A DNA stretch of 64,000 nucleotides from Streptomyces sp. NBC_00094. Its GTDB lineage: Bacteria; Actinomycetota; Actinomycetes; Streptomycetales; Streptomycetaceae. The position numbers were made by a program, and so were the translations under genes. Positions within the stretch are counted from its first letter, which is position 1. Each line of letters opens with the position of its first letter. This document shows, piece after piece, positions 1 through 64,000 of this stretch. The stretch lies in assembly GCF_026343125.1 (NCBI RefSeq), contig NZ_JAPEMB010000001.1, positions 3,477,501-3,541,500 of the forward strand. Reading direction: 5' to 3'. The notes beneath the pieces were generated by a model, which saw only the letters and a program-made list of their open reading frames with translations, was not told the DNA's origin and searched no databases.

Positions 1-48
1 GTACCGGCGCAGCCTCGCGGCACCATGGCCCGTGCGGCGGCTCACTGA
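1..48 (+). CDS. Possible C-terminal tail of an upstream gene (partial)
   Basis: Frame 1 from the window edge is open for 15 codons and ends at a TGA at 46-48. A strong hairpin follows at 85-119. The short tail plus terminator is what the end of a plus-strand gene would look like, but no family can be recognised from 15 residues and the start lies outside the window. Confidence 0.25.
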   Translation, partial: VPAQPRGTMARAAAH

Positions 49-84
49 GCCGACGCACGACGTACCAACCCGGGAGCCGCACAG

Positions 85-119
85 GTGTGCGGGGCGGTCG
101 TGACGACCGCCCCGCACAC
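85..119 (+). terminator. Strong hairpin terminator
   Basis: A perfect 16-bp stem (85-100 with 104-119) closes a 3-nt loop. It separates whatever ends at 48 from the XRE gene starting at 224. There is no U-tract, as is usual in Streptomyces. Confidence 0.7.
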
Positions 120-223
120 GTACGTTGTGCCGGTTTCCCAGCGCGTACCTGACCTTTGGTGGCAGTCTGCCAAGCAGTAGATACTCACAGCTACGCAGGC
201 AGACAGCCGGAGGTGCAGTTTCC

Positions 224-1084
224 GTGGCGTCCAACGTCAACCCCACCGTCAGGCGACGCCGACTGGGACAGGAGCTGCGCAAGCTCCGCGAGGCGAAGAA
301 CATGACGGCCGAGCAGGTCGCCGAGCGCCTCCTCGTCTCCCAGTCCAAGATCAGCCGGCTGGAGAACGGCCGTCGCTCCATCAGCCAGCGCGATGTGCGC
401 GACCTGTGCGGGGTGTACGAGGTCGAGGACGAGCGCATGGTCGACTCCCTCATGCAGATGGCCAAGGACTCGCGCCAGCAAGGCTGGTGGCACGCCTTCG
501 GCGACATCCCGTACAGCGTCTACATCGGCCTGGAGACGGACGCCGAGAGCCTGCGGATGTATGAGTCGCAGATCATCCCCGGACTGCTCCAGACCCCCGC
601 GTACGCGGAGGCCGTGATCTCCGGCGCGATGCCGGAGTCGACACCGACGGACATCGACAAGCGCGTCACCGTCCGCACCCGCCGCCAGGAGCGCATCCGG
701 GACGAGGAACGCCCGCTGCGCCTGTGGGCCGTCATCGACGAGGGCGCCCTGCACCGGATCGTCGGCAGCAGGCAGCTCATGGTGCAGCAGCTGGAGCACC
801 TCATCGAGCAGTCGCACCTCCCGCACGTCACCGTGCAGGTGATCCCCTTCGAGATGGGCGCGCATCCCGGGATCAGCGGCCAGTACTCGATCCTGGAGTT
901 CCCGGACACATCCGACTCCAGCGTCGTCTACATCGAGGGCGTGACCAGCGACCTCTACCTGGAGAAGGCCCAGGACGTCGGCAAGTACAGCGTCATGTAC
1001 GAGCACCTCAGGGCGCAGGCGCTGAACGTCGAGCAGACGCGGGAGTTCATCGCGAAGATGGCGAAGAAGCACGCCCAGGGCTGA
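224..1084 (+). CDS. XRE-family regulator with DUF5753 effector domain
   Basis: A 286-residue DNA-binding protein. Residues about 12-70 form a helix-turn-helix (SQSKISRLENG is the recognition region). Residues about 95-275 are the DUF5753 domain, recognisable by ESQIIPGLLQTPAYA. The reading frame is open from 125, but the GTG at 224 has GGAGG at 209-213 and begins right before the conserved part, so it is chosen. The next gene encodes a DUF397 protein, the usual partner. Such pairs are abundant in Streptomyces (WhiJ/BldB-related systems) and often affect development or antibiotic production, with the DUF397 partner thought to modulate the regulator. The target genes cannot be read from the sequence. 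Confidence 0.9.
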   Translation: MASNVNPTVRRRRLGQELRKLREAKNMTAEQVAERLLVSQSKISRLENGRRSISQRDVRDLCGVYEVEDERMVDSLMQMAKDSRQQGWWHAFGDIPYSVYIGLETDAESLRMYESQIIPGLLQTPAYAEAVISGAMPESTPTDIDKRVTVRTRRQERIRDEERPLRLWAVIDEGALHRIVGSRQLMVQQLEHLIEQSHLPHVTVQVIPFEMGAHPGISGQYSILEFPDTSDSSVVYIEGVTSDLYLEKAQDVGKYSVMYEHLRAQALNVEQTREFIAKMAKKHAQG

Positions 1085-1262
1085 CCTGATCCCGGCGGGT
1101 CAGGCACCGTACACCCCGCAATCGCTCCCACGGAAGCGCAGTTGGAATATGCCACCCGGTCGTGTGAACGCTGGTCCCGCCGGGCGGGACCAGCAAGTAG
1201 CGTCGATCACGCCGGCAAGAAGGTTGGCGCGAACACCCACTGCAGAACCGGAGTTGAGCATA

Positions 1263-1463
1263 ATGGCGATTTTTCAGGGTGCAACGGACACGTGGACGAA
1301 GTCTTCGTACTCCGGCGGCAACGGCGCCTGCGTCGAAGTGAAGTCCCCCGTCGTGGCCGCCATCGCGGTGCGTGACTCCAAGGCCCCCGAGGGCCCGTCC
1401 CTCTCTTTCGGACCGGGATCGTGGAACGCCTTCGTCGGCCAGGTGAGCAACGGGGCCCTCTGA
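1263..1463 (+). CDS. DUF397 domain protein, partner of the XRE regulator
   Basis: A 66-residue protein that is essentially one DUF397 domain: WTKSSYSGGNGACVEV near the N-terminus, an AVRDSK strand in the middle and FGPGSWNAFV near the end. The frame is open from 1149, but the ATG at 1263 starts just before the domain and gives the normal family length. It lies 178 bp downstream of the XRE/DUF5753 gene on the same strand, so it may have its own promoter. The role is inferred from known XRE/DUF397 pairs: a small cofactor or antagonist of the adjacent DNA-binding protein. Confidence 0.88.
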   Translation: MAIFQGATDTWTKSSYSGGNGACVEVKSPVVAAIAVRDSKAPEGPSLSFGPGSWNAFVGQVSNGAL

Positions 1464-1650
1464 GCCCCGATGACCCCCGGTCGTCACCCGCAGTACGTGC
1501 AGCACTCGCAGCACACGAAGTACCCGCAGTACCCGAGAAGAGCCCTCTCGTCCGGTCCGCCGTCCTGGCCGAGGGGGCTCGGCTTTTTGCCCGCGCGGAA
1601 GCGCGCCCGCGCGGAAGGATGCCCGCGCGGAAGCATGCCCGCGCGGACGC

Positions 1651-2517
1651 TCAGCGCAGCTCGTCCACGTACCGGTCCGTCCCCGGCACCGTCGGGATGA
1701 AGGGCGCCACCAGCTCCACCCGGCCGACGTCGCCCCCGAGGGTTTCCAGGTCCGCGAAATGCTCCGCCCAGCACTCCCGCGGGTCCCGCTCCAGGAACCA
1801 GAGCAGGGTCAGCCGGGTGTCGACCCCCTCGACCTGCTTCACGTACGTCATCCGGTCGCCCGGCAGCGGGGTCGGGCGGAAGGCCGTCACCATCGCCGCC
1901 GGTGAGCCGGCCAGCCGCCGGGGCAGCTCCCGCGAGCGCAGCCGGTCGAGCAGTTCCGCCCGCGCCTCGGGCCCCTCGGCGTCGACGACCTGGAGGATCA
2001 GCCCGGCGTAGGGGTGGTCGAGGGCGTGGAAGTCGCGCGGCCCGCCCGCCCCGTCGCGGTAGACGGTCGCCTCGTGGTCCTGGAAGGCCGTGAAGACGTG
2101 CGTACGTTCCTGGTGGACGCGGGCGTCGCGGTTGAGCCGCTTGTTGATGGCGACGGTCCACTTCATGTGCTCGTCGTAGCGGCCTTCGGTGACCCAGTAC
2201 GTGGAGAGGTAGCAGCCGGCGGTGACGGGCTGCGCGACGGCGGACTTCTCCGGACGGCGCAGCTCCTGGAGCTCGCGGGTGGCGACCCAGCGGCGGCCCG
2301 CGTACATCCAGGGCATCGCCATGGCCCCCGCGTAGTAGTGATCATCTTCGTACCAGCGGTTGTACGCGTGCTCGTGGCCCGGGTGCGGTTCGACCATGGT
2401 GATCAGGGCGTGGCCGGGGCGCACGCCGTACGGGCCGACGGCGGCCAGCTCCGCGTAGGTCTCACTGTGGGTCTCGCTCGCCGCGCCCTCGGCGTTCGCC
2501 TCGTTCGTCTCGCTCAC
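1651..2517 (-). CDS. Unknown protein, possible dimeric alpha/beta-barrel fold
   Basis: A 288-residue protein of no family I can name with certainty. The first 30 residues are acidic and low complexity; the conserved part starts at GHALITMVEPHPGHE. The segment with YNRWYEDDHYY recalls the short His/Trp/Tyr motifs of EthD- or ABM-like ferredoxin-fold monooxygenases, so a two-domain dimeric alpha/beta barrel is plausible. An in-frame ATG lies at 2535, but the GTG at 2517 has GAAGGGA at good spacing and is preferred. It is divergent from the SDR at 2600, and the palindromic operator at 2555-2571 sits between them, so both are probably controlled together and may act in the same catabolic pathway. 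Confidence 0.65.
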   Translation of the reverse strand: MSETNEANAEGAASETHSETYAELAAVGPYGVRPGHALITMVEPHPGHEHAYNRWYEDDHYYAGAMAMPWMYAGRRWVATRELQELRRPEKSAVAQPVTAGCYLSTYWVTEGRYDEHMKWTVAINKRLNRDARVHQERTHVFTAFQDHEATVYRDGAGGPRDFHALDHPYAGLILQVVDAEGPEARAELLDRLRSRELPRRLAGSPAAMVTAFRPTPLPGDRMTYVKQVEGVDTRLTLLWFLERDPRECWAEHFADLETLGGDVGRVELVAPFIPTVPGTDRYVDELR

Positions 2518-2554
2518 TCGCGTGTCCCTTCCCAAGTCGGTGACGGAGACCTAC

Positions 2555-2571
2555 TCTGACGGACCGTCAGA
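2555..2571. promoter_or_regulatory. 17-bp palindromic operator, copy 1
   Basis: TCTGACGGACCGTCAGA is a perfect 7-3-7 palindrome in the 82-bp divergent promoter region between the unknown gene (start 2517) and the SDR (start 2600). It is the archetype of a motif found ten times in this window. Confidence 0.85.
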
Positions 2572-2599
2572 TGCTTCGCCAGGGTCGAGGAGGGTCCGG

Positions 2600-3382
2600 A
2601 TGCTGCTCCAGGGGAAGACGGTCGTCGTGTCGGGTGTCGGGGCCGGGCTCGGTCACCGGATCGCCGAGACGGTGGTGCGGGACGGGGGGAACGCGGTCCT
2701 CGGCGCCCGTACCGAGGCGAACCTCGTCAAGTCCGCCGCGGAGATCGACCCGGAGGGGCGCCGTACCGCGTACCGGGTCACGGACATCACCGACGAGGAG
2801 CAGTGCGCGGCGCTCGCGGCGCTCGCCGTCGAGCGGTTCGGCGGGGTCGACGCCGTCGTCCATGTCGCCGCCTGGGACTCCTACTTCGGGGGCCTGGAGG
2901 ACGCCGACTTCGCGACGTGGCAGGCGGTCCTGGACGTGAATCTGCTCGGTACGCTGCGGATGACCCGGGCCTGCCTGCCGGCGCTCAAGGAGCGCGGCGG
3001 CTCGGTGGTCCTGATCGGTACGCAGTCGGCGATCGCCGCCCCCTCGCAGGTGCGGCAGGCGGCGTACGCGGCCTCGAAGGGGGCGCTGACCTCGGCGATG
3101 TACTCGCTCGCGCACGAGCTGGGGCCGCACCGGATCCGGGTCAACACCGTGCTGCCGGGGTGGATGTGGGGGCCGCCGGTGCAGGCGTACGTCTCGTTCG
3201 CCGCGCACACCGAGGGGGTGCCGGAGGCCGAGGTGCTGGCCCGGCTCACCGAGCGGATGGCGCTGCCGGAGCTGGCGACGGACGGGGACGTGGCGGAGGC
3301 CGCGGCCTTCCTCGCCTCGGACCGGGCACGGGCGATCACGGGCCAGTCGCTGCTGGTCAACGCCGGGGAGCTGATGCGCTGA
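2600..3382 (+). CDS. SDR-family oxidoreductase
   Basis: A 260-residue classical short-chain dehydrogenase. The N-terminal nucleotide-binding loop is GVGAGLG (residues about 14-20). A catalytic Ser lies in IGTQSAIAA and the YxxxK pair in YAASKG. The C-terminal ITGQSLLVNAGE is the usual SDR ending. The common NNAG motif is replaced by HVAAWD. The frame extends upstream to 2522, but the ATG at 2600 has GGAGGG at 2589-2594 and starts exactly at the domain. It would oxidise or reduce an alcohol/ketone with NAD(P). Control by the operator at 2555-2571 links it to the other oxidoreductases and CoA enzymes in the window. Confidence 0.88.
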   Translation: MLLQGKTVVVSGVGAGLGHRIAETVVRDGGNAVLGARTEANLVKSAAEIDPEGRRTAYRVTDITDEEQCAALAALAVERFGGVDAVVHVAAWDSYFGGLEDADFATWQAVLDVNLLGTLRMTRACLPALKERGGSVVLIGTQSAIAAPSQVRQAAYAASKGALTSAMYSLAHELGPHRIRVNTVLPGWMWGPPVQAYVSFAAHTEGVPEAEVLARLTERMALPELATDGDVAEAAAFLASDRARAITGQSLLVNAGELMR

Positions 3383-3388
3383 CACCGA

Positions 3389-3452
3389 CCGGAGCCCCCT
3401 CCGGAACCCTCTCCGGAGCCCCTCCAAAGCCCTCTCCGGAGCCCCTCCAAAA
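3389..3452 (+). repeat. Short tandem GC-rich repeats after the SDR
   Basis: A run built on CCGGAGCCCCTCC, with the unit CCCTCTCCGGAGCCCCTCCAAA present twice. The internal CTCCGGAG palindromes could fold and may help end the SDR transcript. Confidence 0.55.
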
Positions 3453-3474
3453 ATTCATAGATGTGAACAGGGGT

Positions 3475-3497
3475 CAGTAAACAGAACGATTTTACTG
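3475..3497. promoter_or_regulatory. Inverted repeat upstream of the symporter
   Basis: CAGTAAA (3475-3481) and TTTACTG (3491-3497) form a perfect 7-bp inverted repeat with a 9-nt spacer, about 95 bp before the symporter start. A TTGACC at 3502-3507 could be a -35 element. Likely operator for the symporter; the regulator is unknown. Confidence 0.5.
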
Positions 3498-3591
3498 TCC
3501 CTTGACCCTCCATTGCATTGTCCCTGCCTTGCAACTCGCCACACGATGAACGGCGTTCACAAGGCGGACCGGACCCCTTGGAGGGGGCTCA

Positions 3592-5163
3592 ATGAACAGT
3601 CTCGACTGGGCCGTGCTCATCGGCTACTTCGGCGTGATGGTCGCGATCGGCGTCTGGTCCCACAAGCGCGTGGACACCGTCTCCGACTTCTTCACCGCCG
3701 GCGGCCGGATGCCCTGGTGGCTCTCCGGCATCTCCCACCACATGTCGGGCTACAGCGCCGTGATGTTCACCGGCTACGCGGGCATCGCCTACACCTACGG
3801 CGTCACCTCCTACGTCACCTGGTCCTTCCCCATCGCCATCGGCATCGCGATCGGCGCCCACCTCTTCGCGCCCCGCCTCAACCGGCTCCGCTCCCGCCTC
3901 CGGGTCGCCTCCCCGCTCGAATACCTCAAGGACCGCTACAACCTCCCCACCCAGCAGGCCCTGGCCTGGTCGGGCGTCCTCCTGAAGATCGTCGACGTCG
4001 GCGCCAAGTGGGCCGCCATCGCCACCCTCCTCTCCGTCTTCACCGGCATCTCCCTCAACCAGGGCATCCTCATCACCGGCGTCGTCACCGGGATCTACTG
4101 CACGGTCGGCGGACTCTGGGCCGACGCGCTCACCGAACTCGGCCAGTTCGTCATCCAGCTCCTCGCCGGCATCGCGATGCTCGTCGCCGTCCTCGGCAAG
4201 CTCGGCGGGTTCAGCGCGCTGTGGACCGTGTGGGACCGCCCCGAGCTCCAGGGGCACACCGCGCCGACGGCCGGCCCGTACACGCTGACCTTCCTGCTCG
4301 CGTACCTCTTCATCAAGACCTTCGAGTACAGCGGCGGCATGTGGAACCAGGCCCAGCGCTACATGGCCACGCCTTCCGCCCGCGAGGCCACCCGCTCCGG
4401 GCGGCTCTCCGCCGTCCTCTGGTTCGTCTGGCCGCTCGTCCTCTTCTTCCCGATGTGGGTCGCGCCGCTGCTCGTCGACCCGCAGAAGCCCGACGGCTCC
4501 GACGCGTACGCCCTCATGACCGAACAGCTCCTGCCCCACGGCCTCCTCGGCCTGGTCGTCGTCGGTTTCTTCTCGCACACCATGGCCATGTGCTCCTCCG
4601 ACGCCAACGCCATCGCGGCCGTCTTCACCCGGGACATCGCCCCCGTCCTCAGCAAGGCCGCGCGGAGCTGGACGCAGCGGGCCGGGCTGCTCGCCGCGCG
4701 CTGGTCGACGATCGCCTTCCTCGCCCTGTCGATGGCGGTCGCCACCCAGGTCAACTCCCCCACCTTCAAGGACATCATCACCGTCGTCATCAAGTGGGTG
4801 GCCGGTCTGATGGGCCCGATCGCCATCCCGTTCATGCTGGGCCTGCTGAAGACCTTCCGGAAGTCGGGGCCGACGGCGGCCCTCGTCTCCTGGGCGGCCG
4901 GGCTCTTCGTCTTCTGGCTCACCAACTACGGCCTCGACGGCATCGAGCTCCAGATCCAGATCGTCTCGCCGCTCGCCACCTCCCTCGTCCTGTACGTCCT
5001 CATCGGCCTCGTCAGGCCGGAGGACACCCCGGAGCGGGACGCGCTCCTGCACCGGATCGGCACGGACCCGGACGGGGACGGGGACGGGGACGGGAGCGAC
5101 GGCGTCGCCTCCGTACCCGCGCAGGGCGGCGGCGAACGAACCGCCGATCAGCCCCTCGGGTAG
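3592..5163 (+). CDS. Sodium:solute symporter (SSS family)
   Basis: A 523-residue polytopic membrane protein of the SSS (SLC5-like) family with about 13 hydrophobic segments spread from residue 7 to 480. The N-terminal TM1 and the following DFFTAGGRMPWW loop are typical of the family. It should couple Na+ entry to uptake of an organic solute; the substrate (sugar, myo-inositol, organic acid) cannot be assigned. The start ATG at 3592 has GGAGGGGG just upstream. The C-terminus is a cytoplasmic acidic tail with a DG repeat (DPDGDGDGDG). It converges on the ADP-ribosylglycohydrolase-like gene and overlaps its 3' end by 16 nt. Confidence 0.9.
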   Translation: MNSLDWAVLIGYFGVMVAIGVWSHKRVDTVSDFFTAGGRMPWWLSGISHHMSGYSAVMFTGYAGIAYTYGVTSYVTWSFPIAIGIAIGAHLFAPRLNRLRSRLRVASPLEYLKDRYNLPTQQALAWSGVLLKIVDVGAKWAAIATLLSVFTGISLNQGILITGVVTGIYCTVGGLWADALTELGQFVIQLLAGIAMLVAVLGKLGGFSALWTVWDRPELQGHTAPTAGPYTLTFLLAYLFIKTFEYSGGMWNQAQRYMATPSAREATRSGRLSAVLWFVWPLVLFFPMWVAPLLVDPQKPDGSDAYALMTEQLLPHGLLGLVVVGFFSHTMAMCSSDANAIAAVFTRDIAPVLSKAARSWTQRAGLLAARWSTIAFLALSMAVATQVNSPTFKDIITVVIKWVAGLMGPIAIPFMLGLLKTFRKSGPTAALVSWAAGLFVFWLTNYGLDGIELQIQIVSPLATSLVLYVLIGLVRPEDTPERDALLHRIGTDPDGDGDGDGSDGVASVPAQGGGERTADQPLG

Positions 5164-6266
5164 CGCGTCAGCCAGCCCGGTGAGGCCTCCGTGGCCGAGT
5201 GCAGGGCGGCCCCCTGGGTCATCTCCATCGAGAAGTCGTCCGCCAGTTCCAGGACCGTCGCACGGCCCTCCAGTTCGGCCAGCCAGGCCGGCGGGAGGGC
5301 CGTCTCGCCGTGCAGGGCGCCGAGCAGCGCGCCGGTGAGCGCCCCGGTGACCGACGAGGGCCCGTCGTGGTTCACGGCGAGCCGCAGCCCGTGCCGGACG
5401 TCCTCGCCGACCAGGGCACAGTAGACGGCCGCCGCCAACTGCCCCTCGGCCCCGTCCTCGTCCGCCCCGAGGGCCGCCACGCGCTCCGCGTCCGGCGCCC
5501 CCTCCCGTACGGCTCCGAGGGCCGCGGTGAGGGCCTCGGTGACCGGCTCGTGGCCCGGGCGCTCCGCGAGGTGCTCCAGGGCGCGGGCCACCGCCGCCTC
5601 GACGGAGCCGCCGCGCGCGAGCCCGTGCACCGTGACCGCGAGGGCCCCCGCCGCCAGGGTGGCCTCGGGGGCGCCGTGCGTCTGCGCCGCGCACTCCACC
5701 GCGAGCTGGCAGACGAGCTGCGGCTCCCAGCCGACGAGCAGCCCGAAGGGGGCCGAGCGGACGAGCGCGCCGGCGTCGGCGGCCCCGGGGTTCTTGGGCT
5801 TGTCGAGGGTGCCGAGGAGGTCGTCGCCGAAGCCGGTGAGGCAGGCGCGGGGCGGGTTGCGGCGGGTGTAGAGCCACTCCTCGCGGGCGAGCCAGCCGTT
5901 GTCCTTGCGGCGCTCGTCGGGGCCCCAGTCGCGCTGGGTGGCGGCCCAGCGGAGGTGCGCCCGGTGGACGTCGGTGGGCGGGTGCCAGGCGCCGGTGTCG
6001 CGGCGCACCTGGGCGCGGATCAGTCCGTCGACGGTGAACAGGCTCATCTGGGTGGCGGCGGTGACGGCTCCGCGGCGCCCGAACGCGGGTGCGGGTTCGG
6101 TCAGGCCGTCGGGTCCGTGGGTCTCCCGGAGCTCCGCGAGGGTGAGTCCGTCGGCCCCCGCCCCGAGCGCGTCGCCGACGGCTCCGCCGAGGAGACAGCC
6201 CCGTACGCGGGCCCGGAAGTCCTGCTGTTCGGCACGGCCCCACACGGCTGCGGCTGTCGTGGCCAC
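5148..6266 (-). CDS. ADP-ribosylglycohydrolase family protein
   Basis: A 372-residue all-alpha protein of the DraG/ARH family. The N-terminal GCLLGGAVGDALGAG is the family metal/ligand motif. Near the C-terminus, where most members carry a GxDTDT metal site, this one has NHDGPSSVTGALTGALLGA, so only one Asp of the usual pair remains. Known members remove ADP-ribose from arginine, serine or related targets using two metal ions; activity here may differ. The frame is open to 6314, but the GTG at 6266 has GGGGGAGG at proper distance. It overlaps the 3' end of the convergent symporter gene. Confidence 0.8.
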   Translation of the reverse strand: MATTAAAVWGRAEQQDFRARVRGCLLGGAVGDALGAGADGLTLAELRETHGPDGLTEPAPAFGRRGAVTAATQMSLFTVDGLIRAQVRRDTGAWHPPTDVHRAHLRWAATQRDWGPDERRKDNGWLAREEWLYTRRNPPRACLTGFGDDLLGTLDKPKNPGAADAGALVRSAPFGLLVGWEPQLVCQLAVECAAQTHGAPEATLAAGALAVTVHGLARGGSVEAAVARALEHLAERPGHEPVTEALTAALGAVREGAPDAERVAALGADEDGAEGQLAAAVYCALVGEDVRHGLRLAVNHDGPSSVTGALTGALLGALHGETALPPAWLAELEGRATVLELADDFSMEMTQGAALHSATEASPGWLTRYPRG

Positions 6267-6431
6267 GACGTGACCTCCCCCGGTCGGCGGTTCGCTGACG
6301 GTTCCTCGCCGCACTGTAATCGACCGGGTACGCCCGTCCGGGGGCCGGAACGTTATGTGATCCGACGCCCTTCAGGCCGCTTTTGACCGCAGTTCACCCG
6401 AGGTTCGGTTGCGACTTGAACGATCCACGGC

Positions 6432-7502
6432 ATGAACCTCGTGACACGAGTCAAGACCGTCTCGACCGCGGCCCTCGCCGCCGCGCTGCTCGTCGGCATC
6501 ACCGCGCCCGCCGCCTCCGCGCACCCGCACTCCCGGTCGGACCACCGGATCCCCTTCACCGCCGCGACCGTCACCGAGAACGCCGGCGGCACCTACACCG
6601 TCACGTGGTCCGCCCCCGGCGCCCGCGGCGTCGCGATCCGCACCGACGGCCGCACGGTCGCCCGCGGCGGCGCCACCGGCTCGGTCACCGTCTCCGGCCT
6701 GGCCGCCGCCGACCGCCGCTGGTTCGACCTCGTCCCCGAGCGCGGCGCCCCGCTGCACCTCGCCGACCGGCTGATACGCCTCCAGGGCACGGTCAACTTC
6801 CGTGACGCGGGCGGCTACCGGACCCGCGACGGCCGGTGGGTGAAGATGGGCGAGGTCTACCGCTCCGACTCCCTGGAGAAGCTCACCGACGCCGACCTCG
6901 CCACGCTGAAGCGCCTCGGCGTCCGCACCGTCTTCGACCTGCGCATGGAGTCCGAGCGGACCACCGCCCCCGACCGCGTCCCGGTCGGCGCCACGCACGT
7001 CGTCGCCGACGTCCTCGCCGGCGCCGGCACCTTCACGTCGATGCCGAAGAGCCCCGCCGAGGCCGAGGCGATGATGGTCGAGGGCAATCGCTTCATGGTG
7101 AGCGGCGACACCGCCCGTACCGCCTACACCGCCGTCTACGACGGCATCGCCGACGACGACCGCCGGGGCGTCCTCTTCCACTGCACCGCCGGAAAGGACC
7201 GCACGGGCTGGTCGAACGCGGCTCTGCTCACCGCCCTCGGCGTCCCCGAGGAGACGGTCATGGCGGACTACCTCGCCAGCAACGCCTACCGGGCCACCGC
7301 CAACGAGGCGATCCTCTCCCACCTCCCGGCCCAGCAGGCCGCCGTCTACAAGCCGCTGCTCGACGTCCGTCCCGCGTACCTCAACGCGAGCTTCGCCGAG
7401 GTCGAGGAGGAGTACGGCTCCTTCCGCGCGTACCTGCGGAAGGGCCTCGGCATCGACCAGCAGGAGCTCAAGGAGCTGAAGAAGGACCTGCTGGTCGGCT
7501 GA
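6432..7502 (+). CDS. Secreted tyrosine-protein phosphatase
   Basis: A 356-residue exported phosphatase. A signal peptide occupies about residues 1-32 (Arg/Lys-containing n-region, Ala-rich core, ASA-H cleavage). Residues about 35-105 look like a small beta-sandwich. The phosphatase domain begins at VNFRDAGGYRT, and the catalytic P-loop is HCTAGKDRTGWSN with the CX5R signature. This is the Y_phosphatase3 type related to MptpB. The upstream ATG at 6432 has no strong ribosome-binding site. It converges with fbiC, separated by 3 bp. Confidence 0.9.
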   Translation: MNLVTRVKTVSTAALAAALLVGITAPAASAHPHSRSDHRIPFTAATVTENAGGTYTVTWSAPGARGVAIRTDGRTVARGGATGSVTVSGLAAADRRWFDLVPERGAPLHLADRLIRLQGTVNFRDAGGYRTRDGRWVKMGEVYRSDSLEKLTDADLATLKRLGVRTVFDLRMESERTTAPDRVPVGATHVVADVLAGAGTFTSMPKSPAEAEAMMVEGNRFMVSGDTARTAYTAVYDGIADDDRRGVLFHCTAGKDRTGWSNAALLTALGVPEETVMADYLASNAYRATANEAILSHLPAQQAAVYKPLLDVRPAYLNASFAEVEEEYGSFRAYLRKGLGIDQQELKELKKDLLVG

Positions 7503-7505
7503 GCC

Positions 7506-10091
7506 TCACTCCGCCGGCAGGACCGGCAGCAGTTCCGGGAGGTGGCCGTCGGAGGCGGCCGCCGTCCGCTGCCGTTCCTCCGGGACCTCCCCGTAGAGGG
7601 TCGTCCGGGGCTTCGCCGGGCGGCCCGCCGCGTCCGCGATGGCGACCAGGTCGCGGACCGAGCGGTACGAGCCGTAACTCGACCCGGCCATCCGGGAGAT
7701 GGTCTCCTCCATCAGGGTGCCGCCCAGGTCGTTGGCGCCCGAGCGGAGCATCTCGGCGGCGCCCTCCGTGCCCAGCTTCACCCAGCTGGTCTGGATGTTG
7801 GGGATGTGCGGGTGGAGGAGGAGCCGGGCCATGGCGATGACCGCGCGGTTGTCGCGGGCGGTCGGGCCGGGGCGGGCGATGCCCGCGAGGTAGACGGGCG
7901 CGTTGGTGTGGATGAAGGGGAGCGTCACGAACTCGGTGAAGCCTCCCGTCTCCTGCTGGATGCGGGACAGGGTCCGGAAGTGGCCGAGCCAGTGCCGGGG
8001 CTGGTCCACGTGCCCGTACATCATCGTCGAGCTCGACCGGATGCCCAGCTCGTGCGCGGTGGTGACCACCTCGATCCAGGTGGCGGTCGGCAGCTTGCCC
8101 TTGGTGAGGACCCAGCGGACCTCGTCGTCGAGGATCTCGGCGGCGGTTCCGGGGATCGAGTCGAGCCCGGCCTCCTTCGCCGCCGTCAGCCACTCCCGGA
8201 TCGAGAGGCCGGTGCGGGTCGCGCCGTTGATGACCTCCATCGGGGAGAAGGCGTGCACGTGCATGCCGGGGACGCGTTCCTTCACCGCGCGCGCGATGTC
8301 GAAGTAGGCCGTGCCGGGCAGGTCGGGGTGGATGCCGCCCTGCATGCAGACCTCGACGGCGCCGACCTCCCAGGCCTGCTGGGCGCGGTCCGCGACCTGG
8401 TCGAGGGAGAGGGTGTACGCGTCGGCGTCGGTGCGCCGCTGGGCGAAGGCGCAGAAACGGCAGCCGGTGTAGCAGACGTTGGTGAAGTTGATGTTCCGCG
8501 TGACGATGTACGTGACGTCGTCGCCGACCGCCGCGCGGCGGACGTCGTCCGCGATCCGGGTGAGGGCGTCGAGCGCGGGCCCGTCGGCGTGCAGCAGGGC
8601 GAGCGCCTGGGGATCGGTGAGCCTCGTCGGGTCGTCGGCGGCGACGGCGAGGGCCTCGCGGACGTCGGCGTCGATGCGCTCGGGGACCATCCCGGGGGCG
8701 GCGGCCTCGCGCAGGGCCTCCCAGTCCCCGTACACCTCGTCGAAGTCCTCGCGCCGGTCGTGCGTGCGGCCCGTGGTGTCGACGGTGCGGTGCAGGTCGG
8801 TGCGGCCGGTGGCGGTGAAGGCCTCGTCGGGCTCCTGCCAGGGCAGGCCGCGCACGGGTGCGTCGGGGTCGGCGAGGCCGGTCTCGGGGTCGGCGAGGGC
8901 GCGGACGTGCGGGAGGAGCCGGGGGTCGAGCCAGGGTTCGCCGCGCTGGACGAACTCCGGGTAGACGCAGAGCCGTTCGCGCAGCTCGAAGCCGGCGGCG
9001 GCCGACCGCTCGGCGAGTTCGTCGATCTGCGGCCAGGGCCGCTCGGGGTTGACGTGGTCGATGGTGAGCGGGGAGACGCCGCCCCAGTCGTCGATGCCGG
9101 CGGCGATGAGCCGCTCGTACGCGGAGTCGACGAGGTTCGGCGGGGCCTGGAGGCAGGCGGAGGGGCCCATGATGAGCCGCGCGACGGCGACGGTCGCCAC
9201 CAGGTCGTCGAGGTCGGCGTCGGGTGTTCCGCGCATGGCCGTGTCCGGCTTGGCGCGGAAGTTCTGGATGATCAGCTCCTGGATCGAGTGGTAGGTCCGC
9301 GCCACGCGCCGCAGCGCGAACAGCGACTCGGCGCGCTCCTCGACGGTCTCCCCGATGCCGAGCAGCAGGCCGCTCGTGAAGGGCACGGAGGACCGCCCGG
9401 CGTCCTCCAGGACCCGCAGCCGCACGGCGGGTTCCTTGTCGGGCGAACCGTGGTGCGGACCGCCCGGCTCGCTCCACAGCCGGGTCGCGGTCGTCTCCAG
9501 CATCATGCCCATGGACGGCGCGACGGGCTTGAGCCGCTGGAAGTCGGTCCAGGACAGCACGCCGGGGTTGAGGTGCGGGAGGAGTCCCGTCTCCTCCAGG
9601 ATGCGGATCGCCATGGCCCGTACGTACGCGATCGTGTCGTCGTACCCGTGGGCGTCGAGCCACTCCCGCGCCTCGGGCCACCGGTCCTCGGGCTTGTCGC
9701 CGAGGGTGATCAGGGCCTCCTTGCAGCCCATCTCGGCGCCGCGCCGGGCGATGTCGAGCACGTCGTCGGGCGACATGAACATCCCGTGGCCGTCCCGGCG
9801 CAGCTTGCCGGGCACGGTGACGAAGGTGCAGTAGTGGCATTTGTCCCGGCAGAGACGGGTGAGCGGAATGAACACGCTCTTCGAGTACGTGATGACCCCG
9901 GGCCGCCCGGCGGCCTCGAGTCCGGCGTCCCGCACCCGCCCGGCGGACGCGACGAGATCCGCCAGGTCGTCCCCTCGCGCCCGCAACAGCACGGCGGCCT
10001 CGGCGACATCGAGCGCGACCCCGTCCCTGGCCCGCTTGAGGGCGCGGCGCATGGCGTTCTCGGTGGGACGTGCTGCCTGGTGATCCGTCAT
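7506..10091 (-). CDS. fbiC: FbiC, bifunctional F0 synthase for coenzyme F420
   Basis: An 861-residue fusion of two radical-SAM domains (CofG-like N-half, CofH-like C-half). The first cluster motif is CRDKCHYC at about residue 80 and the second CYTGCRFC at about residue 535; both CX3CX2C triads are intact. FbiC joins a ribityl-diaminouracil to tyrosine to make the deazaflavin F0, the chromophore of F420. The frame is open far upstream, but the ATG at 10091 starts at [21 protein letters not shown] and gives the usual family length. Several predicted F420-dependent oxidoreductases lie in the window (10175, 21050, 39032), consistent with an F420-rich metabolism. Confidence 0.97.
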
Positions 10092-10174
10092 GAACCGAGC
10101 ATACGAGCGGGTGGGGCGGGGAGGGTTCGGGTCCCCGGAGGAAGGTGGACCTCCCCGCCCACGGGGGCCGCCGC

Positions 10175-11008
10175 TCAAGCGAACCGCGCGTACCGGTCGA
10201 GGACCCTCAGGACCTCCGTCTCGTCGCCCGGCGGCAGCTGGAGGACGGCCTCGTCGCAGCCCAGCCCTTCGAAGTGCGCGAACTTGCCGGCGTTCGGGAG
10301 GACCGCGTACGGGACCACCTGGAGGGCCTTCGGGTCGCGGCCCGCGGCCTCCCAGGCCTCGCGCAGGACCGGGAGCGACTCCGTGAGGCCCCGGCCGCCG
10401 ATCGGCATCCAGCCGTCCGCCTCCGCGACGATCCGCGCGAAGAGCTTCGGGCCCGCCGCGCCGCCGAGGAGGATGCGGGGCGCACCGCCGCGCACCGGCT
10501 TGGGCCAGGCCTGCGAGGCGCGGACGGAGCGGCCGAACTCCCCTTCGTACGCCGTGGGTTCCGGCGCCCACAGGGCCCGCATCAGGGCGAGCCGGTCGTG
10601 GGTGAGCTCCCGGCGGGTCGCCCAGTCGACGCCGTGGTCGGCGGCCTCCTCCCGGTTCCAGCCGTAGCCGACGCCGAGGGTGAACCGGCCCCCGGAGAGG
10701 TGGTCGAGGGTCGCGATCTGCTTGGCGAGGGCGATCGGGTCGCGCTCGGCGATCAGCGTGACACCGGTCCCGAGCCCGAGGCGCTCGGTGACGGCGGCGG
10801 CCTGGCCGAGCGCCACGAAGGGGTCGAGGATGCGGCCGTACTCCCGGGGCAGCTCGCCGCCCTGCGGGTAGGGCGTGGTCCGCTCGACGGGGATGTGGGT
10901 GTGCTCGGGGAGGTAGAGCCCCGCGAAGCCGCGCGCCTCCAGCTCGCGCGCGAGCCGCACGGGGGTGATGGTCTCGTCGGTCAGGAAGATCGTGGTCGAG
11001 ATCCGCAT
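10175..11008 (-). CDS. LLM-class (luciferase-like) F420-dependent oxidoreductase
   Basis: A 277-residue TIM-barrel protein of the bacterial luciferase-like superfamily. Typical segments are [39 protein letters not shown] and [12 protein letters not shown]. Most actinobacterial relatives with the [11 protein letters not shown](Y/A)GW segment are annotated as using F420H2. The frame extends to 11050, but the ATG at 11008 begins at the barrel strand (MRISTTIFL). It lies 83 bp upstream of fbiC on the same strand and may be co-transcribed with it, matching enzyme and cofactor synthesis. No palindromic operator is present, unlike the two LLM genes at 19-22 kb. Confidence 0.88.
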
Positions 11009-11065
11009 AGCGGCACGGTAGGGGGTGGAGCGTGGTTTTCCGAGGGGCACGACACGGGTTGTCCG

Positions 11066-11728
11066 TCAGTCACGGACCGAGTCCACGACCCTCCGCTCCC
11101 CCGCCAGGTCGCCGTACCCGCCGTGCTCCCAGACCTTCTCGCGGAAGCGCTGGAGGCTGAGCGGGGTGCGGTCCTCGCCCGGGACGTCCTCGAAGTGGAC
11201 CGTGCCGCAGCGGTGGCAGTACCAGCCGTGCGACCAGAGTTCCTCGGCGTGGTGGCGCCTGCGCGTCAGGCGGGCGAAGGTCGCCCGGCGCCGCAGCATC
11301 ACGGCGAACACGAGGACGGCGGCGAGCAGCGCGAACGCCGAGATCCAGCCCAGGAAATCGAGGTCCGGCGGAGCCGCGGCGGGCACCTCCGGCGCGGACC
11401 AGCCGCCCGGCCACTGCGACTCCTGCGGCTCGTCCGCGGGCTCGTCCCTGAACCACTTGCCGGCGAGGACCCCGCCCAGGAAGGTGCCGATGGAGACGGC
11501 CGTGGCGAGGACGCCGAGGCAGCCGATCGCGTACGTCGGCGGTGCCGGCATCGGCGCGAGCGCGTCGGAGAGCCCGGTGGACACGGTCCGTGTCACGGTC
11601 CGCATGTCGCCGTCGCTGTCCCGCTCACGGCTGGTGACCGCGTCCCGGCCCGCCAGGTACACGGCGGGCACGGCCTGCACCAGGTCGTCGCGGTCGCAGC
11701 TCGGGCAGGTGTACCTCGTGCGGCTCAT
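11066..11728 (-). CDS. Membrane protein with zinc-ribbon-like ends
   Basis: A 220-residue protein I cannot assign to a named family. The N-terminus carries CPSC and the C-terminal part CHRC, which together could form a zinc ribbon, with two transmembrane segments between (about residues 67-90 and 127-145). A Pro/Glu-rich stretch separates the two helices. The ATG at 11728 has GGGGGAT upstream. It lies 57 bp upstream of the LLM oxidoreductase on the same strand. Confidence 0.7.
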
Positions 11729-11844
11729 GGATCCCCCTTCGTCCCACGCCTGCAGTGAGTGACGGGATCATGCCATCGACGGTTCCGTCCTGTCCGCCGG
11801 AAAAACCGCCTGCGCCTTCCCGCCCCGCCCTCTACCGTGGCCCG

Positions 11845-12585
11845 GTGCTGCAGCGAATCGAGACGTTCTACGACGCCGTCCCCCGTTCCTCCGCCCGCGC
11901 CGAGGCGCACGGGCCCCTGACCCTGTTCGTGCAGGAGGGGAAGGGCTGGCCGTACTACGCCCGTCCCGCGCTCGGTCACGCCGGTGAGGTGCCGCTCGAC
12001 GCCGTGGAGGCGGTACGGGCCCGGCAGCGGGAGCTGGGGGTGCCCGAGGCCTTCGAGTGGGTCGCGGAGACGACCCCGGGGCTGCGGGCCGCCGTGGAGG
12101 CGAGCGGCCTCACCGTCCACGAGCACCCGCTGATGGTCCTGGAGGGCGACGGGCTCGCCGTACCGGACCCCGAGGGGGTCACCGTGCGGATCGTCGACGC
12201 CGACGACACCGCCCTGGAGACCGCCGTCGCCGCCCCGTACGCCGCCTTCGGGATGGACCCGCAGCCCGGCACCGCCGAGCGGATCGCCGAGCGGATCGCG
12301 GCCGGCCTGACCCGGCTCGCGGCGGCCCTCGACGGCACGGGCGGCGCCCTCGCGGCCGGGCAGCACCAGCCCGTCGGACCGGTCACCGAGGTCGTCGGCG
12401 TCGGCACCGTCCCGGCGGCCCGCCGCCGCGGCCTCGGGCTCGCGGTGACGGCCGCCCTCGTCGCGGACGCCCGGTCCCGGGGCGCGGAGCTCGTGTTCCT
12501 GTCGGCGACGGACGCGGACGTGGCCCGGCTCTACGGACGGCTCGGCTTCCGCACGGTCGCGACCGCGCTCATCGCGGAGGCGTAG
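11845..12585 (+). CDS. GNAT-family N-acetyltransferase
   Basis: A 246-residue protein whose C-terminal half is a GNAT domain. The acetyl-CoA loop is VGTVPAARRRGLGLAVTAAL (the RRxGxG/A signature), followed by FLSATDADVARLYGRLGF. The N-terminal half is a second, degenerate GNAT-like lobe. The frame is open from 11755. The GTG at 11845 lies 6 nt after a TACCGT -10 element at 11833-11838 and has no ribosome-binding site, so a leaderless start there is likely. The acetyl acceptor is unknown. Confidence 0.82.
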   Translation: MLQRIETFYDAVPRSSARAEAHGPLTLFVQEGKGWPYYARPALGHAGEVPLDAVEAVRARQRELGVPEAFEWVAETTPGLRAAVEASGLTVHEHPLMVLEGDGLAVPDPEGVTVRIVDADDTALETAVAAPYAAFGMDPQPGTAERIAERIAAGLTRLAAALDGTGGALAAGQHQPVGPVTEVVGVGTVPAARRRGLGLAVTAALVADARSRGAELVFLSATDADVARLYGRLGFRTVATALIAEA

Positions 12586-12615
12586 GGCCGCGCAGGGCCG
12601 CGCAGGGCCGCGTAA
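12584..12615 (+). repeat. Three copies of a 10-bp repeat
   Basis: GGGCCGCGCA is repeated about three times in tandem directly after the GNAT stop codon. No clear function. Confidence 0.5.
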
Positions 12616-12667
12616 GGACTCCTTGGGGGACTTCCCGGAAAGTCTTTCGAAAAAAGTTCTCCGGTCC

Positions 12668-12694
12668 TGTCACATCCGCGTCGCCCCCTCCGTC
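12668..12694 (+). promoter_or_regulatory. ECF41-type promoter
   Basis: TGTCACA at 12668-12674, exactly 16 nt, then CGTC at 12691-12694. This is the known target consensus of ECF41 sigma factors (TGTCACA-N16-CGTC). These sigma factors typically drive carboxymuconolactone decarboxylase, oxidoreductase or epimerase genes, and the next gene is a carboxymuconolactone decarboxylase. Confidence 0.85.
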
Positions 12695-12753
12695 ATTGCT
12701 GTGGAAGCGACGCACGAGAGACGCCGCACGAGAGACGCCGAGGAGCGATCACC

Positions 12754-13221
12754 ATGGCCCACGAGCCCAAGGCCCGTATGACCAACCCCGCCTACGTCCT
12801 GCCCGACGCCGGAGCGGCGATCATGGACCTGGTGAAGGCCGCCCGCCAGGGCGGGGTCCCCGAGTCCACCCTGGAGCTCGTGCACCTCCGGGCCAGCCAG
12901 ATCAACAACTGCGGCTTCTGTGTCGACTTCGGCGCGAAGAGCGCGCGGAAGCACGGGGTCAGCGACGAGAAGCTGTTCACCGTCGCCGCCTGGCGCGAGA
13001 CGCCGTACTTCTCCGACGAGGAGCGCGCGGCCCTCGCGCTCGCCGAGGCGGCGACCCGGCTCGCGGACGCCTCGGACGCGGTGCCGGACGAGATCTGGGA
13101 CGCGGCGGCCGACCACTACGACGAGAAGCAGCTCGCCTCGATCGTGCTGATGGTCGCGGTCACCAACCTCTTCAACCGCATCAACGTCACCGTCCGGCAG
13201 CCGGCCGGCGTCGCCCCGTAA
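12754..13221 (+). CDS. Carboxymuconolactone decarboxylase / AhpD-like protein
   Basis: A 155-residue all-helical protein of the CMD/AhpD family. The redox motif is NNCGFCVDFGAKSARKHG, with a CxxC pair at about residues 51-54. This version is associated with peroxidase-type activity (alkylhydroperoxidase-like) rather than true lactone decarboxylation. The gene follows a precise ECF41-type promoter at 12668-12694, and CMD genes are the classic ECF41 targets. The sigma factor itself, often adjacent, is not in this window. The start ATG at 12754 has GAGGAG at 12738-12743. Confidence 0.92.
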   Translation: MAHEPKARMTNPAYVLPDAGAAIMDLVKAARQGGVPESTLELVHLRASQINNCGFCVDFGAKSARKHGVSDEKLFTVAAWRETPYFSDEERAALALAEAATRLADASDAVPDEIWDAAADHYDEKQLASIVLMVAVTNLFNRINVTVRQPAGVAP

Positions 13222-13289
13222 GCGGTACGGGTCCCACGGGCCGCCCCGGTCCTCGTAACCGGATCCGGGCGGTCCGCGTTGGAGCGGGC

Positions 13290-13505
13290 ATGAAGAGGAT
13301 CCTCACCGCAGCCGCCCTGACCGCCATCGCCGCCGCGGGTGTCGCCGGCGCGACCGCCGGAACCGCCGCCGCCGACACCGGCGGCGTGAACCTGCCCTCC
13401 GTCGTCCCGCTCAGCGGCGTCCTGACCCCCAAGGCGAAGCCCGCCGGCACCCCCGACCTGCCGCCCGCGAACGCGGCGGTGGAGCGGCTGATGCCCGGGC
13501 ACTGA
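13290..13505 (+). CDS. Small secreted protein of unknown function
   Basis: A 71-residue protein with a clear signal peptide (MKRI, Ala/Thr-rich core, cleavage after AAA at about residue 29). The mature part is a 42-residue chain, with LPSVVPLSGVLTPK and DLPPANAAVERLMPGH, ending in Pro-Gly-His. Short Streptomyces proteins of this layout occur widely but have no known function. The start ATG follows GGAGCGGGC. A hairpin terminator lies just downstream. Confidence 0.8.
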   Translation: MKRILTAAALTAIAAAGVAGATAGTAAADTGGVNLPSVVPLSGVLTPKAKPAGTPDLPPANAAVERLMPGH

Positions 13506-13526
13506 ACCGCCCGGGAAACGAGGACG

Positions 13527-13560
13527 AAGGCGGCGGGACCCCCCACGGGCCCGCCGCCTT
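13527..13560. terminator. Bidirectional terminator
   Basis: An 11-bp perfect stem, AAGGCGGCGGG (13527-13537) with CCCGCCGCCTT (13550-13560), lies between the convergent small secreted protein and the amino-acid permease. The A/T ends allow it to act in both directions. Confidence 0.8.
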
Positions 13561-13609
13561 CGCGTTTCGGATGACTCAGGTCGTACGACTCAGGAACGTA
13601 CGAGCGTCG

Positions 13610-15175
13610 TCAGTCGGCGACCACCAGCGACGGGGTCTCCTTCGTCAGGATCTCGCCCCGGAAGAACGCCGGGCTCTTCCGCTGCATGACCAGCATGATC
13701 ACCACGCCGAGGAGCAGCAGCCCCACCCCGATCACGAAGACCGAGCCGACGCCGAGGACGGCGGAGCCGGAGCCGTAGGCCGGGTCCCACATGTCGTACA
13801 GCGTCTTGCCGAAGACGGCGGTGAGCATCAGCCCGCCGAGCAGCGGCATCAGGCCCTTGTAGGCGAAGTCCCGGCCGGTGCGGAAGAGCTCGCCGCGGAA
13901 GTACCAGACGCAGGCGAAGGCCGTCAGCGCGTAGTAGAAGCAGATCATCAGGCCGAGGGCGTAGATGGTGTCGACCAGGACGTTCTCGCTGACCAGGGTC
14001 ATCACGGTGTAGAAGACGCCGGTGGCGACGCCGGCCACGATCGTGGCCTTGCCGGGGGTCTTGAACACCGGGTGGACCTTGGTGAAGGACTTCGGCAGCG
14101 CCTCGTACGTGGACATGGCGAGCACCGTGCGGGCGACCGGGATGAAGGTCGTCTGGAGGCTCGCGGCCGCCGAGGCGAGGACCGCGACGAAGAGCAGGAT
14201 GCCGAGCGTCGGGCCCATGACGGGGCCGGCGAGGGCGGCGAAGACGTTGTCGGAGGTCTCCGGGTTGGCGAGGCCGAGGCCCTCCTCGCCGGAGCCGACG
14301 ACCATCTGCGCGGCGATGCCGGTGGCGAGGTACGAGGCGACGAGCACGACCATCGCGATGAGCGCGGCACGGCCGGGCGTCTTCGCGCTGCCGGTGGTCT
14401 CCTCGTTGGTCGCCATGCAGGCGTCCCAGCCCCAGTACATGAAGATCGAGAGCGAGAGGCCGGCGGTGAAGGCGGCGAAGGACTGGACCGCGAAGGGGTT
14501 CATCCAGGACCAGGAGAAGGAGACCGAGGTCTCGAAGTCGCCGGCCTTCGACAGCGCCATCGCCACGAAGACGACGAGGACGACGAGCTGGAGGCCGACG
14601 AGGGCGTACTGGATGCCCTTGGTGGCGGTCATGCCGCGGTAGCTGATCGCGGTGGCGACGGCGATGAGCGTGAGGCAGGTGGCGATGTGGACGAGTTTGT
14701 TGTCGTCCAGGGCGGCGATGGACTCACTGCCGCTGATCTCACCCGCGAGGAGCCAGAAGTAGGAGGTCGCGACGCCGGCGAGGTTGGAGAGCACGATGAT
14801 CGTCGCGATGACGAGGCCCCAGCCGCACATCCAGCCGATCTTGGGGCCGAAGGCCTTCACGGTCCAGGTGAAGGAGGTGCCGCAGTCGGGCATGACCTTG
14901 TTGAGCTCCCGGTACGCGAAGGCGACGAGGAGCATCGGGAGGAAGCCCGCGAGGAAGATCGCGGGCATCTGCAGGCCGACCTCGCCGGCCGTGGAGCCGA
15001 GCGTCGAGGTCAGGCAGTAGACGGGGGCGACGGTCGAGATGCCGATGACGGCACTGCCGAGCAGGCCGACGGAGTTGCCGCCGAGGCCTTTGGTGCGTAC
15101 GGCCTGGGTGCCGCCCGGGGCGTCAACGCCCCTTACCGTGTCTCCGGCCTGGGGCCGTGCATCCACCTGAGTCAT
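13610..15175 (-). CDS. APC-family amino-acid permease
   Basis: A 521-residue transporter with about 12-14 membrane segments. The N-terminal TM1 region (LLGSAVIGISTVAPVYCLTSTLG) carries the GxG-type unwound helix of APC transporters. YWGWDACMATNEET in the middle is typical of the family's TM6-7 region. It should import an amino acid or polyamine by proton symport. Two starts are possible, 15205 and 15175; the second gives the standard N-terminus (MTQVDARPQAG). It lies downstream of the amidohydrolase/aldehyde dehydrogenase pair but is separated from it by a strong terminator. Confidence 0.88.
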   Translation of the reverse strand: MTQVDARPQAGDTVRGVDAPGGTQAVRTKGLGGNSVGLLGSAVIGISTVAPVYCLTSTLGSTAGEVGLQMPAIFLAGFLPMLLVAFAYRELNKVMPDCGTSFTWTVKAFGPKIGWMCGWGLVIATIIVLSNLAGVATSYFWLLAGEISGSESIAALDDNKLVHIATCLTLIAVATAISYRGMTATKGIQYALVGLQLVVLVVFVAMALSKAGDFETSVSFSWSWMNPFAVQSFAAFTAGLSLSIFMYWGWDACMATNEETTGSAKTPGRAALIAMVVLVASYLATGIAAQMVVGSGEEGLGLANPETSDNVFAALAGPVMGPTLGILLFVAVLASAAASLQTTFIPVARTVLAMSTYEALPKSFTKVHPVFKTPGKATIVAGVATGVFYTVMTLVSENVLVDTIYALGLMICFYYALTAFACVWYFRGELFRTGRDFAYKGLMPLLGGLMLTAVFGKTLYDMWDPAYGSGSAVLGVGSVFVIGVGLLLLGVVIMLVMQRKSPAFFRGEILTKETPSLVVAD

Positions 15176-15300
15176 GAACAGGACGTTAAACGCTGCGGTT
15201 TCCACATCCGGAAGATCAGACTCCGCTCACCTGATCGATCATCGCCTTACATTACGCGGGTCGAAGGGGACACCCGCCAATGATTGAAAGATCGACGACC

Positions 15301-15340
15301 GACACGGGCCGACCAACTGGTAGGTCGGTCGGCCCGTGTC
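15301..15340 (-). terminator. Terminator after the aldehyde dehydrogenase
   Basis: A perfect 14-bp stem, GACACGGGCCGACC (15301-15314) with GGTCGGCCCGTGTC (15327-15340), and a 12-nt loop. It ends the minus-strand amidohydrolase/aldehyde dehydrogenase transcript. Confidence 0.8.
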
Positions 15341-15436
15341 CGATATACGGGAACCGCAGCTGTACCCCAAATGTCCGGTTTCAAAATTTCCCGAGGAATT
15401 TTCCGAGCGGTTCCCCGGGGTGCCGTCGACCCGGGC

Positions 15437-16891
15437 TCAGCCCGGCCAGACGACCGCCTGGAGCTCGCTGTACGCGTGCAGCGCGTACGAGCCGACGTCC
15501 CGTCCGACCCCGCTCTTCTTGAATCCGCCGAACGGTGCCTCCATGTTCCGTCCGATCGTGTTCACCCCCACCCCGCCGGCCCGCAGCCGGGCCGCGACCC
15601 GGAAGGCGCGGGCCACGTCGCCGGACCACACGTAGTCGATCAGGCCGTAGTCGCTGTCGTTGGCGAGCGCGATCCCCTCCTCCTCCCCGTCGAAGGGGAC
15701 GACCACGACGACCGGGCCGAAGATCTCCTCCCGGACCACCCGCATCTCGTTGGTGCAGTCGGCGAGCAGGGTCGGGGCCACGTAGAAGCCCTTGGCGAAG
15801 TCCGGACGCTCGCCGCCGACGACGACCCGCGCCCCCTCCTTCCGCCCCAGCTCGACGTACGACTCCACCCGGTCGCGGTGGGCCGCCGAGATCACCGGGC
15901 CGACCACCGTGCCGCGCTCCGTCGGGTCCCCCACCGTCATGAAGGCCATGAAGCCGGTCAGCTTCTCGATCAGCTGCTCGTAGATCCCGCGCTGCGCGAG
16001 CACCCGGGTCGGGGCCGTGCAGATCTGCCCGCTGTAGAAGGCGAAGGTCGTCCCGATGCCCATCACCGCGGAGTCCAGGTCCGCGTCGTCGAAGACGACC
16101 GCGGCCCCCTTCCCGCCCAGCTCCATCAGCTGCCGCTTGAGCGAGCGCCCGCAGACCTCGCCGATCGCCTGCCCGACGGCCGTCGAGCCGGTGAACGAGA
16201 CCATGTCGACGTCCGGGGAGTCCACCGCCGCCTGCCCGGACTCCACGGAGGAGCCGGTGACCACGTTGACGACACCCGCCGGGACGCCGGCCTCCGCCAG
16301 GGCCCGGGTCATCGCGTACACCGACAGCGGGTCCTGCGGGGCCGGCTTCACGAGGACCGTGTTGCCCATCGCGAGCGCCGGTGCGATCTTGCCCGCCGGG
16401 TTGGCCCAGGGATTGTTGTACGAGGTGATGCAGGTGACCACGCCGACCGGGCGCCGCACCGCCACCGCGCCGAACACCCCGGCCTTCCCCATCGGGCCGG
16501 CCTCGTTGATCTGCGGCGGCAGCGCCTGCTCGACCGGCTCCATCGCACCCCGGGCGTACCGCCGGAAGCGGGAGGAGCCGATCGCGACCTGCATCCCGCG
16601 GGCGGTGCCGGTGGTGGCCCCCGTCTCGGCCCGCGCGAGCAGCACGTTCTCCTCGGCGTCCCGGGCCATCAGGTCCGCGGCCCGGTCGAGGATCGCCGCC
16701 CGCTCCTCCGGCTTCGTCCGCGACCAGGAGCCGAAGGCCTCGCGGGCCGCGGCGGCCGCCTCGTACACCTGGGCGCGCGAGGCCTCCGGCGCCAGGCCGA
16801 CGACCTCCTCCGTGGCCGGGTCTATAACCGGGTAATGGCCGCCGTCGGGCTCGACCCACTCGCCGCCGATGAAAAGCCGCTCGGTCCTCAT
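15437..16891 (-). CDS. NAD(P)-dependent aldehyde dehydrogenase
   Basis: A 484-residue aldehyde dehydrogenase superfamily enzyme. It has the FTGSTAVG nucleotide loop, the general-base region MELGGKGA, the catalytic Cys in GQICTAPTRV, and the C-terminal ePFGGFKKSG oligomerisation segment. It oxidises an aldehyde to an acid. The ATG at 16891 overlaps the TGA of the upstream amidohydrolase (ATGA), so the two are translationally coupled. That suggests the hydrolase releases, or its pathway leads to, the aldehyde handled here. Confidence 0.93.
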   Translation of the reverse strand: MRTERLFIGGEWVEPDGGHYPVIDPATEEVVGLAPEASRAQVYEAAAAAREAFGSWSRTKPEERAAILDRAADLMARDAEENVLLARAETGATTGTARGMQVAIGSSRFRRYARGAMEPVEQALPPQINEAGPMGKAGVFGAVAVRRPVGVVTCITSYNNPWANPAGKIAPALAMGNTVLVKPAPQDPLSVYAMTRALAEAGVPAGVVNVVTGSSVESGQAAVDSPDVDMVSFTGSTAVGQAIGEVCGRSLKRQLMELGGKGAAVVFDDADLDSAVMGIGTTFAFYSGQICTAPTRVLAQRGIYEQLIEKLTGFMAFMTVGDPTERGTVVGPVISAAHRDRVESYVELGRKEGARVVVGGERPDFAKGFYVAPTLLADCTNEMRVVREEIFGPVVVVVPFDGEEEGIALANDSDYGLIDYVWSGDVARAFRVAARLRAGGVGVNTIGRNMEAPFGGFKKSGVGRDVGSYALHAYSELQAVVWPG

Positions 16892-18627
16892 CGCGTCGCC
16901 ACCGTCCTCGTGTCACGGCCGGAGCGCAGCACCCTGCCGGGGATCGCGCCGGTCACCTCGTCGTCCCGTACCGTCTCCACGCCGTTGACCCGGACCGAGA
17001 CGATCCCGATCGCGCGCGAGTCGAGGCGCGGGCTGTCCCCCGGCAGGTCGTGCACCAGGGTCGCCGGGCCCGCCTCGATCCGCTCCGGGTCGAAGAGGAC
17101 GAGGTCGGCGTGGAAGCCCTCCTCTATACGGCCGCGCTCGCGCAGTCCGAAGAGCCGGGCCGGCTCGTCGGTCAGCATCCGCACCGCCCGCTCCAGGGGA
17201 ACCAGCTTCCGGCCGCGCAGACAGTCGCCGAGGAAGCGGGTCGTGTAGGGCGCCCCGCACATCCGGTCCAGGTGCGCGCCCGCGTCCGAGCCGCCGAGCA
17301 GGACGTCCTCGTGGTCCCAGGTCTCCCGGCGCAGCGCCCAGGAGGCCGGGTCGTTGTCGCTGGGCATCGGCCACAGGACGGTCCGCAGGTCGTCGTTGGC
17401 GCAGATCTCGACGAGGCACTGGAAGGCGTCCTGGCCGCGTTCGGCGGCGATGTCCTTCACGACCCGGCCGGTCAGGCCCTCGTTCTCCGCGCTGTACGTG
17501 TCGCCGATGACGTACCGGCCGAAGTGCGCGAGCCGCCGGAAGACCCCGGCCTCCTTGGAGTCGGCGCGGCGCAGCATCTCGGCCCGGACGTCGGGGTCGC
17601 GGAGCTTCACGATCCGCTCGGGGAGGGGAAGTCCGAGGATCTCGCCCCACCCCGGGATGAGGTTGAGCGCGCAGAACGTGCCGAGCGACATGTTCATGGG
17701 GGTGAGGATCGGCATGGTGAGGGCGACGATCCGGCCGCCGGACTTGCGGGCCCGCTCGGAGGCGGTGAGCTGGCGCGGGACGCGTTCGGGGACGGCGGCG
17801 TCGATGGTGAGGACGTTCCAGTTGAGCGGACGTCCGGCGGCGGCGGTCATCTCCACGAACAGCTCGATCTCGGCGTCCGAGAACTGGTCGAGGCAGCCGG
17901 CCAGGATCGCCTCCAGCTGGGTGCCCTCGTGCTCGCCGACGGCCCGGGAGAGGGCGATCAGCTCGGCGGGGGTGGCGTGCCGGGAGGCGACGGGGGCGCC
18001 GTCGCCGTCGGAGTGGGTGGAGGACTGGGTGGTGGAGAGCCCCCAGGCCCCGGCCTCCATGGCCTCCTTGAGGAGGGTGACCATGTGCTCCAGCTGCTCG
18101 GGGGTGGGCTGCCCGCCGACGGCGTCGGCGCCCATCACGTACCGGCGCAGGGCGCAGTGGCCGACCATGAAGCCGGCGTTGACGGCGATCCGCCCTTCGA
18201 GGGCGTCGAGGTACTCGGCGAAGGACGACCAGCCCCAGTCGACGCCCTCCTCGAGGGCCGCCAGGGCCATGCCCTCGACCTTGGACATCATGCGGCGCGT
18301 GTAGTCGGCGTCCTCGGGCCGGTCCGGGTGGAGCGGGGCGAGGGTGAAGCCGCAGTTGCCGCCGGCGACGGTGGTGACGCCGTGGTTCATGGAGGGGGTG
18401 GCGTACGGGTCCCAGAAGAGCTGGGCGTCGTAGTGGGTGTGGGGGTCGACGAAGCCGGGGGTGAGGACGAGGCCGGTGGCGTCCTCGGTGGTCCGGGCCT
18501 CCTCGCGGACGGTGCCGGGTTCGGCGACGACGGCGATGCGGCCGTCGCGTATCCCGACGTCGGCGGTGAAGGCGGGGGCGCCGGTGCCGTCCACGACGGT
18601 GGCGCCGGTGATCAGGTGGTCGAGCAT
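16888..18627 (-). CDS. Amidohydrolase, N-acyl-D-amino-acid deacylase type
   Basis: A 579-residue metal-dependent hydrolase. The N-terminal beta-strand part (GATVVDGTGAPAF) precedes the metal-binding FVDPHTHYDAQ (HxH). GGSDAGAH near residue 470 supplies the late Asp. The closing strands include FHADLVLFDPERI. This is the D-aminoacylase-like branch of the amidohydrolase superfamily; the substrate is unknown. The frame is open to 18795, but the ATG at 18627 has GGAAGG 9 nt upstream and starts at the domain. It is coupled to the aldehyde dehydrogenase by an ATGA overlap. Confidence 0.88.
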   Translation of the reverse strand: MLDHLITGATVVDGTGAPAFTADVGIRDGRIAVVAEPGTVREEARTTEDATGLVLTPGFVDPHTHYDAQLFWDPYATPSMNHGVTTVAGGNCGFTLAPLHPDRPEDADYTRRMMSKVEGMALAALEEGVDWGWSSFAEYLDALEGRIAVNAGFMVGHCALRRYVMGADAVGGQPTPEQLEHMVTLLKEAMEAGAWGLSTTQSSTHSDGDGAPVASRHATPAELIALSRAVGEHEGTQLEAILAGCLDQFSDAEIELFVEMTAAAGRPLNWNVLTIDAAVPERVPRQLTASERARKSGGRIVALTMPILTPMNMSLGTFCALNLIPGWGEILGLPLPERIVKLRDPDVRAEMLRRADSKEAGVFRRLAHFGRYVIGDTYSAENEGLTGRVVKDIAAERGQDAFQCLVEICANDDLRTVLWPMPSDNDPASWALRRETWDHEDVLLGGSDAGAHLDRMCGAPYTTRFLGDCLRGRKLVPLERAVRMLTDEPARLFGLRERGRIEEGFHADLVLFDPERIEAGPATLVHDLPGDSPRLDSRAIGIVSVRVNGVETVRDDEVTGAIPGRVLRSGRDTRTVATR

Positions 18628-18799
18628 GGACGGAACCTTCCTGTTCTGCGCGCGGACGCGGCGCGTGGACGTCTGTGCGTGGACGCGGGTGTGCCCCGGA
18701 CCGGGGCCGCCGCGGAACGGCCTCCGGCCGGGGCTGGTACGGGGCAGCGATCCGGGAAGACACCGCCCCGCGCTCATACAGCTGGCACCACCCACCTCG

Positions 18800-19000
18800 T
18801 TGTGGGCATTCGTTCCGCCGGGGCGGGACGGGTGGGCACAACGGGACGGCGCCCCGTGCCGGGCCTAGGCTCCTGCGCCTCAACCCGCACCACGTGTGCG
18901 CCGCACTGGTGGTGCGGGTCAGGGCACAGAGGGCGGAGGCGCCGCGGAGGGCGCCGTCCCGTGTGCCCACCCGTCCCGCCCTGCGGGACGATTGCCCACA
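18800..19000. repeat. 200-bp palindromic element (MITE/REP-like)
   Basis: Outer arms of about 52 bp (18800-18853 and 18950-19000) are imperfect inverted copies sharing GGGCGGGACGGGTGGGCACA and GGGACGGCGCC. An inner hairpin, ACCCGCACCAC (18883-18893) with GTGGTGCGGGT (18909-18919), sits at the centre. No credible gene is inside. The size, symmetry and intergenic position fit a non-autonomous mobile or REP-like element. It fills most of the 404-bp gap between the amidohydrolase start and the LLM gene end. Confidence 0.75.
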
Positions 19001-19030
19001 CGGGGAGGGACGGGGGTCCGGCGCGCCCCG

Positions 19031-20164
19031 TCAGGAGCCCGCGGCCTGACGGAAGCGGGTCGTGCGGTGGACCGGGTCCGTGTCGATCTTGGGGATGACG
19101 TGCTCACCGATCAGCTTGATCGAGTTCATCGTGTCCTCGTACGAGATCCCGATCGGGATCCCGAAGGAGAGCTGGTCGGCCCCGGCCTGCTCCCAGCGCT
19201 TGCACTGGGAGAGCACCTCCGAGGGGTCGCCGCAGATCATCAGCTCCTCCTGGATGAGGAGTTCGATGATCTCGGCCGAGTACTCGGGGAGCAGCTCGGG
19301 CCACGCGGGGATGCCCTCCGGCCGGGGGAAGGTGTCGTGGTAGCGGAAGAGCAGCGACTGGAGGTAGTTGAGGCCGCCCGAGACGGCGATCTCGACGGCC
19401 TTGTCGTGGGTCTCCGCGCAGATCGCGGTGGAGGTGACCATGACGTTGTCGTTGACGAAGTCACCGACCGCCTTGGCCTCCTTGATCGCCGTCTTGTACG
19501 ACTCGACGACCCACTCCATGTCGGAGACCTTCTGCACGCTGAAGCCGAGGACGCCGAGGCCCTTCTTGGCGGCCATGGCGTACGAGGAGGGGGACCCGGC
19601 CGCGTACCACATGGCGGGGTGGGACTTCCCGTACGGCTTCGGCAGGATCTTGCGCGGCGGCAGCGACCAGTGCTTGCCCTGGAAGCCGACGTACTCGTCC
19701 TGGAGCCACATCTTGGGGAACTCGGCGATCGTCTCCTCCCAGATCTCCTTCGTGTGGTTCATGTCGGTGATGCCCGGCATGAACCCGAGGATCTCGTGGG
19801 AGCCCGCGCCGCGCCCCGAGCCGAACTCGAAGCGGCCGCCGGAGAGGTGGTCGAGCATGGCGACCTTCTCGGCCACCTTCACCGGGTGGTTGACGGGGGC
19901 GAGGGGGTTGAAGATGCCGGAGCCGAGGTGGATCCGGTCGGTGGCGTGGGCGAGGTAGCCGAGGTAGACGTCGTTGGCGGAGATGTGCGAGTACTCGTCG
20001 AGGAAGTGGTGCTCGGAGGCCCAGGCGTACTTGAACCCGGACTTGTCCGCCTGGATGACGTACTCGGTCTCCTCCATGAGGGCCTTGTGCTCGGCTTCGG
20101 GATCGGTCTCGGCGCGCTTGCCGACGTATCCCTGTACGAAGATCCCGAATTCCAAGGGGTTCAC
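19031..20164 (-). CDS. LLM-class flavin-dependent oxidoreductase
   Basis: A 377-residue luciferase-like monooxygenase/oxidoreductase, longer than the F420 types at 10 and 21 kb. Characteristic segments are [36 protein letters not shown] and HPAMWYAAGSP. The AWASEHHF...SGRGAG pattern resembles FMN-dependent alkane/terpene-type monooxygenases. The start is a GTG at 20164, with GAGGA just upstream and the perfect palindromic operator at 20178-20194 only 13 nt away. A second operator copy lies at 20241-20257. It would oxygenate a hydrophobic substrate using reduced flavin from another enzyme. Confidence 0.88.
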   Translation of the reverse strand: MNPLEFGIFVQGYVGKRAETDPEAEHKALMEETEYVIQADKSGFKYAWASEHHFLDEYSHISANDVYLGYLAHATDRIHLGSGIFNPLAPVNHPVKVAEKVAMLDHLSGGRFEFGSGRGAGSHEILGFMPGITDMNHTKEIWEETIAEFPKMWLQDEYVGFQGKHWSLPPRKILPKPYGKSHPAMWYAAGSPSSYAMAAKKGLGVLGFSVQKVSDMEWVVESYKTAIKEAKAVGDFVNDNVMVTSTAICAETHDKAVEIAVSGGLNYLQSLLFRYHDTFPRPEGIPAWPELLPEYSAEIIELLIQEELMICGDPSEVLSQCKRWEQAGADQLSFGIPIGISYEDTMNSIKLIGEHVIPKIDTDPVHRTTRFRQAAGS

Positions 20165-20177
20165 CGTCCTCGTTATT

Positions 20178-20194
20178 TCTGACGAACCGTCAGA
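20178..20194. promoter_or_regulatory. 17-bp palindromic operator, copy 2
   Basis: TCTGACGAACCGTCAGA is a perfect 7-3-7 palindrome 13 nt upstream of the LLM gene start at 20164. Confidence 0.85.
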
Positions 20195-20240
20195 TCGTTG
20201 ATGTGCCCGACTGTCGCACCACGGGGTGGTCGCGTCAATA

Positions 20241-20257
20241 CCTGATGAACCGTCAGA
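20241..20257. promoter_or_regulatory. 17-bp palindromic operator, copy 3
   Basis: CCTGATGAACCGTCAGA lies 76 nt upstream of the LLM gene start at 20164. Its centre is 63 bp from copy 2 (six helical turns), suitable for cooperative binding or looping. Confidence 0.78.
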
Positions 20258-20273
20258 TGACCTCGGGGAGGCC

Positions 20274-21035
20274 TCAGAACAGGCTCACGCCCGCCAGCCA
20301 GCCGCCGTCGATGACGAACGGCTGGCCCGTGATGTACGCCGAGTCCTCGCCCGTCAGGAAGAGCGCGAGCGCCGCCACCTCCGCCGGCCGACCGATCCGC
20401 CCGAGCGGCACGAGCTTCCGGTACAGCTCGGCCGTGGACGCCGTGTCCACGCCCTCCGGGTTGCTCATCGGGGTGTCGATCGCGCCGGGGCAGACCGCGT
20501 TCACCCGGATGTTCCGTGCGGCCAGTTCGAGCGCCGCGACCTTGGTGAGCCCGAGGACGGCGTGCTTGGAGGCCGCGTAGGCGCCGACGCCGGCCATGCC
20601 GGTGAGCCCCGTGTACGAGGCGGTGTTGACGATCGTGCCGCCGCCGGCCGCCGCGATCTCGGGCGCGACCGTCCGGATGCCCAGGAAGCAGCCGGTCTGG
20701 TTGACCGAGACGATCGCCTGGAACTCCTCCAGAGGCGTGGCGAGCAGCTCGTTGAAGCGGAGGATCCCGGCGTTGTTGACGAGCCCGTCGATCTTCCCGA
20801 ACCGCTCCTTGGCCGCGTCCACGGCCGCCGTCCACTCCTCCTCCCGCGTGACGTCGAGGTGGACGTAGAGCGCCTGCCCCTCCCCCAGCTCCTTGGCCAG
20901 CGCCTCGCCCGCCTCGTCGAGGACGTCCGCGAGGACGACCCGCGCCCCCTCGGCGGCGAACAGCCGCGCCTCCTGCTCGCCCTGCCCGCGCGCCGCTCCG
21001 GTGACGAGGACGACCCTTCCGTCGAGCTTGCCCAT
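20274..21035 (-). CDS. SDR-family oxidoreductase
   Basis: A 253-residue classical SDR with all hallmarks: TGAARGQG cofactor loop, NNAG, catalytic Ser in IVNTASYTG, YAASK and the PG motif CPGAIDTPM. A GTG at 21044 is in frame, but GAGGAG is too close to it; the ATG at 21035 has correct spacing. It lies 14 bp downstream of the LLM oxidoreductase at 21050 and is surely co-transcribed with it from the promoter with operator copy 4. Likely interconverts an alcohol and ketone on the same substrate. Confidence 0.92.
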   Translation of the reverse strand: MGKLDGRVVLVTGAARGQGEQEARLFAAEGARVVLADVLDEAGEALAKELGEGQALYVHLDVTREEEWTAAVDAAKERFGKIDGLVNNAGILRFNELLATPLEEFQAIVSVNQTGCFLGIRTVAPEIAAAGGGTIVNTASYTGLTGMAGVGAYAASKHAVLGLTKVAALELAARNIRVNAVCPGAIDTPMSNPEGVDTASTAELYRKLVPLGRIGRPAEVAALALFLTGEDSAYITGQPFVIDGGWLAGVSLF

Positions 21036-21049
21036 GCCTGCCACGCTCC

Positions 21050-21970
21050 TCAGTTCAGGTGGGGGGCGACCTCCGTGCCGAAGGCCGCCATCTGGTCGAT
21101 GAGTTCGGTACGGCTCCGGGAGCGGAACCGGACCTGGATCTGGTGCACGCCCATCTCCCCGTACGCGCGCAGGGAGGCGGCCAGCTCCTCGGGCCGGCCG
21201 CTCAGGGTGCGGCGGCCGACCTCCCAGCCGGGGGCACCGACGTACAGGGCCTCGGTGATGGCGCCGACGGTCAGGGGCGCCGCGATCCCGGCGTCGGCGC
21301 GGAGCCGGAGCAGGTTCCGGATCTTCCCGGCGAGCTTGTCGCGCGGGTCGCCCTGCGGCAGCCAGCCGTCGCCCTTGAGGGCGGCCCGGCGCACGGCGGC
21401 CGGCGAGGAGCCGCCCACCCAGACGGGGACCCGCTCCTGGGCCGGCCGGGGCAGCTGCCCGAGGTCCTTGAAGGCGAAGCGCTCCCCCAGGTGCTCGGGG
21501 TACTCCTCGGGGCCGAGGGCCGCCCGGAGCGCGTCGACGGTCTCGTCGAGCACGGCGCCCCGGCGCGCGAAGTCCACCCCGAGGACCTCGAACTCCTCCT
21601 GGACGTGCCCGGCGCCGACCCCGAGGACCAGGCGGCCGCCGGAGAGGTGGTCGAGCGTCGCGTACGCCTTGGCGGTGACGAGCGGGTGGCGCAGCCCGAC
21701 GACGGCGACGTGCGAGAGGAGCCGGACCCGCTCGGTGGCGGCGGCGAGGAAGGAGAGCGTGGCGACCGGGTCGTACCAGATGGTGCTCATCGCCCCGGCG
21801 AGCCGGCGCGGGATGGCGACGTGGTCACAGCTCGCGAGGTAGTCGAAGCCGTGCGCCTCGGCGGCCCGGGCGACGGCGAGCAGGTCCCCGGGCCCGGCGG
21901 CCGCCTCCCAGGGTTCGGCGTAGAGGGTGGATTGCGACTGGACGGGCAGCTGCATCCCGTAGACGACCAT
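21050..21970 (-). CDS. LLM-class F420-dependent oxidoreductase
   Basis: A 306-residue luciferase-like TIM-barrel protein. Segments typical of F420-using members are [36 protein letters not shown] and PVWVGGSSPAAVRRAA. The ATG at 21970 has AAGGGG upstream and begins 13 nt from operator copy 4. It is the first gene of an operon with the SDR at 20274. A cofactor source, fbiC, is in the window. Confidence 0.9.
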   Translation of the reverse strand: MVVYGMQLPVQSQSTLYAEPWEAAAGPGDLLAVARAAEAHGFDYLASCDHVAIPRRLAGAMSTIWYDPVATLSFLAAATERVRLLSHVAVVGLRHPLVTAKAYATLDHLSGGRLVLGVGAGHVQEEFEVLGVDFARRGAVLDETVDALRAALGPEEYPEHLGERFAFKDLGQLPRPAQERVPVWVGGSSPAAVRRAALKGDGWLPQGDPRDKLAGKIRNLLRLRADAGIAAPLTVGAITEALYVGAPGWEVGRRTLSGRPEELAASLRAYGEMGVHQIQVRFRSRSRTELIDQMAAFGTEVAPHLN

Positions 21971-21983
21971 GGGAACCCCTTTG

Positions 21984-22000
21984 TCTGACGCTACGTCAGT
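21984..22000. promoter_or_regulatory. 17-bp palindromic operator, copy 4
   Basis: TCTGACGCTACGTCAGT lies 13 nt upstream of the LLM/SDR operon start at 21970; one mismatch at the outer pair. Confidence 0.82.
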
Positions 22001-22024
22001 TACAGCGACGGCCCCATGCTCACC

Positions 22025-22041
22025 CCTGATGGCCCATCAGG
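22025..22041. promoter_or_regulatory. 17-bp palindromic operator, copy 5 (variant)
   Basis: CCTGATGGCCCATCAGG is a perfect palindrome using the TGATG/CATCA variant half-sites. It lies between the LLM/SDR operon and the toxin-antitoxin pair, and is embedded in a wider repeat CACCCC...GGGGTG (22021-22050). It may serve either side. Confidence 0.65.
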
Positions 22042-22099
22042 CAAGGGGTGAAACGAGGATGGGTGGGGGCAAATAACAATCCAATTATTAATCGACTGC

Positions 22100-22113
22100 T
22101 ATCATTCTCCCCA
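22100..22113 (+). promoter_or_regulatory. Leaderless promoter of the toxin-antitoxin pair
   Basis: The AT-rich run 22070-22092 ends in a -10 element TATCAT (22100-22105), 7 nt before the ATG at 22113, and no ribosome-binding site is visible. The inverted AATAA/TTATT pair just upstream is a plausible autoregulatory site. Confidence 0.55.
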
Positions 22114-22385
22114 TGAGCGAGCAGCCCGGCCCCGGCGAGGGCCCGACCCGTCCCATCTCGGTCTCCCTGCACGAGGGGACGATCGCCGCGCTCAAGGAGC
22201 GCACCGGCAAGCGCGGCATGTCCTCGTACATCGAGGCGCTTGTCCAGCGCCAGCTGGAGCGGGAACGGCTGCGTGAGCTGATCGAGGACGCCGAGGCGGA
22301 ACTCGGCCCGGCCGACGCCGCCGCCGTCGAAGCGAAGCGCGCGCTGCTCCGCGGCGAGGCCGCGAAGCAGACTGACGCCGCGTGA
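22113..22385 (+). CDS. Antitoxin, ribbon-helix-helix type (VapB-like)
   Basis: A 90-residue acidic-tailed protein. Residues about 12-50 (RPISVSLHEGTIAALKERTG ... MSSYIEALVQRQL) fit a ribbon-helix-helix DNA-binding fold, and the C-terminal helix would wrap the toxin. It precedes a PIN-domain gene with a GTGA overlap, the classic VapBC arrangement in which the antitoxin binds both toxin and operator. The start appears leaderless. Confidence 0.82.
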   Translation: MSEQPGPGEGPTRPISVSLHEGTIAALKERTGKRGMSSYIEALVQRQLERERLRELIEDAEAELGPADAAAVEAKRALLRGEAAKQTDAA

Positions 22386-22774
22386 GCGGGACGCTCGTCC
22401 TCGACTGCGAAGGCCTGTCACTGCTCGTGCGACGCTCCACCGACCTGCTCGAATGGCTCGTGGCAGCCGAGGCCGAGGACATCCGGGTCGTGACCAGCTC
22501 CGTCACCCTCGTCGAGGCCCGGGACGCCCGGGTCCCCCAGGCCCGCTTCGACTACGCCGCCTCCCGGGTGAACGTGATTCCTCCGAGCGAGACCATCGCC
22601 CGCCTGGCCTGCAAGCTCCTGGCGGGTGCCGGCCTGCACGGCCACAAGTACGCCCTCGACGCCCTCGTGGCCGCGACCGCGCTGTCCTCTCCGGCCCCGG
22701 TGACGGTCCTGACCTCGGACCCGGAGGACCTGACCGTCCTGTGCGGGCCCGGCATCCGTGTGATCAAGGTCTGA
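22382..22774 (+). CDS. PIN-domain toxin (VapC-like ribonuclease)
   Basis: A 130-residue PIN-like protein. Acidic residues of the expected active site are visible: D in LVLDCEGLSL at the N-terminus, E in SSVTLVEARD, D in KYALDALVAATA and the late D in LTSDPEDL. VapC toxins are Mg-dependent RNases that cut tRNA or rRNA. The first strand has DCEG in place of the common DTSA/V, so this is a divergent member. GTG start overlaps the antitoxin stop (GTGA). Confidence 0.8.
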   Translation: MSGTLVLDCEGLSLLVRRSTDLLEWLVAAEAEDIRVVTSSVTLVEARDARVPQARFDYAASRVNVIPPSETIARLACKLLAGAGLHGHKYALDALVAATALSSPAPVTVLTSDPEDLTVLCGPGIRVIKV

Positions 22775-22841
22775 ACGGAAGGCCCGGCAGGGCTTCGGCC
22801 CGGAACGACGTGGACGAGGCCCGACCGGTGGGCGTCTCAGG

Positions 22842-24068
22842 TCACGGCCGCCAGAGGCCCTCCGGGCTCAGCCCGAGGAGGTCGATCGCGTTGCCGCGGA
22901 CGATCCGCTCGACGACGTCCGGCGCCAGGTGGCCCATCTGGGCCTCACCGACCTCCCGCGACTTGGGCCACGTGGAGTCGGAGTGCGGGTAGTCCGTCTC
23001 GTACAGGACGTTCCCGACCCCGATCGCGTCGAGGTTCTTCAGCCCGAAGGCGTCGTCGAAGAAGCAGCCGAAGACGTGGCCGGCGAAGAGCTCGGACGGC
23101 GGGCGCAGGACCTTGTCCGCGACCCCGCCCCAGCCCCGGTTCTCCTCCCAGACGACGTCGGCGCGCTCCAGGATGTACGGGATCCAGCCGATCTGGCCCT
23201 CCGCGTACATGATCTTCAGGTTGGGGAAGCGCTCGAACTTGCCGCTCATCAGCCAGTCGACCATCGAGAAGCAGCAGTTCGCGAAGGTGATGGTGGATCC
23301 GACCGCCGGCGGCGCGTCGGCGGAGGTGGACGGCATCCGGCTGGAGGAGCCGATGTGCATGGCGATGACCGTGCCGGTCTCGTCGCAGGCGCGGAAGAAG
23401 GGGTCCCAGTGGTCCGTATGGACCGAGGGGAGCCCGAGGTGGGGCGGTATCTCGGAGAAGGCGACGGCCCGGACCCCCCGCGCGGCGTTGCGGCGGACCT
23501 CGGCGGCGGCGAGCTCGGGATCCCAGAGCGGGATGAGGGTGAGCGGGATCAGCCGCCCGTGGGCCTCGGGGCCGCACCACTCCTCGACCATCCAGTCGTT
23601 GTAGGCGCGGACGCAGAGGAGGCCGAGCTCGCGGTCGCTCGCCTCGGTGAAGGTCTGCCCGCAGAAGCGCGGGAAGGTGGGGAAGCAGAGGGCGGACTGG
23701 ACGTGGTTGACGTCCATGTCGGCGAGGCGGTCGGGGACCGAGTGGGAGCCGGGCCGCATCTGCTCGTACGTGATGACTTCGAGCCGGATCTCGTCGCGGT
23801 CGTAGCCGACGGCGGTGTCGAGCCGGGTGAGGGGCCGGTGCAGGTCCTCGTACACCCACCAGTCACCGATGGGCCCGTCCTCGCCCTTGGCGCCCATGAC
23901 CGGGGCGAACTTGCCGCCGAGGAAGGTCATTTCCCTGAGGGGCGCGCGGACGATCCGGGGGCCGGTGTCGTGGAAGCGGGACGGGAGCCGGTCGCGCCAG
24001 ACGTGCGGGGGCTCCACGGTGTGGTCGTCCACCGAGATGATCTTCGGGAAGGTCTCCATGCTCTCCAT
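22842..24068 (-). CDS. Amidohydrolase family protein (ACMSD-like)
   Basis: A 408-residue amidohydrolase-2 type protein. The N-terminal strand has IISVDDHTVEPPHVW, in which the usual metal HxH is reduced to DDH. Later conserved pieces are AMHIGSSSRMP, IMYAEGQIGWIPYILERAD and NVLYETDYPHSDSTWP, the last carrying the catalytic Asp. Such proteins hydrate, hydrolyse or decarboxylate ring-cleavage products. A GTG at 24077 is in frame, but it overlaps a possible -10 (TACCGT); the ATG at 24068 is preferred, with the ATG at 24059 an alternative. Operator copy 6 lies about 20 nt upstream. Confidence 0.85.
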   Translation of the reverse strand: MESMETFPKIISVDDHTVEPPHVWRDRLPSRFHDTGPRIVRAPLREMTFLGGKFAPVMGAKGEDGPIGDWWVYEDLHRPLTRLDTAVGYDRDEIRLEVITYEQMRPGSHSVPDRLADMDVNHVQSALCFPTFPRFCGQTFTEASDRELGLLCVRAYNDWMVEEWCGPEAHGRLIPLTLIPLWDPELAAAEVRRNAARGVRAVAFSEIPPHLGLPSVHTDHWDPFFRACDETGTVIAMHIGSSSRMPSTSADAPPAVGSTITFANCCFSMVDWLMSGKFERFPNLKIMYAEGQIGWIPYILERADVVWEENRGWGGVADKVLRPPSELFAGHVFGCFFDDAFGLKNLDAIGVGNVLYETDYPHSDSTWPKSREVGEAQMGHLAPDVVERIVRGNAIDLLGLSPEGLWRP

Positions 24069-24088
24069 GGCTTTCACGGTAGCGCCGA

Positions 24089-24105
24089 TCTGACGGCCCG
24101 TCAGC
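24089..24105. promoter_or_regulatory. 17-bp palindromic operator, copy 6
   Basis: TCTGACGGCCCGTCAGC lies directly upstream of the amidohydrolase start (24068), with one outer mismatch. Confidence 0.82.
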
Positions 24106-24258
24106 TATCGTGGCGTACAACGGTCGCGCAACGGCCCGGTCCCAGCCCGGCTCCAACCCCGCTCCCGGCCCCGCTCTCGACCGACCCGCTGCTGACGGAC
24201 TCCCTCCGGACAAGGCAGACTGTGGTGGGCGAAACCAGCGGTACGGGCAGGGGGAGCT

Positions 24259-27200
24259 ATGGACCGTGAAGACGGGCCGCGAGTTCCGGTGCAGCGGGCT
24301 CCGAAGACGGGCACGGGTGCCGACGCGGGCGCGGGCACGGGTTCCGGGATGGTCGCGGGCACGGGTTCCGGAATGGTCGCGGGCACGGGCACCGAGGTGG
24401 TCGCCGGCACCACCGGCACCACCGGTGAGCTGCGCTTCGGCGTGCTCGGCCCCGTACGCGCCTGGCGCGACGGCGAGGCCCTGCCCACCGGCTCGCCCCA
24501 GCAGCGCGCCCTGCTCGCCGCCCTCCTCCTGCGCGGCGGACGCACCGCCACCGCCTCCGAGCTGATCGACGCGATCTGGGGCGAGGACCCGCCGTCACAG
24601 GCACTCGCCGCGGTACGGACGTACGCCTCCCGCCTCCGCAAGGCACTCGACCCGAAGGTCCTGGTCAGCGAGTCCGGCGGCTACGCGCTGCGCACCAAGG
24701 CCCTGGACCTCCTCACCGCGCAGGAACTGGCCGCCGGAGCCGAGAAGCTCCGGGCCTCGGGGGACCGCGCGGGCGCCCGGGAGCGGCTCGCCGACGCCCT
24801 CGCCCTGTGGGACGGCGAGGTGCTCGCCTCCGTACCCGGCCCGTACGCCGAGACGCAGCGGACCCGCCTGGAGGAGTGGCGGCTCACGCTCCTGGAGACC
24901 CGGCTCGACATCGACCTGGAGGTCGGCGCGCACGCCGAGGCCGTCTCCGAACTGACCGCGCTCACCGCCGCGCACCCGCTGCGCGAGCGGCTCCGCGAGC
25001 TGCTGATGCTCGCCCTCTACCGGGGCGGGCGGCAGGCGGAGGCGCTCGCCGTGTACGCGGACACGCGCCGGCTCCTCGCCGACGAACTCGGCGTCGACCC
25101 GACCCCCGAACTCTCCCGGCTCCAGCAGCGCATCCTCCAGGGAGACTCCGAGCTGGCCCGCCCGGTCGAGGAGGCCGCCCCGGCCGCCGCGCCCGTCGCG
25201 CGCCCCGCCCAGCTCCCGGCGACGGTCCCGGACTTCACGGGCCGGTCCTCCTTCGTACGGGAACTCGGCGCCAGGCTCGCGACGGCCGAGGGCCACGTCA
25301 TGGCCGTATCGGCGCTCGCGGGCATCGGCGGCGTCGGCAAGACGACGCTCGCGGTGCACGTGGCCCACGAGGCCCGGCCGCACTTCCCGGACGGCCAGCT
25401 GTACGTGGACCTCCAGGGCGCCGGCAACCGCGCCGCCGCCCCGGAGACCGTCCTCGGCTCCTTCCTCCGCGCCCTCGGCACCCCCGACTCGGCGATCCCG
25501 GACTCGCTCGACGACCGCGCCGCGCTCTACCGCTCGACGCTGGACGGCCGCCGGGTCCTGGTCCTCCTGGACAACGCCCGGGACGCGGCCCAGATCCGCC
25601 CGCTGCTCCCCGGAACGGCCGGCTGCGCGGCCCTGGTGACGAGCCGTATCCGCATGGTCGACCTGGCGGGCGCGCACCTGGTGGACCTGGACGTCATGTC
25701 CCCGGAGGAAGCACTCCAGCTCTTCACGAGGATCGTCGGCGAGGAACGCGTCCGGGCGGAACGGGAAGCAGCCCTCGACGTCGTCGCGGCCTGCGGCTTC
25801 CTCCCCCTCGCCATCCGCATCGCGGCGTCCCGCCTGGCGGCGCGCCGCACCTGGACGGTCTCGGTCCTGGCGGCGAAGCTCGCCGACGAACGCCGCCGCC
25901 TCGACGAACTCCAGGCGGGCGACCTCGCGGTCAAGGCCACCTTCGAACTCGGCTACGGCCAGCTGGAACCGGCCCAGGCCCGCGCCTTCCGCCTCCTCGG
26001 CCTCGCCGACGGTCCGGACATCTCGCTCGCGGCGGCCGCCGCGCTCCTGGACCTCCCCCTCTGGGACACGGAGGACCTCCTGGAGGCCCTGGTCGACACG
26101 TCCCTCCTGGAATCGGCGGCCCCGGGCCGCTACCGCTACCACGACCTGGTCCGGCTCTACGCGCGTGCCTGCGCGGACCGCGACGAACAGCCCCCGTCGG
26201 AGAAGGAGTCGGCGCTCTCCCGGCTCCTCGACTTCTACCTCTCGACGGCGGCCCGGGTGTACGCGATCGAGCGCCCCGGCGACCGCCTGGTCGACCACCT
26301 GGAAACCACGACCCACGAGGGCCTCACCTTCACCGACCGCCACACGGCCCAGGACTGGCTGTACGCGGAGGCCAACTGCCTCCTGGCCACGGTCCGCCAG
26401 TCGGCCGCGTCCCCGGCCACGCTGCGCCGGGGCGTGGACCTGCTGTGGGCGTCGCTGGACCTCGGGGAATCGGGGGCGAACTCCAGGGAGTTCGAGGCGA
26501 CGGGCGTCGTCGTGCGCGACGCCGCCCGCACCCACGCGGACGCCAGGACCGAGGGCCGCGCGCTCATGGTTCTCGCCGGTGTCCACCACACGGCGGGCCG
26601 GTTCAAGGAGGCGGACCGCGACGCCGAACTCGCCCTGCCGCACGCGGACCGGGCCGGCGATCCCGTACCGGCCTGCTGGTCCGCCAACGCCCGCGGAATC
26701 ATCGCGCTGTACCAGAACCGCTTCGCGGAGGGCGAGCGGTACCTCACCGAGGCGATCGAACGGTTCCGCGGCATCGGGGACGAGCCGGGAGAGGCGAGCG
26801 CCCTCTGCAATCTGTCGCGCATCCACCTGGCCATGGGCCGTACGTCGAGTGCCATCGCCCTCGCCCGGCAGGGCACGGAGATCTACGACTCGATGGGGCA
26901 CGCGCTGCGGGGCGCCAACGGGCGGTACGCCCTCGGCCTCGCCCTCACCCAGGACGACCAACTCGCCGCGGCCGGCGAACAGCTCCGCGAAGCGCTGGCG
27001 GTCTTCGCCGACAGCAGGCAGCGGCTGTGGGAGGGCATGACCCTCTTCAGGCTGTCCGAAGTGGACCTCGCCGCCCGTCGGCACGCCCAGGCCGCGTCGA
27101 ACGCCGAGATGGCCCTCACGGTCCTGCGGGGCATCGGGGGCGAGTGGCGGCGGGGCAACGTGCTCACGGTCCTGGGCCGGGCCCTCTTCGGCATCGGCCA

Positions 27201-27312
27201 GAGCGGCCGAGCGCTGGTCTGCTGGCAGGAGGCGCTCGGCATCTTCGACGCCCTCGGGGCCCCGGAAGCCGCCGAGGTCCGTGCGCTGCTGACCCCCGCG
27301 AAGGCGGCGTAG
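24259..27312 (+). CDS. afsR: AfsR, SARP-type global regulator with NB-ARC and TPR domains
   Basis: A 1017-residue regulator. Order: a Gly/Thr-rich N-terminal extension (about 15-55), OmpR/PhoB-like winged helix (about 56-150), bacterial transcriptional activation domain (about 155-295), NB-ARC ATPase with Walker A GIGGVGKTTLA near residue 355 and Walker B VLVLLDNA, then TPR-like repeats to the end. In S. coelicolor AfsR is phosphorylated by AfsK and activates afsS to raise antibiotic production. The layout here matches: afsS follows on the same strand and afsK faces it further on. The ATG has GGGGGAG upstream. The N-terminal extension is encoded by tandem repeats and seems longer than in the S. 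coelicolor protein (about 993 residues). Confidence 0.93.
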   Translation: MDREDGPRVPVQRAPKTGTGADAGAGTGSGMVAGTGSGMVAGTGTEVVAGTTGTTGELRFGVLGPVRAWRDGEALPTGSPQQRALLAALLLRGGRTATASELIDAIWGEDPPSQALAAVRTYASRLRKALDPKVLVSESGGYALRTKALDLLTAQELAAGAEKLRASGDRAGARERLADALALWDGEVLASVPGPYAETQRTRLEEWRLTLLETRLDIDLEVGAHAEAVSELTALTAAHPLRERLRELLMLALYRGGRQAEALAVYADTRRLLADELGVDPTPELSRLQQRILQGDSELARPVEEAAPAAAPVARPAQLPATVPDFTGRSSFVRELGARLATAEGHVMAVSALAGIGGVGKTTLAVHVAHEARPHFPDGQLYVDLQGAGNRAAAPETVLGSFLRALGTPDSAIPDSLDDRAALYRSTLDGRRVLVLLDNARDAAQIRPLLPGTAGCAALVTSRIRMVDLAGAHLVDLDVMSPEEALQLFTRIVGEERVRAEREAALDVVAACGFLPLAIRIAASRLAARRTWTVSVLAAKLADERRRLDELQAGDLAVKATFELGYGQLEPAQARAFRLLGLADGPDISLAAAAALLDLPLWDTEDLLEALVDTSLLESAAPGRYRYHDLVRLYARACADRDEQPPSEKESALSRLLDFYLSTAARVYAIERPGDRLVDHLETTTHEGLTFTDRHTAQDWLYAEANCLLATVRQSAASPATLRRGVDLLWASLDLGESGANSREFEATGVVVRDAARTHADARTEGRALMVLAGVHHTAGRFKEADRDAELALPHADRAGDPVPACWSANARGIIALYQNRFAEGERYLTEAIERFRGIGDEPGEASALCNLSRIHLAMGRTSSAIALARQGTEIYDSMGHALRGANGRYALGLALTQDDQLAAAGEQLREALAVFADSRQRLWEGMTLFRLSEVDLAARRHAQAASNAEMALTVLRGIGGEWRRGNVLTVLGRALFGIGQSGRALVCWQEALGIFDALGAPEAAEVRALLTPAKAA
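24305..24400 (+). repeat. In-gene tandem repeat in the afsR N-terminus
   Basis: The unit GCGGGCACGGGTTCCGG(A/G)ATGGTC recurs with slight variation and encodes the repeating GTGSGMVA peptide. Such a repeat is prone to copy-number change and would only lengthen the disordered N-terminus. Confidence 0.7.
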
Positions 27313-27313
27313 G

Positions 27314-27342
27314 GGGCTCGCGGTGCCAGACACCGCGAGCCC
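27314..27342 (+). terminator. Terminator of afsR
   Basis: A perfect 12-bp stem, GGGCTCGCGGTG (27314-27325) with CACCGCGAGCCC (27331-27342), and a 5-nt loop directly after the afsR stop codon. It isolates afsS, which then needs its own promoter. Confidence 0.8.
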
Positions 27343-27383
27343 GGACTGATCGGCAAGACCCCCCAGACCGCTCCGGCCAGTGC

Positions 27384-27423
27384 GTTCATCGTTCGTTTAT
27401 CGCTGCCCGGCATGCTCTTATCC
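27384..27423 (+). promoter_or_regulatory. afsS promoter with AfsR/PhoP-type direct repeats
   Basis: Two adjacent 11-nt units, GTTCATCGTTC (27384-27394) and GTTTATCGCTG (27395-27405), match the PHO-box style repeats. In S. coelicolor both AfsR and PhoP bind such repeats at the afsS -35 region. TTTATC (27396-27401) and TTATCC (27418-27423) with a 16-nt spacer could be the -35 and -10. Confidence 0.7.
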
Positions 27424-27583
27424 ATGGCGATCCGCCGCGTCGGGGGGCAGACGGGTCGCCGATGAGGGTCACTGCCCCTGAGTACTAGGGTGATCGGCCC
27501 CGGAGATTCGTCCAGCTGTCCACGGGGGAACGGCTGGGCGAATCTCCTCACCTCTCGGACATCACACGCAGGAGTTGACGAGC

Positions 27584-27826
27584 ATGACCGACCCGATCAA
27601 GCAGGACCCGATCATCAAGCCCATGGACATGCACGCCACCTCGGAGCCGGCGCTCGACGCGATCACGGACAAGATCACGGGCGGCCACGAGGAGTCCATC
27701 ACCACCAAGGACATGCACGCCACCTCCGAGCCGGCGCTCGACGCCATCGCCGAGAAGATCACCGGCGGCCACGAGGAGTCCATCACCACCATGGACATGC
27801 ACGCCACCACGGAGCCGGCCAAGTAG
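27584..27826 (+). CDS. afsS: AfsS-like small repeat protein
   Basis: An 80-residue protein made of repeats: two nearly identical 28-residue units, each DMHATSEPALDAI followed by KITGGHEESITT, then a third partial unit DMHATTEPAK. The T-x-D-x-H-A motif and the position just after afsR identify it as AfsS (AfsR2), the small activator that AfsR switches on; the S. coelicolor protein has 63 residues. The ATG at 27584 has GGAG at 27571-27574. Mechanism of AfsS is still unclear. The regular His spacing could bind metal or a partner, but that is inference. Confidence 0.85.
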   Translation: MTDPIKQDPIIKPMDMHATSEPALDAITDKITGGHEESITTKDMHATSEPALDAIAEKITGGHEESITTMDMHATTEPAK

Positions 27827-27992
27827 ACCATTCCCGACGGGGAAAGGCCGCGGCGGCGACTTCGGGGGAGCCGCCGGGGCCCAGGAGGTCCGGTCGACGG
27901 GGGAGCACACGGACTCGGGGGACACCCGACGGACCCAGGGGGGATCCGTCCGGGCAGGGCCCGTGCGCAACGCGATCGGACCACCGCACAGG

Positions 27993-28018
27993 AGGGGCCG
28001 GGCATCCGCCCGGCCCCT
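27993..28018. terminator. Terminator after afsS
   Basis: An 11-bp perfect stem, AGGGGCCGGGC (27993-28003) with GCCCGGCCCCT (28008-28018), 4-nt loop, followed by T residues. It lies between convergent afsS and the LppU-like gene. The rest of 27827-28059 shows no gene. Confidence 0.75.
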
Positions 28019-28059
28019 TCGGCGTGCGCGGGACGTACGGAACCACGCCTCCGCGCGCC

Positions 28060-28716
28060 TCAGCGGGCGTAGGAGCCCAGGCCGACCAGGCAGTACACGT
28101 ACTCGCTGACGACGGCGCCGTTCATCGTGTACCGGTGCGAGAAGGCGTACTCCGTCTTCGGGTTGGCGTTGCACTTGTCCATGTCGGAGGTGAAGGGGAA
28201 CGTCTGGATCACCTTGTAGTGGGCGTCCGAGGCCGAGCAGGAGACCTCCTCGACGTCGTCGACGCTCTGCGCGGTCTCGGAGTCGGGCAGCCGCCCGTTG
28301 AGGCAGGTGCCCTTGTCGAACGGTTCGGGCTCCTCCTCGGTGGGGGTCGCGGTGGCCGTGCCGAGGGGGTCGAGGGTGGGGAACGGCGCGACCGAGAAGG
28401 TCGGGATCGGGCCCGGGCCCTTGGAGCCGGCGGAGTCCTTGTCGTCGTTCAGGAGGTACCCGCCCCCGACGAGCGCGCCGATCACGACGAGCGGGACGAG
28501 GCAGCCGAGGACGCCGGACCTCTTGGCCTGCTGCCCGCCGGCGACCGTGATCCGCACGTACACCACGCCGTCGCCGATCCGGGCCGGGACGAGGTCTCCG
28601 TGACGGCAGGGCGGGACGGTGAGCTGGGCGGGGCCGGTCGGCAGGTGGATCGGGATGACGACGCCGGTGGCGGCCTGCTGCGGGGTGAGGGTGAGGGGGA
28701 TCTCTTGCGTCGACAC
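28060..28716 (-). CDS. LppU/SCO3897-family membrane-anchored protein
   Basis: A 218-residue protein: a cytoplasmic N-terminal part rich in beta strands (EIPLTLTPQQAATGVVIPIH), one transmembrane helix at about residues 70-90 (GCLVPLVVIGALVGGGYLL), a Pro/Thr-rich linker, and an extracellular domain with four Cys and the HYKVIQTFPF segment typical of LppU/SCO3897 proteins. The GTG at 28716 has AGGAG 8 nt upstream; the frame extends to 28767 without a better start. Function of the family is unknown. Confidence 0.78.
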   Translation of the reverse strand: MSTQEIPLTLTPQQAATGVVIPIHLPTGPAQLTVPPCRHGDLVPARIGDGVVYVRITVAGGQQAKRSGVLGCLVPLVVIGALVGGGYLLNDDKDSAGSKGPGPIPTFSVAPFPTLDPLGTATATPTEEEPEPFDKGTCLNGRLPDSETAQSVDDVEEVSCSASDAHYKVIQTFPFTSDMDKCNANPKTEYAFSHRYTMNGAVVSEYVYCLVGLGSYAR

Positions 28717-28797
28717 CGGCTGCTCCTGAAGGAGGGGGTGAGGTAAGGGAAGCGTAAGACTGCCCATATGACGTGTGCACGTGGAGAGTTGGTTGCA

Positions 28798-28857
28798 CTC
28801 CCCACCACGTCACCCCCTCCCCACCACGTCACCCCCCTCCCCCCACGTCACCCCCCC
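28798..28857. repeat. Three tandem copies of a 20-bp repeat
   Basis: CTCCCCACCACGTCACCCC(C) is repeated three times, the last copy slightly changed, between the LppU-like promoter and the FadD3-like stop codon. Each copy carries ACGTCAC. Confidence 0.65.
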
Positions 28858-30410
28858 GCCGCCACCCGCCCCCTCAGCTCCCCCTTCACGACCTTCCCGC
28901 TCGCGTTCCTCGGGAGCTCCGTCACGAACTCGACCTCCCTCGGCACCTTGTAGTTCGCCATCTCCCGCCGCGACCAGGCGATCAGGTCGTCCGCCGTCAC
29001 CCGCGACCCCGCCCTCCGTACCGCGAAGGCCTTGCCCACCTCGCCCAGCCTCGGGTCGGGGATGCCGACGACGGCGACGTCCGCGATGTCGGGGTGGAGG
29101 CCCAGGAGTTGCTCGATCTCGGCCGGGTAGGCGTTGAAGCCGCCCACGATGAACATGTCCTTCAGGCGGTCCGTGATCCGCAGGTTCCCCGCCTCGTCCA
29201 GGACGCCGATGTCCCCGGTGTGCAGCCAGCCGTCCGCGTCGATCGCCGCCGCGGTCTCCTCCGCGTCCTCGAAGTAGCCGCGCATGACGTGGTGGCCCCG
29301 AACGAGGACCTCGCCGGTGGGCGAGAGCCGGACCTCCGTGTCCGGGATCGGGCGGCCCGAGGTGGTGGCGACGGTCTCGGCCGGGTCGTCGCGGCGGCAC
29401 ATCGTGACGATGCCGCTCGCCTCGGAGAGCCCGTACGCCGTGAGGACCGTGCCCACCCCCAGCTCCGTACGGAGCCGCTCGACGAGCCGGAGCGGGACCA
29501 CGGCCGCACCCGTCACGACGAGCCGGAGCGAGGAGAGGTCGTGGGACGCGCGGGCGGGGTGGTCCAGGAGGGACTGGTGAAGGGTGGGCGGGCCGGGGAG
29601 GACCGTGACGCGCTCGGCGGCGATGTTGGCGAGGACGGTGTCCACGGTGAAGACGGACTGCGGGACGATCACCGCGCCGCGCATGAGGCAGGCGAGGATG
29701 CCGGCCTTGTAGCCGAAGGTGTGGAAGAAGGGGTTGACCACGAGGTAGCGGTCGCCCTCCCGGAGGCCGGCCAGTTCGGACCAGACCGCGTAGCAGCGCA
29801 GGGTCTGGGCGTGGCCGATGACGGCGCCCTTGGGGCTGCCGGTGGTGCCCGAGGTGTAGATGATGTCGGAGGGGTCGGCGGGGTCGATCGCGTCGGCCCG
29901 GGCGCGGACCCGCTCGGCCGGGACCCGGTCGCCCGCCGCGAGGAAGGCCTTCCAGGTCGTCCAGGCCGGGTCGTCGGGCGCGGTGTCGCCGAGGACGACG
30001 GCCTTCTCCAGGTCCGGGAGTTCGACGCCCGAGCGGCGCAGGGAGGCCACGTACGAGGTGCCGAGGAAGGTGCCGGTGACGAAGAGCAGGCGGGCCCGGG
30101 AGCGCCGGAGTACGTGGGCGGCCTCCGTCCCCTTGAAGCGGGTGTTCAGGGGGACGAGGACGGCTCCGGCGGTGACGGCGCCGAGCGCCGAGACGATCCA
30201 GTCGAGGGTGTTGGGGGCCCAGATCGCGACCCGGTCCCCCACCCGTATCCCGGTGGCGAGACACGCGGCGGCGGCCCGTTCGACCCGCTCGCCGAGTTCG
30301 GCGTACGTGACGCGGGCGCGTCCGTCGACGACCGCCTCCCGCTCCCCGTACCGCTCGGCCGCCGCCCGTACGAGCCCGGGGATCGTGCCCCACTCCAGGT
30401 CGCCGCGCAT
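28848..30410 (-). CDS. FadD3-like acyl-CoA synthetase (AMP-forming)
   Basis: A 520-residue ANL-superfamily ligase with YTSGTTGSPKGA (AMP/Pi loop), the YGLSEA motif, DGWLHTGDIG and KDMFIVGGFNAYP hinge region, and the C-terminal Lys in NASGKVVKGEL. It activates a carboxylic acid to its CoA thioester. Closest by eye are FadD3/FadD17-type ligases of steroid ring catabolism. An in-frame GTG exists at 30425; the ATG at 30410 has GGAGGTGGAG directly upstream. It is divergent from the Ltp2-like operon, with two operator copies between them, so ligase, hydratase and aldolase are likely switched on together. Confidence 0.9.
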   Translation of the reverse strand: MRGDLEWGTIPGLVRAAAERYGEREAVVDGRARVTYAELGERVERAAAACLATGIRVGDRVAIWAPNTLDWIVSALGAVTAGAVLVPLNTRFKGTEAAHVLRRSRARLLFVTGTFLGTSYVASLRRSGVELPDLEKAVVLGDTAPDDPAWTTWKAFLAAGDRVPAERVRARADAIDPADPSDIIYTSGTTGSPKGAVIGHAQTLRCYAVWSELAGLREGDRYLVVNPFFHTFGYKAGILACLMRGAVIVPQSVFTVDTVLANIAAERVTVLPGPPTLHQSLLDHPARASHDLSSLRLVVTGAAVVPLRLVERLRTELGVGTVLTAYGLSEASGIVTMCRRDDPAETVATTSGRPIPDTEVRLSPTGEVLVRGHHVMRGYFEDAEETAAAIDADGWLHTGDIGVLDEAGNLRITDRLKDMFIVGGFNAYPAEIEQLLGLHPDIADVAVVGIPDPRLGEVGKAFAVRRAGSRVTADDLIAWSRREMANYKVPREVEFVTELPRNASGKVVKGELRGRVAAGG

Positions 30411-30446
30411 CTCCACCTCCAGCACTCACTCCGCCGGCTCCCGTGA

Positions 30447-30463
30447 GCTGACTATCCGTCAGA
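30447..30463. promoter_or_regulatory. 17-bp palindromic operator, copy 7
   Basis: GCTGACTATCCGTCAGA, upstream of the FadD3-like gene (start 30410) and divergent from the Ltp2-like operon. Confidence 0.78.
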
Positions 30464-30473
30464 TTAGTTGTAA

Positions 30474-30490
30474 CCTGACGCGCTGTCAGT
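30474..30490. promoter_or_regulatory. 17-bp palindromic operator, copy 8
   Basis: CCTGACGCGCTGTCAGT, 25 nt upstream of the Ltp2-like start at 30516 and 27 bp centre-to-centre from copy 7. Confidence 0.75.
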
Positions 30491-30515
30491 AGAGCTGCCA
30501 CACGTGGAGGTTGTC

Positions 30516-31658
30516 TTGCTCAAGGACGCCACGGCCATCGTCGGGATCGGGCAGACCGCCTTCGCCAAACGACTCCCCGAGACCGAGAAGGCCCTCGCCT
30601 GCCGGGCGATCCTCGCCGCCCTCGACGACGCCGGGATCGACCCCTCCGAGGTCGACGGCTTCGCCTCGTACACGATGGAGGAGACCGACGAGGTCGAGGT
30701 CGCCAAGTCCATCGGCGCCGGCGACGTCACCTTCTTCTCCAAGATCGGCTACGGCGGCGGCGGCTCCTGCGCCACCGTCGGCCACCTCGCCGCCGCCGTC
30801 GCCACCGGCCAGGCGAGCGTCGGCGTCGCCTGGCGCTCGCGCAAACGCGGCTCCGGCCCCCGGCCCTGGACCAACACCGCCGCCCAGCTCGCCACCCCCG
30901 GCCAGTGGACCCGCCCCTTCGGGCTGCTCCGCCCCGCCGACGAGATCGGCATGCTCGCCCGCCGCTACATGCACGAGTACGGCGCCACCCGCGACCACCT
31001 CTTCAACGTCGCCCTCGCCTGCCGCAACCGCGCCAACCAGAACCCCGCCGCGATCATGTACGAACGCCCGCTCACCCGCGAGATGTACATGACCGCCCGC
31101 TGGATCAGCGAACCCCTCTGCCTCTTCGACAACTGCCTGGAGACCGACGGGGCGCTCGCCTGCGTCATCGTCTCCGCCGAACGCGCCCGCGACTGCCGGC
31201 AGAAGCCGGTGTACGTGCACTCCGCCGCCCAGGGCCTGCCCGCCCAGCACCACGGCATGGTCAACTACTGGAACGACGACCCGCTCTCCGGACCCGCCTG
31301 GACCGCCGCCCGACACCTCTGGAAGCAAGCCGACTTCGGCCCCCAGGACGTCGACGTCGCCCAGATCTACGACGCCTTCACCCCGCTCGTCCCGCTCTCC
31401 CTGGAGGGCTACGGCTTCTGCGGACGCGGCGAAGGGGCCGCCTTCACCGAGGGCGGCGCCCTGGAGATCGGCGGCCGGCTGCCCCTCAACACCGGCGGCG
31501 GCGGCCTCTCCGAGGCGTACGTCCACGGCTTCAACCTCATCAACGAGGGCGTGAAGCAGCTCCGCGGCACCTCCACCGCCCAAGTACCCGACGCGGCCAC
31601 CTGCCTGGTCACGGCGGGCGAGGGCGTCCCCACCTCCGCGATCCTCCTTCGAGCCTGA
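30516..31658 (+). CDS. Thiolase-superfamily Ltp2-like protein (putative retro-aldolase)
   Basis: A 380-residue thiolase-fold protein beginning AIVGIGQTAFAKRLPETEKAL, typical of the lipid-transfer/Ltp2 branch. It lacks the nucleophilic Cys of true thiolases. Tyrosines of the kind used by Ltp2 aldolases are seen in AQIYDAFTP and LSEAYVHG. In Mycobacterium, Ltp2 works with a DUF35 protein to cleave a steroid side-chain beta-hydroxy-CoA; a DUF35 gene follows here 15 bp downstream. The TTG at 30516 with GGAGG at 30506-30510 is chosen over the GTG at 30504. Operon: this gene, DUF35, enoyl-CoA hydratase. Confidence 0.88.
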   Translation: MLKDATAIVGIGQTAFAKRLPETEKALACRAILAALDDAGIDPSEVDGFASYTMEETDEVEVAKSIGAGDVTFFSKIGYGGGGSCATVGHLAAAVATGQASVGVAWRSRKRGSGPRPWTNTAAQLATPGQWTRPFGLLRPADEIGMLARRYMHEYGATRDHLFNVALACRNRANQNPAAIMYERPLTREMYMTARWISEPLCLFDNCLETDGALACVIVSAERARDCRQKPVYVHSAAQGLPAQHHGMVNYWNDDPLSGPAWTAARHLWKQADFGPQDVDVAQIYDAFTPLVPLSLEGYGFCGRGEGAAFTEGGALEIGGRLPLNTGGGGLSEAYVHGFNLINEGVKQLRGTSTAQVPDAATCLVTAGEGVPTSAILLRA

Positions 31659-31673
31659 GGAGCCGAGACACCG

Positions 31674-32105
31674 ATGCTGACACCCGTCGCCGACGAGGAC
31701 GGCGCTCCCTTCTGGGAGTACACCGCCCGGGGCGAGCTCCGCGTCCAGGCCTGCGCGGCCCCCGACTGCGGCGAGCTCCGCTTCCCGCCCCGCCCCTGCT
31801 GCCCGCACTGCCACTCCTTCGACAGCGAGTGGCGGCTCATGTCCGGACGCGGCCGGATCTGGTCGTACGTCCTGCCGCACCCGCCGCTCCTGCCCGACTA
31901 CGCCGCCCAGCCCGGCTACAACGCGGTCCTCGTCGAACTGGCCGAGGCCCCCCGCATCCGTCTCGTCGGCAACGTGGTCACCATCCCCGACGCCCCCCTG
32001 AACTCGGTCGACCCGGGCCGGCTGCGCATCGGCGCCCCGGTGAAGGTCGCCTTCACCGAGGTCGACGGCGTCACCGTCCCCCGCTGGCTCCTGGAGCGCG
32101 GGTGA
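31674..32105 (+). CDS. Zn-ribbon / OB-fold DUF35 protein
   Basis: A 143-residue protein with an N-terminal rubredoxin-like zinc ribbon (CxxxxC and CCPHC, residues about 25-48) and a C-terminal OB fold (GRIWSYVLPHPP ... VKVAFTEVDG). DUF35 proteins pair with thiolase-like enzymes; in the Ltp2-ChsH2 complex the DUF35 part is needed for aldolase activity. The gene sits right after the Ltp2-like gene, and its stop overlaps the next start (GTGA). Confidence 0.9.
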   Translation: MLTPVADEDGAPFWEYTARGELRVQACAAPDCGELRFPPRPCCPHCHSFDSEWRLMSGRGRIWSYVLPHPPLLPDYAAQPGYNAVLVELAEAPRIRLVGNVVTIPDAPLNSVDPGRLRIGAPVKVAFTEVDGVTVPRWLLERG

Positions 32106-32890
32106 GTATCCGGGTGGAGCGGGACAAGGAGACCGGGGTCGCGGTCGTCACCCTCGACCGGCCCGCGAAACACAACTCCGTCACCCTCGACATGGCCCGC
32201 GAACTCGCCGCCGTCTGGCGGGGTTTCCGGTACGAGGACGACATCCGCGCGATCGTCGTCACCGGGGCCGGGGGGCGGGCCTTCTGCACCGGGATCGACC
32301 GGGACGCCGTCGGGAACATCCCGCAGCCCTCGTCCCCGTACACGATCGACGACCCCCTCCTCACGATCGGCCCCAAGGCGAACGACCTGTGGAAGCCGGT
32401 CGTCGCCGCCGTCGAGGGCATGGCGTGCGGCGGGGCCTTCTACCTGCTCGGCGAGGCCGAGTTCCTGGTCGCGGGCGAGGACGCCACCTTCTTCGACCCG
32501 CACACCACCTACGGGATGGTCAGCGCCTTCGAGACCGTCCACATGGCGCAGCGGATGCCGTACGGGGAGATCGCCCGGATGGCCCTGATGGGCAGCGCGG
32601 AACGGATCTCGGCCCGACGGGCGTACGAGACGGGGCTCGTCTCCGAGCTGACCCCGACCGGCGGGGCCCTGGAGGCCGCCCTGCGGGCCGCCGCCGTCAT
32701 CGCGACGCACCCGACCGAGGCCGTCCAGGGCACGGTCCGGGCCCTCTGGTCGGTCACGGAACCGTCCCGCACCCCGGCCCTCGCACAGGCACCGCACCTG
32801 GTCGCCCTGGGGAACCTGCCGCCGGAGCGCCAGGGGGAGCTGTTCGGCGGAAGAAGGAGCGGGGGCGGGGGCGGATACCGGCTGCGGTGA
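32102..32890 (+). CDS. Enoyl-CoA hydratase/isomerase family protein
   Basis: A 262-residue crotonase-fold enzyme. The first oxyanion-hole region is GGRAFCTGIDRDAV and the second GMACGGAFYLLGEAE. The Glu/Asp pair of standard hydratases is not clear, so an isomerase or hydrolase role is possible. GTG start overlaps the DUF35 stop by 4 nt. In a steroid-like pathway it would hydrate the enoyl-CoA that the Ltp2/DUF35 pair then cleaves. The C-terminus is a Gly-rich tail running into the minisatellite. Confidence 0.9.
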   Translation: MSIRVERDKETGVAVVTLDRPAKHNSVTLDMARELAAVWRGFRYEDDIRAIVVTGAGGRAFCTGIDRDAVGNIPQPSSPYTIDDPLLTIGPKANDLWKPVVAAVEGMACGGAFYLLGEAEFLVAGEDATFFDPHTTYGMVSAFETVHMAQRMPYGEIARMALMGSAERISARRAYETGLVSELTPTGGALEAALRAAAVIATHPTEAVQGTVRALWSVTEPSRTPALAQAPHLVALGNLPPERQGELFGGRRSGGGGGYRLR

Positions 32891-32896
32891 GACGCG

Positions 32897-33083
32897 GGGG
32901 CGGGGCCCTGGGGCTAGGCCGGGACCCTGGGGCTGGACCCTGGGGCTGGACCCGGGGGCTGGACCCGGGGGCTGGACCCGGGGCTAGGCCTGGACCCGGG
33001 GCGGGGCCTGAACCCGGGGCTAGGCCTGGACCCGGGGCGGGGCCTGAACCCGGGCCGGGGCCTGGACCCGAGGCCCGCGCCCA
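32897..33083. repeat. GC-rich minisatellite
   Basis: About 187 bp of imperfect tandem units of roughly 13-16 bp based on CTGGACCCGGGGCTGGACCC, in the gap between two convergent genes. Later units form a longer period of about 36 bp (GGGGCTAGGCCTGGACCCGG). The region holds no gene and is likely length-variable. Confidence 0.85.
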
Positions 33084-33094
33084 GGTGGGTCCCG

Positions 33095-33679
33095 CTACGG
33101 CCGCTCGCGGACCTCGCCCGGTACGCAGTTCCGCACCCGGTCGACCGCCTTCGGCGTCCGCATGGCCACGTCGACGGTCTCCGTCGCGCCCTCCTCGACC
33201 GTGACGTCGACCGTCCGCGCGTCGACCGTCACGCCCTGGGCGTCCTTGAACTCCACCGTGATCTCGAAGGCCCCCTGGACCGTCCAGTCCTTCGGGGTGA
33301 CCTCCACGGTCGCCGTGGTGTCGGCGGCGCGGGCCGGCTTTCCCTTGCGCTTCTTCTGCGCGGGCTTCACGCAGTCCACGACGACGACCTCGACCCGCGC
33401 CGCCGTCGAGGAGGTGACGGTCGGCGTGACCGTCGCACCGCTGCCGGAGCCGCCGCCCGAACCACTGTCCGCGCCACTGTCCGCGCCGCTGTCCGAGCCG
33501 CCCGTCGAGCCGCCGTCGTAGTCGTCGTTGCTCTTCTTGGAGCTGGAGCAGCCGCCGCCGGAGTCGCCGCCGCGGCTCTTGCCGCTGCCGCTCTTGCCTC
33601 CGGTACTCGTCTGGAACCCGGTCAGCGCGAGCACCACCACCGTGAGCGTCGCCGCCATCTTCAGACGTGTGCGTACCAT
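33095..33679 (-). CDS. Exported Ser/Gly-rich protein of unknown function
   Basis: A 194-residue protein: signal peptide (about 1-25, MVRTRLKMAATLTVVVLALTG), a low-complexity Gly/Ser/Asp/Lys linker to about residue 85, and a C-terminal beta-rich domain with two Cys (VVVDCVKPA and RNCVPGE) suited to a disulfide bond. The C-terminal part resembles FxLYD-type extracellular domains. ATG at 33679 has GGAGGGG. No lipobox is evident. Confidence 0.7.
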   Translation of the reverse strand: MVRTRLKMAATLTVVVLALTGFQTSTGGKSGSGKSRGGDSGGGCSSSKKSNDDYDGGSTGGSDSGADSGADSGSGGGSGSGATVTPTVTSSTAARVEVVVVDCVKPAQKKRKGKPARAADTTATVEVTPKDWTVQGAFEITVEFKDAQGVTVDARTVDVTVEEGATETVDVAMRTPKAVDRVRNCVPGEVRERP

Positions 33680-33799
33680 CGCGCCCCTCCTCTGTCGTGT
33701 CCGCGCCACACCCTAGGTGATGCCCGGCGCCGCATGGCGGGGCCCCCGCACCGGGCGTAGCGTCGAGAACGAGAGCCGGACCGTCAAGGAGGCCGCTCG

Positions 33800-34426
33800 A
33801 TGATCCGCAATCTCCTCGGCTCGGTCCTGGCCCTCACCGGAGCGACGGCCGCCGTCTGGAGCCCCTTCCGTGCCTGGTACGACGGCCGTCACGGGCGCGA
33901 CTACGCCATCGACGAGCTGTTCACCGGCCTCACGGACGCCAAGGCCGAGGTGATCGGCTCGATCCTGCTGCCCTTCGCCTTCGCCGCCCTCGTCACGCTC
34001 GTCGGGGTCGTCCTGCGCTCCCGGCTGCTCGTCGCCCTCGCCGGTCTCGTCGTCCTCGGCTTCACCGTCTTCTGGATGGTGCGGGTCGGGCAGGCCGAAG
34101 GCAGCCTCGTGATCTCCGGTGACGGCAGGGGGCTGGGCGACGGCGTCGCGAACGCCTTCGGCGGCGGGGTCCTGCTGCTGCTCGGCGCGGTCGTCATGTC
34201 GGGCCGGTCGCGCGGCCACCGGGGGAAGCGGGTGGACCACGAACCGCGGCCCACCCACCCCACGCTGGACGGCCCGCCGCCCGGGGGCGACGTCACCGAC
34301 GTCACGGACGGGCCGCACCGCCATCCGCAGGCCTCGGCGCCGTACGCCGCGCCCACCCAGCCGTTCGACGTCCCGGTCTGGGACCCGGACCGGGAGGGCC
34401 CCCCGCAGCGTCCGGACAGGCCGTAG
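33800..34426 (+). CDS. Integral membrane protein of unknown function
   Basis: A 208-residue protein with four hydrophobic segments (about 3-20, 52-72, 76-95, 118-135) and a hydrophilic Pro/Asp-rich C-terminal tail of about 70 residues predicted in the cytoplasm. The start ATG has AAGGAGG. No family recognised. It is convergent with afsK, with 22 bp between the stops; the same window of genes separates afsS from afsK. Confidence 0.7.
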   Translation: MIRNLLGSVLALTGATAAVWSPFRAWYDGRHGRDYAIDELFTGLTDAKAEVIGSILLPFAFAALVTLVGVVLRSRLLVALAGLVVLGFTVFWMVRVGQAEGSLVISGDGRGLGDGVANAFGGGVLLLLGAVVMSGRSRGHRGKRVDHEPRPTHPTLDGPPPGGDVTDVTDGPHRHPQASAPYAAPTQPFDVPVWDPDREGPPQRPDRP

Positions 34427-34448
34427 GGCCCGTCCGGCGGATCGGCGT

Positions 34449-36950
34449 CTAGCGGGCCGCGGCCCCCCGGCCCGTGGCCGTGCCCTTGACCGCGTCGAGC
34501 GCGTACACGCAGCGGTCCTTGCTGCACGCGTACACGACCCCGCCCCTGACCACCGGCGAGCCGGTGATCTCGCCGCCCGTCGCGAGCTTCCAGCGGAGCT
34601 GGCCGCCGGTCGCGTCCAGGGTGTACAGGACGTGGTCGGCCGAGCCGAAGTGCACCCGTCCGTCGGCGACGACCGGGGAGCCGACGAGGCCCCCGCCCGC
34701 CGCGAACCGCCACCGCGGGGTGCCGGTGACCGCGTCGAGCGTGTAGAGCGCGCTGCCGCTGCCGACGTGGACGTTGCCGTCGGCGACGAGCACCGGCTCG
34801 GCCGACTGGCGCGGCTCCGTCGCGATCCGCCAGCGGTCCTGGCCGGTCGTGGCGTCGAGCGCGTACACCGTGCCGAGGTGGTCGGAGAGGTACACCCCGC
34901 CGCCCGTGACGGCCGGTCCCGGCGCGAACGCCGGCGGGGAGAGGAAGACGGCGGGCGCCTCGAAGTGCCAGCGGACGTGCCCGGCGGCGATGTCGATCGA
35001 GAGGACCCGGGTGCCGGCGGACACGTACACGCAGCCGTCCTCGGCCGGGGCCACCCGGACGGGTACGCCGGCGCAGGAGGCGGCGTCGCCGATCGGGTAC
35101 GACCAGCGCTCCACCCCTGTCCGGGCGTCGAGGGCCTGGAGCCGCGCGTCCCGCCACACGTACACGGTGTCGCCGTGCACGGCGGGCCCCGCCTCCGGGG
35201 TCTCGAAGTCCGTCTGGGCTCCGGTGACCTCCCACAGCTTGGCGCCGTTGGAGGCCTCCCAGCCCTGGACCCCGCCGCCACGGGTGCCGGTGACGACCGT
35301 GCCCCGGTCGACCTGGAGGGAGTACACCCAGGCGTCCGTGTGGAGCCGCCAGCGCTCGCCGCCGTCGGTCGCGTCGAGTGCATACAGCGTGGGCCCGTCG
35401 GAGGCGTGGATACGGCCCGCGGCCACCGCCATCGACCAGGCCACGTCCCGGGTCTTGAACTGGCGCCGGCCACTCCCCGTGTCCAGGGCGTGGACCTCGA
35501 AGGAGGTCACGTAGAGCAGGTCGCCGTCGACGACCGGGGTGCCCCAGACGTCGTTCGACATCCGGAAGCGCCAGGGCCGCCAGGGGCCGGGCTCCGGCGG
35601 GGCCTGGCCGGCGCCGTCGCCCTGCGGGGGTACGGAGACGGGCCGGGCGCCGGGCGCCGGGCCGGGCTCGGCGCCGTGCGGGCCGCCGCCGGGCGGACGG
35701 ATCCAGCCGGTCGCCGGGCCCGCGTCGGCGCTGCGGCCGACGGCGAGCGCGGCGCGGGTGTCGGAGACCCGGGGGCCGGGGCCGATGGGCACGGTGGCGC
35801 CGCCCAGCCGGACGGGGCCGCCCTCGCTCTCGGCGGGACCCGCGTGCCGGCCGCCGAACTGCGCGGGCTGCGGCTGTCCGCCGCCGACGTGCGCGGGCTC
35901 GTGACGGCCGCCACCGAGGTGCGCGGGCTCGGAGTACGCCGGCTCGGGACGCGCGGGACCGGGCTCCCGGGAGCGCGGGTCGCCGCCGGACCAGTCGGTG
36001 GGCCGCACGGGCGGGCGCGGCGGCATCGGCGGGGCGGGCGGAGCGGGCGTGGTACGGCCGCCGCCGCGGCGCCGCTCGATCATGGCGGTGGCCGAATGCG
36101 GCAGCCAGGCCGAGGCCGTACCGCTGTCGTCGCTGCCGGGGCCGAAGAGGTGCGGGGCGAGCTGGGCCTGCAGGTCGGCGGGGCTGGGCCGCCGGGCGAC
36201 GTCCATCTGCATGCAGGAGTCGATGAGGGGCCGCAGCTCCTCGGGCAGGCCTTCCAGGTCGGGGCCCTCGCGGAGCAGCATGAAGACGGTCTCGACCGGG
36301 TTGGCGCCGTGGAAGGGCGCGTGGCCGGTGGCGGCGAAGACCAGCATCGAGCCCAGCGAGAAGACGTCGCTCGCGCCGGTGACGCTCCGCGAGTCGCGGG
36401 CCTGCTCGGGCGACATGTAGGCGGGGGTGCCGACGGCGACGTTGGTCATGGTCAGGCGCGTGTTGGAGACGCCCGACGCGATGCCGAAGTCGATCACCCG
36501 GGGGCCGTCCTCGACGACGAGGACGTTGGACGGCTTGAGGTCACGGTGGACCAGGCCCGCTCCGTGGATGGACTGGAGGGCCTCGGCGACGCCGGCCGCG
36601 AGCCATCGCACGGCCTGGGCCGGGAGCGGCCCGCACTCGTTCACTATCTCTTCGAGAGAGGGCGCGGGGACGTAGGCGGTGGCCAGCCACGGCACGGCGG
36701 CCCGCGGGTCGGCGTCCACCACGGCGGCCGTGTAGAAGCCCGAGACGGCCCGGGCGGCCTCCACCTCCCGCGTGAAGCGGACGCGGAACAGCTGGTCCTC
36801 GGCGAGCTCCGTGCGCACGGTCTTGATCGCCACGCGCCGGCCCGAGGCCGAGCGCGCGAGATAGACCAGGCCCATTCCGCCCGCGCCGAGCCGGCCCAGC
36901 ACCTCGAAGGGCCCGATACGTCTCGGGTCGTGCTGCGTCAGCTGTTCCAC
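34449..36950 (-). CDS. afsK: AfsK, Ser/Thr protein kinase with beta-propeller domain
   Basis: An 833-residue Hanks-type kinase. Motifs: glycine loop [13 protein letters not shown] lysine, [11 protein letters not shown] (VIDFGIASG) and APE-like SPEQA. Residues about 280-480 are a Pro/Gly-rich linker. The C-terminus has eight repeats of the type LDAxxGxxRW, forming a PQQ-like beta-propeller. AfsK phosphorylates AfsR on Ser/Thr and also affects polar growth in S. coelicolor. The frame runs upstream through kbpA, but the GTG at 36950 ([19 protein letters not shown]) has GGGAGG and matches the known N-terminus. The S. coelicolor protein is 799 residues. Confidence 0.95.
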
Positions 36951-37065
36951 TTGCCTGCCACCTCCCCGTCGGGCCATGAGGGTACGGCCCCGTGGCCCTG
37001 ATTCTTCCTGTCCGAGGGCCCGGTTGCGAACCCGGGGGCGGATCGGGGTGTCACAGGTCATATCG

Positions 37066-37097
37066 GTCCGGCCCGGTGCGGGTGCACCGGGCCGGAC
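37066..37097 (-). terminator. Terminator between kbpA and afsK
   Basis: A perfect 14-bp stem, GTCCGGCCCGGTGC (37066-37079) with GCACCGGGCCGGAC (37084-37097), 4-nt loop, just after the kbpA stop. kbpA and afsK are therefore at least partly separate transcripts. Confidence 0.8.
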
Positions 37098-37110
37098 AGG
37101 TGTGGACGGT

Positions 37111-37896
37111 TCAGGGCGTACCGGCGGGTTCCGCGAGGACCGCGAAGCGGGCGCCCTGGTTGTCCTGGAGGACGGCGATGCGCCCGTGCGGGGTGTCGAA
37201 GGGCGGGGTGGTGACGCGGCCGCCGAGCCGGACGGTGGTCGCGCAGGCCTCGTCGCAGTCGCGGACGGCGAAGTAGACGAGGACGTGGCCGGGCAGCTCG
37301 GCCGGGAAGTCGTCGGTGATGACGGCGCGCCCGCCGAAGGCGCTGTCGTCGCCGGGCCGGGAGCCGGGGGGCGACCAGACGCGGTAGTCGAAGCCGGCGG
37401 TCTTGCCCTCCGCGGCGGCGTCGGCCTGGCGGCCGAGGTAGCCGAAGACGGTGGCGTAGAAGGTGTCGACGGTGTCCGGACGGCGCGTGTACACCTCCAT
37501 CCAGCAGAAGGCGCCGGGTACGTTCGTCCTCTCGAAGCCGTCGTCGTCACCGGACTGGCGGAGTCCGAAGACGGCGCCGCCGGGGTCGGCGGCGAGCGCG
37601 AGGACGCCGAACGGGCCCACGGGGTAGGGCTCCATGACCATCTGGCCGCCGGCGGCCTTGATCCGCTCGGCGAGGACGCCCGCGTCCTCGGTGGCGAGGT
37701 AGACGGTCCAGGTGGTGGGCATGCGGCCGTCCCGCTTGGGGAGCAGCCCGGCGACCCTGCGTCCGTCGAGGAGGGCCTCGTCGCGTTCGGGGTCGAAGGT
37801 CCAGCCGAAGAGCTCGCCGTAGAAGCGCTTGCCCGCCTCGAGGTCGGGGAGCTGCGCGTCCACCCAGCACGGGGTGCCCTCAGTACGTACGGCCAT
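37111..37896 (-). CDS. kbpA: KbpA-like AfsK-binding protein (VOC fold)
   Basis: A 261-residue protein with two VOC/glyoxalase modules (about 5-120 and 135-258), each starting with a CWVDAQLPD- or [10 protein letters not shown]-type strand. Position directly upstream of afsK and length (252 in S. coelicolor) identify it as KbpA, which binds unphosphorylated AfsK and inhibits its autophosphorylation. No complete metal-ligand set is obvious, in line with a regulatory rather than enzymatic role. The ATG at 37896 is 7 nt from a TAGCGT -10 element, suggesting a leaderless mRNA. Confidence 0.82.
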
Positions 37897-37945
37897 GGCC
37901 TCACGCTAGGACCGCGGGGGCTCCCCCGCACGTCCCGACATGCGA

Positions 37946-37962
37946 ACGAATGGGCGATTCGT
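37946..37962. promoter_or_regulatory. Inverted repeat upstream of kbpA
   Basis: ACGAAT (37946-37951) and ATTCGT (37957-37962) with a 5-nt spacer lie about 50-66 nt upstream of the predicted kbpA transcription start. Possible activator site. Confidence 0.45.
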
Positions 37963-37989
37963 GGGCCCGGAACCCTTGGGACGCTTGAG

Positions 37990-38011
37990 TTGTCCACCGA
38001 AGTTGTCCACA
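37990..38011 (+). promoter_or_regulatory. Pair of DnaA-box-like sites
   Basis: TTGTCCACC (37990-37998) and TTGTCCACA (38003-38011) are direct repeats 13 bp apart. The second is a perfect match to the Streptomyces DnaA box. They lie in the 342-bp divergent region between kbpA and the TetR gene; nothing else in that region looks like an origin. Confidence 0.6.
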
Positions 38012-38229
38012 GGCTGTTCATAAGGCTATTCGGGTACGGGGGTGCGCCGGGGTTCCGCGACGAATCCGCCGGGCGGTTCCGGCCGCACGGTGACGCCCCG
38101 CCGCCCTGGCTTGAACCCGCCCCTCCACCCCGAGCCGCCGGACCCGCGCCGACCTCGTGGAACGCCCCCGGAACCGGCCCGCACCCCATTTGCAGTCGGC
38201 CGAATCGCGCGCAGATCACCCCTCGGTAA

Positions 38230-38246
38230 GCTGACGGCATGACAGG
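38230..38246. promoter_or_regulatory. Degenerate copy of the palindromic operator at the TetR start
   Basis: GCTGACGGCATGACAGG has a perfect left half (CTGACG) and four of six matches in the right half. It overlaps the -10 element TAAGCT (38227-38232) and the ATG at 38239. If real, it would allow autoregulation. Confidence 0.35.
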
Positions 38247-38886
38247 ACAAGTACGCACCGTCGACGGCCGCGTGGCCGGACGACGCGGTCAGGCGACGCG
38301 GCAGAAGCTGCTCGACTGCCTCGGTGAGATGCTCAGCTCCTCGCCCTACCGGGACGTCAAGGTCATCGATGTGGCCCGGAAGGCGGGTACTTCACCCGCG
38401 ACGTTCTATCAGTACTTCCCGGACGTCGAGGGCGCGGTTCTCGAGATCGCGGAGGAAATGGCCAAGGAGGGAGCCGGGTTGACCGAGCTGGTCTCCGGCC
38501 GCTCCTGGGTCGGCAAGGCCGGCTGGCAGACCTCCGAGGAGCTCGTCGAAGGCTTCCTGGACTTCTGGCGCAAGCACGACGCGATCCTCCGTGTCGTGGA
38601 CCTCGGCGCAGCCGAGGGCGACAAGAGGTTCTACAAGATCCGCATGAAGATCCTGAACTCGGTCACCAACTCCCTCACGGACGCGGTGAAGGAGCTCCAG
38701 GCGAAGGGCAAGGTCGACAAGGAGGTCAACCCCGCCGCCATGGCGGGCTCCCTGGTGGCGATGCTGGCCTCGGTGGCCGGCCACCAGAAGGGCTTCCAGA
38801 CCTGGGGCGTCAAGCAGGCCGAACTCAAGCCGAACCTCGCGCTCTTGGTGCACCTGGGCATCACCGGCAAGAAGCCGACCAGATAG
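38239..38886 (+). CDS. TetR-family transcriptional regulator
   Basis: A 215-residue repressor-type protein. Helix-turn-helix at about residues 18-62 ([28 protein letters not shown]) and an all-helical ligand domain with a Lys-rich middle. The ATG at 38239 follows TAAGCT by 6 nt with no ribosome-binding site, so the mRNA is probably leaderless. It lies close to acyl-CoA dehydrogenase and thiolase-like genes that carry the palindromic operator and has a weak copy over its own start. It is therefore a candidate, unproven, for the regulon repressor. Confidence 0.9.
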
Positions 38887-38921
38887 CCCCGCCCGTCCCT
38901 CCTTCACCCGTCCTGTCGTCG

Positions 38922-38973
38922 ACGCCGACGGCGGTCCCGCTCCGCCCCCACGGATCGGAACCGCCGTCGGCGT
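38922..38973 (+). terminator. Terminator after the TetR gene
   Basis: A 14-bp perfect stem, ACGCCGACGGCGGT (38922-38935) with ACCGCCGTCGGCGT (38960-38973), and a 24-nt loop, between convergent TetR and deazaflavin reductase genes. Confidence 0.6.
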
Positions 38974-39031
38974 AGCCGTTTCCCGGGCTTTCGGCACCGG
39001 AACTCGGCACCGGGCCTTCGGCACCCGGCCC

Positions 39032-39502
39032 TCAGCGCCGGGTCAGCCGGAAGAGCCGGATCTCCCGCTCCACCCGCTGCTGGTACGTGGCGTACGGGGG
39101 CCAGAACTCCAGCGCCGACTTCCAGGCCGCCGCCCGCGCCTCCCCCGCGAGGAGCTCCGCCCGTACGGGGACGTCCTCGCCCCGCCAGTTGACCTCGACG
39201 TCCGGGTGGGCGAGCAGGTTCGCCGTCCAGGCCGGGTGTCCGGGCCTGCCGAAGTTGGAGCCGATGAGCAGCCAGCCGCCGTCGGGCTCCGGCATGCAGG
39301 CGAGCGGCGTCACCCTCGGCTGTCCGCTCTTCGCGCCGCGGGCGGTGAGGATCACCCCCGGCAGCATCCGGGCGCTGAGCAGCACCTTTCCCCCGGTCAG
39401 CCGGTGTACGGCCTTGTCCATGGCCGGGATGACGTGCGGGGCGATCCGGGCGAACGTCCGGGTCGAGGACACCTTCTGCATCAGTCTCACGCCGACGGGC
39501 AT
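39032..39502 (-). CDS. Deazaflavin(F420)-dependent nitroreductase-family protein
   Basis: A 156-residue split-beta-barrel protein of the Ddn/nitroreductase deazaflavin family. Typical parts are VILTARGAKSGQPRVTPLACMP, WLLIGSNFGRPGHPAWTANLLAHPDVEV and the Trp/Tyr-rich WPPYATYQQRVEREIRLFRL. These enzymes use F420H2 to reduce quinones or enones. The ATG directly follows the stop of the acyl-CoA dehydrogenase (TAGATG), with GAGGTGG as ribosome-binding site, so they form an operon under operator copy 9. Confidence 0.9.
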   Translation of the reverse strand: MPVGVRLMQKVSSTRTFARIAPHVIPAMDKAVHRLTGGKVLLSARMLPGVILTARGAKSGQPRVTPLACMPEPDGGWLLIGSNFGRPGHPAWTANLLAHPDVEVNWRGEDVPVRAELLAGEARAAAWKSALEFWPPYATYQQRVEREIRLFRLTRR

Positions 39503-40774
39503 CTACGCCGCCACCTCTCCGAAGAGTCCGGTCCGTTCCGCCGCCCTGGCGCGGAGGCGCCGGGCGGGTCCGAAGAGCAGCTCATCGGAGGCGGCCCTCT
39601 TGAAGAAGAGGTGGGCCTCGTGCTCCCAGGTGAATCCGATGCCGCCGTGGAGCTGGATGCTCTCGCCGGCGGTGGCGCGCAGCGCCTCCAGGGCGTGGGC
39701 GAGCGCGAGCGGCCCGCTCTCGGGCCCGGGTCCCGGCTCGCGGGCCGCGCAGTAGGTCAGGGAGCGGGCCGCCTCGACCTGGACGTAGAGGTCGGCGAGG
39801 CGGTGCTTGACCGCCTGGAAGGAGCCGACGGGCCGGCCGAACTGTTCGCGCGAGCCGACGTGGTCGATCGTCCGGTCGAGGGTGGCGCGGGCGGCGCCGA
39901 CCGCCTCGGCGGCGAGCATGACGGCGGCGGTCCGGCCGGTGGCGGCGAGCGCGCCGAGGACGTCGGCCGGTTCCTCGCCGAGGAGTTCGGCCTCGGCGTC
40001 CCGGAGCTCGACGGTGGCCTGCGTGCGGGTGAGATCGAGGGTGGTCCGCCGGGTCCGTACGAGCCGGGGGGCCGCCGGACCGGCGCCTTCCTGCCGTACG
40101 GTCCCGGGGGCCGCCGGATCGCCGGCCTCCGCCTCCGCCCCCGTCCGCACGAGGAAGAGGAGCGTACGGCTCCGGGCGAAGCCGCCCGCGTGGGCGGCGA
40201 CGATCAGGAGTCCGGCGCTGTGCCCGTCGAGGACCTGGGCGGCCTCCCCGTACAGCCGCCAGCCCCCGTCCACCGCGCGCGCCTGGACGCCGCCGGCCCG
40301 GCCACCGCCCGACCAGCACTCCGACGCGTTGTCGCCGGTCAGGCCGAGGGCGAGTGCGAGGGAGCCGCCGGGGACGGCGAGCGCGCAGGTCAGGCTCCCG
40401 TCGGCGACGCGCGGGAGGAGTTCCGCGCGCTGGGCGGGGGTGCCGAGGGCGGCGATCAGTGGGGCGGCGAGCACGGCGGTGGCGAGGAGCGGGGAGGGCG
40501 CGAGGGCGCGGCCGGTCTCCTCGCAGGCGAGGGCGAGTTCGGCGGGCCCGCAGCCGACGCCCCCGTACTCCTCGGGGAGGGCGAGTCCCGCGAGGCCGAG
40601 GGTGCCGGACATGCGGGCCCAGAGCCCGGTGTCGTACCCCTCGGGGGTGGCGGTGGCCTCGCGGTTCTCCCGTGGCCCGGCCCGTTCGGTGAGCAGGTCC
40701 CGCAGGGTGCGGCGGATCTCCTGCTGTTCCTCGGTGAGCGCGGCGGCGAGCGCTGCGGTGTCGGCGGCGTCCAT
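39503..40774 (-). CDS. Acyl-CoA dehydrogenase family protein
   Basis: A 423-residue acyl-CoA dehydrogenase-fold flavoprotein: N-terminal helical domain with LPEEYGGVGCG, middle beta domain, and C-terminal domain with REQFGRPVGSFQAVKHRLADL and QLHGGIGFTWEHEAHLFFKRA. In actinobacterial steroid pathways such proteins often form two-subunit heteromers; the second subunit is not in the window. ATG at 40774 with GGAGGGAG. Operator copy 9 lies 16 nt upstream. The middle region (about residues 130-240) has Ala/Gly insertions absent from short family members. Confidence 0.9.
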   Translation of the reverse strand: MDAADTAALAAALTEEQQEIRRTLRDLLTERAGPRENREATATPEGYDTGLWARMSGTLGLAGLALPEEYGGVGCGPAELALACEETGRALAPSPLLATAVLAAPLIAALGTPAQRAELLPRVADGSLTCALAVPGGSLALALGLTGDNASECWSGGGRAGGVQARAVDGGWRLYGEAAQVLDGHSAGLLIVAAHAGGFARSRTLLFLVRTGAEAEAGDPAAPGTVRQEGAGPAAPRLVRTRRTTLDLTRTQATVELRDAEAELLGEEPADVLGALAATGRTAAVMLAAEAVGAARATLDRTIDHVGSREQFGRPVGSFQAVKHRLADLYVQVEAARSLTYCAAREPGPGPESGPLALAHALEALRATAGESIQLHGGIGFTWEHEAHLFFKRAASDELLFGPARRLRARAAERTGLFGEVAA

Positions 40775-40789
40775 GGAGCTCCCTCCGTA

Positions 40790-40806
40790 TCTGACGGTGC
40801 GTCATG
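40790..40806. promoter_or_regulatory. 17-bp palindromic operator, copy 9
   Basis: TCTGACGGTGCGTCATG, 16 nt upstream of the acyl-CoA dehydrogenase start at 40774. Confidence 0.78.
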
Positions 40807-40860
40807 CTAGGGCTGTACAGTGCTGGTTGCCCAGAGAGAGGCCGGTCCCGATTCACTGAA

Positions 40861-40877
40861 TCTGATGTACCGTCAGA
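40861..40877. promoter_or_regulatory. 17-bp palindromic operator, copy 10
   Basis: TCTGATGTACCGTCAGA ends 3 nt before the thiolase-like ATG at 40881. It contains TACCGT (40868-40873), which would be a leaderless -10 element, so a bound repressor would cover the core promoter. Confidence 0.82.
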
Positions 40878-40880
40878 TTC

Positions 40881-42044
40881 ATGCCTGCCACTCCACGCAG
40901 CCCCCGCCGCGTCGCCGTCGTCGGCGTCTCCCTCTCCGACTGCGGCCGTGTCGACGAGGCCACCCCGTACGCACTCCACGCCCAGGCCGCCCGGCGCGCC
41001 CTCGCGGACAGCGGCCTCGACCGCTCGCTGATCGACGGCCTGGCCTCGGCGGGTCTCGGCACCCTCGCACCGGTCGAGGTCGCCGAGTACCTGGGCCTGC
41101 GCCCCCGCTGGGTGGACTCGACCGCCGTCGGCGGCGCCACCTGGGAGGTCATGGCCGCGCACGCCGCCGACGCGATAGCCGCCGGCCACGCCAACGCGGT
41201 CCTGCTCGTGTACGGCTCCACCGCCCGCGCCGACATCAGGGCCCGGCGCCGGACGGCGAACCTCTCCTTCGGCTCGCGCGGCCCGCTCCAGTTCGAAGTC
41301 CCGTACGGGCACACGCTGATCGCCAAGTACGCGATGGCCGCCCGCCGCCACATGCACCAGTACGGGACGACCCTGGAGCAGCTCGCGGAGGTCGCCGTCC
41401 AGGCCCGGGCGAACGCGGCGCTCAACCCCGAGGCGATGTTCCGGGACCCGATCACGGTCGACGAGGTGCTGGACGGCCCGATGATCGCGGACCCGTTCAC
41501 CAAGCTGCACTGCTGTCTGCGCAGCGACGGCGGCTGCGCGGTGCTGCTCGTCGCCGAGGAGTACGTCCAGGACTGCCGGACGGACCCGGTCTGGGTGCTC
41601 GGCACGGGCGAGTACGCCTCGCACACCACGATGTCGGAGTGGGAGGACTTCACGGTCTCCCCGGCGGCGGTCAGCGGCCGGCTCGCCTTCGAGCGGGCGG
41701 GCGTGACCCCGGCCGACATCGACCTGGCCGAGGTCTACGACGCCTTCACCTACATGACGCTGGTGACCCTGGAGGACCTGGGCTTCTGTGCGAAGGGCGA
41801 GGGCGGCGCGTTCTTCGGGGAGAAGGACCGGCTGCCGGTGAACACGGACGGCGGCGGGCTCTCCGCCTGCCACCCCGGGATGCGCGGACTGTTCCTGCTG
41901 GTGGAGGCGGTGCGGCAGCTGCGCGGGGAGGCGCCGGGACTGCAGGTGCGGCGGGCGGACGGCTCGCTGCCGGAGCTGGCGGTGGCCTCGGGGACGGGGG
42001 GCTGGTTCTGCTCCTCGGGGACGGTGGTGCTGGGCCGGTCCTGA
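40881..42044 (+). CDS. Thiolase-superfamily lipid-transfer-like protein
   Basis: A 387-residue thiolase-fold protein of the same branch as the gene at 30516. AEVYDAFTYM keeps the first conserved Tyr, but the second position is LSACHPGMRG, so the AY pair is missing and the activity may differ. No DUF35 gene is adjacent. The start ATG has no ribosome-binding site and sits 7 nt after a -10 element inside operator copy 10. It is divergent from the acyl-CoA dehydrogenase/deazaflavin reductase operon and presumably co-regulated. Confidence 0.87.
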   Translation: MPATPRSPRRVAVVGVSLSDCGRVDEATPYALHAQAARRALADSGLDRSLIDGLASAGLGTLAPVEVAEYLGLRPRWVDSTAVGGATWEVMAAHAADAIAAGHANAVLLVYGSTARADIRARRRTANLSFGSRGPLQFEVPYGHTLIAKYAMAARRHMHQYGTTLEQLAEVAVQARANAALNPEAMFRDPITVDEVLDGPMIADPFTKLHCCLRSDGGCAVLLVAEEYVQDCRTDPVWVLGTGEYASHTTMSEWEDFTVSPAAVSGRLAFERAGVTPADIDLAEVYDAFTYMTLVTLEDLGFCAKGEGGAFFGEKDRLPVNTDGGGLSACHPGMRGLFLLVEAVRQLRGEAPGLQVRRADGSLPELAVASGTGGWFCSSGTVVLGRS

Positions 42045-42095
42045 CTCCCTCCAAGAATCTATACAAGCGTCATAGACAGTCGTGTAGGACATCCG

Positions 42096-42101
42096 TATAG
42101 T
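42096..42101 (+). promoter_or_regulatory. Promoter -10 of the FAD monooxygenase gene
   Basis: TATAGT at 42096-42101 is a near-ideal -10, 53 nt before the monooxygenase ATG. The AT-richer stretch 42057-42095 upstream contains ATACAAGCGTCATAGACAGT and related short repeats that could bind a regulator. Confidence 0.55.
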
Positions 42102-42153
42102 CATGTCTGCGGGCAGGGGAACGGCCCGCAGACACCCGACAAGGAGTCCTGCC

Positions 42154-43467
42154 ATGAACAGCACCACCGCCAAGGCCACGACCAAGACCGTCCTCATCTC
42201 CGGCGCCTCCGTCGCCGGCCCGGCCCTCGCCCTCTGGCTGCACCGCTACGGCTTCACCGTCACCGTCGTCGAGCGCGCCCCCGAACTCCGCACCGGCGGC
42301 TACAAGGTGGACATCCGCGGCACCGCGATCGAGGTCTGCCGACGGATGGGGATCCTCGACGAGATCCGCGCCAACTCCACGGACATGCGCGGCGGTTCGT
42401 ACGTGGACGACGCCGGCCGCACGATCGGCGAGCTGCCCGCCGACATCTTCGGCGGACGCGTCGAGGAGGACGACGAGATCATGCGCGGCGAACTCGCCCG
42501 CATCCTCCACGACCGCACCCGCGACGACGTCGAGTACCTCTTCGGCGACTCGATCGCCGCCCTCGACGAGGACGCCGACGGGGTCACGGTGACCTTCGAG
42601 AGCGGCACCGTCCGCCGCTTCGACCTGGTCGTCGGCGCCGACGGACTGCACTCGAACACCCGGCGCCTGGCCTTCGGCGAGGAGGAGCGGTTCACCCGCC
42701 ACCTCGGCGCGTACATCTCCATCTTCACCGCCCCCAACCACCTGGGCCTGGACCGCTGGGAGACGTACCACGCGATCCCCCGGAAGCTGCTGTGCGTCTA
42801 CAGCGCCTCCGGCGAGACCGACGCCAAGAACCTCTTCATCTTCTCCGCACCCGAGAAGCTCCCCTACGACCTCCGGGACGTCACCGACCAGAAGCGGCTG
42901 CTCACCGACACCTTCACCGGCGACGGCTGGGAGGTCCCCCGGCTCCTCGGACACGCGGCCGACGCCGACGACTTCTACCTCGACTCCATGTCCCTCGTCG
43001 AGATGGACCGCTGGTCGCGGGGGCGCGTCGTCCTCCTCGGCGACGCCGCCCACTGCTCCTCCCCCGCCTCCGGCCAGGGCACCGGACTCGCCCTCACCGG
43101 CGCGTACATCCTGGCGGGCGAGCTGGCCCGGGCCGGCGGCGACCACACGGCGGCCTTCGCCCGCTACGAGGAGCGGATGCGGCCGGGCGTGCTGCAGAAC
43201 CAGAAGATGGCCGAGGGCTTCGTGAAGGAGATGACCGTCGGCTCGAAGTGGAGGATCGCCCTGCGCATGTTCATGGTGCGGACCCTGCCGAAGACCCCGT
43301 GGAAGAACCTCATCGCGAAGAAGATCCGCGACGGGATCCAGGCGGCGGCGAACGCGGTCCCGCTGGAGGAGTACGCGGCGCCCACGACCGCGACCGCGCC
43401 CACCGCCGTGCCGGCCACGGACGCGGGCACCGGCGAGGGCCCCGCGCGCCCTACCGTGACGGCATGA
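42154..43467 (+). CDS. FAD-dependent monooxygenase (PHBH fold)
   Basis: A 437-residue flavoprotein hydroxylase. The N-terminal Rossmann motif is GASVAGPALALWLHRYGF, the middle DG-type motif VVGADGLHS, and the FAD/ribityl motif GDAAHCSSPASGQGTG. Related enzymes hydroxylate aromatic substrates or tetracyclines using NAD(P)H. The C-terminal 25 residues are an Ala/Thr/Pro-rich tail. Frame is open from 42103, but the ATG at 42154 has AAGGAG. The stop overlaps the PNPOx-like ATG (ATGA). Confidence 0.9.
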   Translation: MNSTTAKATTKTVLISGASVAGPALALWLHRYGFTVTVVERAPELRTGGYKVDIRGTAIEVCRRMGILDEIRANSTDMRGGSYVDDAGRTIGELPADIFGGRVEEDDEIMRGELARILHDRTRDDVEYLFGDSIAALDEDADGVTVTFESGTVRRFDLVVGADGLHSNTRRLAFGEEERFTRHLGAYISIFTAPNHLGLDRWETYHAIPRKLLCVYSASGETDAKNLFIFSAPEKLPYDLRDVTDQKRLLTDTFTGDGWEVPRLLGHAADADDFYLDSMSLVEMDRWSRGRVVLLGDAAHCSSPASGQGTGLALTGAYILAGELARAGGDHTAAFARYEERMRPGVLQNQKMAEGFVKEMTVGSKWRIALRMFMVRTLPKTPWKNLIAKKIRDGIQAAANAVPLEEYAAPTTATAPTAVPATDAGTGEGPARPTVTA

Positions 43468-44138
43468 CCGACTTCCACCGCGCCCTCCACTCCCTCCGGG
43501 TCTGGGACACCGAACTGCCCTCCTTCGACCCGGCGGACACCCCTCCCGAGCCCCTCGCCCTCTTCCACGACTGGTTCACCGAGGCGGTCGCGGCCGGCCA
43601 GACCGAGCCGCACACCCTTTCCCTGGCCACCGTGGACGAGGACGGCAGGCCCGACGTCCGTACGGTGATGCTGCACGACGCCGACGAGCGCGGCTGGCAC
43701 TTCGCCTCGCACGCCGGCAGCGCCAAGGGCCGCCAGCTCGCCGCCCGCCCCGAGGCCGCGCTCGGCTTCTACTGGCCGGCCCAGGGCCGCCAGGTCCGGA
43801 TCCGGGGCCACGTCACCACCGGCACCCCCGAGGAGGCGTACGAGGACCTCCACGCCCGTACCACCGGCGCCCTCGCCTCGGCGCTCGTCGGCCGGCAGAG
43901 CGAGGTCCTGGACTCCCCCGGGACCCTCGCCGAGGCGAGCGCGGCGGCCTGGCTCCGGGCCGAGGCCGAGCCGGACGCCCACGCCCCCAGCTGGACCCTG
44001 TACGTGGTCGAACCGGCCGAGGTCGAGTTCTTCCAGGGCGACGCCCGCCGCCGCCACCTCCGCCTCCGTTATCGCCGCGACCCGGCCCCCGGCACCACCG
44101 GCGCGACCCGATGGGTCCGCGAGCTGCTCTGGCCCTGA
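43464..44138 (+). CDS. Pyridoxamine 5'-phosphate oxidase family protein
   Basis: A 224-residue split-barrel flavoprotein with PDVRTVMLHDADERGWHFASHAGSAKGRQL and a C-terminal RLRYRRD, close to PdxH-type enzymes that make pyridoxal 5'-phosphate. The ATG overlaps the monooxygenase stop, giving coupling. In addition, TACCGT lies 6 nt upstream, so a separate leaderless transcript is possible. Whether it is the housekeeping PdxH cannot be decided. Confidence 0.88.
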   Translation: MTDFHRALHSLRVWDTELPSFDPADTPPEPLALFHDWFTEAVAAGQTEPHTLSLATVDEDGRPDVRTVMLHDADERGWHFASHAGSAKGRQLAARPEAALGFYWPAQGRQVRIRGHVTTGTPEEAYEDLHARTTGALASALVGRQSEVLDSPGTLAEASAAAWLRAEAEPDAHAPSWTLYVVEPAEVEFFQGDARRRHLRLRYRRDPAPGTTGATRWVRELLWP

Positions 44139-44173
44139 AAGCGGCGCACCATGGAAGTGGAGGTGTGAGAACC

Positions 44174-44417
44174 ATGGCGACGTACATGGACGTACAGGAT
44201 GGTGGGCATCACGGCCGAGCAGCTCAAGGAAGCGCACGCGGCCGACCTCGCGGTCGAGAAGGACGAGGGCGTCCACTTCGAGAGAGCGTGGGCCGACCCG
44301 GATTCCGGGACGGTCTACTGCCTGTCGCACGGCCCGTCGATGGAGGCCGTCCAGCGGGTCCACGCCCGCACGGGCCACGCGGCCGACGAGATCCACGAGG
44401 TACCGCTCACGGTGTGA
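44174..44417 (+). pseudogene. Frameshifted SCO4226-type nickel-binding protein
   Basis: The ATG at 44174 has a very good GGAGGT and begins MATYMDVQD, the expected N-terminus of DUF4242/SCO4226 small nickel-binding proteins. After about 9 codons the frame is lost. The rest of the family sequence (GITAEQLKEAHAADLAVEKDEG to HADEIHEVPLT) continues in another frame from 44199 to 44417. Comparing with the expected DGMVGI junction, about 5 bp appear missing at 44197-44203. An ATG at 44199 could restart translation, but without the first strand and without a proper ribosome-binding site. Sequencing error is an alternative. Confidence 0.7.
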
Positions 44418-44460
44418 GGAGCCCGCGGGACACCCCGCAGGACACCCGGCAGGGCACCCC

Positions 44461-46344
44461 TCAGGGGGTGCCCCCCGCCCCGTACATCTCGTCGATCTCC
44501 CGCGCGAAGTCCCGTAGCACCGCCCGCCGTTTGAGCTTCAGCGACGGGGTCAGATGCCCGGACCGCTCCGAGAACTCGCTGGTCAGAAGCCGGAATCCAC
44601 GGATCGACTCGGCCCGCGAGACCAGCCGGTTGGCATCGTCCACGCCCCGCTGGACCGTGGCGAGCAGCTCCTCGTCCCGGGTCAGCTCCCAGAGCGCCAG
44701 ATGGTCCTTGTGCCGCATCCGCCGCCAGTGCGCGAGGCCCTCGTGGTCGAGGGTGATCAGGGCCGTGACGTACGGACGGTCGTCGCCCAGGACCATGCAC
44801 TGGGAGACCAGCGGGTGGGCGCGCAGCCAGTCCTCCAGCGGGGCCGGGGCCACGTTCTTGCCCGCCGAGGTGATGAGGATGTCCTTCTTGCGGCCGGTGA
44901 TCCGCAGGTAGCCGTCCTCGTCGAGCGAGCCGAGGTCGCCGGTGGGGAACCAGCCGTCGTCGGTGTACGGCAGGGCCGCCCCGCGCTGGGCGTCCCAGTA
45001 CCCGGCGAAGACGTGGCCGCCCTTGAGCCAGACCTCACCGTCGTCGGCTATCCGGACGGCCGTGCCCGGCAGGGGCCAGCCGACGGTGCCGGTGCGCGGC
45101 CGCTGCGGCGGGGTGACCGTCGAGGCGGCCGTGGTCTCCGTCAGGCCGTACCCCTCGAAGACCTCGACGCCTGCGCCGTTGAAGAACTCCGCGAGCGGGG
45201 CGGCGAGCGGGGAGCCGCCGCAGATCACGTACTGCACCCGGCCGCCGAGCGCGGCCCGGATCCGCCGGTAGACGAGCGGGTCGTACAGCGCCCGCGCGGC
45301 CCGCAGCGGGAGCGAGGGCCTGGACGTCCGTCCGTAGCGGCGGGCCGTCCGGGCGGCCCGGTCGAAGGCGGCGGCCTTGCCTCCGCGTTCGGCGGTGGCG
45401 CGGGCGGTGTTGAAGACCTTCTCCAGGACGTACGGGATGGCGAGGAGGAAGGTCGGCCGGAAGGCGGCCAGGTCCGTGAGGAGCTCCTCGCCCTCGACGG
45501 AGGGGGCGTGGCCGACGCGGACCCGGGCCCGAACGCAGCCGACGGCGACCATCCGCCCGAAGACGTGCGAGAGCGGCAGGAAGAGGAGGGTGGCGGCCGG
45601 CTCCTTGCTCTCCGAGACGAAGACCGGGTGGAGGAGCCGGACGGCGTTGTCGACCTCGGCGAAGAAGTTGGCGTGGGTGAGGGCACAGCCCTTGGGCCGG
45701 CCCGTGGTGCCGGAGGTGTAGACGAGGGTGGCGAGGGTCTCGGGGGTGAGCAGTCCGCGGCGGGCGGTGACGGCCTCGTCGGCGACCCGGGCGCCGGCTC
45801 TGCGGAGCAGGTCGACGGCGCCGGTGTCGAGGACCCAGAGGTGGGCGAGGCCGGGGAGCTGCCGGCGCTCGGCGGAGACGAGCCGGGCCTGCTCGGGGTC
45901 CTCGACGACGCAGGCGGCGGCGCCGGAGTCCTGGAGGATCCAGCGGGTCTGGAAGGCGGAGGAGGTGGGGTAGACGGGGACGGTGACGAGTCCGGCGGCC
46001 CAGGCCGCGAAGTCGATCAGGGTCCACTCGTAGGTGGTGCGGGCCATGAGGGCGAGCCGGTCGCCGGGGCGGAGGCCGTGGGCGATGAGCCCCTTGGCGA
46101 CGGCGTGGACGTCGGCGGCGAAGCGGGACGCGGTGACGTCGTACCACTCCCCCTCCGGCCCCTTCCGGGAGAAGAGCGCGGCCTCGGGGTCCTGGCGGGC
46201 GTTGTCGTACGGCAGGTCGGCGAGGGAGCCGCGGCGGACCCGGGGCACGAGGGCGGGCACGGAGACCTCCCGTACCTGCCCGTCGACCAGCGTCTTGTGC
46301 GGCTCGACCGGCTCGGTCCCGGATGCGGCGGTGACGACTGACAC
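44461..46344 (-). CDS. Long-chain acyl-CoA synthetase (FadD15-like)
   Basis: A 627-residue AMP-forming ligase. Motifs: YTSGTTGRPKGCALTH, the YGLTETTAAST adenylation signature, DDGWFPTGDLG, and the LKLKRRAVLRDF C-terminal region. Length and segments match FadD15-type long-chain fatty-acid CoA ligases, which feed beta-oxidation or lipid synthesis. A TTG at 46350 is in frame; the GTG at 46344 has GAGGAG 6-7 nt upstream and is preferred. Its promoter has a different operator (46450-46465) from the catabolic regulon. Confidence 0.93.
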   Translation of the reverse strand: MSVVTAASGTEPVEPHKTLVDGQVREVSVPALVPRVRRGSLADLPYDNARQDPEAALFSRKGPEGEWYDVTASRFAADVHAVAKGLIAHGLRPGDRLALMARTTYEWTLIDFAAWAAGLVTVPVYPTSSAFQTRWILQDSGAAACVVEDPEQARLVSAERRQLPGLAHLWVLDTGAVDLLRRAGARVADEAVTARRGLLTPETLATLVYTSGTTGRPKGCALTHANFFAEVDNAVRLLHPVFVSESKEPAATLLFLPLSHVFGRMVAVGCVRARVRVGHAPSVEGEELLTDLAAFRPTFLLAIPYVLEKVFNTARATAERGGKAAAFDRAARTARRYGRTSRPSLPLRAARALYDPLVYRRIRAALGGRVQYVICGGSPLAAPLAEFFNGAGVEVFEGYGLTETTAASTVTPPQRPRTGTVGWPLPGTAVRIADDGEVWLKGGHVFAGYWDAQRGAALPYTDDGWFPTGDLGSLDEDGYLRITGRKKDILITSAGKNVAPAPLEDWLRAHPLVSQCMVLGDDRPYVTALITLDHEGLAHWRRMRHKDHLALWELTRDEELLATVQRGVDDANRLVSRAESIRGFRLLTSEFSERSGHLTPSLKLKRRAVLRDFAREIDEMYGAGGTP

Positions 46345-46449
46345 GTGCAACTCCTCGGTCTACGCGATGAACTGAGGTCGTGCGTCGGTACGTTGCGCTC
46401 CTGGGGACCTTGGGGCGGCGGCCGGGCCAGGTCATGACTAGCCGGTAAC

Positions 46450-46465
46450 CTTACTGCGGAGTAAG
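46450..46465. promoter_or_regulatory. Inverted repeat upstream of the FadD15-like gene
   Basis: CTTACT-GCGG-AGTAAG is a perfect 6-bp inverted repeat about 105 nt upstream of the start. A TetR-type fatty-acid regulator site is a fair guess. Confidence 0.5.
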
Positions 46466-46578
46466 CCTCAACGGGGAGACCAGCGCTCAGACCGGCGGCT
46501 TGGAGACCCCGGCGAGCTCGTCCATCCCATGATCTCGGCAGGGAATCCCGGCCTTCAGGCCGGACGGGAAGGCGATCC

Positions 46579-46700
46579 TCAGCGCGGAGGTGCGAAGCGC
46601 CGGACTTCGCTGTGCCTTCGCCGGGACGGTTGGACGGGCCGCTTCTGGACCTCGTTGTACTGCCGGATCACGGTCAGCGGCGATCCGGCCGGTGTAACTG
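46579..46700 (-). pseudogene. TnpA (Y1 transposase) C-terminal fragment
   Basis: A minus-strand segment ending SPLTVIRQYNEVQKRPVQPS and a short basic tail resembles the last helix of IS200/IS605 TnpA (the VIRQYIEQQ-type ending). The catalytic HUH and Tyr region is missing. The assignment rests on this short match and on the neighbouring TnpB remnant. Confidence 0.4.
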
Positions 46701-46820
46701 ACCCCCTTCGGACTGTCGACCGGGCCTGGCGGGGTGATTCTCGGCGGGTGGCGACTTGTCGCCAGGAGGGCCGTTGCTGCCGGTGCCCGCCTCTAGGGTG
46801 ACGGTGAGGGGGTGGGCCGG

Positions 46821-47132
46821 CGTGATTCGTGCGTACAAGTTCCTGATGCGGCCCACCGTGGGCCAGCGGGTCGCGCTGGGCGAGATGCTGCGCGATCACT
46901 GTTCGCTCTACAACGGGGCATTGCTGAAAGCGCCGGACGGGAAGTGATCGCCGTGGACCCCCGCAACACCTCACGAACCTGCCCCGAATGCGGGCACGTC
47001 GCCAAGGAGAACCGGCCGACACAGGAGAAGTTCCACTGCGTCTCGTGCGACCACACCGCACACGCGGACACGGTGGGCGCTCTGAACGTTCTACGGGCCG
47101 GGCTGGTCCGTCGCGACGCCAACCCGGCATAG
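46821..47132 (+). pseudogene. TnpB remnant (internal deletion and frameshift)
   Basis: The frame starting GTGATTCGTGCGTAC encodes VIRAYKFLMRPTVGQRVALG and about 20 further residues of a TnpB N-terminus, then stops at 46947. In another frame, from about 46942 on, the TnpB C-terminus is intact: VIAVDPRNTSRTCPECGHVA, a second CVSC pair and HADTVGALNVL. Roughly 300 middle residues with the first RuvC motifs are gone, so no nuclease can be made. The zinc-finger half is well preserved, suggesting a recent deletion. Confidence 0.75.
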
Positions 47133-47275
47133 CGAGAAGCCCCCTCATACATGAGGGGGAGGAGTCACCATCTGCCGCTCCCGCGCGGCTGCGGCAACTG
47201 CCGCGCCTTCGCACCGTCAACCATGGCACCCACTCCTGTTTCCAAGATCAACCGGCCGCCCCGCAGAAGCCTACG

Positions 47276-47305
47276 TGCCCCCTGCCCGGACGGGGGCAGG
47301 GGGCA
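47276..47305 (-). terminator. Terminator of the DAACS transporter gene
   Basis: A 12-bp perfect stem, TGCCCCCTGCCC (47276-47287) with GGGCAGGGGGCA (47294-47305), 6-nt loop, 28 nt after the transporter stop. Confidence 0.75.
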
Positions 47306-47332
47306 CGGAGGCGTTCGGGCGGGGCGAGTACG

Positions 47333-48679
47333 TCAGGCGGCGGCCGTGACGGCGACCTTCTGGTCGGTCTCGCCGACCGCGACCAGCTCGTCGATCGGGG
47401 ACGCCGAGGCGTTCTCGTACGCGGTGTGGTCGAGGATCTTCTCGCGGGCGGCGACGATCACGGGGACCAGCGCCTGGCCCGCGACGTTCGTGGCCGTGCG
47501 GATCATGTCCAGGATCGGGTCGATCGCCATCAGGAGGCCGACGCCCTCCAGCGGGAGGCCCAGGGTGGAGAGGGTCAGCGTCAGCATGACCGTGGCGCCG
47601 GTCAGACCGGCGGTGGCCGCCGAGCCGATGACCGAGACGAAGGCGATCAGCAGGTAGTCGCCGATGCCGAGCTGCACGTCGAAGATCTGCGCGATGAAGA
47701 TCGCGGCGAGCGCCGGGTAGATCGCGGCGCAGCCGTCCATCTTGGTCGTGGCGCCGAACGGGACGGCGAAGGAGGCGTACTCCTTCGGGACGCCGAGGCG
47801 CTCGGTGACCTTCTGGGTGACCGGCATGGTGCCGACCGAGGAGCGGGAGACGAAGGCCAGCTGGATCGCGGGCCAGGCGCCCTTGAAGAACTGGATCGGG
47901 TTGACCTTGGCGACCGTGGCCAGCAGCAGCGGGTAGACGCCGAAGAGGACCAGGGCGCAGCCGATGTAGACGTCGGCGGTGAAGGTCGCGTACTTGCCGA
48001 TCAGCTCCCAGCCGTAGTCGGCGATGGCGAAGCCGATGAGGCCGACGGTGCCGAGCGGGGCGAGGCGGATGACCCACCACAGGGCCTTCTGGAGGAGCTC
48101 CAGGATCGACTCGGAGAGCGTGAGGATCGGCTTGGCGCGGTCGCCGAGCTTGAGGGCGGCGATGCCGGCGACGGCGGCCATGAAGACGATCTGGAGGACG
48201 TTCAGCTCGGTGAAGGGCGTGATGACGTCCGTCGGGATGATGCCGGTCAGGAAGTCGATCCAGGAGCCCTCGCGCTTCGGCAGCTTGCCGTCCTGCGGGG
48301 TGAGGCCGGTACCGGCGCCCGGGTTGGTGATCAGGCCGATCGCGAGGCCGATGGCGACCGCGATGAGCGAGGTGATCATGAACCAGAGCAGCGTGCGGGT
48401 GGCGAGCCTGGCGGCGTTGTTCACCTTCCGCAGGTTGGTGATCGAGACCAGGATCGCGAAGAAGACGAGCGGGGCGACGGCCAGCTTGAGCAACTGGACG
48501 AAGATGTCGCCGATCTGACCGAGGGTCTCCTTCAGCCAGGCGACGTCCTGGCTGCGGGCTATCCAGCCGAGAAGGGCGCCGAGGACGAGACCGGCGATGA
48601 TCTGGGCCCAGAAGGGGACCTTGGGTATGCGCGAAGAAGCCGGGGACTTCTGCTCAGGCGTGGTCGCGGACGCGGACAC
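47333..48679 (-). CDS. DAACS-family symporter, possibly for cystine
   Basis: A 448-residue dicarboxylate/amino acid:cation symporter with about eight helices plus the two re-entrant loops. The Ser-rich loop is SRSSVGTMPVT. The substrate motif is KMDGCAAIYPA, closer to TcyP-type cystine carriers (KMNGCAGIYP) than to glutamate carriers (NMDGTA). The cysteine-rich leader ORF upstream supports a sulfur role. Two GTG starts (48679, 48685) are possible; the one at 48679 has GGAG 8 nt upstream. Transcription likely begins near 48920, leaving a leader of about 240 nt. Confidence 0.87.
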   Translation of the reverse strand: MSASATTPEQKSPASSRIPKVPFWAQIIAGLVLGALLGWIARSQDVAWLKETLGQIGDIFVQLLKLAVAPLVFFAILVSITNLRKVNNAARLATRTLLWFMITSLIAVAIGLAIGLITNPGAGTGLTPQDGKLPKREGSWIDFLTGIIPTDVITPFTELNVLQIVFMAAVAGIAALKLGDRAKPILTLSESILELLQKALWWVIRLAPLGTVGLIGFAIADYGWELIGKYATFTADVYIGCALVLFGVYPLLLATVAKVNPIQFFKGAWPAIQLAFVSRSSVGTMPVTQKVTERLGVPKEYASFAVPFGATTKMDGCAAIYPALAAIFIAQIFDVQLGIGDYLLIAFVSVIGSAATAGLTGATVMLTLTLSTLGLPLEGVGLLMAIDPILDMIRTATNVAGQALVPVIVAAREKILDHTAYENASASPIDELVAVGETDQKVAVTAAA

Positions 48680-48767
48680 AGACACACTCCACAGGTGCGT
48701 ATCGGGACATACGGGACGGGGGTGCGGCACACACGCGCTTTCACGCGGGCCGCTGCATGATGCCGGG

Positions 48768-48914
48768 TCAGAGCTCGCGGCAACAGACCGCGGACATACA
48801 GGGGGTCCCCCCTGCACGAGCGAAGCGAAGCGCTTGGGGGAGGCACAGATCGACGTGCAGGCGCGCCACGAGCGGGGTGCTCGCGGCATGAGGAGGGCGC
48901 ACTGCTGTCGTCAT
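48768..48914 (-). CDS. Cysteine-rich putative leader peptide
   Basis: A 48-codon ORF in the 5' leader of the transporter gene. It contains ARLHVDLCLPQ, like the RLHVDLC core of Streptomyces putative leader peptides, and Cys residues in DLC, TPC and VCC near its end. A hairpin-capable run, CAGGGGG/CCCCCTG, overlaps its 3' half. This suggests translation-coupled attenuation in response to cysteine. The start codon (ATG 48914) has no clear ribosome-binding site and sits close to the predicted transcription start, so it may be leaderless. Confidence 0.5.
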   Translation of the reverse strand: MTTAVRPPHAASTPLVARLHVDLCLPQALRFARAGGTPCMSAVCCREL

Positions 48915-48936
48915 GTCGAACACGTTAACACTTGAA

Positions 48937-48966
48937 CTTTGAGATCCTCAAAGCCATTCTTTGAGG
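48937..48966 (-). promoter_or_regulatory. Promoter/operator of the DAACS transporter
   Basis: CTTTGAG-ATC-CTCAAAG (48937-48953) is a perfect palindrome, and a third TTTGAGG lies at 48959-48965. On the minus strand TTGAGG and TTAACG are 17 nt apart and fit -35/-10 elements, so the palindrome covers the spacer. Confidence 0.6.
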
Positions 48967-49003
48967 CCCGCGAACCCCTTCGCCGCCTCCGAAACGCAGA
49001 ACA

Positions 49004-49037
49004 CCCCAGGCGGGAGCCTTGGAAGCTCCGACTGGGG
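49004..49037 (-). terminator. Terminator after the DUF4229-like gene
   Basis: An imperfect stem: CCCCAGGCGGGAGC (49004-49017) pairs with GCTCCGACTGGGG (49025-49037), 7-nt loop, one bulge. Confidence 0.5.
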
Positions 49038-49088
49038 CGGGGTGATCTGTGATGAACCTTACGCAGCCCTTACGGGGCCGGGCGCCTC

Positions 49089-49355
49089 TTAGAGCGCGTC
49101 CTCCTGCGACCGGTTCGCGGCCAGCTTGCCCTTGGCGCGGTCGACCTTCCCGACGATCTCGACGCTCATGTCGTCGCGCTGCTTGCGCAGGAGGACGAAG
49201 CTGAGCGGGGCGGAGACGACGATGGCGAGGACGAGGACCCAGAGGAGGTTCGAGTCGCCCAGGCCGCGCGGCAGCACGCCGACATAGACGAGGCCCCACA
49301 GGGCGAAGAAGCACCCGGCGAAGATACCGAGCCGCATCAGCGTGTAGCGGAGCAT
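49089..49355 (-). CDS. Small membrane protein (DUF4229-like)
   Basis: An 88-residue protein with two transmembrane helices (about 8-28 and 38-58) and a basic, then charged, cytoplasmic tail (LLRKQRDDMSVEIVGKVDRAKGKL). This is the pattern of DUF4229 proteins, which often lie near menaquinone genes in Streptomyces; the menaquinone cluster starts 1 kb away. The frame runs to 49421, but the ATG at 49355 (MLRYTLMRLG) is the normal start. Function unknown. Confidence 0.8.
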   Translation of the reverse strand: MLRYTLMRLGIFAGCFFALWGLVYVGVLPRGLGDSNLLWVLVLAIVVSAPLSFVLLRKQRDDMSVEIVGKVDRAKGKLAANRSQEDAL

Positions 49356-49451
49356 GTCGTCAGTCCACTCTTCCGTTCCGAAAAGTTCCCATACGGGACG
49401 AGCGCCCCACCAGTGAAGCACGGGGCGGGAGACCCTCCGGGACCGGGCCTC

Positions 49452-49480
49452 TTGAGCGCCGCACGAGTAATAGATAAAAT
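49452..49480 (+). promoter_or_regulatory. Strong leaderless promoter of the GNAT gene
   Basis: TTGAGC (49452-49457), 17-nt spacer, TAAAAT (49475-49480), then 6 nt to the ATG at 49487: a textbook housekeeping-type promoter for a leaderless mRNA. Confidence 0.75.
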
Positions 49481-49486
49481 CCCCTC

Positions 49487-50020
49487 ATGACCCTTACCTT
49501 CGAGGTGGACCCGGCAGTCGACCCGACCCTGCGCGACGGCGTGCTCTCCCTCTGGGCCGACGTCTCCAACGCGGGCGGCGCCGTCGGCTTCGTACCCCCC
49601 GTCACCCCCGACGAGATACGCCCCGCGCTGCTCAGGCACCTCGTCGCCATGACCGAGGGCCGTACGCGCCTGCTCGTCGGCCGCGACGAGGACGGCGAGG
49701 TCGCCGCCACCGCCTTCTTCACCTTCAACGCCCACCCGCTGATGACGCACTGGGTGTGGCTCTACACGGTGATGGTCCACCCCCGCCACCAGGGCAAGGG
49801 GTACGGCGCCGACCTCATGGCGGCCGTCGAGCACACCGCCCGTACCGCCGGGGGCTTCGAGGCGGTCGAGGCGATCCGCCTGACCTGCCGGGGAGGCACC
49901 GGCGTCGACGGCTTCTACGCCAAGTCCGGCTACAAGGAGGTCGGCCGCGTCCCCGACGCGATCCGGGTCGCCCCCGGCGACGACCGCGACGACATCATCA
50001 TGCTGCTGCCCCTGAACTGA
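49487..50020 (+). CDS. GNAT-family N-acetyltransferase
   Basis: A 177-residue single-domain acetyltransferase. Strand beta4 and motif A are WLYTVMVHPRHQGKGYGADLM (Q/RxxGxG/A); the C-terminal Tyr region is VDGFYAKSGYKEVGR. Leaderless start: the ATG lies 6 nt after a TAAAAT -10 and there is no ribosome-binding site. Substrate unknown. It converges on mqnE across a strong bidirectional terminator. Confidence 0.9.
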   Translation: MTLTFEVDPAVDPTLRDGVLSLWADVSNAGGAVGFVPPVTPDEIRPALLRHLVAMTEGRTRLLVGRDEDGEVAATAFFTFNAHPLMTHWVWLYTVMVHPRHQGKGYGADLMAAVEHTARTAGGFEAVEAIRLTCRGGTGVDGFYAKSGYKEVGRVPDAIRVAPGDDRDDIIMLLPLN

Positions 50021-50031
50021 CCGGGGACGCA

Positions 50032-50069
50032 GAGAAGGGCCGGCGGGGTGTCCCCCTCCGGCCCTTCTC
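50032..50069. terminator. Bidirectional terminator between GNAT gene and mqnE
   Basis: A 12-bp perfect stem, GAGAAGGGCCGG (50032-50043) with CCGGCCCTTCTC (50058-50069), loop of 14 nt. Confidence 0.8.
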
Positions 50070-50080
50070 CGTGCGTGTCG

Positions 50081-51244
50081 TCAGAACCGCATCGCCTGCG
50101 GCGACTCGCGCCGGTCCGCCTCCGGGCCCGGGTACTCGCGGATGATCTCGTACCGCGTGTTCCGCTCGACGGGCCGGAAGCCCGCGTCCCTGATCAGTTC
50201 GAGCAGGTCCTCGCGGCCCAGCTTGTTCGGCGTGCCGTAGTTGTCGGCGTCGTGCGTGATCTTGTACTCGACGACCGAGCCGTCCATGTCGTCCGCGCCG
50301 TGCTGGAGCGCCAGCTGCGCGGTCTGGACGCCGTGCATGACCCAGAAGACCTTGACGTGCGGCACGTTGTCGAAGAGCAGCCGGGAGACCGCGAAGGTCT
50401 TCAGGGCCTCGGCACCGGTCGCCATCGTCGTGCGCGCCTGGAGCTTGTTGCGGACCTTGCCGTCCTGCATGTCGACGAAGTCGTGCTGGTAGCGCAGCGG
50501 GATGAAGACCTGGAAGCCGCCGGTCTCGTCCTGGAGCTCGCGCAGCCGCAGCACGTGGTCGACGCGGTGGCGCGGCTCCTCGATGTGCCCGTACAGCATC
50601 GTCGAGGGCGTCTTGAGGCCCTTGGAGTGGGCGAGGCGGTGGATCCGCGACCAGTCTTCCCAGTGGGTGCGGTGGTCCACGATGTGCTGCCGGACCTCCC
50701 AGTCGAAGATCTCGGCGCCGCCGCCGGTCAGGGACTCCAGACCGGCCTCGATCAGCTCGTCGAGGATGTCGGAGGCCGACATCCCGGAGATCGTCTCGAA
50801 GTGGTGGATCTCCGTGGCGGTGAAGGCCTTGAGGGAGACGTTCGGCAGGGCCTTCTTGAGCTCGGAGAGCGAGCGCGGGTAGTACCGCCAGGGCAGGTTG
50901 GGGTGGAGCCCGTTGACGATGTGCAGCTCGGTGAGGTTCTCGTTCTCCATCGCCTTCGCGAGGCGCACGGCCTCCTCGATGCGCATGGTGTACGCGTCCT
51001 TCTCGCCCGGCTTGCGCTGGAAGGAGCAGTAGGCGCAGGAGGCGGTGCAGACGTTGGTCATGTTCAGATGCCGGTTGACATTGAAGTGGACCACGTCGCC
51101 GTTCTTGCGGGTCCGGACCTCGTGGGCCAGACCGCCGAGCCAGGCGAGGTCGTCGGACTCGTACAGCGCGATGCCGTCCTCGCGGCTCAGACGCTCACCG
51201 TCCCGGACCTTCTGCTCAAGTTCGCGCTTGAGTCCAGCGTCCAT
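50081..51244 (-). CDS. mqnE: MqnE, aminofutalosine synthase
   Basis: A 387-residue radical-SAM enzyme. The 4Fe-4S triad is CTASCAYC (CX3CX2C) near residue 67, followed by FQRKPGEKDAYTM. The barrel segments HIVNGLHPNLPWRYYP and GGGAEIFDWEVRQ are typical of MqnE. In the futalosine pathway it joins the enolpyruvyl benzoate ether to SAM-derived adenosyl to give aminofutalosine. The ATG at 51244 (MDAGLKRELEQKVRDG) is the family start; the frame continues upstream through the regulator region. It lies 58 bp downstream of the AsnC gene. Confidence 0.96.
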   Translation of the reverse strand: MDAGLKRELEQKVRDGERLSREDGIALYESDDLAWLGGLAHEVRTRKNGDVVHFNVNRHLNMTNVCTASCAYCSFQRKPGEKDAYTMRIEEAVRLAKAMENENLTELHIVNGLHPNLPWRYYPRSLSELKKALPNVSLKAFTATEIHHFETISGMSASDILDELIEAGLESLTGGGAEIFDWEVRQHIVDHRTHWEDWSRIHRLAHSKGLKTPSTMLYGHIEEPRHRVDHVLRLRELQDETGGFQVFIPLRYQHDFVDMQDGKVRNKLQARTTMATGAEALKTFAVSRLLFDNVPHVKVFWVMHGVQTAQLALQHGADDMDGSVVEYKITHDADNYGTPNKLGREDLLELIRDAGFRPVERNTRYEIIREYPGPEADRRESPQAMRF

Positions 51245-51302
51245 GTACGGCCGCCTCCCTTTGTCTCCGACGTCTCCGAAATCAGGCTCCACCACCGTAC
51301 TC

Positions 51303-51758
51303 TCAGCCCTCTTCGGGCAGGTCCCCGACCCGGTTCTCCCACTTGGTGGAGAGCACGATCGTCGTACGGGTGCGGGAGACGCCCTTCGTGCCGCTGAGGC
51401 GGCGGATGGTCTTCTCCAGGCCGTCGACGTCGTTGGCGCGGACCTTGAGCATGAAGGAGTCGTCGCCGGCGATGAACCAGCAGTCCTCGATCTCGGCGAG
51501 GTCCTTGAGACGGCGGGCCACGTCCTCGTGGTCGGCCGCGTCGGAGAGCGAGATGCCGATGAGGGCGGTGACGCCGAGGCCGAGCGAGGCGGCGTCGACG
51601 GTGGCGCGGTAGCCGGTGATGACCCCGGCCGTCTCCAGACGGTTGATGCGGTCGGTGACGGAGGGGCCGGAGAGCCCGACGAGCCGGCCGAGCTCGGCGT
51701 ACGAGGCACGCCCGTTCTCGCGCAGAGCCTGGATGAGCTGCCTGTCCACGGCGTCCAT
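51303..51758 (-). CDS. Lrp/AsnC-family regulator
   Basis: A 151-residue regulator: N-terminal helix-turn-helix (residues about 5-60, YAELGRLVGLSGPSVTDRINRL) and a C-terminal RAM ligand domain (ALIGISLSDAADHEDVARRL ... ENRVGDLPEEG). The start at 51758 is preceded by GGAAGG; an ATG at 51776 is an alternative. Position between mqnM and mqnE suggests regulation of menaquinone genes, but its ligand is unknown. Confidence 0.92.
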   Translation of the reverse strand: MDAVDRQLIQALRENGRASYAELGRLVGLSGPSVTDRINRLETAGVITGYRATVDAASLGLGVTALIGISLSDAADHEDVARRLKDLAEIEDCWFIAGDDSFMLKVRANDVDGLEKTIRRLSGTKGVSRTRTTIVLSTKWENRVGDLPEEG

Positions 51759-51796
51759 AGGTATGAGGCCTTCCATTGTCCAGCGATACCGCGAGT

Positions 51797-51813
51797 TTAG
51801 GTATAGAATCTAA
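51797..51813. promoter_or_regulatory. Probable AsnC autoregulatory site
   Basis: TTAGGTATAGAATCTAA is an AT-rich imperfect palindrome (TTAG...CTAA) in the divergent region between the AsnC gene and the 41-residue gene, the usual form of Lrp-type sites. TAAGGT at 51811-51816 could be the -10 for the small gene. Confidence 0.5.
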
Positions 51814-51883
51814 GGTACACAGGGAAGACGCCCTGTGAATCTTTTAGTCGATCAAAGACGATCTTTCAGGAGTGGTGTTCACC

Positions 51884-52009
51884 GTGTACACGATCGAGAT
51901 GGCCTACGCCCGTATGCGCGAGCTGCAGGACCTGGCCAACCGCTCGCGTGCCCACCAGTCGACCTCCGCCTCGAAGCGCGCCGCGAAGAAGCGCGCCAAG
52001 AAGCGCTAA
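51884..52009 (+). CDS. 41-residue basic protein
   Basis: A GTG at 51884, with AGGAG at 51868-51872, opens a 41-codon frame: an amphipathic helix (YTIEMAYARMRELQDLANRS) followed by a Lys/Arg-rich tail (KRAAKKRAKKR). It could bind nucleic acid or ribosomes; no family is recognised. An ATG at 51899 is an alternative start. It is divergent from the AsnC gene and overlaps the mqnM stop codon by 4 bp tail to tail. Confidence 0.65.
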   Translation: MYTIEMAYARMRELQDLANRSRAHQSTSASKRAAKKRAKKR

Positions 52010-52674
52010 TCAGCCTGGAGAGCCGCACCCAGCTCTCCCTCCCAACGGCGGTACAGCCGGTGCGGCACCCCTGCCGCGTCCAGCACCCGCCCGGCGACGA
52101 AGTCCACCAGATCCTGGATGTGCGTCGCCCCCGCGTAGAACGCCGGAGAGGCGGGCAGCACCACTGCGCCCGCCTCGTCCAGCGCCACCATGTGCTTGAG
52201 CGTCTGACCGTTCAGCGGGGTCTCCCGCACGGCGACCACCAGCGGCCGCCGCTCCTTCAGCGTCACGCTCGCGACCCGCTGCAGCAGGTCCTTCGAGAGC
52301 CCGAGTGCCACTCCCGCCACCGCGGCGGTCGAGGCCGGCACCACCAGCATCCCCTTCGCCGGGTACGAACCCGAGGACGGCCCCGCGGCCAGGTCCCCGG
52401 CCGCCCAGTACCGCACACCGCTCACGTCGACCGCGAACGTGTCGGGCTTCCCGTCCGCGCCCCGCGCCAGCCAGGCCGTCAGGTCCTCGCGCCAGTGCGC
52501 GTCCCGGAAGGAGATCCCGGTCTCGTCGAGCAGCGTGAGCCGCGAGGCCCGCGACACGACGAGGTCGACGCTCTCCCCCGCGGCGAGCAGCCCCCTCAGC
52601 ACGGCGGCGGCGTACGGCGTACCCGAAGCCCCGGAGACCCCCACGACCCAAGGGGTGCGCTTGCCGTCGTTCAT
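52006..52674 (-). CDS. mqnM: MqnM, UbiX-family flavin prenyltransferase
   Basis: A 222-residue UbiX-type protein: VVGVSGASGTPYAAAVL at the N-terminus (FMN loop), VVPASTAAVAGVALGLSKDLLQR, the VVAVRETPLN segment and the C-terminal SPAFYAGATHIQDLVDFVAGRVLD. It prenylates FMN to give the cofactor needed by the UbiD-type decarboxylase encoded at 53662. Frame open to 52695; the ATG at 52674 is preferred. It is separated from mqnP by short CGTC-rich repeats. Confidence 0.93.
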   Translation of the reverse strand: MNDGKRTPWVVGVSGASGTPYAAAVLRGLLAAGESVDLVVSRASRLTLLDETGISFRDAHWREDLTAWLARGADGKPDTFAVDVSGVRYWAAGDLAAGPSSGSYPAKGMLVVPASTAAVAGVALGLSKDLLQRVASVTLKERRPLVVAVRETPLNGQTLKHMVALDEAGAVVLPASPAFYAGATHIQDLVDFVAGRVLDAAGVPHRLYRRWEGELGAALQAD

Positions 52675-52685
52675 ACGATCGACCT

Positions 52686-52760
52686 TATCCGTCATCCGTC
52701 GTGCGTCATCCGTCGTGCTCGTCCGTCGTGCCTCGTGCGTCGTCCGTCCTGCGTCGTCCG
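52686..52760. repeat. CGTC-rich short tandem repeats
   Basis: Multiple imperfect copies of CGTCATCCGTCGTG and CGTCGTCCGTC fill the gap between mqnP and mqnM. Likely slippage-prone; no other feature. Confidence 0.7.
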
Positions 52761-52762
52761 GG

Positions 52763-53665
52763 CTACGGGGTGAGCCCGCGGACCAGCAGATCGAGCAGGG
52801 CGCACACGAACAGGCTGATCCCGATGAACCCGTTCGTCGTGAAGAACGCCCGGTTCAGCCGGGACAGGTCGTGCGGCTTCACGATCGAGTGCTCGTAACA
52901 GAAGGCGGCCACCACGATCACGAGGCCGGTCCAGAAGAAGAGACCCGCGTCCGTCACCACGGCGTACCAGACGAGGAGTCCGGTGGTGACGACCGCCGAG
53001 GCGCGCGCGCCCCACAGCGCGGCTGGCACACCGAAGCGGGCCGGCACGGACATGACGCCTTGGGCACGGTCCGCCTGGACGTCCTGGCAGGCGAAGATCA
53101 GGTCGAAGCCGCCGATCCAGATGCCGACCGCGAGGCCCAGGATCACCGCGTCCCAGGACCACTCGCCGGTCACCGCGAGCCAGGCGCCGATCGGCCCCAT
53201 GGCCTGGGCGAGCCCCAGGATCGCGTGCGGGAAGTTCGTGAACCGCTTGCCGTACGGGTAGACGACCATCGGGATGACGGCGAGCGGCGCGAGCGCCAGG
53301 CAGAGCGGGTTGAGCAGGGCCGCGGCGCCGAGGAAGACGACGACGGCGATCCCGGCCCCGGTCCACGCGGACCGCACGGACACCGCGCCGGTCACCAGCT
53401 CGCGCCCCGCCGTCCGCGGATTACGCGCGTCGATCTCGCGGTCGATGATCCGGTTGCAGGCCATGGCGAAGGTCCGCAGACCCACCATGCAGACGGTGAC
53501 GAGGAAGAGCGTCCACCAGTGGATGTTCCGGTCGAGCTGGAACATCGCGGTGAGGGCGGCGATGTACGCGAAGGGCAGCGCGAAGACCGAGTGCTCGATC
53601 ATCACGAGGCGCAGGAACGCCTTCGTACGGCCCGGCTGCGCGCCGGGGACGGCCGCGGTCGTCAC
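52763..53665 (-). CDS. mqnP: MqnP, UbiA-family prenyltransferase
   Basis: A 300-residue membrane prenyltransferase with about nine helices. The two Asp-rich motifs that bind prenyl diphosphate through Mg2+ are NRIIDREIDARN and DLIFACQDVQADRAQG. In the futalosine pathway it attaches the polyprenyl chain to 1,4-dihydroxy-6-naphthoate. The GTG start overlaps the mqnL stop (GTGA), so the two are translationally coupled. Confidence 0.93.
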   Translation of the reverse strand: MTTAAVPGAQPGRTKAFLRLVMIEHSVFALPFAYIAALTAMFQLDRNIHWWTLFLVTVCMVGLRTFAMACNRIIDREIDARNPRTAGRELVTGAVSVRSAWTGAGIAVVVFLGAAALLNPLCLALAPLAVIPMVVYPYGKRFTNFPHAILGLAQAMGPIGAWLAVTGEWSWDAVILGLAVGIWIGGFDLIFACQDVQADRAQGVMSVPARFGVPAALWGARASAVVTTGLLVWYAVVTDAGLFFWTGLVIVVAAFCYEHSIVKPHDLSRLNRAFFTTNGFIGISLFVCALLDLLVRGLTP

Positions 53666-55113
53666 AGCCCGTACTCCTTCCAGCGGCGGTCCACCAGGGC
53701 CGCCGTCGCCGGGTCCGACTCCACCATGTCCGGCCAGCCGCCGTCCCGGGTGTAGCCCTCCTCGGGCAGCTTCTTCGTGGCGTCGATACCGGCCTTGCCG
53801 CCCCAGAACTGCTGGTACGAGGCGTGGTCGAGGTGGTCCACCGGCCCCTCCACCACCGTCAGGTCACGGGCGTAGTCGGTGTTGCCGAGGGCCCGCCAGG
53901 ACACCTCGTGCAGGTCGTGGACGTCGCAGTCCTTGTCCACCACGATGATCAGCTTGGTCAGCGACATCATGTGCGCGCCCCAGATGGCGTGCATGACCTT
54001 CTGCGCGTGCTTCGGGTACTTCTTGTCGATCGAGACGATCGCGCAGTTGTGGAAGCCGCCCGACTCCGGCAGGTGGTAGTCGACGATGTCCGGCACGATG
54101 ATCTTGAGCAGGGGCAGGAAGAACCGCTCCGTGGCCCGGCCGAGCGGCCCGTCCTCGGTCGGCGGCCGGCCGACGACGATCGACTGGAGCAGCGGGCGCT
54201 TGCGCATCGTCACGCAGTCGATCGTCAGCGCGGGGAACGGTTCCTGCGGCGTGTAGAAGCCGGTGTGGTCGCCGAAGGGACCCTCCGGCAGCGTCTCGCC
54301 GGGCTCCAGCCAGCCCTCGATGACGACCTCGGCGTGCGCGGGGACCTGGAGCGGGACCGTCTTGCAGTCGACCATCTCGATCCGCTTGCCCTGGACGAAG
54401 CCGGCGAAGAGGTACTCGTCGATGTCGCCCGGCAGCGGGGCCGTCGAGGCGTAGGTCACGGCCGGCGGACAGCCGAAGGCGATGGCGACGGGCAGCCGCT
54501 CCCCCTTCGCCGCCGCCACCGCGTAGTGGTTGCGGCTGTCCTTGTGGATCTGCCAGTGCATGCCGATGGTGCGCTTGTCGTGGCGCTGGAGCCGGTAGAG
54601 CCCCAGGTTCCGCACGCCGGTCTCCGGGTGCTTGGTGTGGGTGAGCCCCAGGTTGAAGAAGGAGCCGCCGTCCTTGGGCCAGGTGAAGAGCGCGGGCAGC
54701 TGGTCGAGGTCGACGTCGTCGCCCGTGAGGACGACCTCCTGGACCGGGGCTTCCTTGACCTTCTTCGGCGGCACGTGAACCATCGAGCCGAGCTTGCCGA
54801 AGGCCTCGCGGACCCCGACGAAACCGTGCGGAAGCTCGGGCTTGAGCAGCCCGCCGATCTTCTCGCTGATCTCGCCGTACGACGTCAGGCCGAGGGCCTT
54901 GAGCAGTCGGCGGTCGGTCCCGAAGACGTTCATCGCGAGCGGCATCGAGGAGCCCTTGACGTTCTCGAAGAGAAGCGCCGGGCCTCCTGCCTTGTTCACC
55001 CGGTCGACGATCTCCCCGACCTCCAGGTACGGGTCGACTTCGGCCTTGATGCGCTTGAGGTCGCCTTCGCGCTCAAGGGCCCTGAGCAGCGAGCGGAGAT
55101 CGTCGTAAGCCAT
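53662..55113 (-). CDS. mqnL: MqnL, UbiD-family decarboxylase
   Basis: A 483-residue UbiD-type decarboxylase that depends on prenylated FMN made by MqnM. Recognisable segments are MNVFGTDRRLLKALGL, NLGLYRLQRHDKRTIGMHWQIHKDSRNH, the PLGDIDEYLFAGF part, EGPFGDHTGFYTP (catalytic Glu region) and IIVVDKDCDVHDLHEVSW. It removes the carboxylate from the prenylated naphthoate. The ATG at 55113 has only a weak ribosome-binding site. First gene of an mqnL-mqnP-mqnM operon. Confidence 0.94.
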   Translation of the reverse strand: MAYDDLRSLLRALEREGDLKRIKAEVDPYLEVGEIVDRVNKAGGPALLFENVKGSSMPLAMNVFGTDRRLLKALGLTSYGEISEKIGGLLKPELPHGFVGVREAFGKLGSMVHVPPKKVKEAPVQEVVLTGDDVDLDQLPALFTWPKDGGSFFNLGLTHTKHPETGVRNLGLYRLQRHDKRTIGMHWQIHKDSRNHYAVAAAKGERLPVAIAFGCPPAVTYASTAPLPGDIDEYLFAGFVQGKRIEMVDCKTVPLQVPAHAEVVIEGWLEPGETLPEGPFGDHTGFYTPQEPFPALTIDCVTMRKRPLLQSIVVGRPPTEDGPLGRATERFFLPLLKIIVPDIVDYHLPESGGFHNCAIVSIDKKYPKHAQKVMHAIWGAHMMSLTKLIIVVDKDCDVHDLHEVSWRALGNTDYARDLTVVEGPVDHLDHASYQQFWGGKAGIDATKKLPEEGYTRDGGWPDMVESDPATAALVDRRWKEYGL

Positions 55114-55203
55114 AAGGGCCAGTATCGGTCACCGGCTACCCTTGACCTGTCACCGGGGCCGCCGAAACGCGCCCCCGCCACCGCTTCCAGGGGGCTGTCC
55201 CAC

Positions 55204-55575
55204 ATGCTCAGGGCGCTGTTGTACATCCTGCCGCTGGCGCTGACGATCTACGCCTTCATCGACTGCCTGAACACCCCGGAGGAAGAGACCAAGCACCTGC
55301 CGAAGGTGGTCTGGGTCATCATCATCCTGCTGTTCTGGATCGTCGGGCCGATCGTCTGGTTCTTCGCGGGCAAGGTGCGGCGCCCGGCCTCGGCCCGGCG
55401 CGGCGCGGGCGGCTGGGTGGCCCCCGACGACAACCCCGAGTTCCTGAAGTCCCTGAAGGACGAGTCCGCCCAGGCCAAGGACGACGAGTCCACCCTCAAG
55501 GACTGGGAGGCGGACCTGCGCCGCCGCGAGGAAGAGCTGAAGAGGCGCGAGCGCGGCGAGGACACGGAGGGCTGA
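55204..55575 (+). CDS. PLDc_N-domain small membrane protein
   Basis: A 123-residue protein with two transmembrane helices (about 2-20 and 33-55, WVIIILLFWIVGPIVWFFAGKVRR), the PLDc_N pattern. A basic linker and a C-terminal highly charged helix (DWEADLRRREEELKRRERGE) follow, likely a coiled coil. Divergent from mqnL. Its TGA overlaps the LysR ATG (TGATG). Confidence 0.82.
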   Translation: MLRALLYILPLALTIYAFIDCLNTPEEETKHLPKVVWVIIILLFWIVGPIVWFFAGKVRRPASARRGAGGWVAPDDNPEFLKSLKDESAQAKDDESTLKDWEADLRRREEELKRRERGEDTEG

Positions 55576-56459
55576 TGGAGCTGCGGCTCCTGGCCACCTT
55601 CGAGAAGGTCGCCGACGTCCTCTCCTTCACCCGCGCCGCCGCCGACCTCGGATACGCCCAGTCGAGCGTCACCGGCCAGATCCGGTCCCTGGAGTCCTCG
55701 CTCGGCGTGGAGCTGTTCGAGCGGCTCGGCAGCCGTATCCGGCTCACCGAGGCCGGGGAGCGGCTCCTCCCGTACGCCCGCCGGATGACGGAGCTGGCCG
55801 AGGAGGCCCGGGCGGCCGTCGTGAGCGCGGCCGAACCGTCCGGGACGATCGCCGTCGGCACGATGGAGTCCCTCACCTCCTACCGGCTGCCGCCGCTCCT
55901 GGAGTACTTCCACCACCGCTACCCGAAGGTACGGCTGACGCTGCGGCCGACGCTGGGCGACGCGACCCGGCAGGCGCTGCGGCAGGGCACGTACGACGTG
56001 GGCTTCCTGATGGAGGCCGGCACGGAGCACGAGGGCCTGGAGTCGGAGGTCCTCGCGCCCGAACCGCTCGTCCTGGTCGCCGGCCCCGGCCATCCCTTGG
56101 CGGGCCGTACGGGGCTGACGAGCGCGGATCTGGCGGCGGCCCGCCTGGTGGGCACCGAACCGGGCTGCCCGTACCGCGACCTCTTCGAGGAGGAGCTGCG
56201 GGAGTGGGCGCCGCCGTTCATGGAGTTCGGCACGATCGAGGCGACGAAGCGGGGCGTGACCTCGGGGCTGGGCGTGGCGCTGCTCCCCCGCGTGACGGTC
56301 GCGGAGGAGCTGGCGTCCGGGACCCTCGTCGCCCTCGACTGGAAGGTGCCCTTCACCCTCTTCACGCAACTCGCGTGGCGACGGGGGAAGAAGCTCCCGT
56401 CCCCTGTGCGGCTGTTCGTGGAGCAGGCGCGGCGGCTGGTGTCCGAGCAGCAAGGGTGA
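55575..56459 (+). CDS. LysR-family transcriptional regulator
   Basis: A 294-residue LysR-type regulator: N-terminal winged helix (residues about 1-60, SFTRAAADLGYAQSSVTGQIRSLE) and an effector-binding domain starting IAVGTMESLTSYRLPPLLEYF. The start overlaps the upstream stop by one base. Its 3' end overlaps the convergent EamA transporter gene by 98 nt, an unusual amount. It may regulate that transporter, though LysR targets are more often divergent. Confidence 0.92.
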   Translation: MELRLLATFEKVADVLSFTRAAADLGYAQSSVTGQIRSLESSLGVELFERLGSRIRLTEAGERLLPYARRMTELAEEARAAVVSAAEPSGTIAVGTMESLTSYRLPPLLEYFHHRYPKVRLTLRPTLGDATRQALRQGTYDVGFLMEAGTEHEGLESEVLAPEPLVLVAGPGHPLAGRTGLTSADLAAARLVGTEPGCPYRDLFEEELREWAPPFMEFGTIEATKRGVTSGLGVALLPRVTVAEELASGTLVALDWKVPFTLFTQLAWRRGKKLPSPVRLFVEQARRLVSEQQG

Positions 56460-57291
56460 CCTTGAGGCTGGCCAGGACGATGAGCGGGACGCCCAGCGCC
56501 TGCACGAGCCCGATGTGGTGCCCGTACACGGCCCAGTCGACGCCCATGGCGACGGCGGGGTAGGTGAAGGCGAGGACGGCGATCTTGGCGGTCGGCAGCT
56601 TGGCGTAGGCCGCGTACATCAGCACGTACATGAGGCCGGTGTGGATGAGCCCGAGCCCGACGAGCCACAGCCACCCGCTCCCGAGCCCGGCGGCGGCGCC
56701 GAAGTCGGCGAAGGGCAGGAGCAGCGGAAGTCCGACGAGGACCTGGACGAGCGCGACGAGGTGCGGCCGGACCCCGGTGATCCGCTTGGTCACGAAGGTC
56801 GCGAGGGCGTAGAGCACGGCGGCGGCGAGCGCGAACCCGAGCCCCTTGAGGGAGGCGGTGTCCCCGGGCCTCACCCCGGAGACGAGCACCAGCCCGGCGA
56901 AGGCGAGCGCGAGCCACCCGAGCTTGCCGGCGGAGATCCGTTCCCGCATGAACACCGCCCCGAGCAGCACGAGGAAGAACGGCTGCGTGTGGTAGACGAC
57001 GGTGGCGAGGGAGATCGAGGTGGCCTCGTAGGCCTCGAACAAGAAAACCCAGTTGAAGACGATGAAGACACCGCCGAGCGCGGCCAGCCCCAGCTTCTTC
57101 GCGGTGAACCCGTGGCCGGTGAAGAACCCCCGGGCGAGGCTGTACGCCCCGAGCGCGACGGCGCCGAAGAGGCACCGGAAGAACACCACCTCGAAGGGCG
57201 ATGCCCCGGACTCGACGACGAAGACGCCGAGCGTGCCGGAGAGCACCATGGCGAGGGTGAGTTCGACGGTTCCCCTGGTCTCGTTTCTCAT
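56362..57291 (-). CDS. EamA-family (DMT) transporter
   Basis: A 309-residue transporter of two EamA repeats and about ten helices (first repeat MVLSGTLGVFVVESGASPFEVVFFRCL, second LKGLGFALAAAVLYALATF). These proteins usually export amino acids or metabolites. The last 30 residues (Ala/Pro/Thr-rich) are beyond the family core and are encoded in the part overlapping the LysR gene. GTG/ATG choice: ATG at 57291. Confidence 0.9.
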   Translation of the reverse strand: MRNETRGTVELTLAMVLSGTLGVFVVESGASPFEVVFFRCLFGAVALGAYSLARGFFTGHGFTAKKLGLAALGGVFIVFNWVFLFEAYEATSISLATVVYHTQPFFLVLLGAVFMRERISAGKLGWLALAFAGLVLVSGVRPGDTASLKGLGFALAAAVLYALATFVTKRITGVRPHLVALVQVLVGLPLLLPFADFGAAAGLGSGWLWLVGLGLIHTGLMYVLMYAAYAKLPTAKIAVLAFTYPAVAMGVDWAVYGHHIGLVQALGVPLIVLASLKVTLAARTPAAAPAPRTAAQGTGASSPVATRVA

Positions 57292-57363
57292 GACTGCGAC
57301 GCTACGGAGGGGGCCGGGGCCCGGTCCACGAGCCAGTGGGGCGTCCTCCCGATGGGAGCGATC

Positions 57364-57396
57364 GGCTCTGCCGATGGGCGGCCCATCGGCAGAGCC
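57364..57396. promoter_or_regulatory. 33-bp near-perfect palindrome
   Basis: GGCTCTGCCGATGGGC (57364-57379), one base, GCCCATCGGCAGAGCC (57381-57396). It lies 73 nt upstream of the EamA start and 65 nt beyond the stop of the gene at 57461. It could be an operator for EamA or a terminator of the minus-strand operon. Confidence 0.7.
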
Positions 57397-57460
57397 GCCT
57401 CAGGCATCCATGGCGGCCCGGTCGGACGCCACTGAGCTGCGGTCATCGCCCAGCCCATGG

Positions 57461-57958
57461 CTACCGCGGCGCCATCGGGAGCGTCAGCGCCTTCCTCCAC
57501 GCGGTCAACTGCGCGTCGTCCACGGGCTTCATCTCGCCCTTGAACATCTGGGCGTGACCGTTCTCGATGACGCTGTCCGCCCAGGTCTGGGTCGCGAAGA
57601 CGTACGTCTCGCCGTCCACCAGCCGAGCCCTCGGCTCCTCGTCCGGCGCGTACGTGACACGCACCGTGCCCCGCATGTCCCCGCGGAGTACCGAGACCAC
57701 CTCCACCCGGTAGATGTCCGAGGTCCAGCTCTGCAGGTCCCGCTGTTCCTCGAACGCCGCCACGCGTCCGGTGAAGACGTCGTCGGAGTGCGGCGCCGCG
57801 CCCTCCGGGGTGTGGGCGTTGTAGCCCCGCAGGACCTCGCCCGAGCCGACCTGCTCCTCCACCTGCTGGTAGCCGAACCAGCCGCCCAGCGCCAACGCCC
57901 CGGCGACTACCGCGCCCGCGACGAGGGCCACCGTCTTCCTGTCCGTTCCCATGGTCAT
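57461..57958 (-). CDS. Membrane-anchored protein of unknown function
   Basis: A 165-residue protein with one N-terminal transmembrane or signal helix (ALVAGAVVAGALALGGWFGY, about 9-29) and an extracellular beta-rich domain (DVFTGRVAAFEE ... YRVEVVSVLRGDMRGTVRVTYAP) of the kind that resembles OB-like or NTR-like folds. Its ATG overlaps the TGA of the metalloprotease gene (ATGA), so they are co-expressed; it could be an inhibitor or partner of the protease (inference). Confidence 0.72.
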   Translation of the reverse strand: MTMGTDRKTVALVAGAVVAGALALGGWFGYQQVEEQVGSGEVLRGYNAHTPEGAAPHSDDVFTGRVAAFEEQRDLQSWTSDIYRVEVVSVLRGDMRGTVRVTYAPDEEPRARLVDGETYVFATQTWADSVIENGHAQMFKGEMKPVDDAQLTAWRKALTLPMAPR

Positions 57959-58545
57959 CCCCACAGTGCGTGATACGCCTTGACGTCGTCCGACGTCGGG
58001 CCGTTGATGCGCTTCCCCTCGATGAGGTCGTACTCCGCCCACATCAGCGAGGGGTACTGCCCGTAGCCGTAGTCCTTGTGGCAGAACCCGAGCGCGTGCC
58101 CCAGTTCGTGGGCGGCGACCCGTCTGCGGTGCTCGTCCTTCCCCAACGCCTTCCCGCTGTCCAGGTACGCCCTGTTCATCCACAGGTAGTCCGTACCGGG
58201 ATTCGCGTCCCACTTGCCGTAGACGTTGTCCCACTCCACGTCGGTCCGGTTGGCGTCCCTCCACTCCAGGTCGGCAAAGGACGTCGCCCCGTCGGCCTTG
58301 ACCTTCACCTGCTTGAGCGTGCCCGCCGTCCAGACCTTGACCGCGTGCTTGCGCGCGTCGTCGAACTTCGACTCGTCGTCCCACGTGATCTCGTTGCCGT
58401 CGACGGAGGACCGGCCGCGGGAGTCGACCCCGCCACCCTCGCACTTGTGCGGGGCCGCGGCCGAAGCCGCACGAACCGGCGCCGGCACCGCCAGCAGGAC
58501 GACGGCCGCCGAAGCGGCCGCCAGGGCTAAGTCATGCATCCTCAT
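57955..58545 (-). CDS. Secreted metzincin-type zinc protease
   Basis: A 196-residue exported metalloprotease. Signal peptide to about residue 28 (APVRAASAAA), then a catalytic domain with HELGHALGFCH, the HExxHxxGxxH zinc motif of metzincins, and a following Met-turn candidate LMWAEYD. Snapalysin-like Streptomyces neutral proteases have similar size. Three in-frame starts (58551, 58545, 58539) are close; 58545 is chosen. Coupled to the gene at 57461. Confidence 0.87.
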   Translation of the reverse strand: MRMHDLALAAASAAVVLLAVPAPVRAASAAAPHKCEGGGVDSRGRSSVDGNEITWDDESKFDDARKHAVKVWTAGTLKQVKVKADGATSFADLEWRDANRTDVEWDNVYGKWDANPGTDYLWMNRAYLDSGKALGKDEHRRRVAAHELGHALGFCHKDYGYGQYPSLMWAEYDLIEGKRINGPTSDDVKAYHALWG

Positions 58546-58684
58546 AGTCACGAGACGATAGCGCTCCGTGACGACCCCGGGCGCCCGCGCAGGTCACGGC
58601 AGCACTCCACACCGCTCCACCGCCCACCACACTCCCCCTCACCTCCCCCGCGCGCCGGTTCACGCCCCCGCGCCACGGTCGAGC

Positions 58685-58924
58685 GTGGCGAGTCGGCAGC
58701 CGTCGCCCTCCATCTGCGACCAGCACGCGGGCCGGTTCATCCACCACCACCCCGGCATCCCCGACGCGGCCGAGACGGGCGGTCCCGAGGTGGCCCGGAA
58801 TCGCACCGTGGCCGCCATGCATGCGGCAGGCTTCGACGTGGACCAGGAGCTGCGGCCGGACGCCGCCGACTGCTCGCAGTGCCACTCGGGCTGCACGGAC
58901 AGCCCGGTGGGCGGCAAGAAGTAG
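58685..58924 (+). CDS. Small Cys/His-rich protein of unknown function
   Basis: A 79-residue protein with ICDQHAGRFIHHH near the start and CSQCHSGC near the end, able to bind a metal. GTG at 58685 is chosen because the upstream part of the frame is low-complexity. It precedes the methyltransferase gene closely. No family recognised. Confidence 0.55.
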   Translation: MASRQPSPSICDQHAGRFIHHHPGIPDAAETGGPEVARNRTVAAMHAAGFDVDQELRPDAADCSQCHSGCTDSPVGGKK

Positions 58925-58995
58925 TCATGACGACATCGCCCGCCCCTCGGCCCTCGGGTCGGCGGGCGGGCCCTCGGCATGTGAAGGGACAAGGG

Positions 58996-59667
58996 GTGCG
59001 CGAACAAGACGCCGGCGCGTGGGACGTGTGGGGCACGGTCAGGCCCGGACGCAAGGAGGCGAACGCGGCCGGAGCCGCGACGTGGTTCAACTGGACGCAG
59101 TGGCCCGACCACGGGCCCGACGAGAAGGTCCTCGGCGACCTCTCCGGCGCGCGGATCCTCGACCTTGGTTGCGGCAGCGGCGGCAACCTCGCTCACCTGG
59201 TCGCACTGGGCTCCGAAGCGGTCGGCGTGGACATCTCGCCCGTCCAGGTGGGCAAAGCGCGCGGACGCTGGCCGCACCTCGATGTGCGGCAGCAGGCGGC
59301 GGAGGAGTTCCTCGCGGCGGGCACGTACGACTTCTCGGCCGTCTACTCGGTCTTCGGAGCCGCCTGGTTCACCGATCCCGCTGAGCTCCTGCCCCTGGTC
59401 CATGCACGCCTGGCGCCCGGCGGGGTCTACGCGTTCTCCCACAACCCCCCTGCCCTGAGCGGCTGCTACGGGCCGCAAGCGTCCCAGATGCAGCCGCCGG
59501 AGAAGGGGGTGGAGCCCATGTACGTGAAGCGATGGGACTACGAGGCCGGCGCCTGGGCGGAGATCCTCCGGCAGGCCGGGTTCACGGACGTGACGACGGA
59601 GGTGATCGCGCCGCCGGAAGGGAAGCGAACGGGGACTCTGCTGGCCAGAGGCGTCAGGGCCTCATAG
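58996..59667 (+). CDS. Class I SAM-dependent methyltransferase
   Basis: A 223-residue methyltransferase: motif I ILDLGCGSGGNLAHL, motif II VGVDISPVQVGKAR, motif III region YDFSAVYSVFGAAWF, then LAPGGVYAFSH. The target is unknown. Two starts are possible: ATG 58927, 3 nt after the previous stop, and GTG 58996 with AAGGGACAAGG; the second gives the normal domain start. Its 3' end overlaps the convergent gene at 59654 by 14 nt. Confidence 0.85.
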   Translation: MREQDAGAWDVWGTVRPGRKEANAAGAATWFNWTQWPDHGPDEKVLGDLSGARILDLGCGSGGNLAHLVALGSEAVGVDISPVQVGKARGRWPHLDVRQQAAEEFLAAGTYDFSAVYSVFGAAWFTDPAELLPLVHARLAPGGVYAFSHNPPALSGCYGPQASQMQPPEKGVEPMYVKRWDYEAGAWAEILRQAGFTDVTTEVIAPPEGKRTGTLLARGVRAS

Positions 59668-59998
59668 AGGGCGCCGGATGGCACAGGCACCCGCACACGA
59701 GGTAGCGGACTCCCTGTACGCCGCTGTCGCGGGGGACCCCGTCGCGGCAGCGGTCGTGGCGGCCGACGATGCAGCGCGGCGACCGGTACTCCGGCTCCGG
59801 CTCGGCCGTGAGGGTCCTCGCCAGGAGGGACACGGTCACCGCGTCGGCGATCTCCGGCGTCACCCACCAGCCGTCGCCCGCGCGGTCGCGGTGCGGGCCG
59901 TCGTGGCCCACGGCGAGCACGCAGACCGAGCCGCCCCACACCGGCCGCACCACCTCCGCGACGGCGAACACGGACCGCCGCGCCCCGCAGCGGCTCAT
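59654..59998 (-). CDS. Small Cys-rich protein of unknown function
   Basis: A 114-residue protein with seven Cys, including a C-terminal CGCLCH, and VLAVGHDGPHRDRAGDGWWVT, a segment seen in Streptomyces phage- or ICE-associated small proteins. The ATG overlaps the stop of the gene at 59995 (ATGA). Member of the minus-strand pair opposite the GntR fusion gene. Confidence 0.6.
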   Translation of the reverse strand: MSRCGARRSVFAVAEVVRPVWGGSVCVLAVGHDGPHRDRAGDGWWVTPEIADAVTVSLLARTLTAEPEPEYRSPRCIVGRHDRCRDGVPRDSGVQGVRYLVCGCLCHPAPSMRP

Positions 59999-60342
59999 CG
60001 CGCGCTCCCCGCGTGGATGTTCCGGTGGTCCACGTCCACCCCGACCGTCGCCAGCCACAGCGCCCGCCGGCGCCTCCGCTGCACGGCCCGAGCCGAGTCC
60101 GCCACCAGGTAGGGGCGCTCCAGGGGCGACCGGGCTCCGTCGAGGAGCGCCGTCTGTTCGCGGGCGTAGGGAGACCGCCCTGTCGGGGCGCGATGGCGCC
60201 GCGCGGGGGCCGGTGCGGCCGGGCGGGGATGGGTGACCGGGCGAGGCCGGTGCCTGCCGGTGGGCGGCAGGGTCAGCATCAGCAGCCCGAGCAGGACGGG
60301 GATCAGAGCCCTGCCCAGTACGCGCGCGATAAGGTTCCGCAC
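59995..60342 (-). CDS. Small basic protein with N-terminal membrane helix
   Basis: A 115-residue protein with one hydrophobic helix (about 7-26, VLGRALIPVLLGLLMLTLPP) and an Arg/Pro-rich remainder. GTG at 60342 has GGGAG. Divergent from the GntR-deaminase gene with the 34-bp operator between, so probably under its control. No family recognised. Confidence 0.6.
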   Translation of the reverse strand: MRNLIARVLGRALIPVLLGLLMLTLPPTGRHRPRPVTHPRPAAPAPARRHRAPTGRSPYAREQTALLDGARSPLERPYLVADSARAVQRRRRRALWLATVGVDVDHRNIHAGSAR

Positions 60343-60428
60343 GTCATCAACTCCCTTGATAGTTGGTGGCCATGCCCCGGGGCCGTTCCAGCGGTCGCCG
60401 GGGTTTCGCGTTCGCGCTCAACGTATCG

Positions 60429-60462
60429 CTAGCTACATAGCGATGCATCACTATGTAGCTAG
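60429..60462. promoter_or_regulatory. GntR-type operator
   Basis: CTAGCTACATAG (60429-60440) and CTATGTAGCTAG (60451-60462) form a perfect 12-bp inverted repeat with a 10-nt spacer in the divergent promoter region. The AT content and half-site length fit a GntR-family operator. Confidence 0.75.
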
Positions 60463-60505
60463 ATCCATCCGAACGTGGCCTTGTATGACTATCTAGCGTT
60501 GGCCT

Positions 60506-61246
60506 ATGACCCTTGACCCGCAGTCGGGACGTCCTCTGTACCTACAGCTGGCCGACATGATCGCCGAGTGGATCGGCACCGGGGAGTACACCCCCGACCG
60601 GATGATCCCCACGCCCGCCCGTCTCGCCGAGGAGTACGGCATCGCCGTACTGACCGCCCGCCGGGCCATGCGCGAACTCCGTGAACGCGGCCTGATCATC
60701 ACCGTGCCTGGCAAGGGCTCCTACGTCACCCCACCTCTGGAAGCACCAAGGCGTAATGGCGGCGGCCCGGCGGGGAGCAGTCCCCTCATGGACCGCGAAC
60801 AGGCACAGCGCTGGCTCGCCACCGCCCTCGACGAGGCGCGCGCCGGGCTCGCCGAAGGCGGGGTGCCGATCGGGGCCGCGCTCTACGGGGCCGACGGCAC
60901 TCTCCTCGGGCGGGGGCACAACCGGCGCGTGCAGGACGGGGACCCGTCGCTGCACGCGGAGACGGCCGCCTTCCGGGCCGCCGGCCGGCAGCGCTCGTAC
61001 CGGGGGACGACCATGGTCACCACCCTGTCGCCGTGCTGGTACTGCTCCGGCCTCGTCCGGCAGTTCGGGATCTCCCGGGTCGTCGTCGGCGAGGCGGAGA
61101 CCTTCCACGGCGGGCACGACTGGCTCGCGGCGCACGGGGTCGAGGTGATCGTCCTCGACGACCCCGAATGCGTGGCCCTCATGCGGGACTTCATCGCCGC
61201 GCACCCCGCGCTCTGGCACGAGGACATCGGACAAGACACCCCCTAG
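60506..61246 (+). CDS. GntR helix-turn-helix fused to an FCY1-type cytosine deaminase
   Basis: A 246-residue protein. Residues about 6-75 are a GntR winged helix (RPLYLQLADMIAEWIGTGEY ... GKGSYVTPP). After a Gly/Ser linker, residues about 95-240 are a zinc deaminase: HAE in SLHAETAAF and PCxxC in LSPCWYCSG. The part from VVVGEAETFHGG to HPALWHEDIG closely resembles yeast cytosine deaminase. The fusion is in one frame without a stop. An internal ATG (60788, with GGGGAG upstream) might also produce the deaminase alone. Leaderless start: TAGCGT lies 6-7 nt upstream. Confidence 0.88.
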   Translation: MTLDPQSGRPLYLQLADMIAEWIGTGEYTPDRMIPTPARLAEEYGIAVLTARRAMRELRERGLIITVPGKGSYVTPPLEAPRRNGGGPAGSSPLMDREQAQRWLATALDEARAGLAEGGVPIGAALYGADGTLLGRGHNRRVQDGDPSLHAETAAFRAAGRQRSYRGTTMVTTLSPCWYCSGLVRQFGISRVVVGEAETFHGGHDWLAAHGVEVIVLDDPECVALMRDFIAAHPALWHEDIGQDTP

Positions 61247-61267
61247 GGGCGTCGATAGGGTGCCCGC

Positions 61268-61699
61268 ATGGCCGAGAACTGGAGCTCGACAGACGGGATC
61301 ATGCGGTTTCCTTCGGGCGCCCTGGTGCGCGGCCGAGGGCTGCGTCACCCCCTGCCCTCAGGGCAGACGCCGACCTTCGGGGTCTATCTGCTCGGCAAGC
61401 AGCCCCCGCGGACCGAGTGGGAGGCTCGGTGGTTGCCGTGGCCCGACTTCCGGCTTCCCAAGGACCGCCGACTGACTCGGATCGTGCTGGAAGAGGCGTT
61501 GACCCGGGCGGGGAACGAACGCGTGGAGATCGCGTGCGGAGGCGGGCGGGGACGGACCGGAACAGCTCTGGCCTGCATGGCCGTCCTTGACGGGGTTCCG
61601 GCGGACCAAGCCGTGGCGTTCGTCCGCCGGCACTACCACCCGCGCGCCGTGGAGACCCCGTGGCAGCGACGGTTCGTCCTGCGCTTCGAGGAGGCATAG
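61268..61699 (+). CDS. Small protein-tyrosine-phosphatase-like protein
   Basis: A 143-residue PTP-fold protein. The P-loop is IACGGGRGRTGTALA with the CX5R signature (C-G-G-G-R-G-R). No export signal. TAGGGT lies 6 nt before the ATG, indicating a leaderless mRNA. It follows the GntR-deaminase gene by 21 bp and may belong to the same locus. Substrate could be a phosphoprotein or small phosphate ester. Confidence 0.82.
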   Translation: MAENWSSTDGIMRFPSGALVRGRGLRHPLPSGQTPTFGVYLLGKQPPRTEWEARWLPWPDFRLPKDRRLTRIVLEEALTRAGNERVEIACGGGRGRTGTALACMAVLDGVPADQAVAFVRRHYHPRAVETPWQRRFVLRFEEA

Positions 61700-61732
61700 G
61701 GCGCTCGGATCCGAACCGCAACCGCGCAAAGC

Positions 61733-61761
61733 TTGACGTGCCCCCAACACCCTGTCGATAT
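61733..61761 (+). promoter_or_regulatory. Possible promoter of the NTPase gene
   Basis: TTGACG (61733-61738) and CGATAT (61756-61761) are 17 nt apart, ahead of the NTPase start. Confidence 0.45.
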
Positions 61762-61825
61762 CCTTGACTTGACGATGTGACGGGGCACATCTCGTGGGAC
61801 AGCAGGGGGAAGCAGGGGGTTGCGG

Positions 61826-63886
61826 GTGGACAGGGAGCTCTACGGCCGCGAGGCGGTCCTGCACGACGGCGGTCTGGTCGCACGGCTCAGCGGGCTCACG
61901 CGGCAGGGAGCCGCACGGGTCGCGTACGAGCACGGCGACGATCCGCCGGTCACCGTGTTCACCGGAGGGCGCGGCATGGGGAAGACCGCGCTGCTCAAGG
62001 AGGTCCGCAACCGCTACAAGGGGTTCACCCCCCTCGCGCTGCTCGACTGCGCGCACATCGAACCGCCCGAGGACCACGGCCCCGGCTGGACCCCGGTCAC
62101 CGGCGCGCTCACCGAGCTCGCCGTCCAGCTGTCGCCGAAGGTCGTCGCGGCGAAGCCCGTGCAGTTCCCGAGGCTCTCGCTCGGGCTCGTCGCCGTCGCG
62201 TCGCTCGGCTGGTCCCGGGAGGACGAAGAGCGGGCCCAGTCCGACCTCGTGCGGCTCGGGCCGCTGCTCGCGACCGTCGACGCGCACAAGGGCGCCGCCG
62301 GCAACTGGGTCGGCAAGGTCCTCAGCAAGCTGGCCGCCGTCTCCGTCGAGGGCACCGTCCCGCTGGCCGGGCCGCTCGCCGAGGCCACCGTGGAGACCGT
62401 CCTGGAGGAGGTGTTCGGCCGCTTCCAGCGGTCCGCCGAGAACTGGTACGGCACCTACCGCAACGCCGGCGGCCGGGGCAAGGCCGGACTCCAGCAGCTC
62501 GCGATCGACTTCGAGCAGGGCGGCCGAAGACGCCGCGAGGCCGAGGACTTCCTCGTCGTCGCCCTCACCGAGGACCTGCTCCGCGCCTACACCGGATTAC
62601 AGCGCGGCGCCCGCGTGGGCAGGCCGCTGCTCCTCCTCGACAACGCCCACGAACCCCTCGGCCGGCAACTCGTCGAACCGATCCTCCGGGCCCGCGCCGG
62701 CGGCCGCCGCGACCGGACCGTCGTCCTCGCCGCCTCCAGGATCCGCGAGCACGAGGGGCTGCGGCACGCCGTCCGGACCCGGCTGCCGGAGACCTCGCAG
62801 AACGCCCCCTGCCCGCGCGGGACGAGCGTCGGCTCCGGCATCCTCGCCGTCGAGCTCACCCCGCTCTCCCCCACCCAGACCCGCACCGCCTTCGACCGGC
62901 ACGACCGGGCCGGCCGCGCCCACCCCGAACTCGCCCGCGCCGTCCACCGGCTGACCGGAGGCCGGCCGCTCGCCGTGGACCTCCTCGGCCGGGCCGTCGG
63001 CGAGGCCCCGGAACGGCTCCGGGCCGGCCTCACCCCCGGCAGGCTCCTCGACCTGACGGTGGAGCTGCGCGAGGACACCCCGCCGGTGCCCGTCGCGCAC
63101 GCCCTCCTCACCGAACTGCTCCCCGTGCGACGCCTCGGCCCGTACGCCATGCTGGCCGCCACCCACGACGAGGAGTCCGCCCGGCTGCTCGCCCACGCCC
63201 GGCTCCAGAGCGAGTCCCTGGACGGGGACGTGGCGCTGCGCGTCCGCGACCACCTGCGCGCCGAGGACTGGCGGGAGGGTCCCCGCCACTTCGTCGCCGA
63301 CCCGCTGCTGCGCGCCCTTCTCCTGCACCGGCTCCGCTTCGAGGACGACGACCACCCCCGGTACGCGGCCTGGCGCGCCGCCCACGAGACCCTCCACCGG
63401 CACTACGGACCCGAGCCCGGCCCGTACCGCCTCCATCACGACCTGGCCCTCGGCCGCACCGAGGAGGCCGTCGACCATCTCCGCGTCACCTTCCCCGAGC
63501 AGGACGTCCTCGGCTGGCTCGGGCGGCTACGGTTCGTCGCCGCCGCCCCGTACCCCCGCGAGCGGAACCGGCCGGGTCCCGACCCGCGCCGGGCGATCGC
63601 CCTGGGTCAGGACCCGGTCGACGCCCTCCCCGCAGGACTCGACGCCGACACCACCGAACTCCACCTGTCCGTACGGCGGTTGCTGCACGCCGTATGGCTG
63701 CTCACCGACCCGCTCGCACTGCCCGACGACGACGTGGCCGACCGGCTCGCGCACGAGCTGCGCAGGCTCTCCGGCCGCCATCTGAGGGGCAGCGGTTCGC
63801 TCTGGGACGCGGCCACCCACTGGCCGAGCGACATCCGCGCCTGGCGGGAGCTCTCGCTGCCGCCGGGCCGCCAGGACGGAGTCTGA
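61826..63886 (+). CDS. STAND-like P-loop NTPase
   Basis: A 686-residue protein with an N-terminal ATPase domain: Walker A GGRGMGKTALL at about residue 49, Walker B LLLLDNAHEP at about 270 and LTGGRPLAVDLL, an NB-ARC/AAA-like sensor region, at about 375. The C-terminal half is helical with no named family. GTG at 61826 is preferred; a TTG at 61820 is in frame. It is followed after 4 bp by a gene with a signal peptide, so an ATPase/surface-protein operon is likely. STAND ATPases often act as signalling switches, also in defence; no further claim can be made. Confidence 0.78.
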   Translation: MDRELYGREAVLHDGGLVARLSGLTRQGAARVAYEHGDDPPVTVFTGGRGMGKTALLKEVRNRYKGFTPLALLDCAHIEPPEDHGPGWTPVTGALTELAVQLSPKVVAAKPVQFPRLSLGLVAVASLGWSREDEERAQSDLVRLGPLLATVDAHKGAAGNWVGKVLSKLAAVSVEGTVPLAGPLAEATVETVLEEVFGRFQRSAENWYGTYRNAGGRGKAGLQQLAIDFEQGGRRRREAEDFLVVALTEDLLRAYTGLQRGARVGRPLLLLDNAHEPLGRQLVEPILRARAGGRRDRTVVLAASRIREHEGLRHAVRTRLPETSQNAPCPRGTSVGSGILAVELTPLSPTQTRTAFDRHDRAGRAHPELARAVHRLTGGRPLAVDLLGRAVGEAPERLRAGLTPGRLLDLTVELREDTPPVPVAHALLTELLPVRRLGPYAMLAATHDEESARLLAHARLQSESLDGDVALRVRDHLRAEDWREGPRHFVADPLLRALLLHRLRFEDDDHPRYAAWRAAHETLHRHYGPEPGPYRLHHDLALGRTEEAVDHLRVTFPEQDVLGWLGRLRFVAAAPYPRERNRPGPDPRRAIALGQDPVDALPAGLDADTTELHLSVRRLLHAVWLLTDPLALPDDDVADRLAHELRRLSGRHLRGSGSLWDAATHWPSDIRAWRELSLPPGRQDGV

Positions 63887-63890
63887 CGCC

Positions 63891-64000
63891 ATGCCCGACC
63901 GATCGAACGGCCGACTGCCCGGCCGACTGCCCGGCCTGCCGCGCCGCCGCGCCGTTTCCCCCCGCCGGAAGCTCGTCGCCGCCCTGCTCGCGGCCGCCGT
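63891..64000 (+). CDS. Start of an exported protein (partial, cut by window edge)
   Basis: The ATG at 63891, 4 bp after the NTPase stop, opens 36 codons: repeated GRLPGRLPGLP and an Arg-rich region, then PRRKLVAALLAAA, a signal peptide or membrane anchor. The rest is outside the window. Confidence 0.7.
   Translation, partial: MPDRSNGRLPGRLPGLPRRRAVSPRRKLVAALLAAA

Follow-up and report, generated by a model that had tools for sequence, protein, structure and literature searches.

GntR regulators are classed by the domain that lies behind the winged helix, and the subfamilies are defined by this C-terminal domain, according to the available portion of PMC4494728. The described regulators nearest in principle to the protein reported here are those of the MocR/PdxR type, in which a GntR winged helix is joined to an enzyme fold, as set out in the accessible parts of PMC5320631 and PMC4944035. 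The YtrA subfamily has the shortest C-terminal part, and the same portion of PMC4494728 places its genes mostly in operons with ABC transporters and its sites almost never between divergent operons. The GntR regulator KorSA/SCO3932 of Streptomyces integrative elements binds its own promoter and that of the neighboring gene (available text of PMC8584621). On the enzyme side, the closest systems are yeast cytosine deaminase (yCD, FCY1; PDB 1p6o, 1uaq, and 2o3k) and the free-standing actinobacterial deaminases of the yeast type.

The gene under study lies in a 64,000-nucleotide stretch of the genome of Streptomyces sp. NBC_00094, here called the window, and its parts are the following.

60506-61246 (+): fused gene of 246 aa with an ATG start, comprising a short GntR winged helix, a linker and a yeast-type cytosine deaminase; fused homologues exist
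60536-60727 (+): GntR winged-helix DNA-binding domain, aa 11-74 (Pfam PF00392; helices and strands in the model)
60740-60784 (+): linker core, aa 79-93 (pLDDT < 50)
60772-60777 (+): GGGGAG, falling in the alignment on the GGGGAA-type element that unfused members of the group have ahead of their deaminase start; possible internal ribosome site
60788-60790 (+): ATG (M95) at the alignment position where the free-standing deaminase has its start codon; might serve as an internal start
60797-61234 (+): yeast-type cytosine deaminase domain, aa 98-243 (Pfam PF00383, phmmer, Foldseek)
60953-61045 (+): zinc site HAE...SPCWYC with H150, E152, C177, and C180 (alignment with yCD; invariant in 46 proteins)

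The 246-aa frame has no internal stop. The first-pass annotation had described it as one frame holding a short GntR winged helix and a complete FCY1-like deaminase, and this description was borne out by Pfam, with PF00392 (GntR, aa 11-74) at 52.8 bits against a cut-off of 27 and PF00383 (dCMP_cyt_deam_1, aa 98-195) at 70.7 bits against a cut-off of 25. The AlphaFold2 model (mean pLDDT, 87) has two confident domains on either side of residues 79 to 93, where the pLDDT falls below 50, and the linker is predicted to be disordered. A small DSP/PTP-type phosphatase gene (Pfam PTP-SAK) lies just 3' of the fused gene at 61268-61699 (+); with its protein as the query, a match among the 161 deaminase stretches described below was found in the window only.

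By its winged helix the window protein is a member of the GntR family. Pfam at E values up to 0.001 recognized the GntR and deaminase families alone in the fused protein. Neither Pfam nor the model revealed a known GntR effector or oligomerization domain, no aminotransferase-like C-terminal domain was found by Pfam, and all NCBIfam GntR models scored far below their cut-offs. Judged by its predicted C-terminal domain, the fused protein fits none of FadR, HutC, MocR, and YtrA. It shares with MocR/PdxR the principle of a winged helix combined with the fold of a metabolic enzyme, whereas its enzyme part is a zinc deaminase rather than the PLP aminotransferase fold of MocR; the window type also differs in that it keeps its active-site residues and is lineage restricted in the samples searched. 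Unfused relatives of its GntR resemble YtrA in having a winged helix with little behind it, but the two-helix C-terminal part of YtrA was not identified in the window type, and the placement of sites and the ABC-transporter operons given for YtrA in the available part of its description both mismatch the window locus. KorSA/SCO3932 is alike as a GntR regulating its own and a neighboring promoter but unlike as a HutC-type protein with a UTRA domain, a different site, and no enzyme. No report of a GntR-zinc deaminase fusion was seen in the accessible portion of the open-access literature searched, which leaves most subscription papers outside it, and the word deaminase was not found in the available part of the main text of PMC5882156.

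The identity of the C-terminal half was deduced from sequence and fold together. The nearest solved structures by sequence were those of yeast cytosine deaminase (phmmer; aa 100-243; E, about 6e-34), with 66 of 144 aligned residues the same (46% identity). The best 25 Foldseek chains were likewise all yeast cytosine deaminase (E, 6e-18 to 6e-16; TM-score by target length, 0.84-0.93), followed from about 4e-10 by chains of TadA, ADAT2, and guanosine deaminase, so that the fold is closer to the yeast enzyme than to TadA or guanosine deaminases. The likeness extends to the zinc site, the cytosine-pocket residues, and the C-terminal W.EDIG motif, whereas the yeast chains carry no DNA-binding domain and the substrate of the window protein is a predicted one. 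A TadA-type tRNA adenosine deaminase was rejected (NCBIfam equivalog, 55.5 bits against a cut-off of 150), yeast cytosine deaminase being far closer. For the same reason a toxin-type MafB19 deaminase was rejected despite a MafB19-deam score of 45.5 against the Pfam cut-off of 27, as happens among related deaminase families.

The active-site residues were compared position by position with yCD. Ten were found to be kept (N51, H62, E64, S89, C91, C94, F114, W152, E154, and D155), while 4 of the 18 positions examined differ (T60, G63, M93, and F153, the last being H238 in the window protein). Residues N139, S175, F200, W237, and D240 correspond to yCD N51, S89, F114, W152, and D155, the cytosine-pocket residues of the yeast enzyme. 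The zinc ligands, which had been called intact from the letters alone, are so: H150, E152, C177, and C180 align with yCD H62, E64, C91, and C94, the zinc ligands and the catalytic Glu of the yeast enzyme. Across 46 aligned proteins, fused and free, H150, E152, C177, C180, N139, W237, E239, and D240 are invariant. Since zinc and pocket residues are kept, the enzyme half looks active rather than like a decayed sensor. The free-standing actinobacterial deaminases appear to be the same enzyme, the surveyed unfused proteins being 53 to 91% identical, but no GntR domain accompanies them in the matches seen; the deaminase part also has matches beyond the genus, elsewhere in the class and phylum. One genome (G122) holds two near-identical deaminase copies (L070 and L153), of which L070 matches the query in part and may be truncated.

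Upstream of the fused gene, four further features were recognized.

60429-60462 (no strand): perfect inverted repeat with 12-bp arms and a 10-bp spacer; candidate GntR operator between divergent genes
60375-60403 (-): GC-rich hairpin with covariation and CRYGGCC behind it, in what is presumably the leader of the two small divergent genes
59995-60342 (-): divergent small gene of 115 aa with a hydrophobic N-terminus; part of the GntR cassette
59654-60058 (-): second divergent small gene of 134 aa, cysteine rich; part of the GntR cassette

The arms of the repeat, CTAGCTACATAG (60429-60440) and CTATGTAGCTAG (60451-60462), lie between the fused gene and 59995-60342. GntR factors bind palindromic operators and commonly regulate themselves, and the perfect 12-bp repeat, earlier noted as operator-like, is suitably placed for a candidate operator; its palindrome score of 14 exceeds the best score, 10, among 300 mononucleotide shuffles. 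No second exact copy was found in the genome, and scanning 60300-60560 for sigma-70 promoters gave no hit. In the fused locus L056 the repeat is also perfect, with one position altered on both arms in a compensated manner. The window palindrome ends 43 nt before the GntR start; in the loci L057, L072, and L074-L077, which are not fused, another palindrome ends 52 to 54 nt before the GntR start, and in L060 and L089, with no deaminase in the stretch examined, one ends 49 nt before it. The short GntRs of L060 and L089 are about 78% identical to that of the window and also have divergent genes. Because palindromes precede the GntR with and without a deaminase, the pattern fits a candidate operator that is part of the GntR cassette and does not go with the deaminase. 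Among the fused species it stands out less well in L078, L080, and L081, whose palindromes are weak.

The two divergent small genes of the first-pass annotation recur beside the same GntR type: one or both were matched at 30 of 43 distinct GntR loci, and neither 59995-60342 nor 59654-60058 has a Pfam or NCBIfam match. Their presumed leader was aligned for 35 of 38 distinct leaders (L073, L077, and L111 being left out). RNAalifold paired 10 positions of the hairpin, four pairs of which showed compensating changes on both sides (in 15, 15, 14, and 2 of the 35). The leader anchor is absent from L059 (the same as L004 and L087), L112, L113, and the unrelated L082, and Rfam gave no match in 59600-61800 at E values up to 1. 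The hairpin recurring beside short GntRs could be an undescribed regulatory RNA element.

The distribution of the fusion was surveyed in several collections. A match at an E value of 1e-25 or better was obtained in 143 of 295 genomes of the genus; among the matches listed, both domains stood in one frame only in the window's genome and in G292. The GntR half matched in 30 of 392 genomes. In a scan of GTDB contigs, where records close to the window's own genome may be missing, it picked up 11 loci in Streptomyces and 2 that are unrelated. Six distinct fused sequences were recognized in all, with differing linkers: the window and five other Streptomyces, namely, L056 (G292), L078 (Streptomyces sp. 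R302), L079 (Streptomyces sp. Root431; G346/L088, with the same reading at L088), L080 (S. roseolus JCM 4411), and L081 (S. narbonensis JCM 4147). The first-pass annotation had named separate genes in all relatives as grounds for refutation; given these five further fused sequences, that is not the case. No fusion was found outside the genus with a six-fusion profile at E values up to 1e-20 in 394 class and 296 phylum genomes, samples that overlap and include the genus; the profile would miss fusions whose winged helix is unrelated. Of the 750 plasmid records with a match, not one has 80% of the query covered at a single site.

The deaminase loci numbered 179, of which 161 were distinct, a set enriched for GntR neighbors by its route of collection and varying in flank length. 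A GntR-like frame lay within the tested stretch in 20 of the 161, and the other 141 showed none. The 20 comprise the 6 fused loci; 9 with adjacent but separate genes (L057, L058, L059, L066, L074-L077, and L117); 3 with DNA inserted between GntR and deaminase (L072, L073, and L094); 1 with a longer GntR-like frame upstream (L064); and 1 with the GntR downstream (L126). L212 is a tenth adjacent-but-separate pair, and the partial GntR match of L211 (aa 52-78) is perhaps a remnant. The gap from GntR stop to deaminase ATG is 30 to 53 nt in 9 of the 10 unfused pairs, the deaminase ATG of L212 not being found by the start rule used. The frame offset is 1 in seven pairs, 2 in one, and 0 in two (L076 and L077). 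At three unfused pairs (L066, L117, and L212) the GntR is a different one, 49 to 55% identical.

Some further observations concern these loci. In L064, L073, and L072 the deaminase is preceded, directly so in L064 and L073, by a longer GntR-like frame (about 240 aa from winged helix to stop), which would be a second kind of GntR at this locus. An inverted repeat like GGGGAAGGCTCCCC stands right before the deaminase ATG in L058, L066, L073, L074, L080, and others and could hide the ribosome site. Neighbors of the window gene recur among the 161 loci in the stretch examined (UbiD in 59, PLDc_N in 48, EamA in 28, and LysR in 25), and in several loci the PLDc_N match starts only 150 to 400 nt before the deaminase.

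The origin of the fusion was approached with a deaminase DNA tree, built on a selection of 44 of the 161 loci, and a GntR tree of 18 rows. Loci with a GntR beside the deaminase sit in one part of the deaminase tree. The fused rows fall on two branches, one with L079, the window, L081, and L056 together with L094, the other with L080 and L078 together with L117. A single origin of the six fusions was rejected: the deaminase tree does not allow them as one clade (p-AU, 4.6e-8), and the GntR tree speaks marginally against it (p, 0.046). When only fused and directly adjacent rows are counted, the deaminase tree needs no more than two changes, and these may be one gain and one loss. On the GntR tree, five fused rows group together weakly (71/75), and the window's GntR is nearest to unfused GntRs while its deaminase groups with those of fused loci, so that the lineage of the window may well have undergone recombination or a younger fusion of its own. 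The window's fused frame looks young, in agreement with the composition of its linker: the third-position GC is 0.62 over the whole linker, against 0.85 and 0.97 in the two domains and 0.70 to 0.90 in the other linkers, and frame 2 of the linker reads TSGSTKA-stop, resembling the tails of unfused GntRs.

The preferred reading, to which a probability of roughly 0.6 is given, is that a mini-GntR gene under its own control has merged, more than once, with the active enzyme gene that followed it, and that each half has kept its job. A short autoregulatory GntR gene, in a cassette with two divergent small genes, would have landed directly upstream of an older, free-standing deaminase gene of the yeast type in one Streptomyces group, and the intergenic stop would then have been lost in at least two lineages to give one protein. 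The winged helix would still bind the repeat at 60429-60462 and repress the divergent genes and its own promoter, while the deaminase would still turn cytosine, or a close analogue, into uracil, and the flexible linker would let the halves work largely independently. The main new effects would be a fixed 1:1 synthesis under the GntR-controlled promoter and a possible gain in assembly. Yeast cytosine deaminase dimerizes; if the window deaminase does so too, it would supply a ready means of dimerization to a winged helix with no recognized module of that kind. In favor of this reading are the two complete domains in one frame, the kept active-site residues, the six fused sequences on two branches, the ten unfused pairs, the purifying selection on both fused halves described below, the disordered linker, the majority of deaminase loci without a GntR, and the palindromes before GntRs with and without the enzyme. 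Against it stand the somewhat looser selection in the fused set, the weak palindromes of L078, L080, and L081, the GGGGA element missing from L056, L079, and L081, and the possibly very recent frame of the window.

A stronger coupling would make the deaminase the effector domain, with cytosine or a similar base, on being bound or turned over, altering the grip on the repeat, and the enzyme so reporting pyrimidine supply to the fusion's own and the divergent promoter. The first-pass annotation had gone in this direction, suggesting that the enzyme domain may act on a pyrimidine ligand for the DNA-binding part, either as its sensor or by destroying it; this is possible but was left unsupported. 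In its favor are the occurrence of the fusion on at least two branches, the intact pocket, the lack of another effector domain in Pfam and in the model, and the precedent of MocR, a GntR joined to an enzyme fold (accessible parts of PMC5320631 and PMC4944035). Furthermore, the repeat is widened by a left arm, CTAGCTACAYAG, in 3 of the 6 fused loci (window, L056, and L079) and in none of the other palindrome rows printed. The idea is nonetheless considered unlikely, since related GntRs with palindromes exist without the deaminase, the linker is variable and predicted to be disordered, a different GntR stands at three unfused deaminase loci, and Pfam recognized no pyrimidine gene among the window neighbors scanned. 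The ten unfused pairs and the 141 of 161 loci without a GntR also count against it.

The merger could also be nearly neutral, a stop having been lost in a short gap and the loss tolerated as each half folds alone, so that the fusion would have no function of its own and free deaminase might still come from the internal ATG. The short gaps of the unfused relatives, two of which are in the same frame (L076 and L077), suit such a loss. The old deaminase start is still ATG in 5 of the 6 fused sequences, and the window, L078, and L080 also have a GGGGA-type element ahead of it. Both fused halves are under purifying selection, somewhat looser than in separate pairs, which also suits a neutral merger: the summed dN/dS of the fused set was 0.257 for GntR and 0.223 for the deaminase (15 pairs each), compared with 0.152 and 0.149 in six of the ten separate pairs. 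However, the start is GTG in L056, and the element is absent from L056, L079, and L081; therefore, the fusion may be obligatory there, and more than a bystander. The fused form also persists in several species despite changes in linker length, and a merger without function is held to be quite improbable.

The quality of the window assembly was considered as well. Frame-broken flags were raised for 2 of 45 G294 open reading frames and 2 of 21 G292 open reading frames with a window homologue (3 flagged pairs), at about 6311, 30510, and 36970 of the window, and the reverse comparison flagged the fused gene alone. Because the flagged breaks appear upstream of likely gene starts, the assembly is not visibly error-prone nearby. 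That a one-base error in a C run of the window genome joins two truly separate genes is thus very doubtful, the low third-position GC of the linker and the TSGSTKA-stop of frame 2 suiting such an error but the five fused sequences from other assemblies, the position of all three flagged breaks, and an assembly rated 100% complete in 2 contigs speaking against it. Sequencing error as the whole explanation was rejected for the architecture by the five other fused sequences; the window's own fused frame may be very recent or may depend on a single base within a short run of C.

Beyond the preferred merger of two halves that keep their jobs, a bolder and improbable reading is that of a new GntR subfamily, in which an active cytosine deaminase would serve as the dimerization and sensor domain of a self-regulating repressor, arisen repeatedly from a neighboring mini-GntR gene. 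The question at stake is whether fusing the genes puts transcription under the control of a metabolic enzyme or is only a side effect of gene crowding. Close relatives show the deaminase alone, the neighboring pair, the fused pair, and a different GntR in the same place, and this question is therefore directly testable. Should the reading as a new subfamily be true, the fused, adjacent, and separated states in sister species would form a natural series for an enzyme becoming a transcription factor.
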